Assembly: GCF_001436255.1 (NCBI RefSeq)
Contig: NZ_AZEI01000019.1
Span: 1 to 64,000 of the forward strand
DNA from: Lentilactobacillus rapi DSM 19907 = JCM 15042
GTDB lineage: Bacteria; Bacillota; Bacilli; Lactobacillales; Lactobacillaceae
DNA: 64,000 nt
Reading direction: 5' to 3'
The notes under the pieces are model-generated. The model was given only the letters and a program-made list of their open reading frames with translations. It made no database searches and was not told the DNA's origin. Positions within the stretch are counted from its first letter, which is position 1. Each line of letters starts with the position of its first letter. Positions 1 through 64,000 of the stretch are shown here, one piece after another. Made by a program: the position numbers and the translations under genes.

Positions 1-57
1 TGCACGCCGAGAGTAGTTGGGGGATCGCCCCCTGCGAGGGTAGGACGTTGCCACGCT
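1..57 (+). rRNA. rrf: 5S ribosomal RNA, 3' end (partial)
   Basis: The first bases match the 3' half of a lactobacillus 5S rRNA: GAGAGTAGTTGGGGGATCGC, then CCTGCGAGGGTAGGAC and a closing GCCACGC. The 5' part lies outside the window. A terminator and a tRNA gene follow, so this is the end of an rRNA operon. The exact 3' nucleotide is estimated. Confidence 0.9.
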
Positions 58-66
58 AACTTGAGT

Positions 67-98
67 CTCTGATAGCATTTACTATCGGAGGCTTTTTT
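67..98 (+). terminator. rRNA operon terminator
   Basis: A 9-bp stem (CTCTGATAG at 67-75 pairing with CTATCGGAG at 82-90, one G-T pair) is followed directly by GCTTTTTT. This is a canonical intrinsic terminator placed 10 nt after the 5S gene. Confidence 0.85.
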
Positions 99-129
99 GT
101 TATCATCATTGTTATTGTGATAATTATTT

Positions 130-202
130 GCCGTTTTAGCTCAGAAGGTAGAGCGTTTCCATGGTAAGGAAGAGGTCCCGGGTTCAAATCCCGGAAACGG
201 CT
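130..202 (+). tRNA. tRNA-Thr (anticodon GGT)
   Basis: A complete 73-nt cloverleaf can be folded. The acceptor stem is GCCGTTT with AAACGGC and discriminator T. The D stem is GCTC/GAGC. The anticodon stem TTTCC/GGAAG encloses loop ATGGTAA, in which T33 is followed by GGT, reading the Thr codon ACC. The T arm is CCGGG TTCAAAT CCCGG. CCA is not encoded. It follows the 5S terminator, so it may have its own promoter or arise by read-through. Confidence 0.93.
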
Positions 203-310
203 TATTTGAGACATTCCGTTTAATATTTGCTACTTTTCAATGAGTAGATGAAAGCACAATGGACACCCCATTTCAAATCTGACAGTTCGAGATTAGTCTT
301 TATACCACAC

Positions 311-392
311 TGATATATCAACTTTTTTTCGTTTTGCTATTTTCTATTTTTTTGCAGATGGTAAACTGTGTGTGTAAGCAAAACTACTTACA
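311..392 (+). promoter_or_regulatory. Candidate operators upstream of the haem-uptake operon
   Basis: Two inverted repeats stand in the leader of the NEAT gene. One is the perfect palindrome TGATATATCA at 311-320. The other is TGTAAG (373-378) and CTTACA (387-392) separated by 8 nt, ending 27 nt before the start codon. The second lies where a repressor would block transcription. The cognate regulator is unknown; an iron- or haem-responsive factor would make biological sense but is inference. No convincing -35/-10 pair could be fixed. Confidence 0.45.
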
Positions 393-418
393 AAACTTAT
401 TAATCTGGGGGGATTAAG

Positions 419-1591
419 ATGAAAGCTATTTTTTTGCGCTTTTTTAAAGTGTTATTTTTTGTAAACGTATTCACTGTGATGGGGCTGCTTTTTACGTCGT
501 CTGTTCAGGCTGCCACTGCAAACCTAGATGATGGAACGTACAATGTCCCAGTAACGGTTATCAAGGAGGGCAGTAAAACGGATGTGTCCATGGCAAATGG
601 TTTTTTTGATCAAACAGCTGCAGTTAACGTTAACAGTGGGAACTATACGATAACCCTTAATACAACAGGGGCAAAGTATATTGGGGCAATGATAGTTGCT
701 GGCCAAACTGTCAAGCCAACGGCAACCACTGGTGCGAATGGCATTGACGGGACATTAACTTTTTCGGTAAGTAATCCAGATGATTATACGCCGGTTACCT
801 TTAACCTAATAGATCTGCCAATTCCAGACGGAAAAGGAAATCAAACCAGTAATATGACCCAATCAGCACAATTCTTGTTCAGCTGGGAAAAAGCGGTTAA
901 GACATCTGCTCCGGTTCCAAACACACCATCTGTTCCATCTGTTCCAGCTGATGGCCAATCAGTAGTTGTGACAGCACCAACTGGTACTGCAGCAACGACC
1001 ACAACCACCTCCTCTGTCAATCAGACAACAGCAGCCAAGAATGACAACTCAACGACTGATGTTTCAACCACTAAATCACCAATTGCTAAGTCATCTACCC
1101 ATTCGGCCACCATCAAGAAAGCGAAAGTGCCAACAACGACCCGTAGCTATGTTGTTCTAAAGGGAACATCGATGCATACTTCAATGGCAAACAAGTACTA
1201 TACCAGAAAAGCAATTATTCGTAAAATAAGTAAACACTATAATGTTCAACTTGAAGTCAGTTACGCTAAAAATTTAAAGTTGGGAAGTAAAGCCGTCCGA
1301 CCAGTTACCATTAACAATCGAAAGGTTAAATCTTCAACTGTTAAATATGGTATGACAAGTAAAAACTACACAATGATTTATTCCTTTAATGTTTCATCAT
1401 TCAAAACTCTCGCGCATCTCATTAAAGGCTCAATTCACGTAACCGTTCCTTATATGAAGATCAGCCAAACATTCCCAATTCGATTTAAATTCAGTCAGCA
1501 TGCACCTAAAGCCAGCCATAAAGATGGCACAATTGGGTCCTTAAACCAGCAAATTGCTGGTGGGAGGGTTGTCAATGAAAGTGCTAACTAA
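419..1591 (+). CDS. Secreted protein with two NEAT domains (haem scavenging)
   Basis: A 390-residue exported protein with a signal peptide (residues 1-31, cleavage near SVQA). NEAT-like domain 1 spans about 36-157, a Thr/Ser/Pro-rich linker about 160-240, and NEAT-like domain 2 about 243-359. NEAT domains bind haem at the surface of Gram-positive bacteria and hand it to a membrane ABC importer. No LPXTG signal or C-terminal membrane helix is visible, so it is probably released or held non-covalently, like a haemophore. The usual iron-ligand Tyr of the last beta hairpin appears replaced by Met146 in domain 1 and Ile348 in domain 2 (alignment by eye). The start is ATG behind CTGGGGGGATTAAG. It is first of a five-gene overlapping operon. 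Confidence 0.85.
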   Translation: MKAIFLRFFKVLFFVNVFTVMGLLFTSSVQAATANLDDGTYNVPVTVIKEGSKTDVSMANGFFDQTAAVNVNSGNYTITLNTTGAKYIGAMIVAGQTVKPTATTGANGIDGTLTFSVSNPDDYTPVTFNLIDLPIPDGKGNQTSNMTQSAQFLFSWEKAVKTSAPVPNTPSVPSVPADGQSVVVTAPTGTAATTTTTSSVNQTTAAKNDNSTTDVSTTKSPIAKSSTHSATIKKAKVPTTTRSYVVLKGTSMHTSMANKYYTRKAIIRKISKHYNVQLEVSYAKNLKLGSKAVRPVTINNRKVKSSTVKYGMTSKNYTMIYSFNVSSFKTLAHLIKGSIHVTVPYMKISQTFPIRFKFSQHAPKASHKDGTIGSLNQQIAGGRVVNESAN

Positions 1592-2393
1592 AATTGGACT
1601 ATCAATCCTATTGTTTATTGGATTCCTGGCGGCATTACCTACCAGTGTCAACGCTCAATCAATTTCATATCGCTCGTTAAAGTATGGGACTAATCAAAAT
1701 TCTATGGCGACTGGCTACTTTGTTCGCCCAGCAACGGTTATCGTTCGCAATCACGAATATTATGTTACGATGCAAATCAAGACGGCCAAAAGCTTATCTG
1801 CCTTTCCCGTTAAGGTCGATTGGGTAGACGGTCAGCGGCCGAAAAATGTCCGAAAAATAAAGGACGCTGCTGGTAATTCTCATTTGTACTATTCGTTTTA
1901 TACAACGAATCTCAAAAAACGAATTAATGCTAAATTGGCAATTGATGTTCCCAAAGTTTACAAAGCTCATCATTTGATTACTTTTAAATTTAATTCTGCG
2001 AACTTACCAAGCCTGAAGGTTAATCAGAAAAAACATCACGCTGCTGCCGTCACCAATTCAACGATGCCAACAAAAGCAAGCCAAAGTTCCCATTCAAAAC
2101 CGGCAGTTGCCCAAATGAAAACCACTCCGACGAAAGCATCGTCAATAAATGCCTCAACGGATAAGCAGCCTTCCAAAACGAAGACTAAAAAGGATCCGAA
2201 GAAAAAAGTCACCGCTAAAAAGCCGAAATCAAATCAGTCTAGTCAACCGGCGACTGCATCCAGCACTAATAAAACGACACCAAATAAAGCAAAGTCGGGA
2301 CATCAGTCAGCTAATGACGGCCGCTGGATTGTTGGTGGGGTTGTCGTCGTTGCCGCAATTTCTACTGGTGCTTGGATTTATCTGAGACATTAG
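1575..2393 (+). CDS. Membrane-anchored NEAT domain protein
   Basis: A 272-residue surface protein with signal peptide 1-27, one NEAT domain about 28-140 (short helix motif NSMATGYF at 42-49), a Lys/Ser/Thr-rich wall-spanning region about 150-245, and one C-terminal helix 251-270 followed by RH. There is no LPXTG sorting motif, so it should be membrane-anchored rather than sortase-linked. Tyr129 sits where NEAT domains place the haem-iron ligand, with His133 four residues later in place of the second Tyr. The ATG at 1575 is chosen because GGGAGGG lies 8 nt upstream. The gene overlaps the previous stop by 17 nt. It likely passes haem to the downstream binding protein. Confidence 0.85.
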   Translation: MKVLTKIGLSILLFIGFLAALPTSVNAQSISYRSLKYGTNQNSMATGYFVRPATVIVRNHEYYVTMQIKTAKSLSAFPVKVDWVDGQRPKNVRKIKDAAGNSHLYYSFYTTNLKKRINAKLAIDVPKVYKAHHLITFKFNSANLPSLKVNQKKHHAAAVTNSTMPTKASQSSHSKPAVAQMKTTPTKASSINASTDKQPSKTKTKKDPKKKVTAKKPKSNQSSQPATASSTNKTTPNKAKSGHQSANDGRWIVGGVVVVAAISTGAWIYLRH

Positions 2394-2405
2394 GGGGCTA
2401 GTTGA

Positions 2406-3311
2406 ATGAAAGGTTCAAGGAAAATTGCTGTCATAGTACTGGGAATCGTTCTGATTATCGGCATCCTTTGTGGGCTATTCATTAGGAATGGAAATGCAAA
2501 TACGAATCGAAAGCCTCGAATCGTTGCAACAACCTTTGCAGTGGTTCAAATTGCTGATAAGCTAAAGCTGCCATTAGTTGGGGTACCCACCACTCAAAAC
2601 AAGATTCCAGACCGCTATGAGCATGTTGCTCGAGTTGGCAATCCCATGAATCCAAGCGTCGAAAAGATTGCTTCTTTAAAACCAACGGCCGTCTATTCGG
2701 TCACAACGTTGAGAGATCAATTTGGTAAGGCATTTAAGCAACGTCATATTCAACCACATTTTTTGGATTTAACCAGCGTGGCAAAGCTAAAGCAGACAAT
2801 CTGGGCGATGGGAAAGACTTATCAACGTCGATCTCAGGCGAAAGCAGCGATTAGCCAGATTACCAAGACCGAACGAGCTGTTAAGATGGTTGCCAATCGA
2901 CATGCTAAGCATCCTCGAGTTCTTATCTTAATGGGGTTGCCAGGGGCTTCCTATCTAATTGCCACCAATCGATCATATGTTGGTAATTTGGTGACAATTG
3001 CTGGTGGTAATAATGTTTTTGCTTCCAAGACCCAGGAATTTATTCAGCCAAACGATGAAGCAATCAAGCGAGCCAACCCCCAAGTCATTTTGAGACTGGC
3101 TCATGCCTTGCCCCAAATCGTTGTGCCCCAGTTTAATACGGAATTTAAACAGGACCCAATGTGGGCAACAACGGCCGCAGTTAAGCATCACCGAGTCTAT
3201 AATCTTGAAGAGCCTAATTTTGATGCGACCGCGAATATGCGGGCTGCCCAAGCGCTCAAAATTATCTCTAATTGGCTTTATCCTGCATCTGGAAGTGATT
3301 CAAAACGATGA
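2406..3311 (+). CDS. isdE: Haem ABC transporter substrate-binding protein (IsdE-like)
   Basis: A 301-residue periplasmic-binding-fold protein of the helical-backbone iron/haem class (domain from about residue 37: PRIVATTFAVVQIADKL, then VGNPMNPSVEKIASLKPTAV). In the Isd pathway IsdE takes haem from NEAT proteins and presents it to the permease. The N-terminus has one hydrophobic helix (about 7-26), but the only Cys (Cys22, context GILC) has Leu before it. It is therefore not a lipobox, and the protein is probably held by an uncleaved helix. It starts 12 nt after the NEAT gene and overlaps the permease gene by 4 nt. Confidence 0.85.
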   Translation: MKGSRKIAVIVLGIVLIIGILCGLFIRNGNANTNRKPRIVATTFAVVQIADKLKLPLVGVPTTQNKIPDRYEHVARVGNPMNPSVEKIASLKPTAVYSVTTLRDQFGKAFKQRHIQPHFLDLTSVAKLKQTIWAMGKTYQRRSQAKAAISQITKTERAVKMVANRHAKHPRVLILMGLPGASYLIATNRSYVGNLVTIAGGNNVFASKTQEFIQPNDEAIKRANPQVILRLAHALPQIVVPQFNTEFKQDPMWATTAAVKHHRVYNLEEPNFDATANMRAAQALKIISNWLYPASGSDSKR

Positions 3312-4276
3312 GTAAATCAGAAAAATTTTGGTACCTGGTTATTATCTGTTTGTTATTAATTTCAATTGTAGTTGCATTGATGCTTGGCGTGACCTTTATA
3401 CCGTTCGGGCAAGTGATTCAATCATTTGCGAATAAAAATGCGACGCAATACACTGTTTTATTTGACATTCGCGCCCCAAGAATTTTTGCCAGTTTGTTGT
3501 GTGGGGCAATGTTGGCCGTTGCTGGGGCGCTTAGTCAAGCTGCTTTTCGAAACCATTTGGCAGATCCCAGCATTCTTGGCGTCACGAGTGCCGGGGAACT
3601 GGTTGTAACGGTTGGAAGTTTGCTACTGCCAACTTTTATTGGTGGTAAATTTCTCTATTCACTCATTGGTGGGGGAATTGCTTTGCTGATTCTGACTAAC
3701 CGAACAATTCTTACCAGTCCTTATCGGCTGATCATTGTTGGTGTTGCTTTAATGCTAACGTTTTCCGGCTTTCAACAATTGTTCTCGAATGGGGTCGGCC
3801 AAGCCAGTGGATCGTTTAACGGGATTACCTGGACAAATTCAGTGGGTCTGTTAATCCTCGGAGTTAGCGGAATGTTCGTTGCCGTGGTGATTTCTCCGTG
3901 GGCCAATTATTTAAAGCTTGCGGGTGAACAGTTGCAAACCAAGGGAGTCTCAGCGCAGTTTATGCGACTTTCATTGCTACTCATTACGGTCTATTTATCC
4001 GCGGGGGTCACATCAGTCGTGGGAACGATTCCTTTTGTTGGGATTGTCGTCCCCAATCTGGCTCGATTTCTCGTTGGCAATGATTATACAACGTTGATTC
4101 CAATGTCGATGCTGCTCGGAGCCTGGTTGCTGCTGGTGATTGATACGGTTGGCCGCTTGATTGTCTTGCCAAGTGAATTGTCCGCTGCCGTGTTGATGAC
4201 TGTTGTTGGCGGCCCATTCTTAATATGGATGTTGCAGAGGAAGATGCTTAATGGAATTCAATCAAGTCAGTTTTAA
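3308..4276 (+). CDS. isdF: Haem/iron ABC transporter permease (FecCD/BtuC family)
   Basis: A 322-residue integral membrane protein with about nine to ten helices. It has the family hallmarks: RAPRIFASLLCGAMLAVAGA near residue 50 and a coupling-helix region around 'TIPFVGIVVPNLARFLVGND' near residue 240. It forms the membrane channel for the upstream haem-binding protein. The start ATGA overlaps the stop of the binding-protein gene, and its end overlaps the ATPase gene by 26 nt, which indicates translational coupling. Confidence 0.92.
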   Translation: MSKSEKFWYLVIICLLLISIVVALMLGVTFIPFGQVIQSFANKNATQYTVLFDIRAPRIFASLLCGAMLAVAGALSQAAFRNHLADPSILGVTSAGELVVTVGSLLLPTFIGGKFLYSLIGGGIALLILTNRTILTSPYRLIIVGVALMLTFSGFQQLFSNGVGQASGSFNGITWTNSVGLLILGVSGMFVAVVISPWANYLKLAGEQLQTKGVSAQFMRLSLLLITVYLSAGVTSVVGTIPFVGIVVPNLARFLVGNDYTTLIPMSMLLGAWLLLVIDTVGRLIVLPSELSAAVLMTVVGGPFLIWMLQRKMLNGIQSSQF

Positions 4277-5021
4277 TTATCCCGCCCATGCCCCGGTCTT
4301 GCACCGGATTTCTGCAAGGATCCCATCAGGGAAAATCATTTCGATCATTGGTCCAAATGGTTCTGGTAAGTCCACTATCTTAAAATTACTGGCCGGAATT
4401 TTGAAGCCGACTAGTGGGGAAGTACTCTTGAATCATCGTTCAGTAACCGACTATTCTCATAAACAGTTGGCTACTCAAATCGCAATCGTTGCCCAACAGA
4501 ACGTCATCTATGACGATATGAACGTGATCGATGTGATTAAAACGGGGCGTTTAGCCTATCATAAATTACTTGATGTGATTAGCGATGAAGAAGTTGTCAA
4601 GTATCTCAAACAGGCTCATCTCACTAAGTTGGCAAAACGGTCAATTACTTCCCTGTCTGGTGGGCAGCAACAACGAGTCTGGTTAGCTTCAGCCTTAGCG
4701 CAGCAACCGGATTACTTGTTGTTGGACGAGCCAACGACTTATTTGGATATTCATTATCAAAGTGAGCTAATGGCGATTTTAAACCAGCTCCATCGTGATT
4801 CAGATATGACGATTGTGTTGATTCTCCATGATGTTAATCAAGCCTTTAGGTTGAGTGATGAATTATGGCTGATAAAAGATGGTCAATTAGTAGCCAATGA
4901 CAGACCGGCTAATTGTTACGATCGGCAGTTGCTTAGTTCGGTATTTAATACCAATATTCAAATTATTGAGGTACCGGAATATGGCCGCTATATCGCTGAA
5001 ATTCCTGATTCCAAGTTTTGA
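4251..5021 (+). CDS. Haem/iron ABC transporter ATPase (FhuC-like)
   Basis: A 256-residue ABC ATPase with Walker A GPNGSGKST near residue 35, signature LSGGQQQR near 138, and Walker B YLLLDEPTTYLD near 157, followed by the switch His in ILHDVNQ. It energises the IsdF-type permease encoded just upstream. The ATG lies inside the end of the permease gene, with GAGGAAG 7 nt upstream. It is the last gene of the haem operon; a terminator follows about 65 nt later. Confidence 0.92.
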   Translation: MEFNQVSFNYPAHAPVLHRISARIPSGKIISIIGPNGSGKSTILKLLAGILKPTSGEVLLNHRSVTDYSHKQLATQIAIVAQQNVIYDDMNVIDVIKTGRLAYHKLLDVISDEEVVKYLKQAHLTKLAKRSITSLSGGQQQRVWLASALAQQPDYLLLDEPTTYLDIHYQSELMAILNQLHRDSDMTIVLILHDVNQAFRLSDELWLIKDGQLVANDRPANCYDRQLLSSVFNTNIQIIEVPEYGRYIAEIPDSKF

Positions 5022-5084
5022 TCTGAATGGAAATCAATCGATCGCCAGGGGAATGGTTTATCGATCTTATTAGATTATTAAGCT

Positions 5085-5137
5085 AAAAAAATAGCACCAT
5101 CATTCATTTCAGAATGGTGACGCTATTTTAGTTTTAT
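5085..5137. terminator. Bidirectional terminator between haem operon and ndh
   Basis: A long imperfect hairpin (AAAAATAGCACCATCATTC pairing with GAATGGTGACGCTATTTT) has an A run on the left and a T-rich tract on the right. It could stop the haem operon on the plus strand and the minus-strand NADH dehydrogenase gene, which ends at 5241. Confidence 0.75.
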
Positions 5138-5240
5138 TTGAAATTGGAGTACCAACTGTTCTCAGCATGTTCAGGCTGCTCCAATTTAGAAATCAAAGTC
5201 GTAACTTGCTCCTAACTTATCCGATTCGAAAAGTATCAGA

Positions 5241-6866
5241 TTACTTGGTGTAAAGTGATTTCGGAATTCCATATTGAGATTTGCCCAAAACTTTTTGTAA
5301 CCACGGAACGCACCAGTAATCTAATCCAAATGATCGACCGGATCCATTCATTAAGGCAATGGCAACAAATAGAATCCAAGTTGTTGGCCAAGACATCATT
5401 GCTGCAAAGAATAAGATAATGACGGCGAGGTTGGCAATCCAAGTGAACAACCCAAAGAAGATTAAACAACCAAGAATGGCCTCAAACATTGCCAAGCCAC
5501 CGCTTCCAGTAATGAGATAATGAGCGCTAATGCCGTCAATCATCAAAGCAAGCCCAAAGAACAATCGCAATGGGACACTCCAAAGAACGTTACTCCTCCG
5601 AGCAGTATTGGCTCCAAACACCGTTCGATTATCGTTTACCCTAAAGAACTCGTCGAGAATGTAATTGAACATAAAGTATCCAGAACGAATTCGCCAGAAA
5701 TAAAGCAAGTTGGAACCGTGCTTCATGATGGTTGCAAGCCAACCTCTGACACGCTTGCCACCAAATACTTGAGCAATGCCATAGTGGCCACCAAATGATA
5801 CCGTAAAGCCCATGTTCTTATCATGGAATTCCATGTAATTATGGTTACCGTCAATATCTGCCGCGATATTAGTTGAGGTGACAACCGCTTCATTTTCAGC
5901 TTCTTGAGCGGTTTGCGGAACAGCTCGTTCAGCGCCCTGTTCAGTCGCAGCGGCATCATCACCAGCAACGTAGATACTGCTGTCTTCAAACCCTTTAGCT
6001 TGCAAATATTGGTTGGTGATTAATCGGCCACCGTGACCGGCATCAATTCCGAAACTGTCAGTAATTGAACTCGTCTTAACACCAGCGGTCCAGATAAGTG
6101 TGTTGGTTGAAATAGAATCCTGATCCTTAATATCAACACTATCCTTATTAACACTGACAATCATTGATGAAGGGCGGATATCAACGTTGTTTTTCTTCAA
6201 GTAGGCTTCTGCGTGGCCCGCGTTAGTTCGATCAAGCATGTTAATAATCGTTGGAGCAGCTTCAACCAAAATAATCTTGATTTCGCTTGGATCGATCTTG
6301 TTTTCTTTAGCAAGTACTTTCTTATAGTCAATCAACTCACCAACAGTTTCGGCACCAGTAAAACCAGAGCCACAGACGACAATCGTTAGCAGAGATTGTC
6401 GCTTACGAGGATCTCGTTCAATTGCCCCTTTCGCAATGGTTTCTTTGATGTGGGTTCTCAACCGCATTGCATCTTCGATTGACCAAAGCGTAAAGCCATT
6501 CTCCTTAACCCCAGCAGTGCCAAAGTCGTTAGGTTCACCACCTAAGCTAATGAGTAAGCTGTCGAAAGGATAGGTGCCATTCTTACAATTAACTAACTTG
6601 TTTTCTTTATCGACAGAAGTAACCTCGTCGGTGATCAGTTTGACATTCTTTTGCTTGTGAAAAATTCGTTGCAAATCGTACCGAACGCTGTTGGGATTAA
6701 CCCGGTCAGTTGCAACTTCATGAAGTCGCGTTAAATAGGTAAAGAATGAATGCTTGTCGATCAACGTGATCTTAACATCTTGGTTACTCTTAAAATGTTT
6801 GGCGAGTTTCTTTGTGGCATAAACACCAGCAAAGCCAGCGCCAATAACAACGATATTCTTTGTCAT
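5241..6866 (-). CDS. ndh: Type 2 NADH dehydrogenase fused to a DoxX-like membrane domain
   Basis: A 541-residue flavoprotein that oxidises NADH and reduces a membrane quinone without pumping protons. The FAD Rossmann motif is GAGFAG at 9-14, the NADH-binding motif GSGFTGAETVGEL at 166-178, and the second FAD motif YVAGDDAA near 299. The quinone-site segment AQEAEN lies near 320. After about residue 420 a DoxX-like block of four hydrophobic segments replaces the usual short amphipathic tail. The ATG at 6866 is chosen because AAGGGGGAGG stands just upstream, which rejects a 43-residue longer frame. It is divergent from cydA, whose oxidase would take the electrons. Confidence 0.92.
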   Translation of the reverse strand: MTKNIVVIGAGFAGVYATKKLAKHFKSNQDVKITLIDKHSFFTYLTRLHEVATDRVNPNSVRYDLQRIFHKQKNVKLITDEVTSVDKENKLVNCKNGTYPFDSLLISLGGEPNDFGTAGVKENGFTLWSIEDAMRLRTHIKETIAKGAIERDPRKRQSLLTIVVCGSGFTGAETVGELIDYKKVLAKENKIDPSEIKIILVEAAPTIINMLDRTNAGHAEAYLKKNNVDIRPSSMIVSVNKDSVDIKDQDSISTNTLIWTAGVKTSSITDSFGIDAGHGGRLITNQYLQAKGFEDSSIYVAGDDAAATEQGAERAVPQTAQEAENEAVVTSTNIAADIDGNHNYMEFHDKNMGFTVSFGGHYGIAQVFGGKRVRGWLATIMKHGSNLLYFWRIRSGYFMFNYILDEFFRVNDNRTVFGANTARRSNVLWSVPLRLFFGLALMIDGISAHYLITGSGGLAMFEAILGCLIFFGLFTWIANLAVIILFFAAMMSWPTTWILFVAIALMNGSGRSFGLDYWCVPWLQKVLGKSQYGIPKSLYTK

Positions 6867-6950
6867 GAAATATTCCTCCCCCTTAAAACTGATAAGATTA
6901 CTAAAATATACAAAGAATGAATGATAGCATAAACGTTTCTTATCACTATC

Positions 6951-6979
6951 AGTATAAGAGGGCTGGCTCGAATTGTCTA
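6951..6979 (-). promoter_or_regulatory. Promoter of ndh
   Basis: On the minus strand TAGACA (-35) and TATACT (-10) are separated by exactly 17 nt. Transcription would start near 6944, about 78 nt before the ATG. Downstream of the -10 the leader holds AAACGTTT inside TGATAG...CTATCA arms, a possible operator with a weak resemblance to a CcpA cre core. The 345-nt divergent gap 6867-7211 holds this promoter, the cydA promoter and AT-rich DNA with palindrome TTGATTTAATCAA at 7031-7043. Confidence 0.7.
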
Positions 6980-7131
6980 ATGAAAGCCATTCCAATTTTA
7001 AATTGAGATTGACTATTCAGATTTAAAACGTTGATTTAATCAATTAGATGGCGCTTTCTAAAAAATAGTTACATAATACTTACTGTATTGATAATTTATA
7101 AGCTATTAATGATAATTAAATGATACTAAAG

Positions 7132-7159
7132 TTTGAATGTTTAGTCATTTCTATATACA
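7132..7159 (+). promoter_or_regulatory. Candidate promoter of cydAB
   Basis: TTTGAA (7132-7137) and TATACA (7154-7159) are separated by 16 nt, about 52 nt ahead of the cydA start codon. The fit is moderate. The palindrome TTGATTTAATCAA lies 88 nt further upstream. Confidence 0.5.
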
Positions 7160-7211
7160 ATGAAGTTATGTGAGGAGAACTCATTAGTCTTTTGCAAGGG
7201 GGGATATAATA

Positions 7212-8663
7212 ATGTTAAGTATTGGACTTTCGATGTTATGGTTATCACGTTTCCAGTTCGCGATGACCACGGTCTTCCATTTCTTCTTCGTTCCGTTTTC
7301 GATTGGTTTAGCTTTTATCGTTGCAATTATGGAAACGGTCTACGTTATTAAGAAAGATGAAGTCTACAAAAACATGGCAAAATTTTGGGGGAAGATTTTC
7401 CTGTATAGTTTTGCCGTGGGGGTTGTAACTGGTATTATCCAAGAATTCCAGTTTGGGATGAACTGGTCTGATTATTCACGGTTTATGGGTGATATCTTTG
7501 GTGCGCCATTAGCCATTGAAGCGTTGGCTGCTTTCTTCTTGGAGTCGACGTTCATTGGTCTTTGGATGTTTACTTGGGATCGCTTTAACAAAACGATTCA
7601 CTGTCTGTTTATCTGGTTAACTGCATTTGGGTCAACTTTATCCGCACTTTGGATTTTAGCTGCCAACAGTTTTATGCAGAATCCGGTTGGGTATGCGATG
7701 AACGCTGCTCAGCACAAAGTTGAAATGACCAGTTTTTCAGCTGTTATCATGAACCGTCAACTATGGAATGAATTTCCACACGTTATCTTTGGCGCGTTCT
7801 TAACGGCTGCATTTGTGGTTGCCGGCTGTTCAGCATGGCGACTGTTAAAGAAGGATCACGAGAACTTCTACCGCAAATCAATGAAGGTTTCATTAATTAT
7901 CGGTTTGCTGGCCTGCATGGGTTCTGTATGGTCCGGTGATACGCAAACTCGTTACTTGATTAATAATCAACCAATGAAGTTTGCCGCAATGGAAGGAATT
8001 TATAAGAATTCTACTGAAAAAGGTGATTGGTCACTCGCACAAGGGACTAAGGGTCATCAAAAGACTTGGTCAATTGAAATCCCTTATGTGCTCAATATTT
8101 TGGGCCATCACAGTTTGAATGGTACCTTTAAGGGCCAAGAACAAGTCAACAAAGAATTAAAGGCTAAGTATAACAAGAACGGGGAAACTCGTAACTACTA
8201 TGTACCAACACGAACCTTGTTCTGGAGCTTCAGAATCATGGCCATTTCCGCTGGCTTGTTTGGCTTAGTGGCAATTATCGGCTTATGGTTCAATCGTAAG
8301 AAGTCTCAAAGCATTATGAGGCAACGCTGGTTCTTGTATGTAATGGGACTCATGGTATGGTTACCATTTATTGTTAACACCTGTGGCTGGTTCATCACTG
8401 AATTTGGTCGTTACCCTTGGGTTGTCTATGGGTTGTTAACAATTGCGGATGCCGTATCGCCAACTTCTACCGTCGCAAGCCTCATGTTTACGAACATCGT
8501 TTACTTCTTGATATTCGCATCACTTGGAGCAGTTATGATTATCTTGAGTCATCGAGTCCTCAAGCAAGGACCAGATTCTGTGACGACTGATGGCTATTCA
8601 TCCAAGCCTGAAAAGACTTCCAAAGTAGATCCTTATGAAATGGGGGCGGCTCATAATGACTAA
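7212..8663 (+). CDS. cydA: Cytochrome bd ubiquinol/menaquinol oxidase subunit I
   Basis: A 483-residue haem-carrying subunit that oxidises quinol and reduces oxygen to water in the membrane. The haem ligands are recognisable: His23 (E. coli His19), His190 in NEFPHVIFG, and Met343 in the FRIM motif, with Glu103 and Glu111 in the proton path. The quinol loop between about 290 and 335 is short, the form usual in Firmicutes. It starts at ATG behind AAGGGGGGATATAATA. Its stop overlaps cydB by 8 nt. It depends on haem, which the neighbouring operon probably imports. Confidence 0.97.
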   Translation: MLSIGLSMLWLSRFQFAMTTVFHFFFVPFSIGLAFIVAIMETVYVIKKDEVYKNMAKFWGKIFLYSFAVGVVTGIIQEFQFGMNWSDYSRFMGDIFGAPLAIEALAAFFLESTFIGLWMFTWDRFNKTIHCLFIWLTAFGSTLSALWILAANSFMQNPVGYAMNAAQHKVEMTSFSAVIMNRQLWNEFPHVIFGAFLTAAFVVAGCSAWRLLKKDHENFYRKSMKVSLIIGLLACMGSVWSGDTQTRYLINNQPMKFAAMEGIYKNSTEKGDWSLAQGTKGHQKTWSIEIPYVLNILGHHSLNGTFKGQEQVNKELKAKYNKNGETRNYYVPTRTLFWSFRIMAISAGLFGLVAIIGLWFNRKKSQSIMRQRWFLYVMGLMVWLPFIVNTCGWFITEFGRYPWVVYGLLTIADAVSPTSTVASLMFTNIVYFLIFASLGAVMIILSHRVLKQGPDSVTTDGYSSKPEKTSKVDPYEMGAAHND

Positions 8664-9669
8664 TCTGCAATTACTTTGGTTTCTGTTGATTGGTGTCCTG
8701 TTCAGTGGATTCTTCTTCCTGGAAGGATTTGATTTCGGGATTGGAATGGCTGTTCGATTCTTCGCAAAGAATCGTGATGAACGGGATGTCGTGATTCAAA
8801 CAATTGGACCTCATTGGGATGGTAACGAAGTTTGGCTGATTACTGCTGGTGGTGCGATGTTTGCATCGTTCCCGATGTGGTATGCATCACTATTCTCCGG
8901 TTATTATCTGGTGTTGTTCCTGATTTTGGTTGCCTTGATCTTCCGAGGGGTTTCGTTTGAATTTCGCGCTAATATGCAAACGGATACTTGGCGAAACTTC
9001 TGGGAATGGGCAGCTTCAATTGGCAGTTTCTGTGCAGCGTTCCTCTTTGGAATGATGTTTGTCAGCATGATTCAAGGAATGCCGATTGATGCTAATGGTA
9101 ATATCTTTGGTAGTTTCACTGATTATGTCAATTGGTTCTCATTAGTTGGTGGGGTTGCAGTTTCATTGCTGTGCTTCATCCATGGCTTGAACTTCCTGCG
9201 ATTGAAGACAACCGGTGAACTTCGTGATCGGGCTCAAAAGTGGAGTAAGATTCTCTATCCGGTCTTACTAGCTGGTGAAGTTGTCTTTGTCATCCTGCTT
9301 TACTTGACTACTGATTTCTTTACCAAGAAGCCAGTATCAACATGGTCCATCTTGATTGCTTTGGTTATTTTTACCTTGGCTGCATGGTGGGGCGCTCAAG
9401 CAAAGCACGACTGGGCATCATTCATCGCCAGTGGGCTGTCACTTATCAGTGTGGTTGTCCTGATTTTCAATGGATTATTCCCACGAGTTATGATTGCTAA
9501 TAACAGTGCAAACTCAATCTTAATTAAAAATGCATCAAGTTCTCCATACACGTTGCACCTGATGACAATTTTAACGTTTACGATTTTGCCAATTGTTCTG
9601 ATTTACTTTATTTGGAGCTATTGGGTATTCTATAAGCGCTTGAAGTCACCGAGGGCTGCAGAACAATAA
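8656..9669 (+). CDS. cydB: Cytochrome bd oxidase subunit II
   Basis: A 337-residue membrane subunit that pairs with CydA. It opens with the family signature FFLEGFDFGIGM near residue 20, followed by GPHWDGNEVWLITAGGAMFASFP, and has about eight or nine helices. The ATG at 8656 lies inside the cydA end (ATGACTAA overlap) with GGGGGCGG upstream, so the two are translationally coupled. A frame starting seven codons earlier lacks a ribosome site. Confidence 0.96.
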   Translation: MTNLQLLWFLLIGVLFSGFFFLEGFDFGIGMAVRFFAKNRDERDVVIQTIGPHWDGNEVWLITAGGAMFASFPMWYASLFSGYYLVLFLILVALIFRGVSFEFRANMQTDTWRNFWEWAASIGSFCAAFLFGMMFVSMIQGMPIDANGNIFGSFTDYVNWFSLVGGVAVSLLCFIHGLNFLRLKTTGELRDRAQKWSKILYPVLLAGEVVFVILLYLTTDFFTKKPVSTWSILIALVIFTLAAWWGAQAKHDWASFIASGLSLISVVVLIFNGLFPRVMIANNSANSILIKNASSSPYTLHLMTILTFTILPIVLIYFIWSYWVFYKRLKSPRAAEQ

Positions 9670-9696
9670 AGTGTGTGACAAGTAAGATTTGAACAT

Positions 9697-9753
9697 CAAC
9701 TAAATAACAGGTTGTGGTGCGGTTTTTGCGTACTGCAACCTGTTATTTAGTTG
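9697..9753. repeat. 18-bp perfect inverted repeat between cydAB and cydDC
   Basis: CAACTAAATAACAGGTTG (9697-9714) is followed, after 21 nt, by its exact complement (9736-9753). There is no T tract after it, so it is not a standard terminator. In RNA it would form a very stable stem 28 nt after the cydB stop, suited to protecting or processing the cydAB message or to weakening expression of cydDC. Confidence 0.8.
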
Positions 9754-9809
9754 AGGGGTAAGAAAGTGACTTATTGAAGTAAATGAGATCGCCATTTCCC
9801 CAAATTCCG

Positions 9810-9850
9810 TTGATTATGTATATCATTGTGATCAATTTTTAACTATACTA
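9810..9850 (+). promoter_or_regulatory. Possible separate promoter of cydDC
   Basis: A -10-like TATACT lies at 9844-9849, 34 nt before the cydD start. Upstream stand TTGAT and ATCAA half-sites (9810-9835) and a TTGTGA that resembles half of a Rex operator. A good -35 is missing, so the call is tentative. Confidence 0.35.
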
Positions 9851-9883
9851 AAGGCAGTATGAATGAGTAGGGGGAGTGAAGTT

Positions 9884-11614
9884 TTGATTGATAAACGCTT
9901 ATTTAATTTGCCAGGGATGAGACGATACGTCATCATTCTTGGAATTCTAGTTTTTCTGCAAGCGATTGCAATTATTGTTCAAGCCAGATATTTGTCGATT
10001 GCAATTGTTAATTTGTGGAACCTCATGCCAATCGGTTCGATCATTTTGCCGACGAGTATTTTTACGGTCGCTTTTTTATGTCGCCATTTATTGACGGTGT
10101 GGCAGAACCGGGTGCTATTTCCATTTGTTGAAAAAACAAGTGGTGACATGCGCGAAAGCCTGATGGCAAAGATTTTTCGGTTAGGCCCGGCAGAAATTGA
10201 CAAACGGGGGACTGGAAACATCGTCACAATGGCTTTGGAAGGAATCGACCAAGTTCAAACTTACTTGATGCTCGTTATTATCAAGATGTTGGACATGTCG
10301 ATCACACCATGGTTAATTTTGATTTATATTTTATTTATTCGCTGGGAACAAGCACTTTTTCTATTCATCATTTTTCCAGTTATTATTTTATTTATGGTGA
10401 TTTTAGGCTTAGCTGCCCAAAGCAAGGCAGATCGTCAATATGAAGGTTATCAGCATTTGTCAAATCACTTTGTTGATACGTTGCGGGGGCTTTCAACTCT
10501 GAAGCAGTTGGGCCTCTCAAAACGATACGCCAATAATGTCTATTCAGTTAGTGAATCTTATCGAACTGAAACCATGTCCACGCTAAGAATTGCGTTGACC
10601 TCAACGTTTGCTTTGGATTTTTTCACAACGTTATCTATCGCGGTCGTTGCTGTTTTCCTTGGGTTTGATTTGCTGGATGGCAAGGTCATGCTGTTGCCAG
10701 CGTTGACAATTTTGGTGCTGGCGCCGGAATACTTCTTGCCAATTCGTAACTTTGCCAATGACTATCACGCAACCCTGAATGGAAAAAATGCGATGTCAGC
10801 CGTTCTGGATGTGCTGCATCAACCTGAAATGAAACAACGGGATGAATTACCTGATTTCAAGTGGAATCAAGACTCCATGCTCACATTGGATCACGTCAAC
10901 TTTACCTATCCTGAAACGACCCAACCGGCATTAAAAAATATTTCGGTGACGATCAAAGGGATGCAAAAGATTGGCATCATTGGTGCCTCGGGTTCTGGGA
11001 AATCGACGTTGATTAATTTAATTGGGGGATTCCTATCTCCTGATAAGCCGGATCAAGTTGCCATTGACGGCCACAAGTTACCCCATTTGGATCAGGCGGC
11101 ATGGCAGAAAAATTTCTTATATATCCCACAGAATCCTTATTTGTTCCACGCAACCTTAGCGGATAATATTTCGTTTTATGTGGATAATGCGTCAAAACAG
11201 TCGATTGAGGATGCTGCCCAGCGAGCTGGTTTGACTGAATGGATAAAAAGATTGCCTGCCGGACTTGATACCATGATTGGTGAAGGGGCTCGAACAGTCA
11301 GCGGTGGTCAGGCCCAACGAATTGCGCTTGCACGGGCATTCTTGGATACTGATCGGAAGGTTTTACTGTTTGATGAACCCACTGCTCATTTGGATATTGA
11401 AACTGAAGCTGCATTAAAAAAAGATATCCTGCCAGTCTTCAGTGACCACTTGGTATTCTTCGCAACCCATCGGCTTCATTGGATTGGTGAAATGGATTAC
11501 GTGCTCGTCATGGATCACGGCAAATTGGTCGAACAGGGAACGCCCGCTGAACTTGCTCAGAAGAACGGCGACTATGTCAAATTACGTTCAGAAATGGAGG
11601 CGTCCGACCTATGA
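9884..11614 (+). CDS. cydD: ABC exporter CydD, needed for cytochrome bd assembly
   Basis: About 576 residues: six membrane helices (about 12-300) then an ATPase domain with Walker A GASGSGKST near 367, signature VSGGQAQR near 470 and Walker B VLLFDEPTAHLD. With CydC it forms a heterodimeric exporter required for maturation of the bd oxidase; the family exports reduced thiols and has been linked to haem handling. Start TTG 9884 is preferred because GGGGGAG precedes it by 8 nt. The in-frame ATG at 9863 has no such site. It overlaps cydC by 4 nt. Confidence 0.92.
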   Translation: MIDKRLFNLPGMRRYVIILGILVFLQAIAIIVQARYLSIAIVNLWNLMPIGSIILPTSIFTVAFLCRHLLTVWQNRVLFPFVEKTSGDMRESLMAKIFRLGPAEIDKRGTGNIVTMALEGIDQVQTYLMLVIIKMLDMSITPWLILIYILFIRWEQALFLFIIFPVIILFMVILGLAAQSKADRQYEGYQHLSNHFVDTLRGLSTLKQLGLSKRYANNVYSVSESYRTETMSTLRIALTSTFALDFFTTLSIAVVAVFLGFDLLDGKVMLLPALTILVLAPEYFLPIRNFANDYHATLNGKNAMSAVLDVLHQPEMKQRDELPDFKWNQDSMLTLDHVNFTYPETTQPALKNISVTIKGMQKIGIIGASGSGKSTLINLIGGFLSPDKPDQVAIDGHKLPHLDQAAWQKNFLYIPQNPYLFHATLADNISFYVDNASKQSIEDAAQRAGLTEWIKRLPAGLDTMIGEGARTVSGGQAQRIALARAFLDTDRKVLLFDEPTAHLDIETEAALKKDILPVFSDHLVFFATHRLHWIGEMDYVLVMDHGKLVEQGTPAELAQKNGDYVKLRSEMEASDL

Positions 11615-13350
11615 AAGGATTAAGAGAAACGTTTGCCCACGATACTTGGGTAATGCCTTATCTGAGAAAGTATAAGGGCCTATTAATTTTGGTTCTGTTT
11701 CTAGGATTTATGACCTTCTTCTCTGGTGGTGCGTTGATGTTTAACTCCGGCTACCTGATTAGTGAGGCCGCCAGACAGCCTTCAAGCATCATTTATATTT
11801 ATGTACCCGTTGTTTTGGCCAGGGCATTTGGAATCGCCAGACCAACGTTTAGGTACATTGAGCGGCTGACGAGTCACAATTGGGTTCTCAAAATTGTCTC
11901 TGATTTTAGAAAGAAACTGTATCAAACAGTCGAGCGCAAAGCTTCGGCAATTCAACGATCCCATCAGACCGGCGATATTTTGAGTATTCTGGCAGATGAT
12001 ATTGATCATATTGAAAATCTTTATTTGAGAACCGTTTTTCCAATGGTGATTGGCTGGCTGTTATACTTGTTCATCGTCATTGGGGTTGGCTCACTGAATT
12101 GGGTCGTTGGCTTATTGATGCTGCTGTTACTGGGGATTATCGTAATTGTGCTGCCCCTTGCCTCTGTGGCAACCAACGGCGTTCGCGAGTATCGACAACA
12201 TCAGATTCAACATGAATTCTATACAAACTTAACGGATGAAGTGCTCGGATTGGGTGACTGGCTAATTTCTGGCAGATATGATGACTTCATCAATTTACAG
12301 AAAAAGCCCATCAAACAAATTGCCCAACTGCGCAAAAAAGACCATTATTTCCAGTGGTGGCGCTCGTTCTTTGTCCAATTTGTCGTCTTGTTAACGACCA
12401 TTACGCTATTGATCTGGGCAGCCAACTCGTTCACTGCGACTAAATCGTTGGCAAACTGGGTTGCGGCGTTTGCGTTGGCCATTTTCCCTGCAGTTTCACC
12501 ATTCCTCAATATGAGTCAGGGACTTTCGGAGTGGCCGGTTTATCGACGTTCAATTGAGCGGGTCAACCAACTCGATAGAGATCAACCTGCAAAGGTCGAC
12601 CAGAATCAGTTGGAAGGTCATTTCAAAGAATTAAAAATTGCCAATGTTACTTTTAAATATCCAGATGGTGATCGAAACATCGTCAACGACATTTCAATGA
12701 CGATCCATCCCGGTGAAAAGGTTGCTTTACTAGGACCTAGTGGAACGGGGAAAAGTACCTTCCTGAAGTTACTGGTTGGGGATTTGATTCCTAACGATGG
12801 TCAAATTTTGGCTAATGGTAAGGACGTTTCATCTTTGCAGAAAGTTCGTTCCTCGTTATTTGGTATCCTGGACCAGCAACCATACTTGTTTGATACAACT
12901 GTTATGAATAACGTTCGATTGGGTAATACAAATGCAACGGATGATGAAATCAAAGACGCGATTGCTGCGGTTGGGTTAAAAGATCTGATTGAATCGCTCC
13001 CAGATCAGTATAATACTGAAGTTCAAGAAACTGGTAAACGATTCTCAGGTGGTGAACGACAACGGTTGTCCTTGGCAAGAATTTTGCTGCAGGATGCGCC
13101 AATTATCATCTTGGATGAACCAACAGTCAGTTTGGACCCGATTACCGAGAAAAAGTTATTGGATCAAGTGTTTGACTTGCTCCACAATAAAACGATTATT
13201 TGGGTTACTCACCATTTGGCAGGAATTGCCCACGTGGATCAAGTACGATTCTTGGAAAATGGCCACTTTGATATGCAGGGAACCCCTCAGGAACTGTATC
13301 AGCAGGAGCCAAGGTTCAGGCAGTTGTATGATTTGGATAGAGGAAAGTAA
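11611..13350 (+). CDS. cydC: ABC exporter CydC, partner of CydD
   Basis: A 579-residue ABC exporter half with six helices in the first 300 residues, Walker A GPSGTGKST near 375, signature FSGGERQR and Walker B IIILDEPTVSLD. The ATGA overlap with cydD and its GGAGG site point to coupled synthesis of a heterodimer. It closes the cyd gene set; 178 nt follow before the next gene, with only a weak AGCCA/TGGCT stem. Confidence 0.93.
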   Translation: MKGLRETFAHDTWVMPYLRKYKGLLILVLFLGFMTFFSGGALMFNSGYLISEAARQPSSIIYIYVPVVLARAFGIARPTFRYIERLTSHNWVLKIVSDFRKKLYQTVERKASAIQRSHQTGDILSILADDIDHIENLYLRTVFPMVIGWLLYLFIVIGVGSLNWVVGLLMLLLLGIIVIVLPLASVATNGVREYRQHQIQHEFYTNLTDEVLGLGDWLISGRYDDFINLQKKPIKQIAQLRKKDHYFQWWRSFFVQFVVLLTTITLLIWAANSFTATKSLANWVAAFALAIFPAVSPFLNMSQGLSEWPVYRRSIERVNQLDRDQPAKVDQNQLEGHFKELKIANVTFKYPDGDRNIVNDISMTIHPGEKVALLGPSGTGKSTFLKLLVGDLIPNDGQILANGKDVSSLQKVRSSLFGILDQQPYLFDTTVMNNVRLGNTNATDDEIKDAIAAVGLKDLIESLPDQYNTEVQETGKRFSGGERQRLSLARILLQDAPIIILDEPTVSLDPITEKKLLDQVFDLLHNKTIIWVTHHLAGIAHVDQVRFLENGHFDMQGTPQELYQQEPRFRQLYDLDRGK

Positions 13351-13455
13351 AGCGTCTTGCCCAGAGTAGTTGAAATTGAGCCGTTGATTATAGCCATTTT
13401 AAACTGGCTTTCAATCTGGCTACAACCATTGTTCTGAATGGGGTTAAGGCGCAGC

Positions 13456-13483
13456 TTGCGAAATTCGGTATTTCCTGTATGAT
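13456..13483 (+). promoter_or_regulatory. Promoter of the SGNH protein gene
   Basis: TTGCGA (13456-13461) and TATGAT (13478-13483) are separated by 16 nt, 45 nt before the start codon. Confidence 0.5.
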
Positions 13484-13528
13484 GGTTCATAGTTCGAATT
13501 CTACTGGATTATCATTAAAGGAGTTAAC

Positions 13529-14233
13529 ATGCAAAAACAGTCTCACTTATTCAGTCGTTATTTGATCGTCGGCATTGCGGGGATCATTGCTTTAAGTATC
13601 CTCACGCTTATGACGGCTACTGCACCCAGTCACTCAACAGACACCGACGCTTCTGCCAATACCCGCACGAAAAGGAGTCCGAGCATTCACTTAACCAAAC
13701 GTGAAAAGAAGGTTGCCAGCAAGTACAAATTGACGAAGTTGCAGACCAGAACAGCATCGAAAACCCCGATCACCGCCATTGGGGACTCCGTGATGTTGGA
13801 TGTCAAGCCCAATATTAAGCAAGCTTTCCGCCATAGTGCTGTGAGTGGGTCAGTTGGCCGCCAATTTTATTCATTGCCTAAAATTGTTCGGAACCTCAAA
13901 GCGCATGGTCATCTGGGCAAATATATTGTCATCAACTTAGGAACAAATGGACCGCCAACTCAGGCAGATATCAATTCGGTCCTGAAAACGGTTGGCAAAA
14001 AACGGCAGATCTTTTGGATTAATACAAGAGTCCCCCGTCATTGGCAAGCAACAACCAACCGGCTAATTGCTAAGAATGCTCAAAAACATGCCAATGTACA
14101 CGTGGTCAATTGGTATAAAGCCAGTAAAGGTCATTCTGGTTGGTTTGCCAGTGACCGAGTTCATGTTGATTTAACTGGAGCTCGTTACTATACCCGCGAA
14201 TTGGTGAAGAAAATTTCAGATGTCTTGAATTGA
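13529..14233 (+). CDS. Membrane-anchored SGNH hydrolase (OatA C-domain-like)
   Basis: A 234-residue protein with one N-terminal membrane helix (about 10-32), a basic stalk, then an SGNH/GDSL domain from about residue 83. Block I is AIGDSVM with the nucleophile Ser, the middle blocks are VGRQF and NLGTNG, and the last is DRVHVDLTG with the Asp-x-x-His pair. The fold matches the extracellular catalytic domain of peptidoglycan O-acetyltransferase OatA, but the ten-helix acyltransferase half is absent. It may be an O-acetylesterase or a stand-alone transferase; the substrate is unknown. It has a good AAAGGAG site 8 nt before ATG. Confidence 0.82.
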   Translation: MQKQSHLFSRYLIVGIAGIIALSILTLMTATAPSHSTDTDASANTRTKRSPSIHLTKREKKVASKYKLTKLQTRTASKTPITAIGDSVMLDVKPNIKQAFRHSAVSGSVGRQFYSLPKIVRNLKAHGHLGKYIVINLGTNGPPTQADINSVLKTVGKKRQIFWINTRVPRHWQATTNRLIAKNAQKHANVHVVNWYKASKGHSGWFASDRVHVDLTGARYYTRELVKKISDVLN

Positions 14234-14250
14234 TGTTTCAAAAAGTTCGA

Positions 14251-14462
14251 GATTGCGACGAAAGGCGAATTGATCCCAGAATTTAAGCCAAAAAAGATTG
14301 GGCATATATTAATTTCCAATCAGTGATTGTTCGTTTGGATCGCTGTAGCCACTTAGATAAAAGCTGTTCCAAACGGCTGATCCCAGAATTTAATGAAAAG
14401 AACCAACTATTCCAAATCAGGAATAGTTGGTTCTTTTCATTAAATTCTGGGATCAAAACGCC
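14251..14462. repeat. Non-coding repeat element, copy 1 (about 210 bp)
   Basis: This copy fills most of the gap 14234-14550. The left end carries GACGAAAGGCGAATTGATCC then CAGAATTTAAGCC. The middle holds CAATCAGTGAT...TTTGGATCGC (14317-14343). The right end is a hairpin with perfectly complementary 35-nt arms (14379-14413 and 14420-14454) and a 6-nt loop. The reverse complement of 40225-40440 matches it along its whole length with substitutions. It has no coding capacity. The ends are inverted copies of each other, as in a miniature transposable element. Confidence 0.85.
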
Positions 14463-14550
14463 TATTATCTCAATCTCTTTTCAATGGCAAGAATTGCAGT
14501 TTCCTCCAAGTCTTGTAGCGGGTTCGGATACAATTAATGACATATGTTGG

Positions 14551-15108
14551 TTATTCAACGAGCTTTGCCAATTCTTCGAATGCGATTGGCAAGGTTTTAT
14601 CGTCACCCAAATCAGTAAAATGATGCCCATGGGGAACTAACACGTATTTGGCGTGTAAATGGCGGGCCATTGTTAGGGTGTACTGATAAGGAACGCTTGG
14701 GTCATCCATTGCAGAAATGACGGTGACTTTTCGAATCTTTGGAAGGACGTTGGAATAGTCGACTGGATGCTCAGTGAAGCTGTCTAGTTCCGGAATTGTC
14801 CAAATGGGTTCATCAAATCCAGAAACTAACAGAACGTTGATATGATGAATATCGTGGGCTTCCAAGTAATGCAGTACTTGAATACAGCCCAAACTATGAC
14901 CAACCAACGTTATCCCATCATGGGGATCGATGGTTTGATCACAATAGTTATTCCATGCGGAAACTGTGGGATGGTAAGAATCTGGAAAATTCAGTTTCTT
15001 AAATGGGATTTTCAAGTTTTCTTCAACTTGAGCTTCAAGCCATGGAAACCAGTGGTCCGCCGCAAATGACGTGTAACCATGGAACATATATACAGTCGAT
15101 TCTGCCAT
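14551..15108 (-). CDS. Small alpha/beta serine hydrolase (RBBP9/YdeN family)
   Basis: A 185-residue cytosolic alpha/beta hydrolase. The nucleophile elbow GHSLG lies near residue 72, an Asp follows in SAMDDPSVP near 136, and the catalytic His is in PHGHHFTD near 162. The early FHGYTSFAADHWFPWL matches the RBBP9/YdeN group, whose substrates are poorly known. The ATG at 15108 is chosen for AGGTGA just upstream. It starts 20 nt after the prenyl synthase stop on the same strand, so the two are likely co-transcribed. Confidence 0.85.
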   Translation of the reverse strand: MAESTVYMFHGYTSFAADHWFPWLEAQVEENLKIPFKKLNFPDSYHPTVSAWNNYCDQTIDPHDGITLVGHSLGCIQVLHYLEAHDIHHINVLLVSGFDEPIWTIPELDSFTEHPVDYSNVLPKIRKVTVISAMDDPSVPYQYTLTMARHLHAKYVLVPHGHHFTDLGDDKTLPIAFEELAKLVE

Positions 15109-15128
15109 AATTTCACCTGAATTCACGA

Positions 15129-16103
15129 TTATTGATCTCTTGAGAGAAGCAATTGGGTTAGAGCTTTCAAGTCAACTTTGGCTTGTTGATCGGGCAGTTG
15201 AGAAATCAGGTCTAACGCCTCTGATGTCAACTGATGAGCAATCTCAAGCGACTTTGCCACGCCGCCAGATTCAATCACGATGCGTTGGATTTCTGAGATG
15301 TCTGGGGGGAGTAGCTGCTGCTTCTTTGCCAGTAGTGGCTTCAGCGCTTTGGTTTGTTGATTGGCTAAAATGAGTGGTAGGGTATAGACGCCGGATTGAA
15401 GATCTTCCAAAACTGGCTTGCGGGTCTTCTTTGTGTTACCTTGATAATCTAAAACGTCATCCAGAATTTGGTAGGCCTGGCCAATCTTTAAGCCAATCTC
15501 GCCGCCGAGTGTCACAAGCTTAGTCGGTGCGTTGGTCAAAATTGCTCCCTGTTGGAAACTTAATTTGAATAGCTCCGCTGTTTTACCGGTGATTTCATGA
15601 AAATAATCGGCTTCGCTCATTTTCGGATTATAATTATAGCTCATTTGATCCAGTTCACCGTTCAAAATAGTTTGCATGGCCTCAACATGGCGTTGCATAT
15701 TTTTTGGATCTTGCGTAGCCTTTAAGACCTCGGTGAAGTAACATGTAAATAGATAGTCTCCAGCGTAGATGGCATTTTTTTGACCGAATTCAGTGTGAAC
15801 GGTGGCAACCCCTCTGCGAATTGGAGATTGGTCAATCACATCATCGTGAATCAGGGTCGCCACATGAAGCAGTTCAAGAGCGGCAGCACCAGATCGTAGC
15901 GTATTGGGATCGGTTGGCTGACCAAACTCAGAAAATAGATAGAAAAATCCAGGCCGCAGAAGCTTTCCACTTGCTTTAAGCAATTGTAAAACTTTATGAT
16001 GAATGGGTTGGTTATTGAGACTGACTGCTGTTAACAAGTAAGGCTGCAAATCAGTTAATTTTGTTTGAATTTGTGGGAATTGACGCCAGAGTTGATGAAC
16101 CAT
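15129..16103 (-). CDS. Long-chain polyprenyl diphosphate synthase (hexa/heptaprenyl type)
   Basis: A 324-residue trans-isoprenyl diphosphate synthase. The first Asp-rich motif is HDDVID near residue 82 and the second DDVLDYQGN near 210, with KLLRPGF and RRGVATVH as the usual substrate-binding blocks. It would elongate farnesyl diphosphate by adding isopentenyl units to make the side chain of menaquinone. Its position beside ndh and cydABCD supports a quinone role. ATG 16103 is chosen for GAGGT upstream; a TTG four codons earlier is less likely. No menA/ubiA-type prenyltransferase gene is in the window. Confidence 0.88.
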   Translation of the reverse strand: MVHQLWRQFPQIQTKLTDLQPYLLTAVSLNNQPIHHKVLQLLKASGKLLRPGFFYLFSEFGQPTDPNTLRSGAAALELLHVATLIHDDVIDQSPIRRGVATVHTEFGQKNAIYAGDYLFTCYFTEVLKATQDPKNMQRHVEAMQTILNGELDQMSYNYNPKMSEADYFHEITGKTAELFKLSFQQGAILTNAPTKLVTLGGEIGLKIGQAYQILDDVLDYQGNTKKTRKPVLEDLQSGVYTLPLILANQQTKALKPLLAKKQQLLPPDISEIQRIVIESGGVAKSLEIAHQLTSEALDLISQLPDQQAKVDLKALTQLLLSRDQ

Positions 16104-16143
16104 GAGATACCTCAATCTTTAACGAATTTTAACTACAACATCT

Positions 16144-16172
16144 AAGATACAAATTCAACGGGCAGTTGTCAA
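16144..16172 (-). promoter_or_regulatory. Promoter of the prenyl diphosphate synthase gene
   Basis: On the minus strand TTGACA and TATCTT are separated by exactly 17 nt, about 41 nt before the start codon. The -35 lies in an imperfect palindrome around TCAATTGA in the divergent gap to the next transporter gene. Confidence 0.75.
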
Positions 16173-16212
16173 TTGAACAACGCGCCAAGTTTGAATTTAA
16201 GGAGTGAAAGAA

Positions 16213-17730
16213 TTGCACGATTTTGTCCAAACCTTCATAGATCGAAAAGCTGCTTTAGTCCAAGCACTCGGTCAGCATCTGGCCATTTCATTTTGGGCGT
16301 TGTTAATTGCCGTCATCATTGCAATCCCAGTCGCCATTTGGGTTCGCCGGTATCCTAAGGTAGCTCAGGTAATCCTGCAGCTGACCGGTGTGCTGCAGAC
16401 AATTCCATCCTTAGCTTTATTGGGATTGTTAATTCCGTTTGTTGGGATCGGGACCGTTCCGGCTATCATTGCATTGGTGGTGTACGCCTTGCTGCCGATT
16501 TTTCAAAATACATATGTTGGCCTTACTGAGATTGATCCGTCGACAGAAGAGGCCGCCGATGCCATGGGGATGTCACCTTCCCGAAAATTATTTCGAGTTG
16601 AGCTGCCAATGGCAATGCCAATTATCATTTCAGGAATTCGTACCTCGATGGTGATGATTATCGGCACCGCAACCCTTGCTGCCTTGATTGGTGCAGGTGG
16701 GCTTGGTAACTTTATTTTGCTGGGAATTGACCGCAACAATACCAGCCTGATTCTGATTGGTGCAATTTCTGCTGCCTTATTAGCGATTGTGATGTCTTAT
16801 TTCATTACAATTTTGCAAAAGATGAAATTCCGAAATGTGGTGATCCTAATTGGCACAATTGTAGTCATTGGTGGCGGCTTTGCTGGCTACACGGCCGTTT
16901 CACAACTCAATCAAAAAGTCGTCATTGCAGGTAAGTTAGGGGCAGAACCCGAAATCTTGATTAATATGTACAAGGATTTAATCACAGCAAAAGATCCAAG
17001 GCTGGACGTTGAACTCAAACCCAACTTTGGCAAGACGAGCTTTTTATTTAGTGCGTTAAAGAGCAATCAAATCAATATTTATCCTGAGTTTACCGGGACG
17101 GTGTTGGAGACGCTGACGCACTCGTCGGTCACGCCGAAGACCCCAGCTGCCATTTATCATTTGGGAAAGCAGCAGTTGGCTCAACAAGATCAGATGACTT
17201 ATTTGAAACCAATGGCCTATAACAATACTTATGGTATTGCCGTTAAGGACTCATTTGCCCAGCGATATCATCTAAAGACCATCGAAGATTTACAAAATGT
17301 TCAAGGGAAATTAAAAGCCGGGATGAGCATGGAATTTATGGATCGAAGAGATGGCTTGAAATTGGTCGAACGCCGGTATCACATTAAGTTCCCAGTGAAA
17401 GGGATGGAGCCGGAATTAAGATACCGGGCGATTCACGACAATCAGATTAACCTGATCGATTGTTACTCGACGGACAGTGAATTACGTCAATATCATTTGA
17501 CGGTCCTGAAAGATAACAAGCATGTTTTTCCGATCTATCAGGGGGCGCCGTTGATGACTCAAGAGTTTGCCAAGAAACATCCTCAAGTCGTCAGCAGTTT
17601 GAACAAGCTGGCCGGCAAAATTTCTGAGAAACAGATTCAGCAGATGAACTATGAAGTGAACGTGTTAGATCAATCCCCCGCCAGCGTGGCTCGTCATTAT
17701 TTGGTCAAGCATCATTTGATAAAGGAGTGA
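16213..17730 (+). CDS. ABC transporter permease fused to substrate-binding domain (OpuC/EgtUBC type)
   Basis: A 505-residue fusion. The permease domain (about 1-215, six helices, coupling motif EEAADAMGMSPSRKLFRVEL near 112) is joined to an extracytoplasmic binding domain (about 235-505, opening VVIAGKLGAEPEILINMYKD). This layout belongs to quaternary-ammonium transporters (OpuC, choline, carnitine) and to EgtUBC, the ergothioneine importer of Streptococcus pneumoniae. The ligand cannot be decided by eye. A disulfide reductase gene in the same operon makes a thiol-like ligand attractive. Start TTG 16213 is preferred, 8 nt after AAGGAG; the GTG at 16204 overlaps that site. Confidence 0.9.
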   Translation: MHDFVQTFIDRKAALVQALGQHLAISFWALLIAVIIAIPVAIWVRRYPKVAQVILQLTGVLQTIPSLALLGLLIPFVGIGTVPAIIALVVYALLPIFQNTYVGLTEIDPSTEEAADAMGMSPSRKLFRVELPMAMPIIISGIRTSMVMIIGTATLAALIGAGGLGNFILLGIDRNNTSLILIGAISAALLAIVMSYFITILQKMKFRNVVILIGTIVVIGGGFAGYTAVSQLNQKVVIAGKLGAEPEILINMYKDLITAKDPRLDVELKPNFGKTSFLFSALKSNQINIYPEFTGTVLETLTHSSVTPKTPAAIYHLGKQQLAQQDQMTYLKPMAYNNTYGIAVKDSFAQRYHLKTIEDLQNVQGKLKAGMSMEFMDRRDGLKLVERRYHIKFPVKGMEPELRYRAIHDNQINLIDCYSTDSELRQYHLTVLKDNKHVFPIYQGAPLMTQEFAKKHPQVVSSLNKLAGKISEKQIQQMNYEVNVLDQSPASVARHYLVKHHLIKE

Positions 17731-17734
17731 TTTG

Positions 17735-18697
17735 ATGGTTGAACCTTTGATTGAATTTAAGAACGTTTTTAAAAAATTTGACGGCAAGCCTGTCATCAAA
17801 GATCTTAACCTGAGGATTATGCCAGGAGAATTATTTGTGCTCGTCGGCAGTTCGGGTTCTGGTAAGACAACCACTTTAAAAATGATTAATCGCCTTCTGG
17901 AGAAAAGTTCTGGCACCATCACGGTTGCCGGCAAGTCGGTTGATGATTATTCATTGACTGATTTACGTTGGAAAATCGGTTATGTCTTGCAACAAATCGC
18001 TCTGTTTCCCACCATGACGGTTGCCAAAAACGTTTCTGTGGTGCCGGACATGCAGCATGTTGCGAGTCGCCAAGTGCGTGCAATGGTCGATAATCTGTTG
18101 GCAGAAGTTGGCTTGGATAATGATTTTCGGAATCGGATGCCCAGCGAACTTTCTGGCGGCCAGCAGCAGCGAGTCGGGATTATCCGGGCACTGGCGGGGA
18201 AACCACCGATTATTTTGATGGACGAACCATTCAGCGCATTGGATCCGCTCGCCAGAGAGTCCTTGCAGAAATTAATTTTGAAGTTACATACCAAATATCA
18301 AAATACCATCGTCTTTGTCACTCATGATATGGATGAAGCGTTAAAGCTAGGTGATCGGATTGGCATTATGAAGAATGGGCGCCTGCTACAAGTCGATACG
18401 CCCAAAGATATTACCAATAATCCTGCAAATGAGTTTGTGGCTGACTTTTTCAGTCATAATCGATACTCGGACCTAAATAAAATTCTCGTCAATCAGGTGA
18501 TCGAGGCAGGCTTTATGGTTACCCAGCGAAATGATGACCAGGCTCGATCGGCTCCAAGCATTGAGAAAACGTCAAACTTAAAAGAAGTATTGAGGTTATT
18601 AGCTTCTGCACCGTTAGTTCGGATTATCGATGGACGTGGTAAAACTGTGGGGTATTTTGATAATGAGAGTATCATTCGTTTCTTGAGTACAATTTGA
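17735..18697 (+). CDS. ABC transporter ATPase (OpuCA/EgtUA type)
   Basis: A 320-residue ATPase. Walker A GSSGSGKTT lies near residue 37, signature LSGGQQQR near 140, Walker B ILMDEPFSALD near 160 and switch His in VTHDMDEA. After about 240 a single CBS-like segment (NLKEVLRLLASAPLVRIIDG) forms the regulatory tail. Family members with two CBS domains are longer, so this is a shortened version. It is 4 nt downstream of the permease fusion with AAAGGAG upstream, and it overlaps the 5' leader of the reductase gene. Confidence 0.93.
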   Translation: MVEPLIEFKNVFKKFDGKPVIKDLNLRIMPGELFVLVGSSGSGKTTTLKMINRLLEKSSGTITVAGKSVDDYSLTDLRWKIGYVLQQIALFPTMTVAKNVSVVPDMQHVASRQVRAMVDNLLAEVGLDNDFRNRMPSELSGGQQQRVGIIRALAGKPPIILMDEPFSALDPLARESLQKLILKLHTKYQNTIVFVTHDMDEALKLGDRIGIMKNGRLLQVDTPKDITNNPANEFVADFFSHNRYSDLNKILVNQVIEAGFMVTQRNDDQARSAPSIEKTSNLKEVLRLLASAPLVRIIDGRGKTVGYFDNESIIRFLSTI

Positions 18698-18711
18698 GAG
18701 GAGAGATTCTG

Positions 18712-20043
18712 ATGGTTGAAAAATATGATGTTGTGATCCTCGGCGGTGGGGTTGCCGGTGGTTCATTAGCGCATGCATTACGGCGCCAGAAAAAGACGGT
18801 TGCGGTTGTAGAAAATAATTTATTTGGTGGGACTTGCCCGAACCGGGGATGTGATCCCAAGAAAATTTTACTTGCGGGGTTAGAGGTGACCCAGACGGTT
18901 GCCGATATGCAGGGGAATGGGATTTCTGGCCATGTTGAGGTTAACTGGCCGGACTTGATGCGGCACAAGCGCCAATATACCGATCCCATTTCGCATGCGA
19001 CTCAGCACTCGTTAGAGGCCGATGGGATTGATACCTTCCATGAGTCGGGACAATTTAATCAAGAAGGTCAGTTGCAAGCCGGTGATCATTTACTTGAAGC
19101 TGATAACTATGTGATTGCAACCGGCCAGCGACCACGCCGATTGGATATTCCGGGCAAAGAATATTTTAAAACAAGCACCGATTTCCTCAACTTAAACGAA
19201 ATGCCAAAAGACGTGACGTTCATTGGCGGTGGCTACATTGGCTTTGAATTAGCGGGAATTGCTCATGCTGCCGGAGCCAAGGTCCATTTAATTCATCATA
19301 ATGATCATCCCTTAAAACAATTCGATCCTCAGTTGGTAAAAGAAGTTATCGGTCATCTTGAAGATGAAGGCATTGATGTTCAACTGAATAAGTCCGTTAC
19401 GCAAATTGCCAAGATAGGTGAGCAATATGTCCTTTCGGGTGAGGATAACTTTAAGCTCCCAACCGATATGGTATTTTGTACATCGGGGCGGATTCCAAAC
19501 ATTGATACGATTGGTTTAGACCAAGTCGGCGTTGATTATGATGACCACGGTGTTAAAGTGAATGATTATTTGCAAACGACTAATGACAAGATTTTTGCAA
19601 TGGGGGATGTGGTCAGCACCAAGCGCCCTAAGTTAACTCCGGTTGCAGGTTACGAGGCCGGTTACCTAGCGGATTACTTTGCTGGAAGTCGAGATCAGAT
19701 TACTTTTAAATCAATTCCAACGCTGGTGTTTGGGCAACCGTCACTCGCGCGGGTCGGCCTGCCTTCGAGCATTGCAAATGGTGACGATCACTATTTGTTG
19801 ATCAGTAACGATATGACTGGTTGGTATAGCTATCATCGGTTGAATGAACCCTTGGCCAAAGCTAAAGTGGTTGTGGACAGAGAAAATGGTACAGTGGTCG
19901 GTGCAACGGTATTAAGCAATCATGCAGACTATTTAATCAATATTTTTACACTCATGATTGATCAGCGCATGAAGATTGATGATTTTAACAAGGAAATCTT
20001 GGCTTATCCATCGTTGGCAAGTGATGTGACCTACTTAGTGTAG
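18712..20043 (+). CDS. FAD-dependent disulfide reductase (glutathione-reductase-like)
   Basis: A 443-residue pyridine nucleotide-disulfide oxidoreductase. FAD motif GGGVAGG lies near residue 11, the redox-active disulfide GGTCPNRGCDPKK near 41 (Cys-x4-Cys), the NAD(P)H motif GGGYIGFELAG near 170, and the second FAD motif IFAMGDV near 300. The C-terminal dimer domain ends in AYPSLASDVTYLV, where glutathione reductases have His-Pro and a Glu; the general-acid His appears to be Tyr. It reduces a disulfide or related electron acceptor not identifiable by eye. It is third in the transporter operon, 14 nt after the ATPase stop with GAGAGGAGA upstream. Confidence 0.88.
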   Translation: MVEKYDVVILGGGVAGGSLAHALRRQKKTVAVVENNLFGGTCPNRGCDPKKILLAGLEVTQTVADMQGNGISGHVEVNWPDLMRHKRQYTDPISHATQHSLEADGIDTFHESGQFNQEGQLQAGDHLLEADNYVIATGQRPRRLDIPGKEYFKTSTDFLNLNEMPKDVTFIGGGYIGFELAGIAHAAGAKVHLIHHNDHPLKQFDPQLVKEVIGHLEDEGIDVQLNKSVTQIAKIGEQYVLSGEDNFKLPTDMVFCTSGRIPNIDTIGLDQVGVDYDDHGVKVNDYLQTTNDKIFAMGDVVSTKRPKLTPVAGYEAGYLADYFAGSRDQITFKSIPTLVFGQPSLARVGLPSSIANGDDHYLLISNDMTGWYSYHRLNEPLAKAKVVVDRENGTVVGATVLSNHADYLINIFTLMIDQRMKIDDFNKEILAYPSLASDVTYLV

Positions 20044-20198
20044 TTGTGCACCAAGCATCTGAGTTTTGGAATTGAAGGAACGTTCATTTGTACAGCGGTT
20101 AATTTATGATTAATCTTGGCCGTGATTATGAGATATCATCACTCTATCATCAGCAATATTCATCAGGTTCGTGTTATTTAAGGGACAATCTGGCCCAT

Positions 20199-20250
20199 TA
20201 AAAAAGCACCTCCAAAGTCATGCTATCACACGACTTTGGAGGTGGTTTTC
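20199..20250. terminator. Bidirectional terminator between reductase and helD genes
   Basis: A 13-bp stem CACCTCCAAAGTC (20207-20219) with GACTTTGGAGGTG (20232-20244), an A run on the left and GTTTTC on the right. It serves the convergent genes on both sides. The rest of the gap 20044-20299 shows nothing else. Confidence 0.8.
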
Positions 20251-20299
20251 ATTTTTGATTGATGGGCGTAAAACTAATGTGTGGGATGATTTAGAGCTT

Positions 20300-22606
20300 T
20301 CACCCAATTGTTCGTTCAATCTTAATTTGACTGTTGTGCAAGGTTTCGTCCGAAATCAGCGGTGTTACATTGTCGATACTGATCAGGGTTAAGTGGTGCA
20401 TTGCTCTGGTGATAATGGTGTAAAGGGTGCCTAATAAAGATGCATCAGGATAATTTTTCTCAGAGGTATCCCAGGCAATCACCGAATCAAATTCCAAGCC
20501 CTTTGCGAGGTAAATCGGCAGCACTAGGACACCTTTGGGTAAAGTTCTGTCGGCATCCTTTAAAAGGGTGGCATTGGTTTGACTGTGAATTTGATCGTAT
20601 ACCTGTTTAGCTTCCCGCATATTCTTTGTCAAAATAGCGACTGTTCCGTATTTTTCTCGTTGATTGTTAACAGTCTTGATGACTTGGCTGACAGCATCCT
20701 TGAAATCCGCAGCAAGTACCAGTTCAGGAATGTCGCCATCCCGATTAAACGCCTCGATATTGTCGCCATTTGGCAAAATTGATTTAGCAAACGTGGTAAT
20801 CGGAAATGTCGATCTGTATGACCGCATCAAACTGATCAATCGCGAATTGCGCACTTTAAATGCGGCATTCAAATACTGCAGGATTTCTTCCGGCTGTTCG
20901 ACGTCTTTAAACAAGGCTTGTTCGCTGTCACCCAGCAAAGTCCACTTTGTTTGAGGAAATGCGTAACGAAGATACTTTAATTGGGCAATGGAATAGTCCT
21001 GCATTTCATCAACAAATAAATATTTCATGGTATTATTCTGGCCGCTGTTACAAATATAATCGCGCATGTACAACAATGGGGCGCAATCATCCAACTTAAT
21101 TGAATGGAACTCGATGGCATCATTAAATTCATCGATAGCTTGTTGCCATTTGGGCTGCTGGATATTCTGCGGCAAGGCAACCGTCGCAAGAAAGTCAGCA
21201 TATTGGAGGTAAGCGTCCAAAAAATTATCATTGAAAATGGCATCGTAAACAACCCGCAATCGGTCAGTGACAATCTTTTGAGCGATGAAGAACCGTTCGT
21301 CATCTTCGTTCTGGAATTCGCCCAATGATTTTCCTGCCAGCAAATCGTGATACTTCTCGTCACTTAATTGATCAATTTCATCATTGACCCAGTCTTCTTG
21401 GGTTTCTTTGTTAATCCGGCGTTTGAGCCGCTTGATTAACTCGTTCTTAGTTTGTAAATAACGCTCAGAAACTTTGGCAGCTTTTGGGAAACTATCAAAA
21501 ATTGAGCGGATTTCTCGCTTACTGAAGAAGACCGCTTCGTTAAAAATAATGTCACTGAAGTAAATGTGACTAGCGGATAAATGATCACAATATTCTTTAG
21601 CTTCATCCATGAACTTTGCGGATTCCTTAAAGTTGCGAATGTTTCGCTGCTGGGTGGTTAGTTGACCATCAGTTTCATAACGTTCAAACAGACTTTGAAC
21701 ATTTAAGCCTTTTAATCGATTATCGATAAATTCGTCAAAGGTAACTTGACGCATATTCCGTTCTCCCAAACTGGGAAGGACTTCTGAGATATAGTGACTG
21801 AACAGCTTATTTGGTGAGAATAAAATAATTTGATCAGCTTCTAAAGTGTCGCGGCTGTGATAGAGTAAAAACGCAATTCGTTGAAGAATTGCAGAGGTCT
21901 TACCCGATCCGGCAACGCCTTGAACAACCAGTAAGTTGCTCTTGGTGTCCCGGATGATGTCGTTTTGTTCATGCTGAATGGTGGCAACAATATTCTGCAT
22001 GTAGTCGTCATTTTGAGCCCCTAATGCCGATTGGAGCATTTCATCGCCAACAGTCTCATTGGTATCAAACATATTGCGGATTTTACCGTTGACAATCTGA
22101 AATTGGCGCTTTTTCTTCAACGTCGTTTCCTGTTCGCCCATTGGCGTTTCGTAAGCAACTCTGCCTAAAGTACCATTATAGTAAATACTGGAAATGGGTG
22201 CCCGCCAATCATACACGAGAAATTCACCATCGGCGTTTTCAAATGAGGCGATCCCGATGTAAAGTTGTTCTTCATCCGGTTCATCATCGTCTTGGATATC
22301 AATTCGACCAAAATAGGGTGATTTTTTCAAGTCATGGAGAGTTGATAATTGGGTTTTGAGGATACTTTCGTTTTCTGTCAATCGGGAAACCAGGCCCCGT
22401 TGTTGTTGTAATTCGGCACTGGTTTCGATCCGATCATCAACTTCAAAGTAGTTAACCGAAGTGTTATCGGAATAGTCCCGTTGGACCCGCTTTGTTTCTG
22501 AGTGGGCGCGGTCGTACTCTTGTTTGGTCGTTAAAATCTTTTGATCAATTTTTGAAACGACTTGATCCACTCGTTGCTGTTCTTTTGCTTGTTCGTCGTT
22601 TTCCAA
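20300..22606 (-). CDS. helD: RNA polymerase recycling motor HelD (UvrD/Rep-like helicase)
   Basis: A 768-residue superfamily 1 helicase-like ATPase. An N-terminal coiled coil (about 1-95) precedes the HelD-specific segment VYDWRAPISSIYY near 132. Walker A GVAGSGKTS is at 230-237, Walker B LFVDEMQDYS near 530, and late helicase motifs include SYRST and LAKGLEFDSV. In Bacillus subtilis HelD displaces RNA polymerase stuck after termination. Start TTG 22606 lies 7 nt from GGAGG. It stands alone on the minus strand. Confidence 0.92.
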   Translation of the reverse strand: MENDEQAKEQQRVDQVVSKIDQKILTTKQEYDRAHSETKRVQRDYSDNTSVNYFEVDDRIETSAELQQQRGLVSRLTENESILKTQLSTLHDLKKSPYFGRIDIQDDDEPDEEQLYIGIASFENADGEFLVYDWRAPISSIYYNGTLGRVAYETPMGEQETTLKKKRQFQIVNGKIRNMFDTNETVGDEMLQSALGAQNDDYMQNIVATIQHEQNDIIRDTKSNLLVVQGVAGSGKTSAILQRIAFLLYHSRDTLEADQIILFSPNKLFSHYISEVLPSLGERNMRQVTFDEFIDNRLKGLNVQSLFERYETDGQLTTQQRNIRNFKESAKFMDEAKEYCDHLSASHIYFSDIIFNEAVFFSKREIRSIFDSFPKAAKVSERYLQTKNELIKRLKRRINKETQEDWVNDEIDQLSDEKYHDLLAGKSLGEFQNEDDERFFIAQKIVTDRLRVVYDAIFNDNFLDAYLQYADFLATVALPQNIQQPKWQQAIDEFNDAIEFHSIKLDDCAPLLYMRDYICNSGQNNTMKYLFVDEMQDYSIAQLKYLRYAFPQTKWTLLGDSEQALFKDVEQPEEILQYLNAAFKVRNSRLISLMRSYRSTFPITTFAKSILPNGDNIEAFNRDGDIPELVLAADFKDAVSQVIKTVNNQREKYGTVAILTKNMREAKQVYDQIHSQTNATLLKDADRTLPKGVLVLPIYLAKGLEFDSVIAWDTSEKNYPDASLLGTLYTIITRAMHHLTLISIDNVTPLISDETLHNSQIKIERTIG

Positions 22607-22772
22607 GAGAGGCCTCCATTCGTCGGTTACCTAATTCATCTTTAACTAAACGCTTGCACAATTTTAGATTGATTTTGGCCTCCTGTCAATCCAAGCGGCT
22701 TAAAGAATTAATGGAGATAATTATCTATTTAACAAGCCTTTACTTTTCGCCAATTTATCAGTAAAATTAACC

Positions 22773-22961
22773 TGTTATAAACAAGTCAGTAGATTTATCT
22801 CAAACAGAGAGGCTGTAGATGCTGAAAGCGGCTATGATGAATCGAATTGGAAATTAAAAGGGTGACGCCCGTATCGTCTAAAGAGGTGGCCAGACAGTGG
22901 CTGCAATTTAGGTGGTACCACGTTTAAGCGTCCTATTGTTAATTCAATAGGGCGTTTTTTG
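22773..22961 (+). ncRNA. T-box riboswitch controlling trpS
   Basis: An extended -10 (TGTTATAAA, 22773-22781) opens the leader. The T-box core AGGTGGTACCACG lies at 22910-22922, and the terminator CGTCCTATTG...CAATAGGGCG plus TTTTTT at 22929-22960. A likely Trp specifier TGG stands at 22848-22850, followed by A. Uncharged tRNA-Trp pairing there and at the T-box bulge would prevent termination and allow trpS expression. The stem I region is short compared with classic leaders. Upstream 22607-22772 holds nothing else recognised. Confidence 0.88.
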
Positions 22962-22975
22962 AAAGGATGAGAAAT

Positions 22976-23992
22976 TTGGCAAAGAAAATTATTTTAACAG
23001 GTGATCGGCCAACTGGTAAATTACATATTGGTCATTACGTTGGTTCATTGAAGAACCGAGTGGAATTACAAAACTCAGGTGATTATGAAACGTTCATCAT
23101 GATTGCTGATATGCAGGCGTTGACTGATAATGCCCGCGATCCCGAAAAAATTCGGCACAGTTTGATTCAAGTGGCATTGGATTATTTGGCCGTCGGCATT
23201 GACCCTAAAAAGTCAACGATTTTAGTTCAGTCTCAGATCCCGGCTTTACCAGAATTAACCCAACATTATTCTAATTTAGTGACGGTTTCCAGATTAAATC
23301 GCAATCCAACTGTCAAGAATGAAATCAAACAGAAGAACTTTGGTCAAAGTGTGCCAGTTGGCTTTGCGATGTATCCAATTAGCCAAGCTGCTGACATTAC
23401 GGCCTTTAAAGCAACGACTGTTCCGGTGGGTGATGACCAAGAGCCCATGTTGGAACAGACCCGCGAAATTGTCCGCTCATTTAATTCGATTTATAAAGAA
23501 GACATTTTGGTTGAACCAGAGGGTTACTTCCCACCAAAGGGCATGGGTCGAATTCCTGGCTTGGATGGGAACGCCAAGATGAGTAAGTCACTTGGCAATG
23601 CCATTTACTTATCAGATGACGAAGATACGATTCAAAAGAAAATTATGTCGATGTACACGGATCCCAACCATATTCACGTCGAAGATCCCGGCCAAGTTGA
23701 AGGCAACACGGTCTTTACTTACTTGGATATTTTTGATCCGGATAAGAAAAAAGTTGCCGAATTAAAGGAACAATATAGTCATGGTGGCTTGGGCGACGTT
23801 AAAATTAAACGTTATCTCAACGAAGTGCTCCAAGCAGAATTGAAGCCAATCAGAGAACGTCGTAATCAGTACGCCAAAGATGAAGCGGGCGTTTATGACA
23901 TTCTTAAAAAGGGCAGCGAGCATGCAAATGAGGTCGCTAACCAAACGCTTAAAGAGGTTCGTGACGCTATTGGAATCAATTATTTTGATTAA
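22976..23992 (+). CDS. trpS: Tryptophan-tRNA ligase
   Basis: A 338-residue class I aminoacyl-tRNA synthetase that charges tRNA-Trp. HIGH is at 17-20 and KMSKS near 201, with the active-site block [19 protein letters not shown] between. TTG 22976 is favoured because AAAGGA lies 9 nt upstream; the ATG at 22967 overlaps that site. Regulation is by the T-box leader directly upstream. ppx follows 23 nt later and probably shares the transcript. Confidence 0.96.
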
Positions 23993-24015
23993 AATATCCA
24001 GAAAGGGTGGCCGAA

Positions 24016-24957
24016 ATGGAAAACCTGGTAATTTTGGATATTGGTTCCAATTCCGTCAGAATGGCGATTAACCAAATTTCTAATGATGGTTCCTACCGCG
24101 AGATTAAACGGATCAAAAGTGACAGCCGGCTATCTGAAGGGATGGGTAAAGCTAAGATCCTTCAGAAGGACGCGATGGAACGCACGATTAAATCGTTAGC
24201 AGATTTCAAACGGATTTATCTTAAGTACAATGCAAAAAAGGTCATTGGAATTGCGACGGCCGCTGTTCGGCAAGCCAAGAATCAGGATGTCTTTTTGAAG
24301 GATGTCCAACAACGGATTGGCATTAAGCTTCAAGTCCTGTCTGGGACAGAGGAAGCCTACTACGATTACCTCGGGGTGATTAATCGATTGGGCGCCGAAA
24401 ATTGCCTTATTTTAGACATTGGTGGGGCCAGTTGTGAACTGATCCGGGTCAGTCATGGCCAAAGTAAAAATCTGACGAGTATCCCAATTGGAGCCGTTAA
24501 CCTCACAGAACGTTATCATCTGGAAGATGCAATTTCAGGGGCGAATTTATTTAACGCGCAGTTTAATATTCGCAAGCTCTATGCCAAAATTAAATGGTTG
24601 AGCCGTTCCTACCATCAACCGTTAGTGCTACTTGGCGGGGCGAACCGCACCCTGGCAAGAATTAATCGCAAACGGCAGCACATGACGCGAATTGATGCGA
24701 TTCATGGCTATCATTTGACGGCAGAACAGGTTAACCGGACTTATCTGAACTTATTGCGCGGAAATGTGAATCAACGGAGACAAATCCAAGGCTTGGAAAA
24801 TGACCGCGCTGACATTATTGTCGGCGGTTTATTGCCACTCATTGTGCTAATGGATCGCGTGGATGCCAAAAAAGTATTATTTTCTGAGAGCGGTGTTCGC
24901 GAGGGCATTATTACTGAGTACGTCGAAAAAAATTATAATGTCCAATTGGACAAATAA
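24016..24957 (+). CDS. ppx: Ppx/GppA family exopolyphosphatase
   Basis: A 313-residue ASKHA-fold phosphatase. LDIGSNSVRM near residue 6, GTEEAYYDYLG near 113 and LDIGGASCELI near 133 are the phosphate-binding loops. Family members hydrolyse polyphosphate and/or guanosine pentaphosphate. At about 310 residues it has only the core domains and lacks the C-terminal helical domain of long Ppx proteins. ATG 24016 is preferred over GTG 24007 for spacing to GAAAGGG. Confidence 0.9.
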   Translation: MENLVILDIGSNSVRMAINQISNDGSYREIKRIKSDSRLSEGMGKAKILQKDAMERTIKSLADFKRIYLKYNAKKVIGIATAAVRQAKNQDVFLKDVQQRIGIKLQVLSGTEEAYYDYLGVINRLGAENCLILDIGGASCELIRVSHGQSKNLTSIPIGAVNLTERYHLEDAISGANLFNAQFNIRKLYAKIKWLSRSYHQPLVLLGGANRTLARINRKRQHMTRIDAIHGYHLTAEQVNRTYLNLLRGNVNQRRQIQGLENDRADIIVGGLLPLIVLMDRVDAKKVLFSESGVREGIITEYVEKNYNVQLDK

Positions 24958-24994
24958 AAGGCTGGCGTCGAGAGTTTTCTTGACCAGCTTTTTA
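24956..24994 (+). terminator. Terminator after ppx
   Basis: GCTGG and CCAGC enclose TCGAGA/TCTTGA around a 4-nt loop, followed by TTTTTA. It ends the trpS-ppx transcript 28 nt before mvaA. Confidence 0.75.
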
Positions 24995-25021
24995 TGCCTT
25001 TTGAGAATCTATGGTGATATG

Positions 25022-26269
25022 ATGAAGACAAAATGGGATCATTTTTACAAGAAAACATACCAGCAACGACTTGATTTAATTGCTAAGGAAGTGGGGCTGT
25101 CAGCCGATCAACTAAACAAGCTGGGCAATGACTCAACAGTTTCCCGAAATTTGATTGAAAACTTTCTTACAGATTATCCACTTCCAGAAGGCGTTGTGAC
25201 TAATTTGAAGGTCAACGGCCAAGAACATTTAGTCCCAATGGTAACGGAAGAACCGTCAGTGATCGCGGCGGCGAGCAATGGCAGTAAACTGTTGGCAAGC
25301 GGGACCGGCATTAAAGCAGAAGTTCTCAGTCATCTCATTGGCGGCCAAATTGTCATCAAAGATTTCCCACTTGCTAAACTGACACAATTCGTTGATCAAC
25401 ATCGACCTGAGCTATTCGCCGTTGCAAACGGTAGTCACCCCCACATTCTACAGTATGGGGGCGGCGCTCAAAAGGTTGGCGTTAGAAAGCTGGACGAGCA
25501 CTTTACTTCCGTGGATTTAGCCGTCGATCCCGGTGAAGCAATGGGTGCCAACACGATTAATACCATGTTGGAGGCGGTTGCTGCTTGGTTGCAGCAAAAG
25601 TTAGCGGTAACCGTTACAATGGCCATTCTGACAAATTTTGAGGCTGAGCGGATCGTTCAAGTGAATGGAACCGTTCCTTTTTCTGCATTAGAAACCCAAT
25701 CAATGTCAGGTGAAACCGTGGCTAAACGAATCGCTGATGCCAGTCGGATTGCTGAAATTGATCATTACCGAGCTGCGACTCACAATAAAGGCATCATGAA
25801 CGGAATTGACGCCGCCGTGATTGCGTTTGGCAATGATTGGCGGGCCGTGGAGAGTGCCGCCCATTCATATGCTGCCAAAGATGGTCATTATCGTGGCCTC
25901 AGCCAATGGTCGGTTTCAGCCACTGGCCTGGCGGGGCACTTGACGATCCCAATGCCAATCGGTTACGTTGGTGGAGCAACAAAGGTATTGCCGCTGGCTA
26001 AAATCAACCAGCAGATTGCCCAAGTCACCAATGTACGTGAAGAAATGAAAGTGATTGCCGCAGTCGGGCTCGCCCAGAATTTAGCGGCTTTAAAAGCGTT
26101 GGTTACTGACGGGATCCAGAAGGGGCACATGAATCTTCAACTTAACTCTTTAGCGATGGCCAATGGTGCGACTAGAGAAGAACTCCCAGTAGTGGTCGAT
26201 CGACTCAAAAAAATGAAGCAGCCAGATTCAACCGATGTGAAACAAATTTTAAGACAGTTAAGGAGATAA
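25022..26269 (+). CDS. mvaA: Hydroxymethylglutaryl-CoA reductase, class II
   Basis: A 415-residue enzyme that reduces HMG-CoA to mevalonate for isoprenoid precursors. Class II signatures are ENFLTDYPLPEGV near residue 39, EEPSVIAAAS near 70, and ATHNKGIMNGIDA near 255 containing the catalytic Lys, then GNDWRAVESAAHSYAAKDG. Two adjacent ATGs (25019, 25022) follow a weak GGTGAT site. A longer frame begins inside ppx and is rejected. It heads a tight plus-strand series of four genes. Confidence 0.95.
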   Translation: MKTKWDHFYKKTYQQRLDLIAKEVGLSADQLNKLGNDSTVSRNLIENFLTDYPLPEGVVTNLKVNGQEHLVPMVTEEPSVIAAASNGSKLLASGTGIKAEVLSHLIGGQIVIKDFPLAKLTQFVDQHRPELFAVANGSHPHILQYGGGAQKVGVRKLDEHFTSVDLAVDPGEAMGANTINTMLEAVAAWLQQKLAVTVTMAILTNFEAERIVQVNGTVPFSALETQSMSGETVAKRIADASRIAEIDHYRAATHNKGIMNGIDAAVIAFGNDWRAVESAAHSYAAKDGHYRGLSQWSVSATGLAGHLTIPMPIGYVGGATKVLPLAKINQQIAQVTNVREEMKVIAAVGLAQNLAALKALVTDGIQKGHMNLQLNSLAMANGATREELPVVVDRLKKMKQPDSTDVKQILRQLRR

Positions 26270-26271
26270 TT

Positions 26272-27243
26272 ATGGACAACAGTATTAATATCGAATTAAA
26301 TGACCAGGTCCAAGACTTGATCAACGCCGTGAATAGTCTTTTCCCCGGTACAATTACCGTGACCTTTATTGGTAAATTGCAATCCGGTTATGTTCGACAT
26401 GATCAGGCTCAAGCAGTTCAGGATGGCAAAAATGTCATTATCCAAATTGCGGATTTAAGTGCCCCAAACTACACGGCGTCACACGAATTGCTTCACTTAT
26501 TAATGGTATTGCGCGGCTTCCCACAAGTCTTTTACTCATTGACGACTGGGCAAGACAAGTTAGATGAGCAGTTAAAAATGATGGGGACTGAACTCTATGA
26601 CATCGTTTCCCACTTTGTGGTTGTATCTGAGCAGCGTAAGCATGGTCTGATCAATGACGATATTGAAGAAATGTACATGAAAGGGATTTATGCCACCATC
26701 AAGCCTGAGCCAGATCCCTTGGATGATGAAATGATGCTACGCCTGACAACGTTGCTGGATGCCATGGCCTTTTATGGTGACAAGTTATCAACAGTGGCGG
26801 ATAAACTGAAAAAAGATTTCCCGGTTTCGTATGCAGCTGCTGAAAAGTTATACGCATTAATCACCGACAAACCAACGGATTCTCCATTTGGGTTGAGACG
26901 AAATGTCGTAAAGCTATTCAAGGCCTTCGACGCCCAATTGAAAGACTGGGAATTGCCTGCGCTTCATAATACCGAGTTTACGACATTGACGAGTGTGCTG
27001 TCGGAACGCCAATTAGGTTTGAAAGTCAAACAATTGTTTGAAGTCTACCATTCTGAATTGATCGAAGTTAACAGTAACACCAAGGCCTATGTTGGCTTTA
27101 ACCGGGTTGATGACCAAAATTCCTTTGTCATTGCCAATCCAAAGGGTGATCAAGACAATCCAGAATTCTTCAAAGATGTCTATGACAAAACTGTCAAAGA
27201 GTTGTTTGACGAGCTCAAAATGCCTTATATTATTAGACAGTAA
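26272..27243 (+). CDS. HELLH-motif protein (annotated IpaB/EvcA family in lactobacilli)
   Basis: A 323-residue protein with no signal peptide or membrane helix. ASHELLHLLMVLRGFP places HELLH at 71-75, the zinc-binding form of the HExxH metallopeptidase motif, in a helix that follows a beta-strand, as in zincins. A downstream Glu or His ligand is not certain (GTELYDIVSHFVV near 103 is a candidate). Lactobacillus homologues are commonly labelled IpaB/EvcA, which says little about function. It starts 2 nt after mvaA with AAGGAG. Peptidase activity is inference. Confidence 0.75.
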   Translation: MDNSINIELNDQVQDLINAVNSLFPGTITVTFIGKLQSGYVRHDQAQAVQDGKNVIIQIADLSAPNYTASHELLHLLMVLRGFPQVFYSLTTGQDKLDEQLKMMGTELYDIVSHFVVVSEQRKHGLINDDIEEMYMKGIYATIKPEPDPLDDEMMLRLTTLLDAMAFYGDKLSTVADKLKKDFPVSYAAAEKLYALITDKPTDSPFGLRRNVVKLFKAFDAQLKDWELPALHNTEFTTLTSVLSERQLGLKVKQLFEVYHSELIEVNSNTKAYVGFNRVDDQNSFVIANPKGDQDNPEFFKDVYDKTVKELFDELKMPYIIRQ

Positions 27244-27266
27244 TTAACAAAAATAGGAGGAATACA

Positions 27267-27983
27267 ATGATTGATAAGAAAATTCAACAAGAATTTGACG
27301 ATGCTAAAAAGATTGTGTTTCTAACTGGTGCAGGGGTTTCCACTGCTTCTGGAATTCCCGATTATCGCTCAAAAGGTGGGTTGTACACCAATGATAAATC
27401 TAATCGGCCAGCCGAATATTATTTGAGTTTAGACTGTTTGAGGGATGAACCCAAGGTCTTTTACCAGTATGAAAAGAAAAATATGTATTACCCGGATGCT
27501 AAACCAAATGTGATTCATGAGAAGCAGGCGGCCTTCACTCAACAGAAAGATGCCACTGTTGTCACCCAAAACATTGACAGTCTTTATCGAAAAGCCGGCA
27601 CCCAAAATCTCATTGAATTTCATGGGAATCTGTATAACGTTTATTGCCAGAAATGTCGCAAGAAGGTTGATTATAAAGAATATCTAACTAGCATGTATCA
27701 TCGAAATTGTGGTGGTATCTTGCGGCCAGACATTGTGTTATACGGTGAGGGCTTAAATCCAAGTGCGATTTCTCAGAGTGTCAGTGCCGTGTCTAATGCT
27801 GACTTGATTGTCATCGTTGGTACCTCCATGCGGGTTTATCCGTTTGCAGGGTTAATCGATTATCGTTCTGCTAACGCAACTGTCTTGGCCATCAATGAAG
27901 AACAACTGAGTTTCTCGTTTCCATTTACCATGATTAAAGAAAATGCGGTTGATTTCTTCAAGGATCTGAAAGTGAACGCTTAG
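27267..27983 (+). CDS. Sir2 family NAD-dependent protein deacylase
   Basis: A 238-residue sirtuin that removes acyl groups from lysine using NAD. GAGVSTASGIPDYR at 21-34, TQNID at 100-104 and the catalytic His119 in EFHGN are intact, followed by GTSMRVYPFAGL. The zinc site has Cys127-x2-Cys130, but the second pair reads His145-x2-Cys148 instead of Cys-x2-Cys, a possible Cys3His site. It lies 23 nt downstream with AGGAGG before ATG, inside the mvaA series. Confidence 0.92.
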   Translation: MIDKKIQQEFDDAKKIVFLTGAGVSTASGIPDYRSKGGLYTNDKSNRPAEYYLSLDCLRDEPKVFYQYEKKNMYYPDAKPNVIHEKQAAFTQQKDATVVTQNIDSLYRKAGTQNLIEFHGNLYNVYCQKCRKKVDYKEYLTSMYHRNCGGILRPDIVLYGEGLNPSAISQSVSAVSNADLIVIVGTSMRVYPFAGLIDYRSANATVLAINEEQLSFSFPFTMIKENAVDFFKDLKVNA

Positions 27984-28004
27984 GGTCGAGAAGGGGTGTA
28001 AATC

Positions 28005-28850
28005 TTGATCACAATAGGATTAACAACTTTTTCGGAGCATCCATCTCTGATTCATGAGAACCGGAAGCTTCGCCTAACTGAATATAGTGCCCACTTTCCG
28101 GTAGTTGAGTTGGATACCCCTTTTTACGCTGTTCCTAAAATTGAGGTCATCCAACATTGGCAACAGCAAGTGTCCGATAACTTTCAATTTGTTTTAAAAG
28201 CTAACCAAGTGATGACGTTGCATGATCAGGGTAGCGAAGATCCCATTGATAATCAGCAGCGATTAGTTGTTTTTAATGATTATAAACGGGCGGTGGCCCC
28301 ATTAATGGCAGCTCATCAACTCAAAAGTGTGTTGTTTCAATTTCCGCCCTATTTTTCAAGAGGAGTTGCCGCAATCGAGTATCTGCGGCGGATCCACACG
28401 TTCATGGCGGGGTATCCCATCTCAGTGGAGTTCCGCAATCCAAGCTGGTATGGACCCGAGATCACCCGGGATGTGGCTGGTTATCTCAAAGAACTTGGGA
28501 TGAGCCTAGTGGCTGTTGACGAACCGCACACGACCAACATGGGAGTGCCCTTTGAGCCGATTGTCACCAGCGACGAATTGTGTATCTTACGCCTTCATGG
28601 TCGCAACGTGAAGGGCTGGTCTGAACGATCAAAAGATTGGCGCAGTCAGCGAACACTATATCGTTATTCAACCGACGAACTTCAAGATTTTGCCAACACG
28701 GTTCAAAAGTTGGCACAACAGACCAAAGAGGTTTGTGTGATCTTCAATAATAATTCCGGTGGTGATGCGGCCGATAATGCACTGGAATTGCAGAAAATGC
28801 TGGGCATTTCGTTTAATGGGCTGTCACCATTGCAAATGGATTTGTTTTAA
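28005..28850 (+). CDS. DUF72 (YecE-like) protein
   Basis: A 281-residue TIM-barrel-type protein of the DUF72 family. Hallmarks are YSAHFPVVELDTPFYAVP near 27, VLKANQVMTLHD near 63, VLFQFPPYF near 108, VEFRNPSWY near 140 and LRLHGRN near 195. Its biochemical role is unknown, although structural kinship to endonuclease IV-like barrels is often noted. It starts at TTG, 21 nt after the sirtuin stop, behind AAGGGGTG. The last gene of the series; an 8-bp stem TGGATTTG/CAAATCCA spans its stop without a T tract. Confidence 0.88.
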   Translation: MITIGLTTFSEHPSLIHENRKLRLTEYSAHFPVVELDTPFYAVPKIEVIQHWQQQVSDNFQFVLKANQVMTLHDQGSEDPIDNQQRLVVFNDYKRAVAPLMAAHQLKSVLFQFPPYFSRGVAAIEYLRRIHTFMAGYPISVEFRNPSWYGPEITRDVAGYLKELGMSLVAVDEPHTTNMGVPFEPIVTSDELCILRLHGRNVKGWSERSKDWRSQRTLYRYSTDELQDFANTVQKLAQQTKEVCVIFNNNSGGDAADNALELQKMLGISFNGLSPLQMDLF

Positions 28851-29060
28851 AATGCAAATCCACAAGTGGGTATCAGTTGGAATAAATAAAGCTTTCACGC
28901 TGAAAATTGCATACGAGCCGGTTACACTTAGCTTGATATTTGGAGGACTGGACTGTTCAGTGGATCAAAGAATCCAGATTGTGTTTGCTTGTCGATCGAT
29001 TATGAAAGTGGGCGGAAACAAACCGTCATCCAGACGGGCTGATGTTCGTTGCAAAACTGC

Positions 29061-29090
29061 TTGTTTTCGCACGCTGTTGTTTGCTATACT
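29061..29090 (+). promoter_or_regulatory. Promoter of metG
   Basis: TTGTTT (29061-29066) and TATACT (29085-29090) are separated by 18 nt, 45 nt before the start codon. The preceding 28851-29060 shows no gene or T-box. Confidence 0.6.
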
Positions 29091-29099
29091 TGATTGTAA

Positions 29100-31163
<2,064 letters not shown>

Positions 31164-31171
31164 AAATCAAA

Positions 31172-31211
31172 TGGGCCGATTTTCAGATGTTTTGGAAACG
31201 GTCTGTTTTTG
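31172..31211 (+). terminator. Weak terminator after metG
   Basis: GGGCCGATTTTC pairs imperfectly with GGAAACGGTCT, followed by GTTTTTG. The stem has G-T pairs and one mismatch, so some read-through into tatD is likely. Confidence 0.55.
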
Positions 31212-31236
31212 TTATTAACAATTTTGAGGTAACTAA

Positions 31237-32013
31237 ATGAAAATTTTTGATTCCCATACGCATTTAAACGATGAAACACTCTATCCGGAAGCCTCCAGGT
31301 ATTTCAAGCATGCTCAAAACTTAGGGGTTGTCAAACTGGCAAACGTTGGCTCCAATCAGGCACTGAATGACCGCTCCCTAGAGCTGGCTGCTCACTATCC
31401 AGATATGTATTCGATCATTGGCTGGCACCCTGAAGATTCGATCTACTATCATGAAGAACAGGAAAAATTGCTGATTGAACAGCTTCAAAGCCCCAAGGTT
31501 GTTGCGCTCGGTGAAATTGGTTTGGACTATCATCAAACGACTTCACCTCGGCACATTCAAAAGGACATCTTTAAACGCCAGATTGACATTGCTAAACAAC
31601 TGCATCTACCAATTTCGGTTCACAACCGAGACGCGTTTGAGGATACTTATGATATTCTCAAGGAAATGGACGTTTCTGGCATTCGGGGGGTCATGCATAG
31701 TTTTAACGGTGACTCGGAATGGCTGAAAAAATTTCTCGACTTGGGGATGCTGGTCTCTTATAGTGGGGTTGCCAGTTTTAAGAAAACCAAAGAAATCCAC
31801 GAGGCGGTTCGTCAGACCCCCTTTGATAGTATGTTAGTGGAGACCGATGCCCCTTATCTCGCCCCGGAACCGTTGCGAGGCAAACAAAATGAGCCCGCCT
31901 ATACCCTTTATACCGTGGAGGCGATTGCCCGCTTCTGTGATGTCAATCCAGAAGTGATCGCAGCCCACACTTACGAAAATACCTTGAAATTATTTGGAAT
32001 TGAGGACAAATGA
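31237..32013 (+). CDS. tatD: TatD family metal-dependent deoxyribonuclease
   Basis: A 258-residue amidohydrolase-fold nuclease. Metal ligands are visible: SHTHLN (His7, His9), GEIGLDYH near 90, PISVHNRDA near 125, MHSFNG near 152 and ETDAPYL near 203. It is the usual first partner of rnmV and rsmA in Firmicutes. Its stop overlaps rnmV by 4 nt. Confidence 0.94.
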   Translation: MKIFDSHTHLNDETLYPEASRYFKHAQNLGVVKLANVGSNQALNDRSLELAAHYPDMYSIIGWHPEDSIYYHEEQEKLLIEQLQSPKVVALGEIGLDYHQTTSPRHIQKDIFKRQIDIAKQLHLPISVHNRDAFEDTYDILKEMDVSGIRGVMHSFNGDSEWLKKFLDLGMLVSYSGVASFKKTKEIHEAVRQTPFDSMLVETDAPYLAPEPLRGKQNEPAYTLYTVEAIARFCDVNPEVIAAHTYENTLKLFGIEDK

Positions 32014-32576
32014 AAAAGATTAAAGAAGTCATCGTCGTTGAAGGCAAGGATGACACCAAAAGAATTCGTCAAGCAGTTGACGCCGACACAATCGAAACCC
32101 GTGGATCGGCCATTCCCCAAGAAACCCTGGATCTGATTTCCGAGCTGGCCAAAACCCGTGGCGTGATTGTGTTTACTGACCCCGACTTTTCGGGTGAAAA
32201 GATTCGCAAAACAATCGCGGCAGAAGTTCCGAATGTGAAGCATGCATTTATTACCAAGAAGCAGGGCGTTCCGAACCGTTCTGTGGGATCCTTGGGAGTT
32301 GAGCACGCCAGCGTTGAATCAATTCGCCAGGCCCTTAGCCGAGTCTATACGGAGGATGATTCGGCTGCTGAACTCATTTCACGAGCTGAATTGATTCAAG
32401 ACGGCTTGATGGGCAATCCAGATGCCAAACGACGACGAGAGAAGTTGGGTGAAATTTTAGGAATTGGCTATGTCAATGGCAAACAGCTGCAGCATCGCCT
32501 GCGAATGTTTGGTATCACGCATGACCAATTTCTGGCTGCCCTTAGACAAATTGATGGAGATAATAAAAATGACTGA
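32010..32576 (+). CDS. rnmV: Ribonuclease M5 (5S rRNA maturation)
   Basis: A 188-residue Toprim nuclease that trims the 5S rRNA precursor. The Toprim motifs are VVEGKDDTKRI near residue 8 and FTDPDFSGEKIRK near 54, followed by the M5-typical GVEHAS. It overlaps tatD by ATGA and rsmA by 8 nt, forming a three-gene rRNA-processing cluster. Confidence 0.95.
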   Translation: MKKIKEVIVVEGKDDTKRIRQAVDADTIETRGSAIPQETLDLISELAKTRGVIVFTDPDFSGEKIRKTIAAEVPNVKHAFITKKQGVPNRSVGSLGVEHASVESIRQALSRVYTEDDSAAELISRAELIQDGLMGNPDAKRRREKLGEILGIGYVNGKQLQHRLRMFGITHDQFLAALRQIDGDNKND

Positions 32577-33459
32577 ATACCCTGCAATTGCCAGTCCTGC
32601 GAGGACCCAGGCAATTTTGAACCGTTACCGGCTGTCTGCTAAAAAAAGCCTTGGCCAAAATTTCTTGGTTGATCTTAACATTTTGGACAACATCGTTGAA
32701 GCCGCTGAAATTACCAGTGATGACGACGTGATTGAAATTGGTCCTGGAATCGGTGGGTTAACGGAACAGTTAGCTAAGGCTGCCCATAAAGTCCTTGGTT
32801 TTGAAATTGATGAAAACCTGCTGCCGGTATTGCAAGAGACTTTGGCACCCTATGACAATATTGAGATTATTAACGAGGATATTCTGAAGGCAAATTTACC
32901 TCAAGTGGTTAAAGAACGGTTTACGGGGAAACATCCACTGAAAGTGGTTGCCAATCTGCCATATTACATTACAACGCCAATTGTGATGAATCTCTTGGCA
33001 GGCGATCTTAAATTTGATGCCATTGTGGTCATGATGCAAAAAGAAGTTGCGGAACGACTGACTGCCGTCCCAAGTACCAAGCCTTATGGTTCCTTGTCAG
33101 TGATTGTCCAAGAAATGAATAACGTTGAAATTTCATTTATTGTTCCCAGAACGGCGTTCATTCCTCAGCCAAACGTTGACTCCGCAATCGTTAAGCTCAC
33201 CCAAAAAAAAGCTAAGGAAACCGTTCCTTTCGATGAAAAAAGATTTGCGGGATTTGTCCGGGGATGCTTTATGCACCAACGAAAGACACTTTGGAATAAT
33301 CTGTTAGGCTTTTTTGGCAAGACTGACGAAGCCAAGGGCGCTATTACTAAAGTGTTAACGGAGGTCCAAATTGATCCCGGTGCCCGTTCAGAACAGCTGA
33401 CAATTGATCAGTTTGTCCAGTTAGCGAATGCCTTTCATGACAATGGTATCTTAAACTAA
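32569..33459 (+). CDS. rsmA: 16S rRNA dimethyladenosine transferase (KsgA)
   Basis: A 296-residue SAM-dependent enzyme that dimethylates two adjacent adenosines near the 3' end of 16S rRNA. KSLGQNFLVD near 25, the SAM loop EIGPGIGGLTEQLA near 57 and NLPYYITTPI near 129 identify it. ATG 32569 has GGAGATAA upstream and overlaps rnmV; a longer frame is rejected. Confidence 0.96.
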   Translation: MTEYPAIASPARTQAILNRYRLSAKKSLGQNFLVDLNILDNIVEAAEITSDDDVIEIGPGIGGLTEQLAKAAHKVLGFEIDENLLPVLQETLAPYDNIEIINEDILKANLPQVVKERFTGKHPLKVVANLPYYITTPIVMNLLAGDLKFDAIVVMMQKEVAERLTAVPSTKPYGSLSVIVQEMNNVEISFIVPRTAFIPQPNVDSAIVKLTQKKAKETVPFDEKRFAGFVRGCFMHQRKTLWNNLLGFFGKTDEAKGAITKVLTEVQIDPGARSEQLTIDQFVQLANAFHDNGILN

Positions 33460-33476
33460 TCTTTAAACTTTTGTAG

Positions 33477-33534
33477 TTGAAAGTGAAAGTTGTTTGTGGT
33501 AAAATTTGCGATTTCATAACTCACGTGGTATAAT
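33477..33534 (+). promoter_or_regulatory. Two tandem promoters of veg
   Basis: P1: TTGAAA (33477-33482), 17 nt, TAAAAT (33500-33505). P2: TTGCGA (33506-33511), 17 nt, TATAAT (33529-33534) with an extended TG motif. Both fit the sigma-A consensus well, matching the reputation of veg as very strongly expressed. Confidence 0.85.
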
Positions 33535-33556
33535 GACTTATCGTGAGGTGATTTGG

Positions 33557-33805
33557 ATGCCAGTTACGCTGTCAGTGATTAAGCATAAGATGGACGACCA
33601 TATCGGTCAACACGTTTTGGTGACTTCGCAAATAGGTCGAAGAAAAACAACAAAACGTCATGGGATTTTGAAAGAAACTTTTCCAGCTGTGTTTGTTGTG
33701 GAGTTAGATCCAGGGAAATCTAGCTTTGAACGCGTTTCTTATAGCTATACCGATATTTTAACCAAGAATATTGAGGTAGATTTTGATGCCGCTCAAGTAA
33801 GCTAA
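33557..33805 (+). CDS. veg: Veg protein
   Basis: An 82-residue small basic protein matching Veg of Bacillus subtilis, which stimulates biofilm matrix gene expression there. MPVTLSVIKHKMDDHIGQ opens it, and GRRKTTKRHGILKETFPAVF follows. The position after rsmA and before ispE is conserved in Firmicutes. ATG 33557 follows GAGGTGAT; the longer frame runs through the promoter. Confidence 0.92.
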   Translation: MPVTLSVIKHKMDDHIGQHVLVTSQIGRRKTTKRHGILKETFPAVFVVELDPGKSSFERVSYSYTDILTKNIEVDFDAAQVS

Positions 33806-33824
33806 GAGTTCGTATCAATCTTTT

Positions 33825-33846
33825 GGGGGCCGGATGGCCTTTTTAT
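33825..33846 (+). terminator. Terminator after veg
   Basis: GGCC GGAT GGCC with flanking G-T pairs, followed by TTTTTA. Short but well placed, 20 nt after the stop. Confidence 0.6.
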
Positions 33847-33870
33847 TTTGCCATTTTTCGGTGATAGCCA

Positions 33871-33899
33871 CTGACAACTAGACCATTATTTAGTATAAT
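33871..33899 (+). promoter_or_regulatory. Promoter of ispE
   Basis: CTGACA (33871-33876) and TATAAT (33894-33899) are separated by 17 nt, 38 nt before the start codon. Confidence 0.8.
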
Positions 33900-33937
33900 T
33901 TTGATAATAATAAGTAAATTGTAAGGGGGTGGCGCAG

Positions 33938-34789
33938 ATGAAAATGATGGTTCGGGCTCCGGCAAAGCTGAACTTGGGCCTTGATACGCCATTTGCCCAC
34001 TCCGACGGCGCGATTGAGTGGCGGATGGTCATGACTTCCATCGGCCTCAGCGACCACGTGCAGATTGAAACAACCACTTCCTCAAAAATTCAAATTATTT
34101 CTGATAGCGGCTTTTTACCGAATGATAAGAGGAACCTTGCTTATCAAGCAGCCCATTTATTTTTGAAGCGAACCGGCGTCACCAGCGGCCTCAACATTAC
34201 AATCGAAAAGAACATCCCAGTTGCGGCCGGATTAGGTGGCGGGTCATCAGATGCTGCTGCCGTTTTGCGGGGACTGAATGACATGTTTGATACCCAACTT
34301 TCATTAGAGGAAATGGCAAAGTTGGGGCTCGCCATTGATTCTGATGTGCCGTATTGTGTGTATGGAAGAACCGCGTTGGTGAGTGGCCGAGGAGAAATTG
34401 TGACGCCATTGCGGCCGCTACCCAAAATGTGGTTCGTGCTTGCCAAACCCAATGTCAGTGTATCAACGCCGCGAATTTTACGCCGGTTACGTTACACCCA
34501 AGTTGATCATCCCAACATTGAAGGCTTACTTGAAGGTATTGAGCAATCAGATTACGCGCAAATTGTTGCGAATTTAGGGAACACGTTGGAACCGATTACC
34601 GCCTCGAGTCATCCCCAGATTCAAGTCATTAAGGATCGTTTGCTAAAATATGGCGCGGACGGTTCTCAGATGAGTGGCAGTGGACCGACTGTTTTTGGGG
34701 TTTGCCACAGCGAATCCCGTGCCCGACGGATTTATAATAGTATTTCAGGATTTTGCCATGAAGTTTATGTTGCTCAGCCAACGTGTTGA
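33938..34789 (+). CDS. ispE: 4-diphosphocytidyl-2-C-methyl-D-erythritol kinase
   Basis: A 283-residue GHMP kinase. APAKLNLGLD opens it, the ATP loop IPVAAGLGGGSSDAAAVLRG lies near 90, and DVPYC and MSGSGPTVFG (near 247) follow. IspE acts in the MEP isoprenoid route. This genome also carries mvaA of the mevalonate route, and lactobacilli often keep IspE without the rest of the MEP pathway, so its physiological substrate here is uncertain. ATG 33938 is chosen for its distance from AAGGGGGTGG. Confidence 0.92.
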   Translation: MKMMVRAPAKLNLGLDTPFAHSDGAIEWRMVMTSIGLSDHVQIETTTSSKIQIISDSGFLPNDKRNLAYQAAHLFLKRTGVTSGLNITIEKNIPVAAGLGGGSSDAAAVLRGLNDMFDTQLSLEEMAKLGLAIDSDVPYCVYGRTALVSGRGEIVTPLRPLPKMWFVLAKPNVSVSTPRILRRLRYTQVDHPNIEGLLEGIEQSDYAQIVANLGNTLEPITASSHPQIQVIKDRLLKYGADGSQMSGSGPTVFGVCHSESRARRIYNSISGFCHEVYVAQPTC

Positions 34790-34797
34790 GTAAAAAT

Positions 34798-34846
34798 AGG
34801 GTTGCACCAAAGCAGAATGCATCGTTTTGGTTAAGCAACCCTTTAA
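34798..34846 (+). terminator. Terminator after ispE
   Basis: AGGGTTGC (34798-34805) pairs with GCAACCCT (34835-34842), with inner pairing ACCAAA/TTTGGT-like bases, followed by TTAATT. Confidence 0.6.
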
Positions 34847-34861
34847 TTATGCATTTGCGGA

Positions 34862-34907
34862 TTGACAAAATTGTGATTTACTCTAAACTAAAATAGTAAT
34901 TATTACT
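34862..34907 (+). promoter_or_regulatory. Promoter and Zur-like operator of the zinc ABC transporter
   Basis: TTGACA (34862-34867) and TAAACT (34884-34889) are 16 nt apart. Six nt further stands the perfect palindrome AGTAATTATTACT (34895-34907). Its core GTAAT-N-ATTAC equals the Zur box of Bacillus subtilis. Zinc-loaded Zur bound at the start site would repress transcription. Confidence 0.75.
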
Positions 34908-34935
34908 TTTTACAATAATTGTTGGAGGTATTCAT

Positions 34936-35619
34936 TTGAGTGACACATTAATTTCAGTTGAAGACTTATCGCTAAGTTTTCCCAATCACCCAGTGTTATC
35001 TGGACTCAGCTTTCAGGTCAACCGGGGGGATTTTCTTGGCGTGATCGGTGAAAATGGGATTGGCAAGACAACCTTGGTGCGGGTGATTTTAGGCCAACTG
35101 CATCCGTCTGCAGGTAAAGTTGTCATCAAAGATGGGGTTCGAATTGGGTACGTTCCCCAGTTTCGGAATATCGATGTTGAGTATCCACTTGCGATCAAGG
35201 ACTTTGTTGCCTTAAATTTTACGGGGCTCAAGCTGCCTTGGCTATCGAAGAAAGAACGAACGCGGGTCCATCAAGTGATTCATCAAGTTGGTCTCGAACA
35301 TATTGCTGACCGGCCACTGGGTTTGGCTTCAGGCGGTGAAAAGCAGAAGGCGTATCTCGCTCAGGCATTAATCAACCATCCTGACCTATTAATCCTGGAT
35401 GAGTCCACTGCCAGCCTCGATCCTAACACTAAGAAAGAGTTGCTCGATGTTGTTTTCCGACTCAACAAAACAACCGGGTTAACGATCCTATTTGTTTCTC
35501 ATGATATGCAGATGATTCACGAATATCCTGATCATTACTTGTGGTTGAAAAAGGGACATTATGAATCCGGACCAATTGAAGATCTGCACAATGAAAACAA
35601 GGAGGGACAATATGTTTAG
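34936..35619 (+). CDS. Zinc/manganese-type ABC transporter ATPase
   Basis: A 227-residue ATPase of the AdcC/ZnuC/MntB group. Walker A is GENGIGKTT near 38 (Ile in place of Ser), signature ASGGEKQK near 135, Walker B LLILDESTASLD near 154 and switch His in VSHDMQMI. The Zur-like box upstream favours zinc. Start TTG 34936 is 7-8 nt from GGAGG. It overlaps the permease gene by 8 nt. No binding-protein gene accompanies it. Confidence 0.9.
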   Translation: MSDTLISVEDLSLSFPNHPVLSGLSFQVNRGDFLGVIGENGIGKTTLVRVILGQLHPSAGKVVIKDGVRIGYVPQFRNIDVEYPLAIKDFVALNFTGLKLPWLSKKERTRVHQVIHQVGLEHIADRPLGLASGGEKQKAYLAQALINHPDLLILDESTASLDPNTKKELLDVVFRLNKTTGLTILFVSHDMQMIHEYPDHYLWLKKGHYESGPIEDLHNENKEGQYV

Positions 35620-36415
35620 TTTTGAGTTTATGCAAAACGCTTATTTGGCTGGGACCTTGATCGCGATTGTCAGTGGGATGATGGGGGTATTCGTGGTTGC
35701 CAGGAATATGCCATTCATGACCCATACTTTGTCAGAAATTGGGTTTGCCGGAGCTGCGTTTGGGATTTTCATCGGCTGGACACCATTGAATGGGATGCTG
35801 GCGTTTACGACCGTTAGTTCAATCATGGTTGGTGAATTAAGCGGAGCAGTTGAATCAAGGCGGGAATCAGTCATTAGTGCTATTTCGGGACTGTTTATTG
35901 GCTTGGGAATTTTGTTTTTGTCGCTGTCCCAAAAGAATTCCAGTTATGCAACCAACATTTTGTTTGGAAGTGTGATTGGGATTAGTCGCCAAGATGTTAT
36001 TCAAATGGCGGCATTATCGATTTTAGTGTTGGTGGTCTTACTGTTAATTTTCAGAAACCTAAAAGATGATTCGTTTGATCCGGTTGGCGCTCAAACAAAC
36101 CACATTTATCGCAACATCATTTCAATCATTTTCTTGATTATGTTGGCCTTTAATGTCAGTGTGGCAGCCCAAATTGTTGGCTCCTTATTGATTTTCGTTT
36201 TATTGACGTTGCCGGCTTCCAGTGCTAAATACTTTGCGCACACGGTTCTTCAGATGATGGCTTTGGCAGTTGGGTTTGCGTTATTCGGTGTTTGGGTTGG
36301 CCTGTATTTGGGGTATCTCACAAATTGGCCGGTTACTTTCTTCATTTCTTCAATTGAAGCAGCAATTTATGGGATTTCATTGTTTTACAACTTCATTCGG
36401 AGCAAAAGCAAATAA
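35612..36415 (+). CDS. Zinc/manganese-type ABC transporter permease
   Basis: A 267-residue metal permease of the ABC-3 family with about eight helices. MPFMTHTLSEIGFAGAAFG near residue 31 and QIVGSLLIFVLLTLPASSAK near 189 are family blocks. ATG 35612 has AAGGAGGG upstream; a frame starting 17 codons earlier lacks a site. It works with the ATPase encoded just before it and needs a surface metal-binding lipoprotein encoded elsewhere. Confidence 0.92.
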   Translation: MFSFEFMQNAYLAGTLIAIVSGMMGVFVVARNMPFMTHTLSEIGFAGAAFGIFIGWTPLNGMLAFTTVSSIMVGELSGAVESRRESVISAISGLFIGLGILFLSLSQKNSSYATNILFGSVIGISRQDVIQMAALSILVLVVLLLIFRNLKDDSFDPVGAQTNHIYRNIISIIFLIMLAFNVSVAAQIVGSLLIFVLLTLPASSAKYFAHTVLQMMALAVGFALFGVWVGLYLGYLTNWPVTFFISSIEAAIYGISLFYNFIRSKSK

Positions 36416-36454
36416 AACAGTTTAAATTTATTATATTTTTCTATATATTCCCCT

Positions 36455-36467
36455 AAAGACGAACATT
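36455..36467 (+). promoter_or_regulatory. Candidate PurBox upstream of purR
   Basis: AAAGACGAACATT fits the PurR operator consensus AWWWCCGAACWWT at 11 of 13 positions, 47 nt before the purR start codon. This suggests autoregulation. Only one copy is evident; PurR operators usually come as two boxes. Confidence 0.5.
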
Positions 36468-36513
36468 TATGATAAGATTTTAGTATATGTTACATAAAGT
36501 AGAGGTGGAATTT

Positions 36514-37332
36514 TTGAAAGTACGAAGAAGCGATCGGTTGATTGACATGACCAGATACTTGCTTGAACGGCCCCATACGTTGATCCCGTTGACGTTTTTT
36601 GCTGAACGGTATGGGTCTGCCAAGTCTTCAATTAGTGAAGACCTAACAATTTTGAAACGAACTTTTCAAGCCAGGGGGACTGGCTTGCTTGAAACCATTC
36701 CTGGTGCTGCCGGGGGAACCCGGTTCTTGCCCTATATTTTAAAAGAAGAGGCTGTCCAGGTCGTTAATCACCTGATTGAACAGATGTCTTCCAACACCAG
36801 GTATTTGCCGGGTGGCTATGTTTATATGTCTGATTTACTGGGCAACCCAGCGACCTTAAGAGAAATTGGGCGGGTTTTTGCCACTCAATATCTTAATCAA
36901 GATGTGGATGCGGTCATGACCATTGCAACCAAGGGTGTGCCAATTGCTCAAAGTGTCGCCGATTTCTTAAACGTCCCGTTTGTGATCGTGAGACATGATA
37001 CTGAAATCACCGAAGGCTCGACGGTTAATGTGAATTATGTATCCGGCTCTTCTACCAGGATTGAAAAGATGTCGTTATCCAAACGAAGCCTCAAACCGGA
37101 TTCCAACGTGCTGATCGTTGATGATTATATGCGTGGTGGTGGCACAGTTGGCGGGATGATTTCGATGGTTGAAGAGTTTGACGCGAATTTGATTGGCGTG
37201 GGAGTCGTTGCTGAAAGCACCGCGCCAAACGGTCGCTCAATTGGCAATTACACGTCATTGATGCGGGTTGACGCCAAAGACAACACGGTTATTTCACAAC
37301 CAGGAAATTATCTAGACAAGATTTTTAATTAG
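36514..37332 (+). CDS. purR: Purine operon repressor PurR
   Basis: A 272-residue regulator of purine genes. The N-terminal winged helix (about 1-70) contains [19 protein letters not shown], and a phosphoribosyltransferase-fold domain carries [14 protein letters not shown] near 200, the PRPP-binding loop. PRPP relieves repression in Bacillus subtilis. TTG 36514 is preferred because AGAGGTGG lies 7-8 nt upstream. It precedes glmU as in other Firmicutes. Confidence 0.94.
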
Positions 37333-37355
37333 AATGCATTGGGGAGACATTGATA

Positions 37356-38732
37356 ATGGCAACAAAGAATACAATCATATTAGCAGCTGGCAAAGGTACC
37401 CGAATGAAATCCAAGCTGTATAAGGTGCTCCATCGCCTATGCGGTAAAACGATGGTTGATCATGTGCTGACCGCCGTTGAAGGTGCTCACATGGACAATA
37501 TTGTAACCGTTGTGGGATTCGGTGCCGATGCAGTTCGCGATAACTTGGGTGATCGTACTCAGTATGTCGTTCAAGAAAAACAGCTTGGGACTGGTCATGC
37601 CGTTTTGCAGGCAGAGCAGCTCTTAGGTCATTTAGACGGAATGACGATGGTTGTCAGCGGAGATACCCCGCTGTTTACGACCAAAACATTTGAAGATTTA
37701 TTTACTTATCACCAAAATAAAAAGGCCAAAGTCACCATTTTGACTTCCAAAGCACCAAATCCAACTGGTTATGGCCGGATCGTGCGCAATGATTTGGGAA
37801 TTGTTGAAAAAATTGTTGAACAAAAGGATGCCACTAAAGAAGAGCAGGCGATTGATGAAATTAACACCGGTGTCTACGTGTTTGACAACCGGGCCCTGTT
37901 CGAAGCACTCCACAAGATTAACAATCACAATGCGCAAGGCGAGTACTATTTAACCGACGTCATTGAAATCTTGAAGGCAGAAGGTGAAACAATTGCTGCT
38001 TACAAGATGGCTGATTTTGACGAAACAATGGGTGTCAATGATCGCTTGGCACTCGCAACGGCGACTAAAATCATGCGTTGTCGGATTAACCGTCAGCACA
38101 TGAAAGACGGTATTTCGATGATCGATCCTGAGCGGACCTATATCGATAGCGATGTCAAGATTGGCTCAGACACGATTATTGAACCAGGTGTCCAGCTCAA
38201 AGGACAGACGGTGATTGGTGAAGATTGTTATATCGGCGCTAATTCTGAAATTCGTGATTCAATTATTCACGATCATGTCACGGTCACTTCTTCGTTAATC
38301 GAGCAGTCTGAAATGATGGACCACTCAGATATTGGTCCTAATAGTCACCTGCGTCCTCAAGCAATGATTGGCAAGCATGTTCATCTTGGTAACTTTGTTG
38401 AAGTTAAGAAGGCCTCGATTGGTGAAGGCACCAAAGTCGGTCATTTGACCTATGTTGGTAACGCCAAACTTGGTAAGAACATCAATGTGGGCTGTGGCGT
38501 GATTTTCGTCAATTACGATGGCGCTCACAAGCATGAAACCACTGTTGGTGATGATTCCTTTATTGGAAGCAACTCCAATTTAATCGCACCGCTTGAAGTA
38601 GCTGATCACTCATTTATTGCTGCCGGGTCAACGATTAACCGCCAAGTTAATCAATACGACATGGCGATTGCCCGTAGTAGGCAGACCAATAAACCCGGCT
38701 ATTTCAAAAAATTACCATATCAAAAGGATTAA
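37356..38732 (+). CDS. glmU: Bifunctional UDP-GlcNAc pyrophosphorylase / GlcN-1-P acetyltransferase
   Basis: A 458-residue enzyme for the last two steps to UDP-N-acetylglucosamine, the wall precursor. The uridyltransferase domain opens [18 protein letters not shown] and runs to about 230. The left-handed beta-helix acetyltransferase domain follows with hexapeptide repeats and [23 protein letters not shown] 37356 is set by GGGGAGAC; it starts 23 nt after purR. Confidence 0.97.
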
Positions 38733-38734
38733 CG

Positions 38735-38764
38735 CTGAAATTTTTAGCGAAAACATTGTATAAT
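38735..38764 (+). promoter_or_regulatory. Promoter of prs
   Basis: CTGAAA (38735-38740) and TATAAT (38759-38764) are 18 nt apart, 47 nt before the start codon. Confidence 0.65.
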
Positions 38765-38811
38765 CAATGTGGGAAAGCGAATTGAACTAATAAAACGTAT
38801 GGGAGGATCAT

Positions 38812-39792
38812 ATGTCTCAGCAATATTTTGATTCTAAACTTAAAATTTTCGCGTTAAACTCTAACCGGCCATTAGCGGAAAAAATCGCCGAAACAGTTGG
38901 TGTACCGCTTGGTAAGACCTCCGTTGACCGGTTTAGTGATGGTGAAATCAGGATTAACATCGAAGAAAGTATTCGTGGTGATAATATCTTTATCATCCAA
39001 TCAACTTCAGCTCCTGTGAACGATAATTTAATGGAACTATTAATCATGGTAGATGCCTTAAGAAGAGCCAGTGCGGGAACGATTAATGTTGTGATTCCTT
39101 ACTATGGTTACGCACGTCAGGATCGAAAGGCCCGATCACGTGAACCAATTACCGCCAAGTTAGTTGCAAATATGCTTCAAAAAGATGGTGTTGACCGGGT
39201 CGTATCACTCGATCTTCATGCTGCCCAGATCCAAGGCTTCTTCGATATCCCTGTCGATCATTTAATGGGGGCCCCATTACTAGCCGATCATTTTATCAAG
39301 CAAGGGTTCGGGAGTGATGATGTCGTGGTTTCTCCTGATCACGGCGGAGTTTCTCGGGCTCGGGCATTGGCTGAGTTTTTAAAGGCGCCCATTGCCATTA
39401 TTGACAAACGTCGTCCTCAAGCCAACGTTGCTGAAATTATGAACATCATTGGTGATGTGTCAGGTAAACGTTGTTTAATGATTGATGATATGATTGACAC
39501 TGCTGGGACAATCACGCTTGGTGCCCAAGCGCTAATGGATGCAGGAGCCTCTGAAGTTTATGCATGTTGTACCCATCCAGTATTGTCAGGTCCGGCAATT
39601 GAACGAATTAAAAAGTCACCGATCAAGCAGCTGGTGGTGACTGATACCATTCAGTTACCAAAGGAAAAGCAATTGGACAAGATTCAGCAAGTTTCTGTTG
39701 GGCCGTTGATTGGTGATGCCATTAAACGGATCAATGAAGACAAGCCGGTGAGTCCACTCTTTAGAAATAGATTTCGTGGTGATAAGGGTTAA
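38812..39792 (+). CDS. prs: Ribose-phosphate pyrophosphokinase
   Basis: A 326-residue enzyme making PRPP from ribose 5-phosphate and ATP. Motifs are [16 protein letters not shown] near 100, [11 protein letters not shown] near 134 and the PRPP loop [12 protein letters not shown] near 223. It has a GGGAGGATCAT site. The product PRPP is the effector of PurR encoded 1.5 kb upstream. The stop TAA overlaps the next start by 1 nt. Confidence 0.97.
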
Positions 39793-40160
39793 TGGTTGAA
39801 AAGCTCAAAACGCATATAACGGCAACTTGTGTTGTTGGTATTTTAGTGATCAACTTACTATTAGTTCTGTTTGGTGTCCCAAAGATTGCATTAGGTAACG
39901 CAGACTTTTTGCTGGGGTTATTTTTAACTGTCTTGGCATCAATTTTCGTTGTCGGGTCCGGCCACCTATTCACTGGCTGGCGGTTTATTCCAAAAAAGAA
40001 AAAAACGGATTTGGAATCAGAGAATGACCCCAAGCATCCTAAAGCAAAAGATGTTGCATCGATTAAAAATCAACCTATTAAAGTTAACAAATACGCTCGT
40101 TTTTGTATTGCCACGGGTGGTTTGCTAATTGCTTTGGGAATTATACTCACGATTATTTAA
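39792..40160 (+). CDS. Small membrane protein (DUF3899-like)
   Basis: A 122-residue protein with three predicted helices (about 9-31, 40-62, 101-121) and a Lys-rich, charged loop (about 66-100) between helices 2 and 3. The layout resembles DUF3899 proteins, which have no known function. It starts at the TAATG junction with prs, so translation is probably coupled. Confidence 0.75.
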   Translation: MVEKLKTHITATCVVGILVINLLLVLFGVPKIALGNADFLLGLFLTVLASIFVVGSGHLFTGWRFIPKKKKTDLESENDPKHPKAKDVASIKNQPIKVNKYARFCIATGGLLIALGIILTII

Positions 40161-40170
40161 AGAAGTAAAT

Positions 40171-40440
40171 TGGGACGAAAGGTGCTTTGATCCCAGAATT
40201 TAAGTCAAAAAAGCAGACTGGGACGAAAGGCGATTTGATCCCAGAATTTAACAAGAAAAACCAGTTATTCCTGATGTTGGAATAACTGGTTTTTCTTGTT
40301 AAATGGCCGGGATCAGCCGTTTGTCGCGGCTTTTTTCTGAGTATCAGTGGCGATCCAAATGATGATCACTGATTGAAAATCAACATAGGTTCCAGCCTCT
40401 TTTTTGGCTTAAATGGCAGGGTTAGCCATTTGTTGCAGGC
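40171..40440. repeat. Non-coding repeat element, copy 2 (inverted), with an extra end copy
   Basis: The gap 40161-40518 is filled by the repeat seen at 14251-14462, here in reverse orientation. The end block TGGGACGAAAGG...GATCCCAGAATTTAA occurs twice in tandem (40171-40202 and 40219-40250). The hairpin has arms at 40237-40271 and 40279-40314; 26 bp pair perfectly, but the core bases differ from copy 1. Inverted CAATCAGTGAT...TTTGGATCGC lies at 40350-40375, and AAACGGCTGATC at 40311-40322 is identical in reverse. Confidence 0.85.
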
Positions 40441-40441
40441 C

Positions 40442-40481
40442 TTATCAATGTAAATTTGGAAAGCCAAATTTACATTGATAA
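40442..40481. repeat. 18-bp perfect hairpin
   Basis: TTATCAATGTAAATTTGG (40442-40459), a 4-nt loop, and its exact complement (40464-40481). It ends 38 nt past the stop of the minus-strand HAD gene. There is no T tract on either side, so it is probably an RNA-stabilising 3' end or the remains of a mobile element rather than a classical terminator. Confidence 0.7.
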
Positions 40482-40518
40482 ACAGGTCACCGACTAATGT
40501 CTCAGCTTCATTCTGGTT

Positions 40519-41325
40519 TTATAATAAATATTTTTCTAACGCATACGCAACTCCATTCTCAGTATTAGGCTTGGTCACAAACGATGCGGCATCCTTTACT
40601 TCTGTGATTCCGTTGCCCATTGCAACTCCCAAACCGGCATATTTAATCATCGTCAAATCATTTTCCTGATCTCCCAAGGCCATGACATTATCTGCCGTAT
40701 AGCCCAACTTCTCAGCAAGTTCGCCCAATGTTTTACCCTTGTTGGCCTGCTTACTCATGATCTCAATGAAGAACGGTTCGCTTTGGACGATGTAAAGTTG
40801 TTGCTGAAGGTCGGCGGGAATATTTTGATAGGCATTGCTAATCAGCTTCGGATCATCAATCATCATCACTTTTGAAATGACAAGATCTCGTGAAATGTCT
40901 TCAGGTGCCCGGTACTTGACTGGCAGTCGGACCAGATAACTTTCGCCGATGGTATAGGGGCTGAGGTCCCGATTAGTGGCATAAATTGTGTCGACAGTTT
41001 CCAACTGGAAATGGACGCCAAATTTTCGACTCAGCATTTCAGTTTCCAAGAAATCGTCGTAACTTAACGTGTGGTGGACGAGGATCTCACCGCCCAAGGT
41101 TTGGGCCATCGCACCATTAAAAGTAAGGGCAAATTCATCGGCACCACTAATGTTTAGACTGTCCAGATAGGGTTGAACGCCAGTCAGCGGCCGGCCACTC
41201 GCTAGGACCACCTTGATTCCTTTTTGCCTGACGGCGGTAATTGCGTCAATGGTGGCTTGAGCGAGTTGGTGCTTTTCGTTTAGTAACGTGCCATCGATAT
41301 CGATGGCGACTAATTTGATGTCCAT
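40519..41325 (-). CDS. Cof-type HAD-IIB sugar-phosphate phosphatase
   Basis: A 268-residue haloacid dehalogenase phosphatase. Motif I is DIDGTLLN (Asp9, Asp11), motif II LASGRP near 41, the Lys lies in the NKGKTL block near 195, and motif III/IV is ALGDQENDLTMIKYAG near 212. The large C2B cap between about 85 and 190 marks the Cof/YidA group, active on sugar phosphates and flavin intermediates; the substrate is not predictable. AGGAGA precedes ATG. It is the last of three minus-strand genes, 23 nt after the HD gene. Confidence 0.9.
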   Translation of the reverse strand: MDIKLVAIDIDGTLLNEKHQLAQATIDAITAVRQKGIKVVLASGRPLTGVQPYLDSLNISGADEFALTFNGAMAQTLGGEILVHHTLSYDDFLETEMLSRKFGVHFQLETVDTIYATNRDLSPYTIGESYLVRLPVKYRAPEDISRDLVISKVMMIDDPKLISNAYQNIPADLQQQLYIVQSEPFFIEIMSKQANKGKTLGELAEKLGYTADNVMALGDQENDLTMIKYAGLGVAMGNGITEVKDAASFVTKPNTENGVAYALEKYLL

Positions 41326-41348
41326 AGGGAATTCTCTCCTCTGAATTA

Positions 41349-42686
41349 TTATTTAATTAATTGATCGTTACGAATATGATGATTGAATTCATCGTACTCA
41401 GGTTGGAACAGGTCAACATTTTCTTCCGGCCGGAGAATTTCTCGGGGGAAGAAGAAGCGGTTGTCACCGGTTTGCTTATCAGAGATGGCTCGTACCAGTG
41501 GGCTGATTGACGACAACTCAATCAGCGATCCGTCATTTTGCATCAGTTGAATTTGTTTTTTGCCAGGTCGATAGGCATCGTAAGGAAGGTCAAAACTGTT
41601 GTCAGTTGCGGTATAGTACTTGGGATTAAACCCAGACTGCTCAATGATTTCCCTGAGGCGGGGCAAAAGATCCTTGGTTGAATCATCAAACTTAACCGAT
41701 TTGAGTGGCTTGCGGTCAATAAACCTGCTTGCTAAATTACTCAGTAAGTCGTCCGGGTATCGTTTCCAATGGATGAAGTAGGTATTCAAGACGCCATCAT
41801 CTAGTTGCAAATAATCATCTAAGTTGAAGTCGTGATGGAAAAATGGCAACAGAAGGTAAGGCGTTTGGGGATTATGCTTTAAGCCTTCTTCACTGAAAAT
41901 TTCGTTGGCCCGTTGTAACAAACGATTTAAGATCACTTCCATTGCTCTGGAAACGGGATGGAAATAAACTTGTTGGTACATTTGGAACCGGCTGACGATA
42001 TAATCTTCAACGGCGTGCATGCCGCTCATTTCAAAACAGATACCGTCTTTGTAAGGCCGCATCACTTCCAGAATCCTGGAAAGGTCAAATGTCCCATACT
42101 TAACGCCGGTGTTATAGGCATCTCGGAGTAGGTAGTCCATTCGATCAGCGTCAAGTTGACTGGAGATCATTTCGACAACTTGGCGATTTGGATAGGTCTT
42201 ACTGATGACGCTGGCAACCTTCTCCGGGAAGTCGGGGGCAACCCGTTCGAGGACGTGATTAATTTCGGTTGTATGAGAAGTAATAATATCTCGGGTGATC
42301 TTTTCGTGGTCTGTTCCGAAGATATGCTCAAAGGTGTGGGAATAAGCACCATGACCAATATCGTGAAGGAGTGCAGCACATAGGGTCACCAATTTTTCGG
42401 AATCGTCCCAGAGGCCATCCCCTGGTTGCGTAGACAGCCAGTTTTCCTCAAATGATTCGATGATCCGGCGGGCAATTTCGTAAACGCCGAGTGAATGGGC
42501 AAACCGGGTGTGTTCTGCGCCATGAAAAATCAAAGACGTCGTGCCCAGTTGATGAATTCGGCGTAATCGTTGGAATTCAGTGGTGTTAATTAGGTCGAGA
42601 ATGACCTGATATTTGACGTGGACATAGTTATGAACCGGGTCGCGGAAGACCTTTTCTCTCTCAAGTAGTTGATGTGCGTAATCCAA
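41349..42686 (-). CDS. HD-domain phosphohydrolase (YwfO/dNTPase-like)
   Basis: A 445-residue protein of the SAMHD1-like HD family. FRDPVHNYVHV opens it, HTRFAHSLGVYEIARR near 59 and ALLHDIGHGAYSHTFEH near 105 contain the metal-binding His-Asp pair, and SSQLDADRMDYLLRDAYNTG near 175 completes the site. Relatives hydrolyse dNTPs to nucleosides and triphosphate. Start is TTG 42686 with GGAGG 8 nt upstream. It begins 12 nt after lipL. Confidence 0.9.
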   Translation of the reverse strand: MDYAHQLLEREKVFRDPVHNYVHVKYQVILDLINTTEFQRLRRIHQLGTTSLIFHGAEHTRFAHSLGVYEIARRIIESFEENWLSTQPGDGLWDDSEKLVTLCAALLHDIGHGAYSHTFEHIFGTDHEKITRDIITSHTTEINHVLERVAPDFPEKVASVISKTYPNRQVVEMISSQLDADRMDYLLRDAYNTGVKYGTFDLSRILEVMRPYKDGICFEMSGMHAVEDYIVSRFQMYQQVYFHPVSRAMEVILNRLLQRANEIFSEEGLKHNPQTPYLLLPFFHHDFNLDDYLQLDDGVLNTYFIHWKRYPDDLLSNLASRFIDRKPLKSVKFDDSTKDLLPRLREIIEQSGFNPKYYTATDNSFDLPYDAYRPGKKQIQLMQNDGSLIELSSISPLVRAISDKQTGDNRFFFPREILRPEENVDLFQPEYDEFNHHIRNDQLIK

Positions 42687-42698
42687 AAAATTGCCTCC

Positions 42699-43526
42699 TT
42701 AGACAATTGGTAGCTGATCATTTCGCAATTGAATTTTTTTAAGTTGGGTTGCTTGTTCCGTAGTGAATTGGCTGGAACGCAGAAATTCTGGGGCGGATGA
42801 TAAATCAACCGACTCACCTTGCTGGGTTAAAGTTGTCAGGAGTTGTTGTTCGACTTTTGGGATGGTGATGGTTGGTAAATCAAGTGCCGCTAAGGTCGTC
42901 ATCGTTGCTTTGTCGACGGTTGGGAACTGCCAACGATCCTGGGTGTAGGCGCCACCCTGCGTGTAGAAGTCTGCCACTGTTTGGCTTCGGAAATCCTGAT
43001 TGCCACTGACGCTCATATACAACATTAACACCAAGGCATTCGGCGTTCGCCGCTGGGCAATTCCGGCAAATTTTTGATCATCGACGCTCAAATCAAATTT
43101 GCCGGGACAATATGAATGAACAATTTCATAAGTTTTGATTGGAAGACTTGGCCAGCATAGCTGAATTAATCCAGCGATTTCTTCATAGGCTTCATCAACA
43201 GAATAAGTAGTTTCGGCCAACGGGATAAATAACGAAATATTCAAGACGTCCGGATCACTGACCACAGCCAGGCCACCAGAATTTCTCAGAAAATAATCAA
43301 AATGATTGTTTTTTAACGATTTGAGTCCCAAACTCAGCTTTGGTAAGTGGCGATCATTAATGCCCAAGATGAGAGTGGGCTGTTCGGTTGTCCAAAAATG
43401 AAGAAAGGGTCGCTGAAATTTATCACAAATTTCAAGTAGGGCATTCGTGTCCGCAAAGCTTGTTAATTTCTCTTCACTTGAATATGTTTGATTAATCACG
43501 GTGATTGGAACGTTCGCCAGCTTCAT
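42699..43526 (-). CDS. lipL: LipL-like octanoyl/lipoyl transferase
   Basis: A 275-residue member of the LplA/LipB fold. RNSGGLAVVSDPDVLNISL near 81 is the lipoyl-binding loop. SYCPGKFDLSVDDQKFAGIAQRR has Cys140 where LipL of Bacillus subtilis has its catalytic Cys. LipL moves octanoyl or lipoyl groups from GcvH to E2 subunits. LipM is a related alternative, but the SYCPG context favours LipL. It heads the three-gene minus-strand unit. Confidence 0.85.
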   Translation of the reverse strand: MKLANVPITVINQTYSSEEKLTSFADTNALLEICDKFQRPFLHFWTTEQPTLILGINDRHLPKLSLGLKSLKNNHFDYFLRNSGGLAVVSDPDVLNISLFIPLAETTYSVDEAYEEIAGLIQLCWPSLPIKTYEIVHSYCPGKFDLSVDDQKFAGIAQRRTPNALVLMLYMSVSGNQDFRSQTVADFYTQGGAYTQDRWQFPTVDKATMTTLAALDLPTITIPKVEQQLLTTLTQQGESVDLSSAPEFLRSSQFTTEQATQLKKIQLRNDQLPIV

Positions 43527-43709
43527 CTAATACCCCCATTCAAAATAGTAACTTAGTTAATTATAACAGAATCCGCTACCAATATTGAATAAGATCCGTT
43601 AAAGGCTGGCCGCCAAACTGATCATTTAAAGATAAAATGAGTGCTAAATTCGGGTTGAGGTTATACAATGTATTAGTTAGACAAGTAGTAGAGTTAAAGA
43701 AGGTGTATT

Positions 43710-44144
43710 ATGGATAATTTGGCAACTGGCGTTCCAGTTCAAATTCATTTAGAGACGAATATTGTGCAAAGCGGCGAGGAATCGAACTTTGTCTTTGATG
43801 TCACTGGTCAACTCGTTCAAGTCGGGACCAGCATCTACATTAGATACACTGAGGACGCTGAAGAAGGATCGGTACCAGTCACCATTAAGATCATGGATAA
43901 CGGTGATATCAAATTAACCCGCTCGGCAACTAATCGTTTGCAATTGTTATTCAGTCAAGGTAAACGGGTTGCAGCACGTTATCGGACACCCTATGGACTT
44001 TTGGACGTTCAGACAGTGACATCTGCACTGGATACGGAGATCCTGGATCAACCATTGCGTGGTAAAGTTGGAATTGATTATTTACTATATGCTGGTAATG
44101 ATTTGTTGGGCAAATACAATATTCGATTGCAATTTACAATTTAA
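43710..44144 (+). CDS. DUF1934 (YwiB-like) beta-barrel protein
   Basis: A 144-residue protein of DUF1934, a small cytosolic calycin-like barrel family of unknown role. Repeated short beta-strands, IYIRYTED near 47, and the ending GNDLLGKYNIRLQF fit. It sits before rpoE, a conserved neighbour. GAAGGTG stands upstream of ATG. The 183-nt gap before it holds only AT-rich sequence with a TATACA. Confidence 0.82.
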   Translation: MDNLATGVPVQIHLETNIVQSGEESNFVFDVTGQLVQVGTSIYIRYTEDAEEGSVPVTIKIMDNGDIKLTRSATNRLQLLFSQGKRVAARYRTPYGLLDVQTVTSALDTEILDQPLRGKVGIDYLLYAGNDLLGKYNIRLQFTI

Positions 44145-44199
44145 TCGAGTATAGTAATTTTTAGACTGTTGTTAGACTGTTGAAAGGACGTGTACCAGT

Positions 44200-44835
44200 T
44201 TGGAATTAGAAGTCTTTAAAGGCCAAAACAAAAACGAACTATCGATGATTGAAGTAGCTCACGCAATCTTAGCAAAACGCGGTGACACAATGCCATTTGT
44301 GGATTTAGCTAATGAGGTGCAGTCATACTTGGGCGATAGTAACAAAGAGATCCGTGATCGCTTGTCACAATTTTATACGGATCTCAACATTGATGGTAGC
44401 TTTATTTCACTTGGTGACAATCTTTGGGGACTGCGAACATGGTACCCATACGAATCAATTGATGAAGCAACTGTCCACGCTGAAGAGGATGAAGATCGAC
44501 CAAAGCGCAAAAAGCGTCGGAAGGTTAATGCCTTCCTTGCTGATGCTTCCGACGATGATGATGTCATTGATTACGATGACGACGACCCTGAAGATCAAGA
44601 CGATGATGATTTCGTAGAAGATGACGATGACGCCGATGATGACGATAGCAGTGAAGATCTCGGTAAGTACAATAAGGATCTTGCAGACATCGATGACAGT
44701 ACCGATGATGCCAGTGATGAGGACTTACCAGATGGCATTGAGGGTCAGCTGAATGAACTGAACGATGACGATGATGATTCGTTCGGTGATGATGGTGACG
44801 ACGATGATGATTACAATTCAAAAGATAATCAATAA
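44200..44835 (+). CDS. rpoE: DNA-directed RNA polymerase delta subunit
   Basis: A 211-residue protein with an N-terminal HARE-HTH domain (about 1-85, [19 protein letters not shown]) that binds RNA polymerase. A basic stretch RPKRKKRRK near 103 precedes a long Asp/Glu-rich tail (about 115-211) that speeds polymerase recycling and displaces nucleic acid. The tail is low-complexity GAT/GAC sequence and creates spurious frames on both strands. Start TTG follows AAAGGACG by about 11 nt. HelD, its functional partner in Bacillus, is also in the window. Confidence 0.95.
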
Positions 44836-44838
44836 TTC

Positions 44839-44949
44839 TTGACTAATTTCAAAAAAGTATGTATTATGTTTTTTGGGCTCCTTGAGTTTTCAAGGACATC
44901 TGAACGATGATTAATTGTTCCCTATTCACTTATGGATAGGGATTTTTTT
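44839..44949 (+). promoter_or_regulatory. pyrG promoter and CTP-sensing attenuator
   Basis: TTGACT (44839-44844), 17 nt, TATTAT (44862-44867). The predicted start, 8 nt after the -10, falls on GGGCTC (44875-44880), the exact initial sequence of Bacillus subtilis pyrG. A terminator TCCCTATTC...GGATAGGGA with TTTTTTT lies at 44919-44949. At low CTP, reiterative G addition at the start would give a G tail that pairs with the TTCCC side and prevents termination. Confidence 0.8.
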
Positions 44950-44957
44950 ATTTGTGA

Positions 44958-46610
<1,653 letters not shown>

Positions 46611-46630
46611 TAAGTCCATTTTTGGGCAAG

Positions 46631-46662
46631 GGGTTGGGGCGTAGTGCCCTAACCCTTTTTTT
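46631..46662 (+). terminator. Terminator after pyrG
   Basis: GGGTTGGGGC (46631-46640), loop GTAGT, GCCCTAACCC (46646-46655), then TTTTTTT. A strong intrinsic terminator. Confidence 0.92.
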
Positions 46663-46733
46663 GTAGAGCGCGGGTTGGCAAAGCGAATAGCTTTAGGTTC
46701 TCTGACTTAATCCATGAACACTACACACTATCA

Positions 46734-46761
46734 TTGTGTTTCCTGTCACACATTGTATAAT
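46734..46761 (+). promoter_or_regulatory. Promoter of murA
   Basis: TTGTGT (46734-46739) and TATAAT (46756-46761) are 16 nt apart, giving a leader of about 80 nt before murA. Confidence 0.7.
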
Positions 46762-46850
46762 TCAACTAAAGGGATTGTATTTTGCAAGCTTTTTCTTTAA
46801 GATGTTTCATAGCGTTAAAAATGTTCGATTGTAAAAGTGAGGAAAGTTTG

Positions 46851-48131
46851 ATGACTAAATTAATAATAAATGGCGGGAATCGTCTTTCTGGTGAGGTGTC
46901 CATTGGCGGTGCTAAAAATAGCACAGTTGCGCTTATTCCGGCCGCCATTTTAGCCGACACACCAGTTAAATTTGATTCGGTTCCAGACATTTTAGATGTT
47001 CACAATTTAATGTTGATCTTAAAATCAATGAATGTATCGTCTGAGTTTAAGGGCGATGTTTTGTCAATTGATCCGACAAATATTGTCGAAGCACCGCTCC
47101 CAAGTAAGGCGATCAAGAGCTTGCGAGCTTCTTACTATTTCATGGGCGCATTGTTGGGGCGTTTTCAACGTGCAACGGTCAGCTTTCCTGGTGGCGATAA
47201 TATTGGGCCGCGACCGATTGACCAGCATATTAAGGCCTTTAAGGCACTGGGTGCTGAGGTGAGCGATCATGATGGAACTGTGACCATTCAAACGGGTCCA
47301 AATGGTCTGCATGGTGCGCAGATCTTTTTAGATGTGGTTTCTGTTGGCGCAACGATTAATACAATTCTCGCATCTGTTAAAGCACCCGGAACGACGGTGA
47401 TTGGTAACGCTGCTAAAGAACCTGAAATTATTGATATTGCGACATTTTTAAATAACATGGGTGCAAATATCAGAGGTGCCGGGACAGATGTCATTCGAAT
47501 TGAAGGGGTGCCAACCCTCCAAGCTCGTAACACCCACACAATTATTCCTGATCGAATTGAAGCTGGTACATATCTTTCCTTGGCCGCAGCGGTTGGGGAC
47601 GGTGTTTTGATTACGAATATTATTCCAGAACATTTGGAAGCATTTGTGGCAAAATTGGAGGAAATGGGTTGTGATCTAACGGTTTATGAAGACAGCATCT
47701 ATGTTGGGCCTTCACATGACCTGAAACCGATTCAAGTTAAAGTGATGCCGTTTCCGGGATTTGCGACTGATTTGCAGCAGCCAGTGACCCCACTATTATT
47801 TAAGGCGAGTGGTAGGAGTATCATCATTGACACCATCTATCCTAAGCGAATCAAGCACATTCCCGAACTCAACAAATTAGGCGGTCGCATCAAATCAGAA
47901 GACACTGACGAGGGTGTAATCGTTGTGGATCCTTCGCCACACTTGAAGGGGGCCCATGTTGATGCTGGTGAGATTCGTGCGGGCGCTTCGTTGGTTATTG
48001 CTGGTCTCATGGCAAATGGCACAACTGAAATTTCCCACGCAGAGTATATTTTGCGGGGATATGGCAGTATCGTCGATAAACTGACGTCAATTGGTGCAGA
48101 CGTCAAACTGGAAGTCGAAGAAAAAGTTTAG
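46851..48131 (+). CDS. murA: UDP-N-acetylglucosamine 1-carboxyvinyltransferase with Asp at the Cys115 position
   Basis: A 426-residue enzyme of the first committed step of peptidoglycan synthesis (phosphoenolpyruvate to UDP-GlcNAc). [13 protein letters not shown] near 19 carries the conserved Lys; GFATDLQQP near 302 the catalytic Asp; [10 protein letters not shown] near 383 the late Arg. The loop reads [13 protein letters not shown], so codon GAT (Asp116) stands where most MurA have the fosfomycin-reactive Cys. Asp at this position is active but fosfomycin-insensitive in Mycobacterium. ATG 46851 follows GAGGAAAG; the longer frame is rejected. A second MurA may exist elsewhere. Confidence 0.96.
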
Positions 48132-48142
48132 CCGAAAGGTTA

Positions 48143-48171
48143 TTGAAACCCGAATTATTTTATGATAAACT
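48143..48171 (+). promoter_or_regulatory. Promoter of rpmE2
   Basis: TTGAAA (48143-48148) and TAAACT (48166-48171) are exactly 17 nt apart. The leader is about 60 nt. No Zur-like palindrome is seen here. Confidence 0.75.
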
Positions 48172-48237
48172 AACAAGGTTGACTAATCGATAATCTCTGG
48201 GTCATCAAATTGATTCAGGGCAAAGGAGCGATATATT

Positions 48238-48489
48238 ATGAAAAAAGGAATTCATCCAGATTACCACCAAGTTGTATTTCAAGATTCAAGTACCGGATTC
48301 AAGTTTATGTCAGGATCAACTAAGACCTCTGACGAAACCATTGAATGGGAAGATGGCAAAACATACCCATTAATCCGGGTTGAAATTTCATCCGACTCTC
48401 ATCCATTCTACACTGGTAAGCAAAAGTTTACCCAAGCGGATGGCGCTGTGGATCGTTTCAACAAGAAATACGGTCTTACAAACAACTAG
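48238..48489 (+). CDS. rpmE2: 50S ribosomal protein L31 type B
   Basis: An 83-residue ribosomal protein of the zinc-independent B form. [23 protein letters not shown] opens it and [19 protein letters not shown] closes it. There is no Cys, so the zinc-binding CxxC of the A form is absent. The site AAAGGAGCG stands upstream of ATG. Confidence 0.96.
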
Positions 48490-48497
48490 ACCCAAAC

Positions 48498-48533
48498 AAA
48501 AAGGCGGGACACATTATGTGGCCTGTCTTTTTA
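48498..48533 (+). terminator. Terminator after rpmE2
   Basis: AAAAAGGCGGGACAC pairs with GTGGCCTGTCTTTTT around ATTAT, with G-T pairs and one mismatch. The A and T flanks allow it to serve the convergent MFS gene as well. Confidence 0.8.
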
Positions 48534-48577
48534 TTTGGACATTTTTACCTTGAATGTCAAAAATTAGGGAATTTTGT

Positions 48578-49798
48578 TTATATTTTGCGAGCTTGCCGCA
48601 TTTCTCGCGTATTATGATAGACCAGTGCTAAATTGATTACCACTAGAATCGCAGTTGAAAGAAAAACGCCAGAATAATCAAAAGACGTCGCAACAACTGA
48701 GCCAATCATTGGACCGGCAACGTTGCCCATCGCTTGAAACGACTGGTTCCAACTGAACACCCGACCAGTCACTTGAGGAGGGGTGTTTTTGGCTAAAATG
48801 GCTTGCACGGCAGGTAACATTGCGGCGTTGGCAACACCAATGATAAAGCGTAGACCGATCAGCTGCCAAACGTTGGTGACAAAGGCCATCGGGACATAAA
48901 CACTAATTGCTAAAATAAATCCAATGATTAGAATTCGATCGGTTCCGATCCGGTCACCGACTCTCCCTAATAAAGGAGCAGCAAACAGTGTCGCAATTCC
49001 TGGAACTGCGGCGACAATTCCACTGTAAAAGGTTGTGGCCGAGCTGTTATCCATGATTTGCCGAACATATAATGATAAAATTGGTACAATAGAATTGTTC
49101 GCAGCCTGAATGATCATGGTCGTGACAAACATGCCAAACACTAATTTGGCGTTTGATAATTCGCCTACAACCCCGCGAGTGTTAAGCATTTCTGATTTTG
49201 CGGTTGGTTTGAAGTCTTCTTTTACAAAAATGGTTGTAACCAGAAATACCATTACAAATAAGAATCCCGTAATGAAAAAGGTCACCCGGTAACTAAAGAT
49301 GGAAGCAAGGGTTCCACCCAATAGGGGCCCAAAAAGTGCGCCGGAAACATTTCCAGTAACTAACATGCCTAGCGCTTGGCCACTACGTCTCTTCGGGACT
49401 TGGGTGGCAATTAGGGCATTCGCATTACTGATATAACCTGAGAACACGCCTTGAAGCAGTCGCAGGCCAATCAATTGCCAGACGTTCATCACAAGGCCCA
49501 TGAAGATGAAGACAATGGCCATTCCTGCAGATGCCCTGATCAGCATCAGCTTTCGACCGGTTCGGTCAGCCAGTTTTCCCCAGAATGGAGAAGCCAGTGC
49601 GGTTACAAAGTAGCTGGCCGCAAATGCCAAGCCACTGTACAAACTGAGTTCATTATGTGTAAATTTTCCCAGCGAGTCGACGTAAAGTGACAGGAATGGC
49701 ATGACTTCACTGAAACCAATTCCAGCCATGAACGTGCCAAACCATAACACTCGCAGATTTCGCTGCCAAGAATTCGGTGCTAGTTTATTTTCAGCCAA
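48578..49798 (-). CDS. MFS multidrug efflux transporter (PmrA/NorA-like)
   Basis: About 406 residues, 12 predicted helices. The loop 2-3 motif GKLADRTGRKLML near 77, its repeat GRVGDRIGTDRILI near 280, and the drug-antiporter block in helix 5 (VSGALFGPLLGG near 150) identify a proton-drug antiporter of the DHA1 family. The substrate range is not predictable. The two halves both contain VWQLIGLR, a trace of internal duplication. TTG 49798 is preferred because AGGAG directly abuts the GTG at 49810. It is divergent from the sortase gene. Confidence 0.85.
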   Translation of the reverse strand: MAENKLAPNSWQRNLRVLWFGTFMAGIGFSEVMPFLSLYVDSLGKFTHNELSLYSGLAFAASYFVTALASPFWGKLADRTGRKLMLIRASAGMAIVFIFMGLVMNVWQLIGLRLLQGVFSGYISNANALIATQVPKRRSGQALGMLVTGNVSGALFGPLLGGTLASIFSYRVTFFITGFLFVMVFLVTTIFVKEDFKPTAKSEMLNTRGVVGELSNAKLVFGMFVTTMIIQAANNSIVPILSLYVRQIMDNSSATTFYSGIVAAVPGIATLFAAPLLGRVGDRIGTDRILIIGFILAISVYVPMAFVTNVWQLIGLRFIIGVANAAMLPAVQAILAKNTPPQVTGRVFSWNQSFQAMGNVAGPMIGSVVATSFDYSGVFLSTAILVVINLALVYHNTREMRQARKI

Positions 49799-49849
49799 TG
49801 AGTTGATCACTCCTATTTATCAAAATAAAGTTCGCCATTGGAGGCAAAC

Positions 49850-50569
49850 ATGAAAAAAAGTCGTTTCAAACGAATCATTATCAACCTGATCTTTGTGCTT
49901 GTGTTTCTGATTGCACTGGTACTGATTTTTAACCGCCCCATTAAAAATGAAGTGATTAAATCTTATCAGCCCAAAGTGACCCGCCAGATGGTTGAGAAAT
50001 CCGAAACCAGGCAAAAGCAGCAAACCAAGCGCCATTCTAAAAATGTGAGCTATGATTTCAAAAAAGTCAAATCACTAGATTTCCAAACTGCTTTGCGTTC
50101 CAGGATGAATACCAACCGATTGGAAGTTGTCGGTGAAATTTTAGTACCAAAGTCCTCAATCCACCTGCCAATTGGTCTTGGAGTTGCCAATACGACATTA
50201 GCCCTGGCAGCTGGGACGATGCGTCAGGATCAAAAGATGGGGAAGGGTAACTATCCATTAGCCGGCCACCATATGGTGAATCGCCATGTGTTATTTGGAC
50301 CATTGTACTTCAAAACTAAAGTTGGCGATAATATTTATCTGACTGATTTGAAAAAAGTATACCATTACCGGGTTTATCGACGAGTTTTCATTGCTGCTAC
50401 CAGGGTAGATGTGGTCAAACAGACTAAGAAGCCGATTGTGACATTGATTACGTGTGATGCAACGGGAGCGGGGCGCTTAATGATCCGCGGCAAGCTCATT
50501 AATCAGTACTCTTTGAATCAAGCAACGCCAAAATTAAAACGAGCCCTTTTGAGGCCCGCCAATAATTAG
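49850..50569 (+). CDS. srtA: Class A sortase
   Basis: A 239-residue cysteine transpeptidase with one N-terminal membrane helix (about 8-28). The catalytic His is in LAGHHM near 140, Cys in TLITCD near 202, and Arg in RLMIRG near 212. It links LPXTG surface proteins to the wall. No LPXTG protein is encoded in this window; the two NEAT proteins lack the motif. ATG 49850 follows TTGGAGGC. Its end overlaps the convergent phosphatase gene by 4 nt. Confidence 0.92.
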   Translation: MKKSRFKRIIINLIFVLVFLIALVLIFNRPIKNEVIKSYQPKVTRQMVEKSETRQKQQTKRHSKNVSYDFKKVKSLDFQTALRSRMNTNRLEVVGEILVPKSSIHLPIGLGVANTTLALAAGTMRQDQKMGKGNYPLAGHHMVNRHVLFGPLYFKTKVGDNIYLTDLKKVYHYRVYRRVFIAATRVDVVKQTKKPIVTLITCDATGAGRLMIRGKLINQYSLNQATPKLKRALLRPANN

Positions 50570-51033
50570 AGCATGTTCGCTTTGATGTAATCCAGCCATT
50601 TTGGTAACGACTCGGATAACTGTGCATAGGTCCGACCAAATTTATGGTCGTACCAAGGATCTGGAATGTCTTTTCCCATTTCATTTGGAAGAATATCCAA
50701 GCACAGATGAATTTTGGCCTTATCGTTTTCAGGGGCCATTTGCTTTAGATAGTAAATGTTCTGGCTATCCATCCCGATAATCAGGTCAGCCCACTCGAAA
50801 TCTTTTGTCTCAATCGGCCGAGAAGTCATCCCAGTCCAATCGATACCATGCATTTCGAGTTCTGCTTGCGCGCCTGGATGAGGGGGATTGCCTTGTTCTT
50901 CGCTACTGATTCCTGCTGAATCAACGGCAATTTTGTCGGCAAGCCCCGCTTCCTTGACCATTTTCTTAAAAATTGCTTCTGCCATTGGCGAACGGCAGAT
51001 ATTTCCCAGACAAACAAATAAAACGTTAGTCAT
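50566..51033 (-). CDS. Low-molecular-weight protein-tyrosine phosphatase
   Basis: A 155-residue phosphatase. The P-loop VCLGNICRSPMAEA has Cys8, Arg14 and Ser15, and the general-acid loop is IPDPWYDHK near 122. It belongs to the Wzb/YwlE/YfkJ group, acting on phosphotyrosine or phosphoarginine. The Ile-Cys-Arg end of the loop matches the tyrosine-type members. A target cannot be assigned from context. It stands alone on the minus strand. Confidence 0.92.
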   Translation of the reverse strand: MTNVLFVCLGNICRSPMAEAIFKKMVKEAGLADKIAVDSAGISSEEQGNPPHPGAQAELEMHGIDWTGMTSRPIETKDFEWADLIIGMDSQNIYYLKQMAPENDKAKIHLCLDILPNEMGKDIPDPWYDHKFGRTYAQLSESLPKWLDYIKANML

Positions 51034-51185
51034 TACTTTAACCTCGTCACCATCATTGTATTAACAATAATGTTACCAACTATTGAGCAAAAGGGCAAAC
51101 AAATTCATTTTTGAAAGGTATTTACAGACATCTTTGTCAAAGGGTAGTACAATTAAATTAGACTTTTATATGGGGTAATGACACA

Positions 51186-51953
51186 ATGAAGGGCAATTTT
51201 ATTTTTATCAATACAAATCCGATTTCCAACATGATTCTGTCGTCGGGGATTACCGCCGCTGATTTTATTAATGGGTTAGACCAACTGCCAGATAATATTA
51301 TTTTGTTGAACAATGATGAGGAAGATGCCAATGGGTATAATTCTCATTCCAAGTTCAATTTAATATTTGGCTCGTCTGAAATCCGGCAATACCTGCTTAA
51401 AAACCCAAGTGGGCCGAAGAAGTTTATCGACTTCGATGATGAAGACAGTGTCAATAATCTGTCACCATACGAAATCGCTGAACTCTTGTATCTTGCCCAC
51501 TTTGGAACCCCGATGGGTCGCCCATTTTCTTCCAAGTTATTGAACCACTATATTTATCTCACTCAAGATGATCGGACGATTCGATCCTACTATCGACGAT
51601 TTTCAGATTTCAATCATGTGTTGGAAATTGCCATCAAACGGAATCTTCGCGAAACCCATAATACATTGCGGGTATTTTTGCGGCCGTTGGCAATCAAGGA
51701 CATCGACAATTCCATTCTCATTGAGCTGATTACCAAGGCCAATGATGGCTTGTTCATTCTATTTGGTTCAATTAGGGAACGAAATCGAACATATCATATT
51801 CCAATTAGAATTTTGAAAAATCCGGATCAGGTTTCGATTATTTTAAGAACCAAGACAATTATTGAGAATACGAACTATGTTGGTGATTTGAGTTACAATT
51901 TACAAAATTCCACATGGAAGTTAGAATGGCAAGATCAAGCGGCGGGTGTTTAG
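51186..51953 (+). CDS. Uncharacterised lactobacillus protein upstream of murF
   Basis: A 255-residue protein I do not recognise as a named family. There is no signal peptide or membrane helix. The N-terminal third is acidic (LLNNDEEDANG near 40, FIDFDDEDS near 80). The middle reads SPYEIAELLYLAHFGTPMGRPFSSKLLNHYIYLTQDDRTIRSYYR, amphipathic and basic, and the C-terminal part is beta-rich. It has its own gap of 152 nt upstream and murF 56 nt downstream behind a separate promoter. A cell-wall link is only suggested by position. Confidence 0.75.
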   Translation: MKGNFIFINTNPISNMILSSGITAADFINGLDQLPDNIILLNNDEEDANGYNSHSKFNLIFGSSEIRQYLLKNPSGPKKFIDFDDEDSVNNLSPYEIAELLYLAHFGTPMGRPFSSKLLNHYIYLTQDDRTIRSYYRRFSDFNHVLEIAIKRNLRETHNTLRVFLRPLAIKDIDNSILIELITKANDGLFILFGSIRERNRTYHIPIRILKNPDQVSIILRTKTIIENTNYVGDLSYNLQNSTWKLEWQDQAAGV

Positions 51954-51966
51954 CTGGTTGATTTTT

Positions 51967-51975
51967 TGTTATAAT
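51967..51975 (+). promoter_or_regulatory. Extended -10 promoter of murF
   Basis: TGTTATAAT (TG motif plus perfect TATAAT) lies 34 nt before the murF start. No good -35 is present, as is common for extended -10 promoters. Confidence 0.6.
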
Positions 51976-52009
51976 TGACAGTAACTATTCAAAATTGGAG
52001 CGTTAAATA

Positions 52010-53398
52010 ATGAAAATGACAATTGGCGAAATTGCTTCAGCGATCAATGCCAAGACCGATAATTTTCCAAATAGTTCCTTAAAACAAGACGTTGAGGGTG
52101 TGTGCTTTGATAGCCGCAAGCTTGAACCGGGCCAATTATTTATCCCTCTGGCCGGCGAGCATGATGGGCATGACTACATAGACTCAGCGATTCACAATGG
52201 TGCAGTTGCAACACTATGGGCTGCTGACAAAGCCAACCGGCTGCCGCTTTCAATTCCAGCATTGGTGGTTGATGACCCATTGACGGCGTTTCAAACCTTA
52301 AGTCGATATTACCTCACCAAAATTAACCCACGAGTTATTGCGATTACCGGCAGCAATGGTAAAACAACCACAAAAGACATGATCGCTGCCATCCTTTCCA
52401 GCACGTTTCATGTGACCAAGACCCACGATAATTTTAATAATGAAATTGGGGTTCCATACACAATTTTGCAGATGGAGTCCAATACGGAGTTCTTGGTGGT
52501 TGAAATGGGGATGGATCGTCCAGGTCAGCTGGATTTCCTATCAAAGTTGGTGCAGCCTGATGTCGCGATCATTACGATGATTGGCGAGGCCCATATCGAA
52601 TTCTTTGGGACCCGCGCTAAGATTGCCGATGCCAAGATGGAAATTACCCACGGATTGAAATCTGACGGCTTATTCATTTATGATGGCGATGAACCATTGC
52701 TGGTGGAACGGGCCAAGGCAGTTTCGACGGCTCAGAGTACGTTTGGCCGCCAACCTAATGATGATATTTACGCGACAGAAACTCAAGATAGTCAGTACAG
52801 TACATCCTTTAAAGTGAATTTGTGGCCGGATATGACGTTTGAAATCCCTATGATCGGTGATTACAACGTTAATAACGCGTTGTCAGCAATGGCGGTCGGT
52901 CGGGTGTTCCAAATTCATCCATCAATGATTCAAAAGAGTTTAACAAAATTTGATCTGACGAAGAATCGAACCCAGTGGCTGGTTGGTAAAGCAGGCGAGA
53001 AGATTTTAAGCGATGTCTATAATTCCAATCCAACTGCAGCCAAAGAAGTGCTGACGGCTTTCCAGGAAACACCAACGAAGGGTCGGCGAGTTGCGGTACT
53101 GGGTGATATGCTGGAACTTGGCAGTCAGTCAAAGCAGATGCATGCATCGTTAGCCAGCAGTATTGACCCCAGCCAAATTGCGATGGTTTATTTAGTCGGT
53201 GATGATATGGCTGCACTGTATGATCGATTAAAGCCGGTATTTGCACCGGAAAATTTACACCATTATTCGGCAGATCAACTCGATAAGTTAACTGCTGATC
53301 TAACGGCCCAGCTAACCGCCGATGATGAGGTTATGTTGAAGGCCAGTCATGGACTTCATCTAGAGAATGTTGTGGATGGATTGGTGAAGAAAGAGTAG
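52010..53398 (+). CDS. murF: UDP-MurNAc-tripeptide--D-alanyl-D-alanine ligase
   Basis: A 462-residue Mur ligase that adds D-Ala-D-Ala to the peptidoglycan precursor. The ATP loop ITGSNGKTTTKDM lies near 112, HDNFNNEIGVPYT near 140, VEMGMDRPGQ near 165, and DVYNSNPTAAKEVL near 336. Alanine racemase, which supplies D-Ala, is 2.3 kb downstream. Confidence 0.97.
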   Translation: MKMTIGEIASAINAKTDNFPNSSLKQDVEGVCFDSRKLEPGQLFIPLAGEHDGHDYIDSAIHNGAVATLWAADKANRLPLSIPALVVDDPLTAFQTLSRYYLTKINPRVIAITGSNGKTTTKDMIAAILSSTFHVTKTHDNFNNEIGVPYTILQMESNTEFLVVEMGMDRPGQLDFLSKLVQPDVAIITMIGEAHIEFFGTRAKIADAKMEITHGLKSDGLFIYDGDEPLLVERAKAVSTAQSTFGRQPNDDIYATETQDSQYSTSFKVNLWPDMTFEIPMIGDYNVNNALSAMAVGRVFQIHPSMIQKSLTKFDLTKNRTQWLVGKAGEKILSDVYNSNPTAAKEVLTAFQETPTKGRRVAVLGDMLELGSQSKQMHASLASSIDPSQIAMVYLVGDDMAALYDRLKPVFAPENLHHYSADQLDKLTADLTAQLTADDEVMLKASHGLHLENVVDGLVKKE

Positions 53399-53511
53399 TG
53401 CATACAATCGTCATCGAGAAATAGGTGCTCTTGGTCAAAACTCCCAACCCAATATTTTGCAAAAGAAGTTGGAAGTTCGAAGGTTAACCGCTTTCGTTAC
53501 GCCCTTTTCCC

Positions 53512-53621
53512 TTGCGTATTACCTACAAACGGTGTAAACTGAAAAAGTTATTTTGTAATAAATGATTGATGGTCAGGCTAATGACCGAACAAGAGAAACG
53601 GATTTTTCTCTAGTCATTGGC
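53512..53621 (+). promoter_or_regulatory. cshA promoter and structured 5' leader
   Basis: TTGCGT (53512-53517), 17 nt, TAAACT (53535-53540). The leader of about 110 nt folds into a two-part stem: GCTAATGAC (53577-53585) with GTCATTGGC (53613-53621), enclosing AGAGAAA (53592-53598) with TTTCTCT (53605-53611). DEAD-box helicase genes are often controlled through such cold-sensitive leaders. The stretch 53399-53511 shows no other feature. Confidence 0.6.
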
Positions 53622-53659
53622 GGAACCTTAATTGTTTCAATAATTAGGAGGAAACATAT

Positions 53660-55189
53660 TTGAAGTTTAGTGAATTAGGATTATCAGACCGCTTACTCTC
53701 AGCAATTTCCAGTAGTGGTTTTGAAGAAGCAACTCCCATCCAAGCAGAAACCATTCCAATGGTTCTTAAGGGTCAGGATGTTATTGGTCAGGCACAAACT
53801 GGAACGGGTAAGACGGCTGCATTTGGATTACCAATCTTGCAGAAGATTGATTTTGACAATCCCAATGTTCAAGCTCTAATTATTTCACCCACTAGAGAGC
53901 TTGCAATTCAGACCCAAGAAGAAATTTATCGACTCGGTAAAGACGAGAAGGCTCGCGTTCAGGTCGTTTATGGTGGGGCAGATATTCGCCGCCAAATCAA
54001 CGCATTAAAAGACCATCCACAGATTATTGTGGGAACTCCTGGACGACTCCTTGATCATATCCGTCGTCATACATTGAAGTTAGAGCACATTAAGACTTTA
54101 GTTCTTGACGAAGCCGACGAAATGTTAGATATGGGATTCTTAGACGATATCGAAAGTATCATCAAACAAACCCCCGAAGAGAGACAAACACTTTTGTTCT
54201 CCGCAACAATGCCTGCTCAAATTAAGCGAGTTGGGGTTCAGTTTATGAAGGATCCCCAACAAGTTAAGATCAAGGCTAAAGAATTAACTACGGACTTAAT
54301 TGATCAATACTATGTTCGATTGAAAGAATACGAAAAGTTTGACACAATGACGCGTTTCTTTGACGTCCAAGATCCTGAAGTTATCCTTGTCTTTTGCCGG
54401 ACAAAGCGCCGGGTTGACGAAGTATCAAAAGGATTAGAGGCGCGTGGCTATAAGGCTGCCGGCCTTCATGGCGACTTAACTCAGGCTCGTCGTTCTCAGA
54501 TCATGCAAGAATTTAAGCGTGGCAAAATTGATATTTTAGTTGCGACTGATGTGGCTGCACGTGGAATTGATATTTCTGGTGTTACCCACGTTTACAACTA
54601 TGATATTCCCCAGGATCCAGATAGCTACGTTCATCGGGTTGGTCGTACCGGTCGTGCCGGAAAGCATGGTGTTTCAATTACATTCGCAACGCCAAACGAA
54701 ATGGACTACTTACGAGAAATCGAGAAGTTGACCAAAGTGCGCATGCTGCCTTTGAAGCCACCAACAGAACAAGAAGCATTTGTTGGTCAATTGAATTCAG
54801 CAGAGTCTGATATCGCTGATTTGATTCAGAAGACGAATACTGATAAGTACCAAAAGATGGCTGATAAGCTTCTTGATGAGTACGAAGCAACTGACTTAGT
54901 TGCTGCCTTACTAAATGATGTGACTCGGGATAATGTGAAAGTTAAGATTACTCCTGAACGCCCATTATCACGTCATCACGGTGGTCATGGACATAACAGC
55001 CACAGGGGTGGTGGTCATTGGGGCGGTTCACGCAACAATCACCGAAATAATGACCGTAACTCAGGCCGCAACCGGAGCAGAAACGGTGGTGGCAATCGTG
55101 ACCGCGATCGCAATCATGGCGGAAGCAAGAATAGCAGTAAACGTTCAAGCGGTGGTAGCAAACGGCGCTTCACAATTAAAAATTCGTAA
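53660..55189 (+). CDS. cshA: DEAD-box RNA helicase CshA
   Basis: A 509-residue ATP-dependent RNA helicase of RNA decay and cold adaptation. Q motif GFEEATPIQAETIP near 20, Walker A AQTGTGKTAA near 46, PTRELA, DEAD at about 153, SAT, and HRVGRTGRAG near 325. The C-terminal tail (about 430-509) is Gly/Asn/Arg/His-rich (HHGGHGHNSHRGGGHWGG), an RNA-binding extension. TTG start follows TAGGAGG by 8 nt. Confidence 0.96.
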   Translation: MKFSELGLSDRLLSAISSSGFEEATPIQAETIPMVLKGQDVIGQAQTGTGKTAAFGLPILQKIDFDNPNVQALIISPTRELAIQTQEEIYRLGKDEKARVQVVYGGADIRRQINALKDHPQIIVGTPGRLLDHIRRHTLKLEHIKTLVLDEADEMLDMGFLDDIESIIKQTPEERQTLLFSATMPAQIKRVGVQFMKDPQQVKIKAKELTTDLIDQYYVRLKEYEKFDTMTRFFDVQDPEVILVFCRTKRRVDEVSKGLEARGYKAAGLHGDLTQARRSQIMQEFKRGKIDILVATDVAARGIDISGVTHVYNYDIPQDPDSYVHRVGRTGRAGKHGVSITFATPNEMDYLREIEKLTKVRMLPLKPPTEQEAFVGQLNSAESDIADLIQKTNTDKYQKMADKLLDEYEATDLVAALLNDVTRDNVKVKITPERPLSRHHGGHGHNSHRGGGHWGGSRNNHRNNDRNSGRNRSRNGGGNRDRDRNHGGSKNSSKRSSGGSKRRFTIKNS

Positions 55190-55200
55190 TTGAATGAACT

Positions 55201-55236
55201 AAAGCAGTTGGAGAACCTTTCCAGCTGCTTTTTTTA
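55201..55236 (+). terminator. Terminator after cshA
   Basis: AAAGCAGTTGGA (55201-55212) pairs with TCCAGCTGCTTT (55220-55231) with one G-T pair, followed by a run of T. Confidence 0.9.
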
Positions 55237-55288
55237 ATATCAAATCTGCTGTTCGCAAGTGAATCTCGTTTTAATCATGCCCTTTTTG

Positions 55289-55297
55289 TGGTATTAT
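55289..55297 (+). promoter_or_regulatory. Extended -10 promoter of acpS-alr
   Basis: TGGTATTAT lies 35 nt before the acpS start; the -35 region is poor (TTTTAA). Confidence 0.5.
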
Positions 55298-55332
55298 GTA
55301 GTGTAGCTTTCTTGATATGTGAGGGATTTTTG

Positions 55333-55689
55333 ATGATTGCTGGAATTGGAATTGATATTACTGAAATTGACAGAATCAAGGCTGCAGTTGAGAAAAATCA
55401 TCATTTCATTAACCGGGTATTGACGGAGGCTGAAATTCAGCAATTGGATTTATTGTCTGAAAAACGACGTTATGAGTATATCGCTGGTCGCTTTTCTGCA
55501 AAAGAATCATATTCCAAAGCATATGGCTCCGGTCTGGGCAAAAAAGTTCGGTTTCAAGACTTAGCAATTCTCAACAATCAAGACGGTAAGCCAATCGTTT
55601 ATACTCATCCATTTGACGGAAATGCGTTTGTGTCGATATCTCATACCGACAGTATGGTAATAACCCAAGTTATTTTAGAGAATAGGTGA
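55333..55689 (+). CDS. acpS: Holo-[acyl-carrier-protein] synthase
   Basis: A 118-residue phosphopantetheinyl transferase that activates acyl carrier protein. GIGIDITEIDRIKAA holds the magnesium-binding Asp, and GRFSAKESYSKAYG the second metal site. ATG 55333 follows GAGGGAT; the upstream frame crosses the promoter. alr begins 7 nt later. Confidence 0.96.
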   Translation: MIAGIGIDITEIDRIKAAVEKNHHFINRVLTEAEIQQLDLLSEKRRYEYIAGRFSAKESYSKAYGSGLGKKVRFQDLAILNNQDGKPIVYTHPFDGNAFVSISHTDSMVITQVILENR

Positions 55690-55696
55690 TGAGGTA

Positions 55697-56821
55697 ATGG
55701 TAGTCGGGACTTTAAGAAACGCTCAATTGGTGATTAACCAACAAGCTATATTTGAGAATGTTAAGAATGCTAGGCAACATACGGACGAGGGAACAGATTT
55801 ATTTGTTGTTCTAAAGGCAAACGGATACGGTCACGGCGCAATTCAGGTAGCCCGAATTGCAGAAAAAGCTGGCGCCACTGGTTTCTGTGTCGCCTTACTA
55901 GATGAAGCCCTTGAGCTTCGAAATGCCGGCTTTAACGAGCCAATCCTCGTATTAGGCATTACGGATCCAGAATTTGCAGCGATTGCTCGTGACCATAACA
56001 TTTCGTTGACAGTCAGTTCTACGGAGTGGTTAAAATCAGCAGCAATTACTTTAAAACAAGTGCCAAGTGAAACGTTGCTGAATGTTCACTTGGCATTGGA
56101 TACCGGAATGGGTCGACTCGGATTTCAGTACGCTGACGAACTAAAAGCAGCCATTCAGGTGTTAACTGATTTGAACGATGTGATGAATTTCGAAGGGATC
56201 TTTACGCATTTTGCGACTGCCGACAGCCCAGATGACGATTACTTTAATTATCAGTACGATAATTTCAATAAGTTGATGGCCGTTGTGGCTAAGCGTCCCA
56301 AGTACGTTCATGTTGCTAATTCTGCAACTAGTTTGTGGCATAAAGCCTGTGATGGGAATATGATCCGCTTTGGGATAGCGACCTATGGCTTGAATCCATC
56401 GGGAACTGATATTACTCAATTGCCTTATAAGATTCATCCAGCCTTATCATTGCAGGCTGGCTTAATTTATGTGAAGCTTGTTAAAAAGGGCCGGTCAATT
56501 GGGTACGGGGCCACTTACACTGCACAAGATGACGAATGGATCGGCACGGTGCCAGTAGGTTATGCGGATGGCGTCCCTCGAAAGCTGCAGGGTTTTTCCG
56601 TTTTAGTTGATGGCCAGTGGTGTCCAATTGTTGGTCGGGTTTGCATGGATCAATTTATGATTAAGCTACCAAAGTCTTATGAATATGGAACACCGGTCAC
56701 AATTATTGGGCATTCCGGCGATAAACAAATTACTGCCGACGATGTTGCCAAGTATCTTGGGACAATCAGTTACGAAGTGATTTGCGGCTTTAGTGACCGT
56801 CTTAAGAGAAAATATGTATAA
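55697..56821 (+). CDS. alr: Alanine racemase
   Basis: A 374-residue PLP enzyme that makes D-alanine for the wall. The PLP Lys40 is in VLKANGYGHGA and the second catalytic base Tyr270 in SIGYGATY, followed by VPVGYADGVPRK. HVANSATSLW near 213 is also typical. It begins 7 nt after acpS with TGAGG before ATG. The acpS-alr-mazEF order is the same as in Bacillus. Confidence 0.97.
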   Translation: MVVGTLRNAQLVINQQAIFENVKNARQHTDEGTDLFVVLKANGYGHGAIQVARIAEKAGATGFCVALLDEALELRNAGFNEPILVLGITDPEFAAIARDHNISLTVSSTEWLKSAAITLKQVPSETLLNVHLALDTGMGRLGFQYADELKAAIQVLTDLNDVMNFEGIFTHFATADSPDDDYFNYQYDNFNKLMAVVAKRPKYVHVANSATSLWHKACDGNMIRFGIATYGLNPSGTDITQLPYKIHPALSLQAGLIYVKLVKKGRSIGYGATYTAQDDEWIGTVPVGYADGVPRKLQGFSVLVDGQWCPIVGRVCMDQFMIKLPKSYEYGTPVTIIGHSGDKQITADDVAKYLGTISYEVICGFSDRLKRKYV

Positions 56822-56826
56822 CGTTA

Positions 56827-56855
56827 CTGTTTTCTGATGAGTTTCATGGTATATT
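56827..56855 (+). promoter_or_regulatory. Promoter of mazEF
   Basis: CTGTTT (56827-56832), 17 nt, TATATT (56850-56855) with an extended TGG before it; 37 nt ahead of the antitoxin start. Confidence 0.55.
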
Positions 56856-56892
56856 AGAACGTGAAGTAATCTGAGATATAGGGGAAATTACG

Positions 56893-57177
56893 ATGGATAA
56901 AGCAACTAATCAAAGGCATTTTTCAGTTATGATCAATGATCGAATTGCAGATCGTTTGGAGCAATTTTGTTCAACAGTTGGCCTATCCGAGAGTGCAGTA
57001 GTTGAGGTTGCAATCAATTACTTTTTTGACGACCCGCAAGTCATCAACGGATTAATGAAAGGTTATCGTGAAATGGCTAGTTTAAACCGTGAAATTAGTC
57101 ATGATTTTTCTTGTTGTGAAGAAGACGCTGATGTTCATTTGACTCAGTATCGTCAAGGATTGCAAAATTTCCATTAG
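56893..57177 (+). CDS. mazE: MazE/NdoAI-type antitoxin (ribbon-helix-helix)
   Basis: A 94-residue protein. The N-terminal strand [23 protein letters not shown] plus [15 protein letters not shown] forms a ribbon-helix-helix DNA-binding dimer; the acidic C-terminus ([10 protein letters not shown]) would wrap the toxin. It lies directly before the MazF gene and behind alr, as ndoAI does. It is longer than many MazE proteins, and the similarity is structural rather than close. It probably represses its own promoter. Confidence 0.8.
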
Positions 57178-57206
57178 TTCGATTGATGACGATGGGAGGT
57201 GCAAGG

Positions 57207-57563
57207 GTGAGTGACACGATATTTAAGCGTGGAGACATTTTCTACGCGGATCTTTCACCTGTAATTGGTTCCGAGCAGGGAGGCATGCGACCTGTCCTGA
57301 TTATTCAAAATGACATTGGTAATCACTACAGTCCAACCGTTATTGTTGCCGCAATTACCGCTAGAATTTCCAAGCCAAAGATGCCAACCCATGTTGGGAT
57401 TACGGTGAGCGATGGCATTGAGCGAGACTCTGTTATCTTACTGGAGCAAATCAGAACGATTGATAAGCAACGGTTGAGAGACAAGGTAACTCACCTCGAT
57501 AATGCGAAGATGAATAAGGTCGATAAAGCAATCAAAATCAGTCTCGGAATGATTAAGAATTAG
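57207..57563 (+). CDS. mazF: MazF/NdoA-type endoribonuclease toxin
   Basis: A 118-residue toxin of the MazF/NdoA fold that cuts mRNA at short sequence motifs. [30 protein letters not shown] is the family opening, with the catalytic Arg in GMRP and Thr in [21 protein letters not shown] follows. GTG 57207 is preferred, with GGGAGG 7-8 nt upstream; an earlier frame overlaps that site. It is 29 nt after the antitoxin stop. Confidence 0.93.
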
Positions 57564-57618
57564 TGAGAGATCGATACATAGAATAAAACGTAAGGAAACG
57601 CAATAATTTATGGCGTTT

Positions 57619-57675
57619 CTATAAGAGCTCCCGTTTAGGATCCTGATCTTGGATTCTAGACGAGAGCTCTTATAA
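57619..57675. repeat. Long imperfect hairpin downstream of mazF
   Basis: TATAAGAGCTC (57620-57630) pairs exactly with GAGCTCTTATA (57664-57674), continued inward by 13 more mostly paired positions around a 7-nt loop (57644-57650). There is no T tract. The gap 57564-57864 otherwise holds only the bidirectional terminator at 57752. Confidence 0.65.
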
Positions 57676-57751
57676 TTATTCTCAATCAGTAATTGTGAAT
57701 GACAATCGTTATTTGGAAAAAGCTGAAATAGTTGATCCCGTCCGGATAAGT

Positions 57752-57792
57752 AAAAAGCAGTGCATTTCAAAATCAGAATGCACTACTTTTTC
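57752..57792. terminator. Bidirectional terminator between mazF and the CBS protein gene
   Basis: AAAAAGCAGTGCATT pairs with AATGCACTACTTTTT around a 10-nt loop, with A and T runs on both flanks. Confidence 0.85.
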
Positions 57793-57864
57793 CCTTAAAT
57801 GATTCAATCAACACATCTATCTCAGTGTTTGGAGCTGAATGAATCATTAGGTCGTATCGAAAAC

Positions 57865-58509
57865 TTATTTATTTTCTTCCTTCAAGTTTTCAACTTCTGG
57901 GACACGGAATTCCTTCCGTTCCAATGCCGCAATGATTCGATTGAGTCGATCTTGGTCAACTTCTGCGGGGAGGGTGAACATAATTCGATGAACGAGTTCG
58001 CCTTCTTGGGCGTCCAATGAAATGACACTGGCAATGTTGGTGTACTTAGTGATAATTTTGGCAATTTCTTCCAAATCACCCCGTTCACCACTGGAAACAA
58101 CGGTTAAGACATAGCTTCCAATATTGACATTCCAAGATTGAGAAAGCATATCGAGAAGCCGGGTATGAGTCAAAATACCGTAAAAGTTATTCCGATCATC
58201 TAAAACAGCGATGTATGGCAAATCTTTGATTGAGAAGAAGACTTGGAAAAAAGCTGAATTAACGTTAACAAATTTTGTTGCATTCTTTAATAACGTTGTA
58301 ACGGGTAGTGACATGTCGCCACCGCGTGATTTATGACGATAGATATGCATTTTATAAATGTTGCCACGGAAGATCGTGCCCGTTTCATCCAAGATTGGCA
58401 CACAACGATAACCGGAATCTTCAAGCGTTTTGAGCGCTTCCTCCAAGGTTGCGTCCTCTTTAACAGTCACTAATCGTTCCTTGGGCTTCACAAGTGTTTT
58501 TAATAACAT
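57865..58509 (-). CDS. CBS-pair and ACT domain protein (CbpA-like)
   Basis: A 214-residue cytosolic protein with two CBS motifs (about 8-65, TLEDSGYRCVPILDE; and about 75-130, DLPYIAVLDDRNNFYGILTHTRLLD) and an ACT-like regulatory fold (about 138-205, SYVLTVVSSGERGDLEEIAKIITKY). The layout resembles CbpA of Listeria monocytogenes, a cyclic di-AMP binding protein; nucleotide binding here is inference. GGAGGAATAAAA stands upstream of ATG. Confidence 0.82.
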   Translation of the reverse strand: MLLKTLVKPKERLVTVKEDATLEEALKTLEDSGYRCVPILDETGTIFRGNIYKMHIYRHKSRGGDMSLPVTTLLKNATKFVNVNSAFFQVFFSIKDLPYIAVLDDRNNFYGILTHTRLLDMLSQSWNVNIGSYVLTVVSSGERGDLEEIAKIITKYTNIASVISLDAQEGELVHRIMFTLPAEVDQDRLNRIIAALERKEFRVPEVENLKEENK

Positions 58510-58528
58510 TTTTATTCCTCCAACTTAA

Positions 58529-58556
58529 CCTGTATACGTTCATAATAACATACAGG
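58529..58556. promoter_or_regulatory. Inverted repeat in the leader of the CBS protein gene
   Basis: CCTGTAT and ATACAGG are separated by 14 nt, 20 to 47 nt before the minus-strand start codon. It may be an operator or a leader hairpin. Confidence 0.45.
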
Positions 58557-58621
58557 CTTTTAGAAAAGTACCTTTACCAACGATCATTCTCACCAATATT
58601 TAAAATAATGAGAAAAGCGAT

Positions 58622-58662
58622 AAAAAAATGACCAAGGCAATATAAATTACCCTAGTCATTTG
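58622..58662 (-). terminator. Terminator after ldh
   Basis: On the minus strand AAATGAC-TAGGGTAAT pairs with ATTGCCTTG-GTCATTT around a 4-nt loop, followed by TTTTTTATC. Confidence 0.85.
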
Positions 58663-58712
58663 TTTGAATATACGTTAATGAAGACTTGGAATTGAAGTCA
58701 TCTCAATGGTGG

Positions 58713-59684
<972 letters not shown>

Positions 59685-59704
59685 TTATTTTTTCATACTA
59701 CAAA

Positions 59705-59733
59705 AGTATACCATGCAAAAGTTTATTCGTTCA
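59705..59733 (-). promoter_or_regulatory. Promoter of ldh
   Basis: On the minus strand an extended -10 TGGTATACT is preceded by TGAACG at 17 nt. The start site lies about 30 nt before the start codon. Confidence 0.7.
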
Positions 59734-59799
59734 GACATTTTTTCACATTTTGAAATGTTTTTTCAGAAAATAGGTTTTGAGCATTTGCAAGGCTGAATA

Positions 59800-59861
59800 T
59801 GATATAATTGTCGCGTTAAGTTAAATCTAACAACAGCTGAACGGATCTTGTTCAGCCTTTT
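59800..59861 (+). promoter_or_regulatory. pth-mfd promoter and leader hairpin
   Basis: Extended -10 TGATATAAT lies at 59800-59808. About 28 nt after the -10 stands GCTGAAC (59836-59842) with GTTCAGC (59850-59856) and CTTTTG. The hairpin with its short T run, between start site and gene, may be a weak attenuator. Confidence 0.55.
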
Positions 59862-59889
59862 GTGTTGGAAGAAATGTGAGGAAAAAAGA

Positions 59890-60450
59890 ATGAAAATGAT
59901 CGTCGGCTTAGGCAACATCGGCCCTCAGTATGATCGGACCAGACACAATACCGGATTCATGGTGGTTGAACAATTTGCCCAAAGCCATGATATTAATATT
60001 AAAACCAGGAAAATGAATGCCAAGTACGGATCCGGCTTCATTAACAGTGAAAAGGTGATTGTCGTTGAACCAACAACTTTTATGAATGATTCCGGAATTG
60101 CCGTGAAACCGTTGATGGACTATTTTGATATTCCGGTCGAAAATGTTGTAATCGTGCATGATGATATGGATTTGCCAGTTGGAAAGATCCGGGTTAAAGA
60201 CAAAGGATCCGCTGGCGGCCATAACGGAATTAAGAGTATCATTGCCAATTTGGGAACCGAGAACTTTACCCGCGTGCGGGTTGGGACTGGGCATCCTGAC
60301 AAATCCAATAGTGTTGTTAACTACGTTTTGGGGCGCTTCAGTAAGGATCAAGTTCCTGTATTCAAACAGGCTGCTGATCATGCAGTGAATGCATTAGACG
60401 ACTGGGTAGATGGTCTTTCGATTTCGGAACTCGAAAATCGTTATAACTAG
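59890..60450 (+). CDS. pth: Peptidyl-tRNA hydrolase
   Basis: A 186-residue enzyme that frees tRNA from abortive peptidyl-tRNA. GLGNIGPQYDRTRHNTGF contains the catalytic His near 20, followed by PTTFMNDSG near 62 and HDDMDLPVGKIRVKDKGSAGGHNG near 89. ATG 59890 follows GTGAGGAAAA; the 14-codon longer frame lies in the leader hairpin. mfd follows 16 nt later, the usual Firmicute order. Confidence 0.96.
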   Translation: MKMIVGLGNIGPQYDRTRHNTGFMVVEQFAQSHDINIKTRKMNAKYGSGFINSEKVIVVEPTTFMNDSGIAVKPLMDYFDIPVENVVIVHDDMDLPVGKIRVKDKGSAGGHNGIKSIIANLGTENFTRVRVGTGHPDKSNSVVNYVLGRFSKDQVPVFKQAADHAVNALDDWVDGLSISELENRYN

Positions 60451-60466
60451 TGAAAGGACGATTGAT

Positions 60467-63400
60467 TTGCGATTAGATCAATTATTAACGAAGATTCCCC
60501 AGTACGCTGAGATTATTTCGGGGTTAGAGCCGGGGAGTCGGCAACTGATCACTGGAATTGGCGGGTCTGCCCGGACAATTTTAATGAACAATTTAATTAA
60601 CTCAACGCAGCGGCCGATCATAGTGGTAGTCGACACGCTTTTTCATGCTGACCAATTGGTGAATGATTTAGCAAATATTATCGATGATGATCAATTGTTC
60701 GAATTCCCGGTTGAAGAAATGGGAGCTGCCGAACTTGCCACCAGTTCTCCTGAATATAAATCGCAACGCGTGCTGGCATTAAATAAACTGGCAAGTGGCG
60801 AACCAGCAATCATCGTGACGTCGGTCTCCGGAATTCGCAGATTGGTGCCATCCAAGTCACAATTTTTGAAAGCTAATTTAACGATCGACATGGATTCTGA
60901 ATATGACCTTGAAAAGATTAAATTGCAACTTCATCAAATGGGTTATGTTTTTCAAAAACTGGTTGCCGCGCCGGGTGATTTTTCGATTCGGGGATCAATT
61001 TTAGACATCTTCCCACTTAACCATCAGGATCCTGTCCGAATCGACTTTTTCGATACCGAAGTTGACTCGATGAGAACCTTTGATGTATCCAATCAGCGGA
61101 GTATTAAGACCATCAAGCGAATTGAGATATTACCGGCCACGGACTTGTTGATGGACAATGAACAACGGCAGCAAGTTGTTACGCAGTTACGGCAGCGGTT
61201 GGCCACCGAGCAGAAGAAATTAGATGAAGCCCACGCAAAAAAGCTGGCCGATCATTTGGAACCGCAGATTGTGGATTTGGAAAATGGGCTCAGAGATCCC
61301 CGGTTATTGTTATTTGCGGATATGATTTACGATCATAATTATTCATTGATCGACTACCTGGATGATAATGGGGTGGTCGTATTTGATGATTATTCCAGAA
61401 TTACGGATGCCGTTGCGCAACTTGGCAGTGATGATGACGAATGGTTGGCAGATAAGATTAAACACGATGAGGTTCTAAAAGGGACCAGCTACACCAATGA
61501 TTTCAAAAATGTGTTCAAAAAGAACCAACATGCCACGCTTATTCTGTCATTGTTTCAAAAGGGTTTGGGCCACATGCGGTTAAGCGCGATTGAAGATATT
61601 ACCGTGCGGCCAATGCAACAGTTCTTTTCTCAAATGCCGATGTTACGCACCGAAATTAAACGTTGGCAGAAACAGGACACAACCGTCATTATCATGGTTC
61701 AAGAAGAAAAGCGGCTGCAAAAAGTTGCCCAAACACTTTCAGATTTCGAAATCCAAGCCACCGAAACCGATCAGGACCACCTATTGGCGCATAAAGTTCA
61801 ATTGATTTCAGGCAACTTAGATAACGGGTTTGAATTACCGATTTCGAATCTAGTGATTATTACTGAAAAAGAGATGTTCGGTACGGTCGTCAAAAAGCGG
61901 CCGCGGCAAACGACGTTTAACAATGCCGAACGAATTAAAAGCTATACGGATCTCAAGCCTGGTGACTATGTTGTTCATGTGAACCATGGGATTGGCCGCT
62001 ATGAGGGCATGAAAACCATGGAGGTCGATGGCAAGCACCAGGATTACATGACCATTTCTTATCGGGACAGCGCTAAACTCTTTATTCCGGTAACGCAATT
62101 AAACTTAATTCAAAAATACGTCTCATCTGAGGACAAGCATCCCCGAATTAATAAATTGGGTGGCGGTGAATGGGCCAAGACCAAGCGTAAAGTTGCTTCA
62201 AAAATTGAAGATATCGCTGATGACCTAATTGAACTGTATGCCAAACGGGGATCGGAAAAGGGTTATGCTTACCCGCCTGACGATTCGCTTCAAGCTGAAT
62301 TTGAGGCAAGCTTTCCGTATACCGAAACCCCTGACCAGCTGCGGAGTGCCACTGAAATCAAGCGTGACATGGAGCGTCAACACCCGATGGATCGATTATT
62401 GGTTGGCGATGTTGGTTATGGAAAAACCGAAGTGGCATTACGAGCTGCATTTAAGGCGATCGAAGTTGGCAAACAAGTGGCTTTTTTGGTGCCGACGACA
62501 ATTTTGGCTCAGCAACATTACGAGACCATGCTTGACCGCTTTGGGGACTATCCGATCACAGTGCGGGTGCTGTCTCGATTTCAGACGACGGCCCAAGTGA
62601 AAGAAACTTTGGCTGGTTTAAAGAATGGTACCGTTGATGTGGTTGTCGGCACCCACCGACTGCTGTCTAAGGATGTCCATTTTAATGATCTGGGGTTATT
62701 GATTATCGATGAGGAACAACGGTTTGGCGTCAAGCATAAGGAACGGATCAAAGAGATGCGTTCTGATGTTGACGTTTTGACACTCACTGCGACGCCAATT
62801 CCGAGAACTTTGAACATGTCGATGATGGGCGTTCGGGATTTGTCGGTCATTGAAACGCCACCGTCTAACCGTTATCCGATTCAAACATATGTCATTGAGC
62901 AGAATGCCGGAACCATTCGTGAAGCAATTGAACGGGAAATGTCTCGAGGCGGCCAAGTCTTCTACCTTCACAACCGAGTGGAGGATATTGAGCGGACGGT
63001 CGAGCAAATCAGTGCACTGGTGCCCGAAGCCAGGGTTGGCTATATCCATGGTCAAATGTCTGAAAACCAGATGGAAGATATTCTGTATGATTTCATTAAT
63101 GGTGAATACGACGTCCTGGTTACGACAACAATTATTGAAACGGGGGTCGATATTCCCAACGTCAACACCTTGTTCGTGGAAAATGCCGATCGAATGGGCT
63201 TATCACAGCTTTACCAACTGCGAGGCAGAATTGGCCGGAGCAGTCGGGTGGCTTATGCATACTTTATGTACAAGCCCAATAAAGTGTTAACAGAAATTGG
63301 CGAGAAGCGGCTTGAAGCCATTCGGGACTTCACTGAGTTGGGGTCCGGCTTCAAAATTGCGATGCGAGATCTGTCTATTCGCGGAGCAGGTAACTTGCTC

Positions 63401-64000
63401 GGAAAGCAACAGCACGGGTTCGTTGATTCAGTTGGTTATGATTTATATACCCAAATGTTGTCTGACGCGGTCGCCAAAAAACGAGGCAAGAATTTCGAAT
63501 ACAAGACCGATGCCACAATTGAGCTGGATCTCGAAGCCTATCTTCCAAGTGATTATATTGAAGACAATCAGCAAAAAATTGAAATCTATAAGCGGATTCG
63601 CCAAATTGAAAACCAGGATCAATTGAACGAAGTAAAGGACGACTTAGTGGACCGTTTTGGTGATTACAACGAAGTAGTTGGCAACCTATTAGATATCGCG
63701 GAGTTGAAGATGTATGCGGATTATGCTTTAGTTGAGAAGATTCACCAAGCTGCGCCGAAAGTGACGATCACCTTTTCCCCACGGGCTAATGCGGCATTTG
63801 AAAGTAAAGAATTACTTGAAGCGATTTCCAAAACTAAGTTCCGAGCAACGATCAATACAGAGAATGATCAATATGTCATTCAATTGACCGTCCAGCCGAA
63901 CATGAAGAATTGGTTGGCACAAATGATTTCGTTGGTCAAGCAACTCACCGAAACCCGCCATGCACATCAGGCGGCGAAGGTAAAAGCGGATGAAAAATAA
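60467..64000 (+). CDS. mfd: Transcription-repair coupling factor Mfd (complete)
   Basis: A 1177-residue DNA translocase that removes RNA polymerase stalled at lesions and recruits UvrA. UvrB-like N-terminal region about 1-330, RNA polymerase-interacting domain about 480-560 (GDYVVHVNHGIGRYEGM), SF2 motor with GDVGYGKTEVALRAAFKAI near 645, DEEQRFGV near 747, SATP-like TLTATPIPRT near 770, TGVDIPNVNT and QLYQLRGRIGRS near 915, and the C-terminal TRCF domain. TTG 60467 follows AAAGGACG. The stop is the last codon of the window. Confidence 0.96.
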   Translation: MRLDQLLTKIPQYAEIISGLEPGSRQLITGIGGSARTILMNNLINSTQRPIIVVVDTLFHADQLVNDLANIIDDDQLFEFPVEEMGAAELATSSPEYKSQRVLALNKLASGEPAIIVTSVSGIRRLVPSKSQFLKANLTIDMDSEYDLEKIKLQLHQMGYVFQKLVAAPGDFSIRGSILDIFPLNHQDPVRIDFFDTEVDSMRTFDVSNQRSIKTIKRIEILPATDLLMDNEQRQQVVTQLRQRLATEQKKLDEAHAKKLADHLEPQIVDLENGLRDPRLLLFADMIYDHNYSLIDYLDDNGVVVFDDYSRITDAVAQLGSDDDEWLADKIKHDEVLKGTSYTNDFKNVFKKNQHATLILSLFQKGLGHMRLSAIEDITVRPMQQFFSQMPMLRTEIKRWQKQDTTVIIMVQEEKRLQKVAQTLSDFEIQATETDQDHLLAHKVQLISGNLDNGFELPISNLVIITEKEMFGTVVKKRPRQTTFNNAERIKSYTDLKPGDYVVHVNHGIGRYEGMKTMEVDGKHQDYMTISYRDSAKLFIPVTQLNLIQKYVSSEDKHPRINKLGGGEWAKTKRKVASKIEDIADDLIELYAKRGSEKGYAYPPDDSLQAEFEASFPYTETPDQLRSATEIKRDMERQHPMDRLLVGDVGYGKTEVALRAAFKAIEVGKQVAFLVPTTILAQQHYETMLDRFGDYPITVRVLSRFQTTAQVKETLAGLKNGTVDVVVGTHRLLSKDVHFNDLGLLIIDEEQRFGVKHKERIKEMRSDVDVLTLTATPIPRTLNMSMMGVRDLSVIETPPSNRYPIQTYVIEQNAGTIREAIEREMSRGGQVFYLHNRVEDIERTVEQISALVPEARVGYIHGQMSENQMEDILYDFINGEYDVLVTTTIIETGVDIPNVNTLFVENADRMGLSQLYQLRGRIGRSSRVAYAYFMYKPNKVLTEIGEKRLEAIRDFTELGSGFKIAMRDLSIRGAGNLLGKQQHGFVDSVGYDLYTQMLSDAVAKKRGKNFEYKTDATIELDLEAYLPSDYIEDNQQKIEIYKRIRQIENQDQLNEVKDDLVDRFGDYNEVVGNLLDIAELKMYADYALVEKIHQAAPKVTITFSPRANAAFESKELLEAISKTKFRATINTENDQYVIQLTVQPNMKNWLAQMISLVKQLTETRHAHQAAKVKADEK

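Follow-up and report, generated by a model that had tools for sequence, protein, structure and literature searches.

Within the window, by which we mean the whole stretch of 64,000 nucleotides of Lentilactobacillus rapi DNA that was analysed, the genes rpoE, pyrG, murZ and rpmE follow one another in that order (Table 1). The third of them is a complete open reading frame that begins at the ATG listed there, ends with a TAG at 48129-48131, and could alternatively start further upstream, at an in-frame TTG at 46782. Its product scores 468.7 bits, over its full length, against the curated MurA model TIGR01072 (cut-off 392.7), and 634.6 bits against the MurZ-type model NF009470 (cut-off 552), a model against which the second MurA of the same genome, MurA1, reaches 511.2 bits and so stays under the cut-off. 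The assignment to the MurZ paralogue is further borne out by a tree, in which the protein groups with MurZ and away from MurA1, and by the gene order pyrG-murZ-rpmE.

With residue numbers taken from the E. coli K-12 murA gene, the catalytic residues K22, N23, R91, R120, D305, R331, R371 and R397 of a MurA are all kept in the alignment; the cysteine of position 115 is replaced by aspartate. This replacement makes the protein a variant of MurA and gives no ground for its exclusion, Asp-type MurAs being accepted members of the family in the literature, and it is the feature by which fosfomycin-insensitive Asp-type enzymes are recognized in sequence. The best match in the PDB is 3zh3, presumably from Streptococcus pneumoniae, for which the printed alignment shows Cys at the 115 site. 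Close similarity was found to the MurZ of Lentilactobacillus dabitei, at 99.1% protein and 95.4% DNA identity. The gene in the window is a conserved and, as read from its sequence, probably functional MurZ paralogue of MurA. A preliminary description of this DNA had placed a MurA with Asp at the fosfomycin site here, and had assigned that residue to a GAT codon; the coordinates, the TIGR01072 score and the alignment to E. coli position 115 confirm both.

Table 1. Features of the murZ locus; positions are those of the window.
Feature	Position	Strand	Basis
rpoE, RNA polymerase delta subunit, neighbour	44200..44835	+	TIGR04567, 112.6 bits (cut-off 42)
pyrG, CTP synthase, upstream neighbour	44994..46610	+	TIGR00337, 826.9 bits (cut-off 462.75)
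Likely ribosome-binding site GAGGAAAG preceding ATG 46851	46839..46846	+	sequence reading, inference
murZ (MurA2/MurAB-type UDP-GlcNAc 1-carboxyvinyltransferase), Asp-type	46851..48131	+	NF009470 and TIGR01072 scores
Catalytic Lys22-Asn23, retained	46914..46919	+	alignment
GAT = Asp, E. coli position 115 (fosfomycin-reactive Cys there); residue and codon 116 of the reading frame	47196..47198	+	alignment
GAG = Glu, E. coli position 369 (Asp in 143/143 Cys-type rows)	47970..47972	+	alignment
ATT = Ile, E. coli position 370 (Leu in 143/143 Cys-type rows)	47973..47975	+	alignment
rpmE, type B ribosomal protein L31, downstream neighbour	48238..48489	+	NF002462, 141.1 bits (cut-off 86)

The distribution of the aspartate was established by reading the same loop across the Lactobacillaceae and beyond. 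Asp is found in the MurZ of 24 of 24 genus-sample genomes (among them G005, where two pieces make up the gene) and in each of the 36 Lactobacillaceae genus codes sampled, one genome being read for each and the frameshift-split gene of G038 included, and a match to the murA family exists in 201 of 201 genomes of the family sample, with every best E-value in the MurZ range save that of the split G038 gene. The residue table, which excludes duplicates and two split genes, L027 and L103, and in which at least one gene still occurs twice, has Asp at the site in 80/80 Lactobacillaceae MurZ rows and Cys in 60/60 MurA1 rows. Cys is likewise read in 27/27 MurZ rows from seven other Lactobacillales families; these come from 28 genomes searched, out of 103 Lactobacillales genomes outside the Lactobacillaceae, and MurZ was absent from the 28th, the sole representative of an eighth family. 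Among the best 80 of 575 named loci, the 78 that are Lactobacillaceae by name read Asp and two Enterococcus rows read Cys, and in a Bacillota sample (86 genomes searched) Cys was present in 90/90 MurA genes read, these being the 30 best-scoring loci together with 60 picked among the matches listed, a set above the lowest-scoring matches. Two loci merit separate mention. In G038, a one-contig genome, a frameshift splits the only MurZ (L103, G038:C1:489647-491093), and is probably a sequence error, because no other MurA was seen there and its two matches are the two pieces. The mirror case, a Cys-type MurA1 alone with no MurZ, occurs in a genome of the order sample (L162, G220, family code f6).

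One could suppose that the Asp codon reflects a sequencing error, or that the gene is a decaying and inactive paralogue. This idea draws on nothing beyond a single codon in one assembly, and its probability is negligible: Asp stands in all the MurZ loops read from Lactobacillaceae, the reading frame is full-length, MurZ occurs in 201/201 family genomes, and it is the sole MurA in many species. Asp115 is therefore neither an error nor a peculiarity of this strain.

The assembly that holds the window (2.85 Mb, 87 contigs, 99.78% complete) contains three matches to the MurA model, namely MurA1, the MurZ of the window, and a match of 74.3 bits that is probably AroA, judging by its score and neighbours. 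MurA1 (G000:C12:406103-407353) is intact, scores 552.8 bits, above the family cut-off, adjoins atpC and an mreB-family gene, and reads Cys at the fosfomycin site (PGGCAIGSRPID; loop GGCAIGSRPID), so that the window's MurZ is not the only MurA of its genome. The preliminary description had predicted inherent resistance on the proviso that the Asp-type enzyme be the main MurA, had proposed a check for a second murA and its loop, and had named a Cys-type MurA carrying the essential function as grounds for abandoning the prediction. That check did reveal a second, Cys-type copy. Its presence means that the proviso does not hold as it was worded, and the objection applies as far as the existence of such a copy is concerned. 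What stands is that MurZ is a complete MurA with the other checked catalytic residues, and that many relatives carry the Asp-type enzyme alone; the claim of resistance for this organism is thus partly supported.

The same genome was searched for other determinants of the response to the drug. Any fosfomycin resistance might arise from poor uptake rather than from the target, a reading in keeping with the finding that no GlpT/UhpT-type transporter exceeded its cut-off in the genome (best score for TIGR00881, 98.3 bits against 407.75). Poor uptake would nevertheless explain neither the fixation of Asp nor the loss of MurA1, and is itself compatible with an insensitive target; as a replacement for the target explanation it is improbable, perhaps one chance in four. 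A drug-modifying enzyme also appears unlikely: a search for glyoxalase-type domains gave four matches, two of them in a 329-residue frame, and the two short matching reading frames that were scanned against the Fos enzymes scored at most 26.3 bits, against cut-offs of at least 171.

The history of the two paralogues was examined in a 98-row tree from which columns 115, 369 and 370 had been left out. In it the 36 Asp-MurZ proteins form one side of a single branch (SH-aLRT 100), and a single change at residue 115 suffices for the Asp-MurZ, Cys-MurZ and MurA1 rows together. MurA1, on the other hand, is often missing where MurZ is kept. By hand count, a single match at E<=1e-40 was found in 77 of 201 family genomes, representing 19 of 36 genus codes and including four genomes of genus code g6 in which a degenerate MurA1 falls under that threshold. 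A MurZ tree was built for 36 Lactobacillaceae genomes, of which 19 were scored as having a sole MurA and 17 as having two. On this gene tree, with mostly one genome per genus code, the sole/two state changes nine times (bootstrap range 8-10), at least six of the changes being forced by supported branches; genus codes g1, g5, g6 and g17 are mixed for this state. In 20 sole-MurZ genomes the flank of atpC was fetched and inspected: MurA1 is absent from it in 19, of which 13 have an mreB-family gene beside atpC, and the twentieth, G028, has a degenerate MurA1 there; the window's own genome, serving as control, displays MurA1 in that position.

Of 50 named genomes, for which no completeness values were given, 24 have no intact MurA other than MurZ, a count in which matches of about 58 to 108 bits were taken as AroA. 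These 24 comprise nine Lactobacillus (one with a MurZ cut by a contig end), six Lacticaseibacillus, two each of Schleiferilactobacillus, Agrilactobacillus, Fructobacillus and Weissella, and one Leuconostoc. Among the other 26, both copies are present in 23 Lactobacillaceae; of the last three, Secundilactobacillus similis has a broken MurA1, Periweissella ghanensis has a second copy that is divergent, and one is Enterococcus cecorum. The broken gene of S. similis (L269, G350:C34:11000-12700) lies in three frame-shifted pieces with a stop, which could reflect either ongoing loss or assembly errors. Within the genus of the window's own organism, the congener G012 (one contig, 1.24 Mb, 88% complete) has Asp-MurZ only, and its atpC-mbl slot is closed. 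Because the Cys copy is often missing, and is missing also in this congener, Asp-MurZ can suffice, and the gene content of G012 suggests that it does so elsewhere in the genus.

These losses bear on a further reading, in which the Cys-type MurA1 carries the flux and sets the response to fosfomycin, MurZ is a minor or regulatory copy, and the Asp in MurZ matters little. The intact MurA1 of this genome would fit such an arrangement, as would work on Listeria, in which the MurZ-type copy can be deleted with continued growth and acts in the ClpCP-dependent degradation of MurA (as described in the part of PMC7286690 consulted). Against it stand the presence of MurZ in all 201 family genomes (frameshift-split in G038) and the absence of MurA1 from many, as well as the sole MurZ of the congener, and we consider it unlikely.

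In genus code g6 the MurA1 slot between atpC and mbl displays another outcome. Two genomes (G028 and G164; L164 and L165) hold intact frames of 410 codons there that are 72% identical to one another, a second degenerate pair (G141 and G215; L167 and L169) is 71% identical, and the two pairs are 34% identical to each other, with both placed inside the MurA1 of that genus on long branches. In all of them the Cys loop is missing, as are K22, N23 and the majority of the remaining catalytic residues. Their dN/dS values of 0.057 and 0.138 (Nei-Gojobori script; dS 3.4, which is saturated, and 1.5, respectively) point to purifying selection on proteins that could hardly be MurA enzymes, and the four genes are candidate MurA pseudoenzymes in genomes that show no further MurA except Asp-MurZ. 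Given the participation of Listeria MurZ in MurA turnover, they might plausibly be regulatory.

Mobility of Asp-murZ was considered and rejected. Above 60% identity a single plasmid match was found, a fragment covering residues 4-312 that is carried by plasmid L11988-8 of Loigolactobacillus backii (L278), a mobilizable plasmid from beer, and the same fragment lies on a contig of Pediococcus damnosus (L266). It is 94% identical to the window protein and is flanked by a pyrG tail, a TetR gene and an HAE3 transporter; in view of these neighbours it seems to be a passenger of a captured pyrG-murZ region, and not a working resistance gene. The region is Lentilactobacillus-like and has been captured by bacteria other than Lentilactobacillus. 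Three further species, E. faecalis, L. reuteri and L. oris, gave murA matches labelled as plasmid; these lie within an atp operon and appear to be chromosomal fragments.

Comparison of the Asp-type with the Cys-type MurZ over the whole protein revealed that the aspartate has fixed companions. When 112 Asp-MurZ rows (106 distinct; the named part excludes the truncated L199, the frameshifted L224 and two Enterococcus rows) are set against 29 Cys-MurZ rows, just three differences are fixed, C115D, D369E and L370I, with site 82 nearly fixed (Leu in 110/112 Asp-MurZ, Met in 28/29 Cys-MurZ). The Cys-type MurZ of the other Lactobacillales belongs to the same orthologue group, at 57-62% identity for 27 of them, and unlike the window's MurZ retains Cys115-Asp369-Leu370 in 29/29 rows. 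Over 143 Cys-type rows (29 Cys-MurZ, 24 MurA1 and 90 Bacillota), 34 sites are invariant, and exactly three of these, 115, 369 and 370, have another majority residue in Asp-MurZ, the changed residue being present at each in 112/112 rows. Among all aligned rows, 165 (145 distinct) read D-E-I and 183 (180 distinct) read C-D-L; the 14 with neither are fragments, frameshifts, degenerate MurA1s and one Periweissella copy. All three positions are linked to fosfomycin. Two substitutions of clinical E. coli, D369N and L370I (Takahata 2010, cited in PMC10352792), fall on the same two positions, and L370I is the identical substitution; those are reported with Cys115 unchanged and, according to the review's table, with MurA overexpression, whereas here the changes are fixed together with Asp115, and residue 369 is Glu.

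The pairing of residues 115 and 370 was followed across phyla with MurA genes from 22 named records of a plasmid collection, some of which are whole chromosomes or seemingly pieces of them, chosen from overlapping listings with 135, 137 and 115 matching records. Additional Asp-type lineages were thereby found in Bacteroidota (four), Tsukamurella (one) and a Streptomycetaceae type (five, of which L417 has Asn305), to which the second copy of Periweissella ghanensis was added from its genome. That copy (L268, G356:C3:8216-9663) is a divergent Asp-type MurA with Asp115, Asp369 and Val370, has every checked catalytic residue, and is about 36-38% identical to MurZ. In the resulting set of 71 rows, residue 370 is Ile in 21 and Val in one of the 22 Asp-type rows, 11 of which are Lactobacillaceae MurZ, and the 49 Cys-type rows have Leu in 47 and Ile in two, L415 and L416, both on very long branches. 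These two, from Burkholderia stagnalis and Streptomyces sp. NBC_00161 respectively, are very divergent MurA-like proteins with Cys115 and Ile370; L415 also has no loop PGG, Arg331 or Asp369, and may not be a MurA, and L416 retains all other checked catalytic residues. A general rule that Asp115 needs Glu369 is ruled out, as 11/11 Asp-type rows outside Lactobacillaceae MurZ keep Asp369.

The weakly supported tree of these 71 rows implies five changes at 115 and five at 370, with gains and losses not told apart, and an independent-pairs test gave three pairs changing in the same direction, none in the opposite direction and two with no difference (p 0.25; five pairs, with long branches meeting). 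Five pairs are too few for statistical proof, and coupling of 115 and 370 is accordingly suggestive only. The plainest alternative is that the triad reflects shared ancestry and drift, with 369 and 370 unrelated to Asp115, and we give it a little under even odds. Within the Lactobacillaceae there is one change only, so that the link of 369 and 370 is there a single inherited event which cannot by itself demonstrate coupling; in addition to the result of the pairs test, the Cys-type L416 combines Ile370 with intact remaining catalytic residues, the text of PMC4062475, in the portion consulted, implies that Chlamydia pecorum MurA has Asp115 with Asp369 and Leu370 kept, and C115D alone is reported to leave E. 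coli MurA fully active (PMC4790336, in the part consulted). Drift does not readily account for the other 31 sites invariant in Cys-type rows, which keep their majority residue in Asp-MurZ, nor for Ile or Val at 370 in every Asp-type row over five changes at 115, against two of 49 in Cys-type rows on very long branches.

Aspartate at this site has precedents. The MurA proteins of Mycobacterium tuberculosis, Chlamydia trachomatis and Borrelia burgdorferi likewise have Asp in place of Cys115, with intrinsic fosfomycin resistance, and the same change renders E. coli MurA fosfomycin-insensitive (both according to the part of PMC4790336 consulted). The parallel with mycobacteria and chlamydia drawn in the preliminary description is therefore apt for residue 115 and incomplete otherwise, since 369 and 370 are also changed. 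In contrast to those three species, a Cys-type paralogue coexists here, and the Glu369 of the window's MurZ differs from the Asp369 of the 11 other Asp-type rows, a set without those species. Closest is a study of Leuconostoc and lactobacilli (BMC Genomics 2022, PMC9733070), which reports the same residue in the same family and describes Leuconostoc as intrinsically fosfomycin-resistant; in the part consulted it treats one MurA, with no MurZ/MurA1 split, no mention of 369 or 370 and no loss of a Cys copy. In the open-access literature searched, subscription papers being outside its scope, neither the triad C115D/D369E/L370I nor the MurZ/MurA1 split in Lactobacillaceae nor MurA pseudoenzymes were found. 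Asp115 itself is already published; what is new and testable is the pair of fixed substitutions, at 369 and 370, that accompanies it, together with the natural series of MurA1 losses.

The explanation that we favor, and consider probable as a whole, is that an active, drug-proof MurZ arose once, together with the triad, and that losses of MurA1 came later. MurZ would most likely catalyze enolpyruvyl transfer from PEP to UDP-GlcNAc, and with Asp in place of the cysteine that fosfomycin alkylates, covalent binding of the drug should fail. A carboxylate could take over the acid-base and product-release work of Cys115, as reported for E. coli C115D. The single change on the gene tree would most simply be placed in the ancestor of the Lactobacillaceae, with D369E and L370I alongside, and these two positions, at which E. 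coli substitutions go with lower fosfomycin susceptibility, may have a functional part here as well. A fosfomycin-proof MurZ would then have made the Cys-type MurA1 dispensable, permitting its many losses; in this Lentilactobacillus, with both copies, MurZ may represent a drug-proof second route that probably sustains precursor supply when MurA1 is blocked. The sequence, its conservation, the single change on the gene tree, the repeated absence of MurA1 and the fixed differences are direct observations, from which we infer the activity of MurZ, its drug insensitivity, its sufficiency in this strain, the sequence of events and whatever functional part residues 369 and 370 may play.

Published phenotypes, as given in the parts of the sources consulted, extend beyond Leuconostoc. 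All tested strains of Lactobacillus delbrueckii had a fosfomycin MIC of >256 mg/L (PMC12077209), and its presumed sole-MurZ state is extrapolated from nine Lactobacillus genomes, none a named L. delbrueckii and one with a MurZ cut by a contig end. In Weissella, fosfomycin resistance is called common by a paper that points to annotations of fosB and of transporters (PMC4621295).

A more inclusive reading, to which we give only about one chance in three, is that Asp-type MurA represents a distinct and repeatedly evolved active site, in which Asp115 and Ile/Val370 change as a pair and Glu369 is added as a third member in the Lactobacillaceae, and that, once this MurZ had arisen, the family no longer depended on the Cys-type MurA1, and the gene then disappeared repeatedly or, in one genus, survived as a conserved, catalytically dead pseudoenzyme with perhaps only a regulatory role. 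The 115/370 pair offers a concrete and inexpensive biochemical handle on how a MurA gives up its cysteine, and suggests that residue 370 be read together with 115 in sequence-based prediction of resistance. The coexistence within one family of genomes with both paralogues, with MurZ only and with a degenerate MurA1 provides a natural set-up for telling the roles of the MurA copies apart. The finding could explain, family-wide, why lactobacilli and leuconostocs are reported to be fosfomycin-resistant in the absence of acquired genes, and in doing so would help both the safety assessment of food strains and the choice of treatment in urinary infection by these bacteria.
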